A stretch of 8,086 nucleotides of DNA from an uncultured Oscillospiraceae bacterium (GTDB lineage: Bacteria; Bacillota; Clostridia; Oscillospirales; Ruminococcaceae): NCBI GenBank assembly GCA_934457235.1, contig CAKSHT010000101.1:1-8086 (forward strand). The letters run 5' to 3'. Made by a program: the position numbers and the translations under genes. Each line of letters starts with the position of its first letter. Position 1 is the stretch's first letter. Shown here piece after piece: positions 1 to 8,086 of the stretch. The notes beneath the pieces were generated by a model. It was not told the DNA's origin, did not search any database, and worked only from the letters and a program-made list of their open reading frames with translations.

Positions 1-2
1 AT

Positions 3-302
3 CGTAATCACTGCCCGAATTGTCTGAGCAGTCTGCATGTGGACATAGAGCCGGGCGACCGGCAGTCCGACTGCGGAGGAATAATGGATCCTATAGCCGT
101 GTGGGTACGCAAGGGCGGGGAGTACGCGATAATCCATCGCTGCCGCCGTTGCGGAGCCCTGTCCAGCAACCGGACAGCGGCGGACGACAATCCTATAAAG
201 CTGATGAGCATAGCGCTGAAACCGCTGTGCGAACCGCCATTTCCGATCGAGCGTATTGAGGAACTGACCGAACTTATGGGCGGAGATGGAAGTATAAGGT
301 AG
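3..302 (+). CDS. RNHCP domain zinc-ribbon protein, 5' end cut by the window
   Basis: Ninety-nine C-terminal codons lie in the window and read from base 3 to the TAG at 300-302; the gene starts upstream. The visible part opens with RNHCPNCLSSLHVD, which is the motif that names the RNHCP family, followed by PGDR, a DCGG segment and then CRRCGALSSNR. The two Cys-x2-Cys knuckles (CPNC and CRRC) look like a metal-binding zinc ribbon. The family is small (usually somewhat over 100 residues) and widespread in anaerobic bacteria, but its biochemical role is not established to my knowledge. A GTG at 39 would be an in-frame start but would discard the family's signature, so I reject it. No T-rich terminator follows directly; the hairpin at 323-351 lies 20 nt past the stop. 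Family assignment is by motif recognition and fairly sure; function is unknown. Confidence 0.85.
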   Translation, partial: RNHCPNCLSSLHVDIEPGDRQSDCGGIMDPIAVWVRKGGEYAIIHRCRRCGALSSNRTAADDNPIKLMSIALKPLCEPPFPIERIEELTELMGGDGSIR

Positions 303-322
303 ATTTACGGTTTAATATCGAA

Positions 323-351
323 GAGGGCAGCGGAGATATTCCACTGCCCTC
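323..351. repeat. Palindromic element, copy 1
   Basis: Outer arms GAGGGCAG and CTGCCCTC pair perfectly, then a C/A mismatch, then GGAG pairs with TTCC (one wobble) around an ATA loop. The core 326-348 matches the core of the element at 578-600 at most positions, with the same GGAGATAT centre. It sits 20 nt after the RNHCP stop codon but has no T-run, so it is a poor intrinsic terminator by itself. Confidence 0.6.
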
Positions 352-520
352 AGATGTTGAAAAAGTTATGTTCACGCCGTGTTTTGTAGGTGAGGGGCTG
401 GCTCCTCCCACACTTTGTTGCGGCGTGTCAGTGCACCGCCTGTGTGCGTGTGGGAAATCCTGCTTGATTGCCATTCCCATCACTCTCACTTTTTGTAAAT
501 TTACTACATTAACAAATAAT

Positions 521-539
521 GGGCGACCAATGGTCGCCC
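521..539. repeat. Perfect 9-bp inverted repeat
   Basis: GGGCGACCA and TGGTCGCCC flank a single central A, giving a perfect palindrome followed by CCTAC. I recall closely similar GGGCGACC-type palindromes scattered between genes of Ruminococcus-like genomes, so I call it an interspersed repeat. That recollection is unchecked. It has no T-run and is not placed at a promoter, so a terminator or operator role is less likely. Confidence 0.55.
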
Positions 540-577
540 CTACATAATTTTATGCGCGGAATTTTTCGACATACTCT

Positions 578-606
578 GGCAGTGGAGATATTTCACCGCC
601 CTTTTT
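578..606 (+). repeat. Palindromic element, copy 2, with a T-run
   Basis: The core 578-600 folds as GGC/GCC, an A/C mismatch, GTGG pairing with TCAC plus further AG/TT pairs, and an ATA loop. It is a diverged copy of 326-348: the mismatch at one stem position in copy 1 is paired here, and the reverse holds at another position. It is followed by CTTTTTG, so this copy could act as a weak intrinsic terminator on the + strand for transcription coming from upstream. Confidence 0.5.
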
Positions 607-669
607 GCATCCGTGAAAATAGCCAAAAAACAGTGGATAAAAAATAAATTGTTTGTTCAGCTGACCCGC

Positions 670-698
670 TTGACAAAGTCGGATAAATATGCTAAAAT
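670..698 (+). promoter_or_regulatory. Sigma-A promoter of the MFS gene
   Basis: TTGACA at 670-675 and TAAAAT at 693-698 are separated by 17 bp. A TG one base before the -10 (690-691) makes it an extended -10 promoter. The start point is predicted near 705, leaving a leader of about 33 nt before the ATG at 738. Confidence 0.85.
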
Positions 699-707
699 AC
701 GCTTGTT

Positions 708-721
708 TGTAAACGATTACT
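708..721 (+). promoter_or_regulatory. Candidate cre / LacI-family operator
   Basis: TGTAAACGATTACT matches the catabolite-responsive element consensus TGWNANCGNTNWCA at every position but the last (T for A). It lies just after the predicted start point, where CcpA or another LacI-family repressor would block transcription. This fits sugar-dependent control of a transporter. The site is a single sequence match and could equally belong to a local LacI-type regulator. Confidence 0.45.
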
Positions 722-737
722 GTATGGAGAATAAAGC

Positions 738-1931
738 ATGTCGATAAGAAATGATTTCAAGCATACCGTGCTTGCAAGCTACGTAGGCTACATAACACAG
801 GCGATAGTCAATAACTTTGCGCCGCTGCTGTTCCTGATATTTCAGAATACGTTTGATATTCCGATAGAGCAGATAACACTGCTTGTAACTATAAACTTCC
901 TGGTGCAGCTTGCAATTGATCTGCTGTCTGCGAAATTCGTTGACAGGATAGGCTACCGGACGAGCCTGGTCGCGGCTCATGTTTTCGCGTGCGTCGGTAT
1001 CGCGGGACTGAGTATATTTCCGTTTATCATGCCGCCGTTCGCTGGGCTTCTGACTGCTGTTGTGCTGTATGCCGTCGGCGGAGGACTCACGGAGGTCCTT
1101 ATCAGCCCGGTGGTAGACGCGTGCCCCAGCGAGAACAAAGCCGGTTCGATGGGTCTGCTGCATTCGTTCTACTGCTGGGGAAGCGTCGGAACAGTATTGC
1201 TATCCACGCTGTTTCTGTTCGCGTTCGGAAAGGGAAGCTGGAGGATACTGGCGCTGTTATGGGCGATAGTTCCGGCGCTGAACACCGTTTATTTTACGCA
1301 GGTCCCGCTCCCGAAGATATATGAGGAGGGCGAAACCGGCATGACTTTGCTGGAACTTTGCAAAAGCAGGATGTTCTGGGTCATGGCTGTACTGATAATG
1401 TGCGCGGGAGGAAGCGAGCTTGCTATGAGCCAGTGGGCTTCGGCGTTCGCGGAAAGCGCCCTGGGTGTTGAAAAGACTGTCGGCGACCTGATGGGACCGT
1501 GTTTCTTTGCCGTGCTTATGGGTACTTCCAGGGTATTTTACGCAAAGATCAGCGCGAAGATAAATTTGTTGAAGTACATGATATTCTGCGGATTCCTGTG
1601 TATTCTCTCGTACATGCTGGCGGCGTTCGCTCCGGTGCCGGTACTGTCGCTCATAGGCTGCGGAATATGCGGATTTTCCGTCGGAGCGATGTGGCCCGGA
1701 ACTTACAGCGCAGCCGCCGAGGCGCTCCCGCGCGGCGGAACGGCACTGTTTGCGCTTCTGGCACTTGCCGGGGACGCTGGCTGCTCCGGAGGTCCTACCC
1801 TTGTCGGAATGATAACCGGTGCCATGGGCGGTGGGCTGAAGCAGGGACTGCCGTTCGCCGCGGTATTCCCGGCGCTCCTCATAGCCGCGGCGTTTGCGGC
1901 GCTCCGCATGACTGGAAAGAAATCACGGTAA
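738..1931 (+). CDS. Major facilitator superfamily transporter
   Basis: The 397-residue product has the length and composition of a 12-helix MFS permease, with long hydrophobic stretches throughout and no signal peptide. Residues 69-76 (DRIGYRTS) form the conserved MFS motif A in the loop between helices 2 and 3. A charged region around residues 192-212 fits the central loop between the two six-helix halves. Glycine-rich helices such as GGGLTEV (114-120) and FSVGAMWPGTYSAAAE (313-328) recall the FucP-like sugar branch, but the substrate cannot be read from the sequence. The ATG at 738 is preceded by GGAG at 726-729 with 8-nt spacing. The gene appears monocistronic: it has its own promoter, and a new promoter begins 30 nt past its stop. 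Possible cre-type control suggests carbohydrate transport, which is inference. MFS membership is very sure. Confidence 0.88.
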   Translation: MSIRNDFKHTVLASYVGYITQAIVNNFAPLLFLIFQNTFDIPIEQITLLVTINFLVQLAIDLLSAKFVDRIGYRTSLVAAHVFACVGIAGLSIFPFIMPPFAGLLTAVVLYAVGGGLTEVLISPVVDACPSENKAGSMGLLHSFYCWGSVGTVLLSTLFLFAFGKGSWRILALLWAIVPALNTVYFTQVPLPKIYEEGETGMTLLELCKSRMFWVMAVLIMCAGGSELAMSQWASAFAESALGVEKTVGDLMGPCFFAVLMGTSRVFYAKISAKINLLKYMIFCGFLCILSYMLAAFAPVPVLSLIGCGICGFSVGAMWPGTYSAAAEALPRGGTALFALLALAGDAGCSGGPTLVGMITGAMGGGLKQGLPFAAVFPALLIAAAFAALRMTGKKSR

Positions 1932-1960
1932 GCCCTCCCCGCAATGCCAGTATCTTTGCA

Positions 1961-1989
1961 TTGAAATCCTCCGCCGGATAGGGTATAAT
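1961..1989 (+). promoter_or_regulatory. Sigma-A promoter of the small-ORF/RNA unit
   Basis: TTGAAA at 1961-1966 and a perfect TATAAT at 1984-1989 are spaced by 17 bp. Initiation is expected near 1996, which places the small CCCC-ACC-GGGG hairpin (1998-2008) at the very 5' end of the transcript. Confidence 0.85.
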
Positions 1990-2030
1990 TATATTATCCC
2001 CACCGGGGAAATACATATCAGGAGGTAAAA

Positions 2031-2105
2031 ATGTTTAATTTCTTTAGCTCATGCGGCGCTAACTTCGCTCAGCTCTGCGCATTCCTGAAGTCCCTCTGCG
2101 GCTAA
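2031..2105 (+). CDS. 24-residue cysteine-containing peptide
   Basis: The ATG at 2031 follows a full AGGAGGT ribosome binding site (2020-2026) at ideal spacing and lies about 35 nt past a strong promoter, so translation is likely. The peptide begins MFNFFSSCG and ends FLKSLCG. It has three cysteines (8, 16, 23), five phenylalanines, one lysine (20) and no acidic residue. Hydrophobic residues recur every seven positions (F5-F12-L19 and C8-L15-L22), as expected for a short amphipathic or membrane-associated helix. Codons end mostly in G or C like the neighbouring genes. It is too short for a signal peptide plus cargo. Options are a type I toxin-like or membrane peptide, a signalling peptide, or a leader peptide whose translation controls folding of the RNA after it. 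No family is recognised. Confidence 0.6.
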   Translation: MFNFFSSCGANFAQLCAFLKSLCG

Positions 2106-2280
2106 GTCTGGTCGCGGAAACGCCCGACGGAAGATACGGTTTAGGTGTGCTGAATGCAGTGAGCATAAAAGCGCCAGACGCCGTGCGGCACAGAGCATTA
2201 CAATGTTTCTGTGTAATTAGGAGAGAATCTCCAGATCAGCTTTGCTGTGAAATTGTTGGACTGGTATTTCCAGTCAGTGA

Positions 2281-2308
2281 GCCCGGTTCGCGCCGGGCTT
2301 ATTTTTTT
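2281..2308 (+). terminator. Intrinsic terminator of the small-ORF/RNA unit
   Basis: GCCCGG (2281-2286) pairs with CCGGGC (2293-2298) around a TTCGCG loop, followed by TTA and seven T residues (2302-2308). It ends 22 nt before the -35 of the rpiB promoter. Confidence 0.92.
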
Positions 2309-2329
2309 ATGAGAAAAAGAAAAAAGCTA

Positions 2330-2358
2330 TTGACCTTGAAGAAGATTTGTTGTATAAT
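2330..2358 (+). promoter_or_regulatory. Sigma-A promoter of rpiB-upp
   Basis: TTGACC at 2330-2335 and a perfect TATAAT at 2353-2358 are spaced by 17 bp. The start point is expected near 2365. This supports the ATG at 2391 over the TTG and GTG codons at 2371-2375, which would lie almost at the transcript end without a binding site. Confidence 0.85.
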
Positions 2359-2390
2359 ATTTATATATTCTTGTGAAAAGAGGTAGTATA

Positions 2391-2825
2391 ATGATAGCTA
2401 TAGGTTCCGACCATGCAGGCTACGGGCTTAAATGCGAGATAATAAAGCACCTTGAGGAAAAGGGAGTGGAATTTGTCGATTGCGGCTGCAACGGCGAGAG
2501 CGTGGATTATCCCGACATCGCCGAGGCTACCTGCGCAAAGGTGACTTCCGGAGAGGCTGAAAAGGCTGTTCTCATCTGCGGCACCGGCGTTGGCATTTCA
2601 ATTTCTGCAAACAAGATCAAGGGCATACGTGCTGCGCTCTGCGGCGACTGGTATTCTGCGAAGTATACCCGTCTGCACAACGACGCTAATGTACTGTGCA
2701 TGGGCGGCAGAGTTATCGGTGCCGGTCTTGCGGCAGAGATCACAGACATATTCCTTGAAACTGAATTCGAGGGCGGACGCCATGCGCGTCGCGTTGACAA
2801 AATCATGAAGCTGGAGGAAAAGTAA
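2391..2825 (+). CDS. rpiB: Ribose 5-phosphate isomerase B
   Basis: The 144-residue product has the usual RpiB length. It interconverts ribulose 5-phosphate and ribose 5-phosphate in the cytoplasm, in the non-oxidative pentose phosphate pathway. Visible signatures are the N-terminal IAIGSDHAG (residues 2-10), PD at 41-42, [13 protein letters not shown] (63-75) with Cys63 in the place of the catalytic-base cysteine of E. coli RpiB, and [17 protein letters not shown] (94-110) with His96 in the ring-opening position. The start at 2391 is chosen because [10 protein letters not shown] is the family N-terminus and AAGAGG (2378-2383) lies about 7 nt upstream. It is first in a two-gene operon and its stop is 1 nt from the upp start. 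Its product ribose 5-phosphate is the precursor of PRPP, the co-substrate of Upp, which explains the pairing. Some RpiB relatives use allose 6-phosphate or galactose 6-phosphate, but the gene context favours the ribose enzyme. Confidence 0.92.
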
Positions 2826-2826
2826 T

Positions 2827-3459
2827 ATGAGTAACATTATTCAGTGCGATCACCCGCTGGTTCAGCACAAGATCTCCCTGCTGAGGGACAAGAACACCGG
2901 TTCCAAGGAGTTCCGCGAGCTTGTCCAGGAGATTGCGATGTTCATGTGCTATGAGGCTACCCGCGATCTTCCGCTCAAGGAGGTTCAGATCGAAACTCCG
3001 CTGGGTCTTGCAAACTCTAACATCATCAGCGGCAGAAAAGTGGCATTCGTACCGATCATGCGCGCTGGTCTCGGAATGATGGATGGCGCTCTGGCGCTCG
3101 TTCCGGCTGCCAAGGTTGGTCACATCGGTCTGTACCGCGATGAGGCAAACGGCAACGCTCCGCAGGAGTATTACTGTAAGCTCCCGTTTGATATCGCAAA
3201 CCGCGAGGTCATCATTCTTGATCCTATGCTTGCTACTGGCGGTTCCGCTGTAAAGGCTGTTGATATCGTGAAGAAGGCTGGCGCAAAGCAGATAAAGTTC
3301 ATGTGCATCATCACATGCCCCGAGGGATTAAAGAACCTCCAGGAATCACATCCCGATGTTGACATCATCTGCGGCGCTGTTGACAAGGGTCTGAATGAGA
3401 ATTCCTACATCGTTCCGGGTATCGGCGACTGCGGCGACAGACTTTTCGGCACTAAGTAA
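2827..3459 (+). CDS. upp: Uracil phosphoribosyltransferase
   Basis: The 210-residue product matches the standard length of bacterial UPRT. It converts uracil and PRPP to UMP and pyrophosphate in pyrimidine salvage. The PRPP-binding loop is [14 protein letters not shown] (128-141). RAGLGM (79-84) and YRDE (103-106) are conserved UPRT segments. The C-terminal [14 protein letters not shown] (197-210) is the uracil-binding hallmark and separates this family from other phosphoribosyltransferases. The ribosome binding site GGAGG (2813-2817) lies inside the last codons of rpiB, and only one base separates the two genes, so translation is probably coupled. No PyrR-type attenuator is visible before the operon. 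A strong terminator structure follows the stop. Confidence 0.96.
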
Positions 3460-3480
3460 ATAACACAGAGATATAAAATA

Positions 3481-3560
3481 AAACGTTCTGAATGGGGAAT
3501 AATCATCGTGCCGGGGGAAAACTCCGGCGCGGTTATGTTTCTTCTTTCAGGACGTTTTTT
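3481..3560 (+). terminator. Long rod-like intrinsic terminator after upp
   Basis: AAACGTTCTGAA (3481-3492) pairs with TTCAGGACGTTT (3546-3557), ending in TTTTTT (3555-3560). Inside it, ATAATC (3499-3504) can pair with GGTTAT (3531-3536), and GCCGGGG (3510-3516) with CTCCGGC (3522-3528) around a GAAAA loop. The whole forms a hairpin of about 77 nt with internal loops, much longer than a usual terminator. Confidence 0.85.
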
Positions 3561-3570
3561 GTATTTTCTG

Positions 3571-3588
3571 GGTGTAAATGGTTACACC
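3571..3588. repeat. 7-bp inverted repeat between upp and nrdD
   Basis: GGTGTAA and TTACACC flank ATGG. The perfect arms could be a repressor operator or a small hairpin. It lies about 100 bp upstream of the nrdD promoter. The rest of the upp-nrdD gap (3561-3685) shows no gene. Confidence 0.4.
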
Positions 3589-3685
3589 GCATTATACCGC
3601 GGTTTGATGATGTCAAGGGTAAAAGTGTACGAAATCCGCCATAAGTTTTCTACATATTTATTATAGTCAAACTCCGGAATTCTGG

Positions 3686-3714
3686 TTGACATCTACAAGT
3701 AAAAGTGTTATTAT
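3686..3714 (+). promoter_or_regulatory. Sigma-A promoter of nrdD-nrdG-dut
   Basis: TTGACA at 3686-3691 and TATTAT at 3709-3714 are spaced by 17 bp. Initiation is expected near 3721, giving a leader of about 73 nt that contains the two NrdR-like sites. Confidence 0.85.
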
Positions 3715-3727
3715 AGATATACTGCTA

Positions 3728-3757
3728 CTAGATATAGAATATTTACGCAATATCTTG
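3728..3757 (+). promoter_or_regulatory. Two candidate NrdR boxes in the nrdD leader
   Basis: CTAGATATAG (3728-3737) and CAATATCTTG (3748-3757) each match nine of ten bases of the NrdR-box core CWATATATWG. Their centres are 20 bp apart, about two helical turns, so both would face the same side of the DNA. NrdR is the ATP/dATP-sensing repressor of ribonucleotide reductase genes and normally binds paired boxes near the promoter. The spacing is shorter than the three turns seen most often, and the outer bases of the full 16-bp consensus match poorly. Confidence 0.5.
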
Positions 3758-3793
3758 TTCCGCAAATACATAATCGAAAGGATCGTCTGGTAA

Positions 3794-5914
3794 ATGATAA
3801 GGGTAATAAAAAAGGACAACACCAAAGAGGAATTCAATGTTCAGAAGGTGGTGAATGCGGTAAACAAATCCGCCACCCGCGTGATGTATACCTTTACCCA
3901 GGACGAGATCGATTTCATCTGCAAATTCGTGACCGAAAAGGCTGAGGCGCTGCACACGGACGAAATTACGATCGCGCAGATGCACAATATAGTAGAGGGT
4001 GCTCTGGAGGCCACAAATCCCTCTGTTGCGAAGAGCTACAAGGATTACCGCAACTACAAGCAGGATTTCGTCAGCATGCTGGACGAGGTGTACAAGAAGA
4101 GCCAGTCCATCATGTACATCGGCGACAAGGAGAACTCCAACACTGATTCTGCACTGGTTTCCACCAAGCGCAGTCTGATATTCAATGAGCTGAACAAGGA
4201 GCTGTACCAGAAGTTCTTCATGACAACGGAGGAACTCCAGGCGTGCCGCGACGGTTACATCTATGTACACGATATGAGCGCCCGCCGCGATACTATGAAC
4301 TGTTGCCTGTTCGACGTAAAGAATGTGCTTGAGGGCGGCTTTGAGATGGGAAATCTGTGGTATAACGAGCCGAAAACGCTTGCTGTCGCATTCGATGTCA
4401 TCGGCGATATCACGCTTTCTGCTGCGAGCCAGCAGTACGGCGGATTTACAGTGCCCAGCGTCGATCTTCTTCTGGAACCGTACGCCGAGAAATCCTACAA
4501 GAAGCAGTACGACCGCTACAAGAGCCTGGGACTTTCCGACGAGGCAGCCGACCGCGAGGCGATGGCGGACGTCAAGGAGGACTTTGAGCAGGGCTTCCAG
4601 GGTTGGGAGTACAAGTTCAACTCCGTAAGCTCCAGCCGCGGAGATTACCCGTTCATCACCATGACTGCAGGTACTGGCACCGGACGCTTTGCGAAGATGG
4701 CGAGCATAACCATGCTGGACGTCCGCCGCAAGGGTCAGGGTAAGAAAAACTGCAAGAAGCCGGTTTTATTCCCGAAGATCGTGTTCCTTTATGACGAGAA
4801 CCTCCACGGTCCCGGAAAGCCGCTTGAGGACGTGTTCATGGCGGGCGTTGAGTGCAGCGCAAAGGCGATGTACCCCGACTGGCTCAGTCTTACCGGCGAC
4901 GGTTACGTTGCTTCGATATACAAGAAGTACGGTAAGATCATCAGCCCGATGGGTTGCCGTGCGTTCCTTTCGCCGTGGTTCGAGCGCGGAGGAATGGAGC
5001 CTGCCGACGAGAACGACCAGCCGGTATTTGTCGGACGTTTCAACATCGGCGCGGTTTCGCTTCATCTTCCGATGATCTATGCGAAGGCTCAGCAGGAGAG
5101 CCGCAACTTCTTTGAGGTCCTGGATTATTATCTGAACCTTATCCGCAAGATACACATTCGTACGTACGATTATCTCGGCGAGATGAAAGCAAGCACCAAC
5201 CCGCTGGCATACTGCGAGGGCGGATTCCTTGGCGGACATCTCGGCATTCACGACAAGATAAAGCCGCTGCTGAAATCCGCAACGGCGTCGTTTGGAATCA
5301 CCGCGCTCAACGAGCTGGAGGAGCTTGCTGACAAGAAGTCGCTTGTCGAGGACGGAAGCTTCGCGCTCAAGACAATGGAGTATATCAACAAGCGCATCGC
5401 GGAGTTCAAGAAAGAGGACGGACACCTTTACGCAATTTATGGAACTCCCGCCGAGAATCTCTGCGGACTCCAGATACAGCAGTTCCGCAAGAAGTATGGC
5501 ATAATTGAGAACGTATCCGACCGCGAGTATGTAAGCAACAGCTTCCACTGCCATGTGACCGAGGATATCACGCCGATACAGAAGCAGGATAGGGAAGAGC
5601 GATTCTGGAATCTGTTCAACGGCGGAAAGATACAGTATGTTCGTTATCCCATCGACTATAACAAGGGCGCTGTGGAGACTCTGGTGCGCCGTGCGATGAA
5701 CAAGGGCTTCTATGAGGGTGTGAACCTGTCCCTTGCATATTGCGATGACTGCGGATACCAGCAGCTTGAAATGGACGTATGCCCTAAGTGCGGAAGCAAG
5801 AACCTCACAAAGATAGATCGCATGAACGGCTACCTCAGCTACTCCAGGGTAAAGGGTGATACGCGCCTTAACGCCGCGAAGATGGCAGAGATTGCTGACC
5901 GCAAGAGCATGTAA
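3794..5914 (+). CDS. nrdD: Anaerobic (class III) ribonucleoside-triphosphate reductase
   Basis: The 706-residue glycyl-radical enzyme reduces ribonucleoside triphosphates to dNTPs in the absence of oxygen. Residues 1 to about 90 form an ATP-cone allosteric domain (VIKKDNTKEEFNVQKVV). The catalytic barrel contains Cys170-Cys171 in MNCCLFD and Cys388 in MGCR; Cys170 and Cys388 sit near the positions of the active-site pair Cys175/Cys384 of E. coli NrdD. Near the C-terminus CDDC (650-653) and CPKC (663-666) form the structural zinc site. The radical glycine should be Gly688 in SRVKGDTRLN, a variant of RVCGY that I recall from clostridial NrdDs. All key residues are present and the length is normal. 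The ATG at 3794 follows AAAGGA (3777-3782) with a rather long 11-nt gap. It heads an operon with nrdG and dut, probably controlled by NrdR. Confidence 0.97.
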   Translation: MIRVIKKDNTKEEFNVQKVVNAVNKSATRVMYTFTQDEIDFICKFVTEKAEALHTDEITIAQMHNIVEGALEATNPSVAKSYKDYRNYKQDFVSMLDEVYKKSQSIMYIGDKENSNTDSALVSTKRSLIFNELNKELYQKFFMTTEELQACRDGYIYVHDMSARRDTMNCCLFDVKNVLEGGFEMGNLWYNEPKTLAVAFDVIGDITLSAASQQYGGFTVPSVDLLLEPYAEKSYKKQYDRYKSLGLSDEAADREAMADVKEDFEQGFQGWEYKFNSVSSSRGDYPFITMTAGTGTGRFAKMASITMLDVRRKGQGKKNCKKPVLFPKIVFLYDENLHGPGKPLEDVFMAGVECSAKAMYPDWLSLTGDGYVASIYKKYGKIISPMGCRAFLSPWFERGGMEPADENDQPVFVGRFNIGAVSLHLPMIYAKAQQESRNFFEVLDYYLNLIRKIHIRTYDYLGEMKASTNPLAYCEGGFLGGHLGIHDKIKPLLKSATASFGITALNELEELADKKSLVEDGSFALKTMEYINKRIAEFKKEDGHLYAIYGTPAENLCGLQIQQFRKKYGIIENVSDREYVSNSFHCHVTEDITPIQKQDREERFWNLFNGGKIQYVRYPIDYNKGAVETLVRRAMNKGFYEGVNLSLAYCDDCGYQQLEMDVCPKCGSKNLTKIDRMNGYLSYSRVKGDTRLNAAKMAEIADRKSM

Positions 5915-5939
5915 AATAACTGAAAGTGAAAATGATACA

Positions 5940-6428
5940 ATGCGTTACCATAATATAACAACTGATGATATGCTGAACGGCGATGGACTGCGTACCGTTC
6001 TGTGGGTTGCGGGGTGCGAACACCGCTGCCGCGGCTGTCACAATCCGATAACCTGGGATATCGACGGTGGGATACCGTTCGATGAGGAAGCAGAAAAGGA
6101 GCTTTTTGAGAAGCTCTCCGCGGACTATATCAGCGGAATAACGTTCAGCGGCGGAGACCCGCTCCATAAGCGCAACCGCGATGAGATAACCATGCTCGCG
6201 AAAAAGGTCAGAGATACGCTTCCGGAAAAGACCATCTGGCTCTACACAGGCTACAGCTGGGAAGATATCCATGATCTGGAGATAATTCCTTACCTGGACG
6301 TGGTGGTTGATGGGCAGTACGTTGAAGCCGTCCGTGACCCTAAGCTCCACTGGAAAGGAAGCGCGAACCAGCGCGTGATAGACGTACAGGAGACACGTAA
6401 GCTCGGAAAGCTCGTGCTTTTCGACTGA
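5940..6428 (+). CDS. nrdG: Anaerobic ribonucleotide reductase activating enzyme (radical SAM)
   Basis: The 162-residue protein uses a [4Fe-4S] cluster and S-adenosylmethionine to place the glycyl radical on NrdD. The radical-SAM cysteine motif C-x3-C-x2-C is Cys26, Cys30 and Cys33 in AGCEHRCRGCHNP, which is typical of NrdG. FSGGDPL (69-75) is the SAM-binding GGE-like motif of this subfamily. The C-terminal segment SANQRVID (141-148) is also characteristic. The start at 5940 is chosen because MRYHNITTDDMLNGDG is the family N-terminus. An in-frame ATG at 5856 would overlap nrdD by 59 bases and add residues unlike the family. The ribosome binding site is weak (AAAGTGA about 10 nt upstream); the gap to nrdD is 25 nt. 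A low translation rate would suit a catalytic activase needed in smaller amounts than NrdD, which is inference. Confidence 0.96.
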   Translation: MRYHNITTDDMLNGDGLRTVLWVAGCEHRCRGCHNPITWDIDGGIPFDEEAEKELFEKLSADYISGITFSGGDPLHKRNRDEITMLAKKVRDTLPEKTIWLYTGYSWEDIHDLEIIPYLDVVVDGQYVEAVRDPKLHWKGSANQRVIDVQETRKLGKLVLFD

Positions 6429-6437
6429 GGAGGAACA

Positions 6438-6929
6438 ATGAAAAGAATAGCGAAATTCGATAAAGTCAGCATAACGCAGTTCAAAGAGGGCTGCGACCGT
6501 CCCGACGCCGAGGAGATATACAGGAATATAAAGCTTCCGCACCGTGCGACAGCAGGCTCTGCGGGATATGATTTCTATGCTCCCTACGACGTTAAGCTGG
6601 AGCCTGGCGAAACTGCAAAGATACCTACCGGAATCCGCGTACTTATCGAGCAGGGCTGGGTGCTCAAGATCTATCCCCGCAGCGGGCTAGGCTTCAAGTA
6701 CCGTTTGCAGCTTAACAACACGGTCGGCATAATCGACAGCGATTATTCCCAGTCGGATAACGAGGGACACATCTTCATTAAAATAACCAACGACAGCAAC
6801 GAGGGCAAGACTCTGGAGATACCGGCGGGAACCGGCTTCGCACAGGGAATTTTCGTGGAATACGGAATAACCGTTGACGACGACGCGGACGGCGTGAGAA
6901 ACGGCGGCTTCGGCTCCACAACGAAATAA
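6438..6929 (+). CDS. dut: dUTP diphosphatase (dUTPase)
   Basis: The 163-residue protein hydrolyses dUTP to dUMP and pyrophosphate, preventing uracil incorporation into DNA and feeding dTMP synthesis. All five motifs of trimeric dUTPases are present: AGSAGYDFYAP (39-49), PRSGLG (80-85), NTVGIIDSDY (94-103) with the catalytic-type Asp100, GTGFAQGIF (131-139), and RNGGFGSTTK (154-163) at the C-terminal flexible tail. After motif 3 there is a short insertion (SQSDNEG, 104-110) relative to the usual DYRGE, a form I associate with clostridial dUTPases. An N-terminal extension of about 30 residues precedes the first conserved segment. AGGAGG lies just before the ATG and only 9 bases separate it from nrdG, so it is the third gene of the operon. 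Class III reductases act on UTP and so produce dUTP, which explains the linkage. Confidence 0.93.
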   Translation: MKRIAKFDKVSITQFKEGCDRPDAEEIYRNIKLPHRATAGSAGYDFYAPYDVKLEPGETAKIPTGIRVLIEQGWVLKIYPRSGLGFKYRLQLNNTVGIIDSDYSQSDNEGHIFIKITNDSNEGKTLEIPAGTGFAQGIFVEYGITVDDDADGVRNGGFGSTTK

Positions 6930-6933
6930 AAAT

Positions 6934-6961
6934 AAACCGGGCGGAAATCCGTCCGGTTTTT
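6934..6961. terminator. Bidirectional terminator between dut and the convergent gene
   Basis: AAACCGG (6934-6940) pairs with CCGGTTT (6953-6959) and the stem continues with GCGGA/TCCGT. On the + strand it ends in TTTTT. On the minus strand the same stem is followed by TTTATTTTTATTT, so it can stop transcription from both sides. Confidence 0.9.
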
Positions 6962-6970
6962 GTGTATCTG

Positions 6971-7003
6971 GCAGTGAGTAATGCGCTCACTGCTCGTTTT
7001 TTT
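6971..7003 (+). terminator. Second + strand terminator overlapping the end of the minus-strand gene
   Basis: GCAGTGAG (6971-6978) pairs perfectly with CTCACTGC (6986-6993) around a 7-nt loop, then TCG and seven T residues (6997-7003). The right arm contains the stop codon of the minus-strand gene, and the T-run encodes its Lys-Asn near the C-terminus. It would back up the terminator at 6934-6961 for dut transcripts. Confidence 0.65.
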
Positions 7004-8086
7004 GCTTGTCGTAGTACGCGATGTATTTGTTTGCGATAGGCACTATCTTTTCGTAAGTCGGGTCGCCGTTGTCAACGACTGCGCGGAAAAACGCGTAAAC
7101 GTCCTTGTTGATAACGCGGGAGATACGGTTTGCGATGTATTCGTGCGTCGCGTTCAGCTCCGGATTATCCAGTATATTCAGCGCAAATTCAATAAACTTC
7201 TTCGGCTTGGTGAACTGAAGAAAGTTGCACGCGGTCACTATGCTCGCGTAGAAATTCGGTGAAATGATGATCTCGCCATCACATTCGGTCTCTCCGGAGA
7301 GAAGCGCGTCAAGCTGCGCCTGCGTGAGCTTATCCACCGTGAATACGGATTCCATGATCTCGCTGTCCGGCATATCCTCGCACAGGTCGAGCACCGGACG
7401 GGGGATAACCTTGTTGCTGTAGCTCTTCTTGCGTACCTGCGGGAGTTTTTTCAGCAGCGTGCGGTAGTGACTGGGCTTGTATTCGGAACGCGTTTCGAGG
7501 ATCATTCTCAGCATGTCACGCGGGATAAACTCCAGCGGTATCTTAACCGAAGCGCTGCGGAAGCCGGTGACTCCCTCGTGTTCCAGAGCTGGAACAGCTG
7601 CCGGTGCTGTGGCTTCTGCGGGCTGTTCAGTGGAATCCGCATTTTCTGCCGAAGCGGGTGCAGGCGCGGGAGCCAACGGAATATAGATATCCGTATAAGG
7701 CTCGTTGATTTTTTCTATCACTGCGCATTTATATGGAAGTTTTGCGGCAACGCATGAAACAGCGCCGTGATGTCCCTTCAGCAGCATCGAATGAAGCCCG
7801 GTGACATGGTATACTATGCCCTGTATCTTGCGCGCCTTTACTGCGACGTCTGTGGTCTGCACGGTTTTGGAATCGTATGTATCCAGCGGGGAACCGGGTA
7901 TCAGAAAGCACGGGCGGTACGTCTTGTCCTTGCCGATAGTACGTGAGTGCTCGGCTGTCCCGTGTATCTCGTGAGTAAGATTGTATGCGCCCCAGAAGAA
8001 TGTGCCGGAGCCGTCCGTCGGGTAGTAATCCGAGATGTACAGCGTATAAACTCCGTCCGGGAGCATCGCCAGGATATCGTGAAGCC
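6987..8086 (-). CDS. Uncharacterised protein, N-terminus outside the window
   Basis: The frame stays open from the right edge of the window to the TGA at 6987-6989, giving 365 visible residues. An ATG at 8064-8066 is in frame, but the frame continues upstream (LHDILA before it) and no ribosome binding site precedes it, so the true start is probably further out. I do not recognise the family. Numbering from that internal Met, residues 1-130 are mixed, beta-like, with aromatic-rich text (ISDYYPTDGSGTFFWGAY) and scattered Cys and His but no clear metal motif. Residues 131-162 are a Pro/Ala/Glu-rich linker (LAPAPAPASAENAD and onward). Residues 163-359 look mostly helical, with lysine-rich stretches and a C-terminal run typical of a helical repeat or scaffold domain. 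There is no membrane segment in the visible part. It converges on dut and shares its terminator, so it is transcribed independently. Third-position GC matches the neighbours, so coding is secure although function is not. Confidence 0.8.
   Translation of the reverse strand, partial: LHDILAMLPDGVYTLYISDYYPTDGSGTFFWGAYNLTHEIHGTAEHSRTIGKDKTYRPCFLIPGSPLDTYDSKTVQTTDVAVKARKIQGIVYHVTGLHSMLLKGHHGAVSCVAAKLPYKCAVIEKINEPYTDIYIPLAPAPAPASAENADSTEQPAEATAPAAVPALEHEGVTGFRSASVKIPLEFIPRDMLRMILETRSEYKPSHYRTLLKKLPQVRKKSYSNKVIPRPVLDLCEDMPDSEIMESVFTVDKLTQAQLDALLSGETECDGEIIISPNFYASIVTACNFLQFTKPKKFIEFALNILDNPELNATHEYIANRISRVINKDVYAFFRAVVDNGDPTYEKIVPIANKYIAYYDKQKNEQ

Follow-up and report, generated by a model that had tools for sequence, protein, structure and literature searches.

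The locus studied here raises the question of what is encoded by a compact unit lying between a gene for a major-facilitator transporter (upstream) and rpiB: a peptide, a regulatory RNA, or both. The window, that is, the whole stretch of 8,086 nucleotides that was analysed, comes from an uncultured Oscillospiraceae bacterium, and a sequence-only reading of it had described a self-contained unit with a tiny Cys/Phe peptide followed by structured RNA. Direct reading found each sequence element of that description in place on the forward strand. The promoter, TTGAAA-17-TATAAT (1961-1989, with TTGAAA at 1961-1966 and TATAAT at 1984-1989), agrees with the consensus at 11 of 12 positions and is directly preceded by TTTGCA (1955-1960), which is kept in many relatives and was (nearly) invariant across the first six loci. 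The predicted transcript start carries a stem-loop, CCCC-ACC-GGGG (1998-2008), followed by AAAT, then the Shine-Dalgarno site AGGAGGT (2020-2026) and an ORF (2031-2105; ATG at 2031, TAA at 2103-2105) for the 24-residue peptide MFNFFSSCGANFAQLCAFLKSLCG, with Cys at residues 8, 16 and 23. Behind the ORF, a putatively transcribed stretch with several hairpins (2106-2275), so far peculiar to this genome, leads to an intrinsic terminator (2276-2308) with its stem at 2276-2303 and a T run to 2308. Between 1800 and 2450 there are three promoter-like sites (1.0, sd 0.9, in shuffles), including one of rpiB itself at 2330-2358, and three terminator-like sites (0.7, sd 1.0, in shuffles). No Rfam covariance model matched the unit up to E = 1 when the window alone was scanned, in agreement with the view that no known RNA family fits.

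Our results show that the unit is a real stand-alone gene, too short for standard gene finders. Beside the window, relatives of the peptide gene occur in 26 genomes of related Clostridia, and what they have in common is the front half: the promoter, a small stem where the transcript begins, a Shine-Dalgarno site (an SD-like site is present in 27 of 27 loci) and the Cys-bearing peptide. Nearby genomes were reached through RpiB relatives of the window. A comparison of homologous gaps upstream of rpiB had been proposed, and there the unit was absent from all 12 loci examined (L001 to L012, L001 with only 309 bases in that place); the synteny of L001 to L004 with the window starts only at 2303-2322. 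The position upstream of rpiB is local, and other members have other neighbours. In L002 and L003, an RNHCP-domain gene (window 3-299) lies directly upstream of rpiB; in the window, the transporter gene and the peptide gene lie between these two (compared region, 3-1931), and in G002 and G003 the transporter/peptide-gene pair is found on other contigs. Elsewhere in the window, the gap before the transporter gene contains a perfect inverted repeat, GGGCGACCA/TGGTCGCCC (506-608), in a region with a weak, below-threshold Rfam match to MicX, and the reverse strand (6987-8066) has a 359-residue ORF for which Pfam gave no match at 0.001. Of the seven genomes closest by RpiB identity (83% or more), six carry the peptide gene; it was not found in G001, whose RpiB is 98% identical and which is a metagenome assembly that may be incomplete.

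A search of 16 genomes at the DNA level turned up relatives in five (G002, G003, G004, G006 and G016), which matched the promoter-to-ORF part alone, and missed a sixth (G005) that was later recovered by profile R2. Profile R1, a sequence profile covering the promoter to codon 6, returned 30 loci from 297 genomes of the family; all were read, giving 15 members and 15 other genes, and at E 1.1e-6 or better 10 of 12 loci were members (the exceptions being L108 and L112). When 396 genomes of the family were searched with a pattern, 25 places matched, spread over 23 genomes; 13 of the places (in 11 genomes) are members and 12 are due to chance. This search added G253, G744 and G751, and 6 places matched when the pattern was reversed as a control. 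Within one genus (43 genomes), R2 identified nine members, eight of them at 54.5 bits or more and the ninth (G779) at 30.9 versus 29.6 for a non-member; ten weaker loci were read as other genes. In 295 genomes of the order, its only members were G127 and G035, both already known, with the next score at 30.5 bits and 16 weaker loci read as other genes, and among 199 genomes of the phylum a match at 1e-5 was obtained in the centre genome G003 only. The peptide profile A7 selected the same nine of the 43 genus genomes as the DNA profile, with E-values from 7.8e-12 to 7.4e-7; the next match was at 0.0087, and on reading, the three best of the weak matches, including that one, were spurious. On 247 genomes of the family, A7 recovered five members at E 0.001, all of them already known; two divergent members, G310 and G035, escaped it. 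R1, R2 and A7 contain member sequences, and the scores for those members are not independent. Presence is patchy, with at least 18 of 396 genomes of the family and 9 of 43 of the genus carrying the gene.

The front of the transcript was compared across the 27 loci. The -35 end has TTTGCATTG in 18, and a sense promoter-like site is present in 24. By a permissive search, a 5' stem of three or more pairs is found in 26; for L301, the remaining locus, an inner copy with no -10 box had been taken, and the stem is present by eye. No convincing stem is seen in L118 or L128, and that of L123 is weak. The stem starts 8-9 nt behind the -10 box in 19 of 26 loci and is followed by AAAT in 24 of 26. Its outer pairs are C-G in 21 of 26, and the rest change on both sides, so that the letters vary while pairing is kept (CCC/GGG, GTC/GAC, TGT/ACA, GTT/AAC and CCGTTAC/GTAACGG). 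Single stems are weak, with shuffle fractions up to 0.355, but all of the 23 testable loci were above their own shuffles (mean z 1.40; L301, L110 and L128 were left out beforehand, and L118 has no usable -10 box). Loop length varies between 2 and 99 nt, which speaks against a protein operator; judging from its place, the stem likely protects the 5' end of the mRNA. A terminator follows the ORF in 17 of the 27 loci. In L301 (G744 C215), three stem-SD-ORF units for the same 18-residue peptide stand in tandem at 121-bp spacing behind one promoter, with the stem pairing kept and the loops different. In L110 (G206 C10), the stem loop is 99 nt, versus 5 nt in the near-identical L102, as if an insertion had occurred inside the loop.

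A similar beginning was also seen at other genes. L112 and L113 (G307 and G112; L113 is the weaker R1 match) read as genes for guanylate kinase and have, like the peptide gene, a TTTGCATTGAAA...TATAAT promoter followed by a small stem, and in L124 (G209) a PspA-like (phage-shock protein, by reading) gene begins with the same layout, ACCCGCATGCGGGAAATAAAGGAGG. Across an order, TTTGCATTG-N{19,21}-TATAAT matched in 102 of 394 genomes and was rejected as a marker of membership there; because none of the 30 fetched loci was a member, the TTTGCATTG...TATAAT motif outside the peptide family is mostly an ordinary promoter. In 12 genomes chosen as carriers of the gene, the motif at fixed spacing occurred at 12 places in 11 genomes, 11 of them at the peptide gene and one at another gene (L142). 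A mobile origin was also considered and rejected, as no match of 1945-2110 was found among phage or plasmid records. A start-site pattern gave 21 viral places, none of them a member; nine are 24-codon frames starting MCNFF, with no promoter or hairpin in the 70 bases examined. A separate scan of viral contigs for a motif matched at least 120 places.

The 25 distinct peptides have 17-29 residues and 3-6 Cys, and 21 of them start with Met-Cys (that of the window starts with Met-Phe). For the four peptides scanned, Pfam/NCBIfam profiles gave no family up to E = 10. Two pairs of loci have identical peptides but different codons: L352 and L354 share a 23-residue peptide and differ at seven nucleotides, and L102 and L110 share one of 19 residues and differ at three. 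Every one of these changes falls on a third codon position and is synonymous. Among 200,000 trials of random changes, seven were never all synonymous, and three were so in 0.46%. Other homologous pairs do change residues, the extreme being L081/L083 with 11 nonsynonymous and 0 synonymous codons of 26. Furthermore, in nine loci, including the window, Asn-Phe-Phe is always written AAT TTC TTT, a uniformity that may point to an additional constraint on the RNA close to the start codon.

The hydrophobic moment, by which an amphipathic helix was judged, exceeded that of shuffles in all 25 distinct peptides (mean z 2.29), which are related and hence do not give independent results. The outcome held on a second scale and with Cys set neutral, and the net charge ranges from -1 to +2. 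The simplest reading of the peptides is that they likely form a helix lying on the membrane surface. We favour, with somewhat more confidence than doubt, a stand-alone gene for a conserved Cys-rich peptide of about 20 residues, a predicted amphipathic helix that is likely located on the inner surface of the cell membrane.

Amphipathicity together with small size would also suit a type I toxin, a peptide that damages the membrane when made and is normally held down by an antisense or trans-acting RNA, as had been suggested for this unit. The patchy presence and the three tandem units with identical peptides in G744 are consistent with such a toxin. However, antisense promoter-like sites occur in 8 of 27 loci, compared with 5.6 (sd 2.2) in shuffles, and since they are not in excess, they lend no support to a classical toxin pair. 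Furthermore, the centroid fold leaves the Shine-Dalgarno site unpaired (the minimum-energy fold pairs its last bases), and the near-consensus promoter would give a constant product. We consider a toxin improbable, and it is the patchiness and the triplet that keep it from ranking lower.

A second alternative, also suggested from the layout, is a dual-function RNA, in which a peptide-coding transcript has a structured 3' part that also regulates other mRNAs by base pairing. The long 3' part with its several hairpins is in its favour, and the 321-nt transcript as a whole (1990-2310) has a better fold than its shuffles (z -3.50, none of 100 as good); the fixed AAT TTC TTT would likewise suit an RNA constrained near its start. 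In addition, 15 of 27 loci (for example, L083, L102, L107 and L353) have [GT]ACATA no more than 110 nt behind the ORF, compared with 0.94 in shuffles (maximum 5 in 300) and with 46 of 657 windows from the flanks. However, this motif does not occur in the window locus, in some loci it lies beyond the terminator, and the 3' parts of the relatives vary in both length and sequence. The 3' part alone (2106-2276) folds only modestly better than shuffles (z -1.79, 9 of 200 as good). Above all, a search of the 43 genus genomes, nine of them with the peptide gene, found no relative of 2106-2310 (best E 0.034, over 23 bases); in the rest of the family the comparison of 3' parts was by eye alone. L082 and L083 have the same transporter gene upstream, and their similarity to the window extends across that gene and ends at 2102, the last sense codon. 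Of the two parts of such an RNA, a conserved small ORF is found at the level of sequence through the synonymous-only changes in two pairs, and a conserved non-coding part able to pair with targets was not found in the 43 genus genomes or in L082 and L083. Thus, the structured RNA claimed behind the ORF does not appear to be conserved, conservation stops with the ORF, and we consider a dual-function RNA quite improbable. The recurring RNA feature is the stem at the 5' end, and the 3' RNA of the window is, as far as the genus was searched, not conserved. Because similarity ends with the ORF and the 3' RNA has no relatives in the genus, the comparison points to the peptide as the conserved product under coding selection, and to this extent the tiny Cys/Phe peptide has held up.

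The genes around the unit bear on the two other alternatives. Neighbours vary: the transporter gene adjoins the unit in the window, L082 and L083, a gene for a TspO-like protein does so in L109 (below the curated cut-off) and L307 (by reading), and tRNAs lie upstream in L105, L123 and L353 and downstream in L083 and L109. In three genomes (L104, L106 and L110), a tmRNA gene lies just upstream of the peptide gene. Six of the 25 called downstream ORFs look related to sulfur or iron-sulfur metabolism: cysteine desulfurase-like in L102 and, by reading, in the near-identical L110, radical SAM in L103, RnfB in L105, HydF in L107 and TtcA-like in L118. Only HydF and RnfB reach the curated cut-off, and with no baseline for this count we make no claim of a link. 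A short, Cys-rich product with a Phe-rich start might also be a secreted signal or the precursor of a ribosomally made natural product. However, no recurrent maturation, export or receptor gene was found among the called neighbours (ten proteins named), and the peptides, at 17-29 residues, have no leader segment; we regard this as very improbable. An attenuator leader peptide, sensing the supply of cysteine or phenylalanine for a downstream gene, would account for a Cys- and Phe-rich ORF followed by a terminator and for the cysteine desulfurase-like genes of L102 and L110, but it is highly improbable, because the neighbours are mixed, no partner can be named, no cotranscribed biosynthesis gene recurs, in 15 of 25 loci the ORF called nearest downstream runs in the opposite direction (a few of the called ORFs being spurious), and rpiB in the window has a promoter-like site of its own.

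Returning to the stand-alone gene for a membrane-surface peptide, we propose that the near-consensus promoter would give a short mRNA opening with the stem-loop, which likely protects its 5' end, that the strong, largely unpaired Shine-Dalgarno site would direct heavy translation, and that the terminator would close the unit. The peptide would then sit as an amphipathic helix probably on the inner surface of the cell membrane, where its cysteines might have a redox or metal role at a membrane partner. That role is a guess, because the cysteines show no clear helix face: in 18 of 25 peptides they are towards the nonpolar side, with a mean cosine of 0.11 against a null of 0.01 (sd 0.10). Going further, Cys-bearing peptides of 17-29 residues on the membrane surface might form a previously undescribed family of redox or metal switches acting on membrane or iron-sulfur proteins of anaerobic Clostridia, made from a dedicated cassette of promoter and 5' hairpin, constant in form but variable in genomic position. 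We offer this as a speculation that is unlikely to hold in full.

No description of these peptides was found in the one limited literature collection searched. Together with the Rfam result for the window and the Pfam/NCBIfam results for four peptides, this leads us to consider the peptide family as new within a known kind, the stand-alone bacterial microproteins. The ORF caller of a global microbial smORF catalogue took ORFs from 30 nt up (PMC11364881), and members of the family may therefore sit as unnamed entries in small-protein catalogues. Gene callers pass over genes for peptides of fewer than 30 residues, and it is rare for coding selection to be demonstrated on such genes; for this family, two genome pairs give a synonymous-only signal. 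The point where conservation stops tells a coding micro-transcript from a structured RNA, and the DNA signature of TTTGCATTG, TATAAT and a stem at the transcript start allows members to be found without the peptide. If our reading is true, a hidden but strongly equipped gene of uncultured Clostridia is open to direct tests.

Among known systems, AzuC/AzuCR, TisB and SpoVM are very short, amphipathic, membrane-associated bacterial peptides; none of them is known to be Cys-rich. The window peptide resembles them in shortness and amphipathicity. AzuCR and TisB also have base-pairing or antisense RNA functions, which were not seen for the window unit. VcdRP of Vibrio cholerae is described as a dual-function RNA with a 29-residue ORF (PMC8672173). 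It is similar to the window unit in being one short transcript with an ORF of comparable length (29 and 24 residues, respectively), and it differs in being a dual-function RNA, whereas in the window unit it is not the RNA behind the ORF but the peptide that appears to be conserved.
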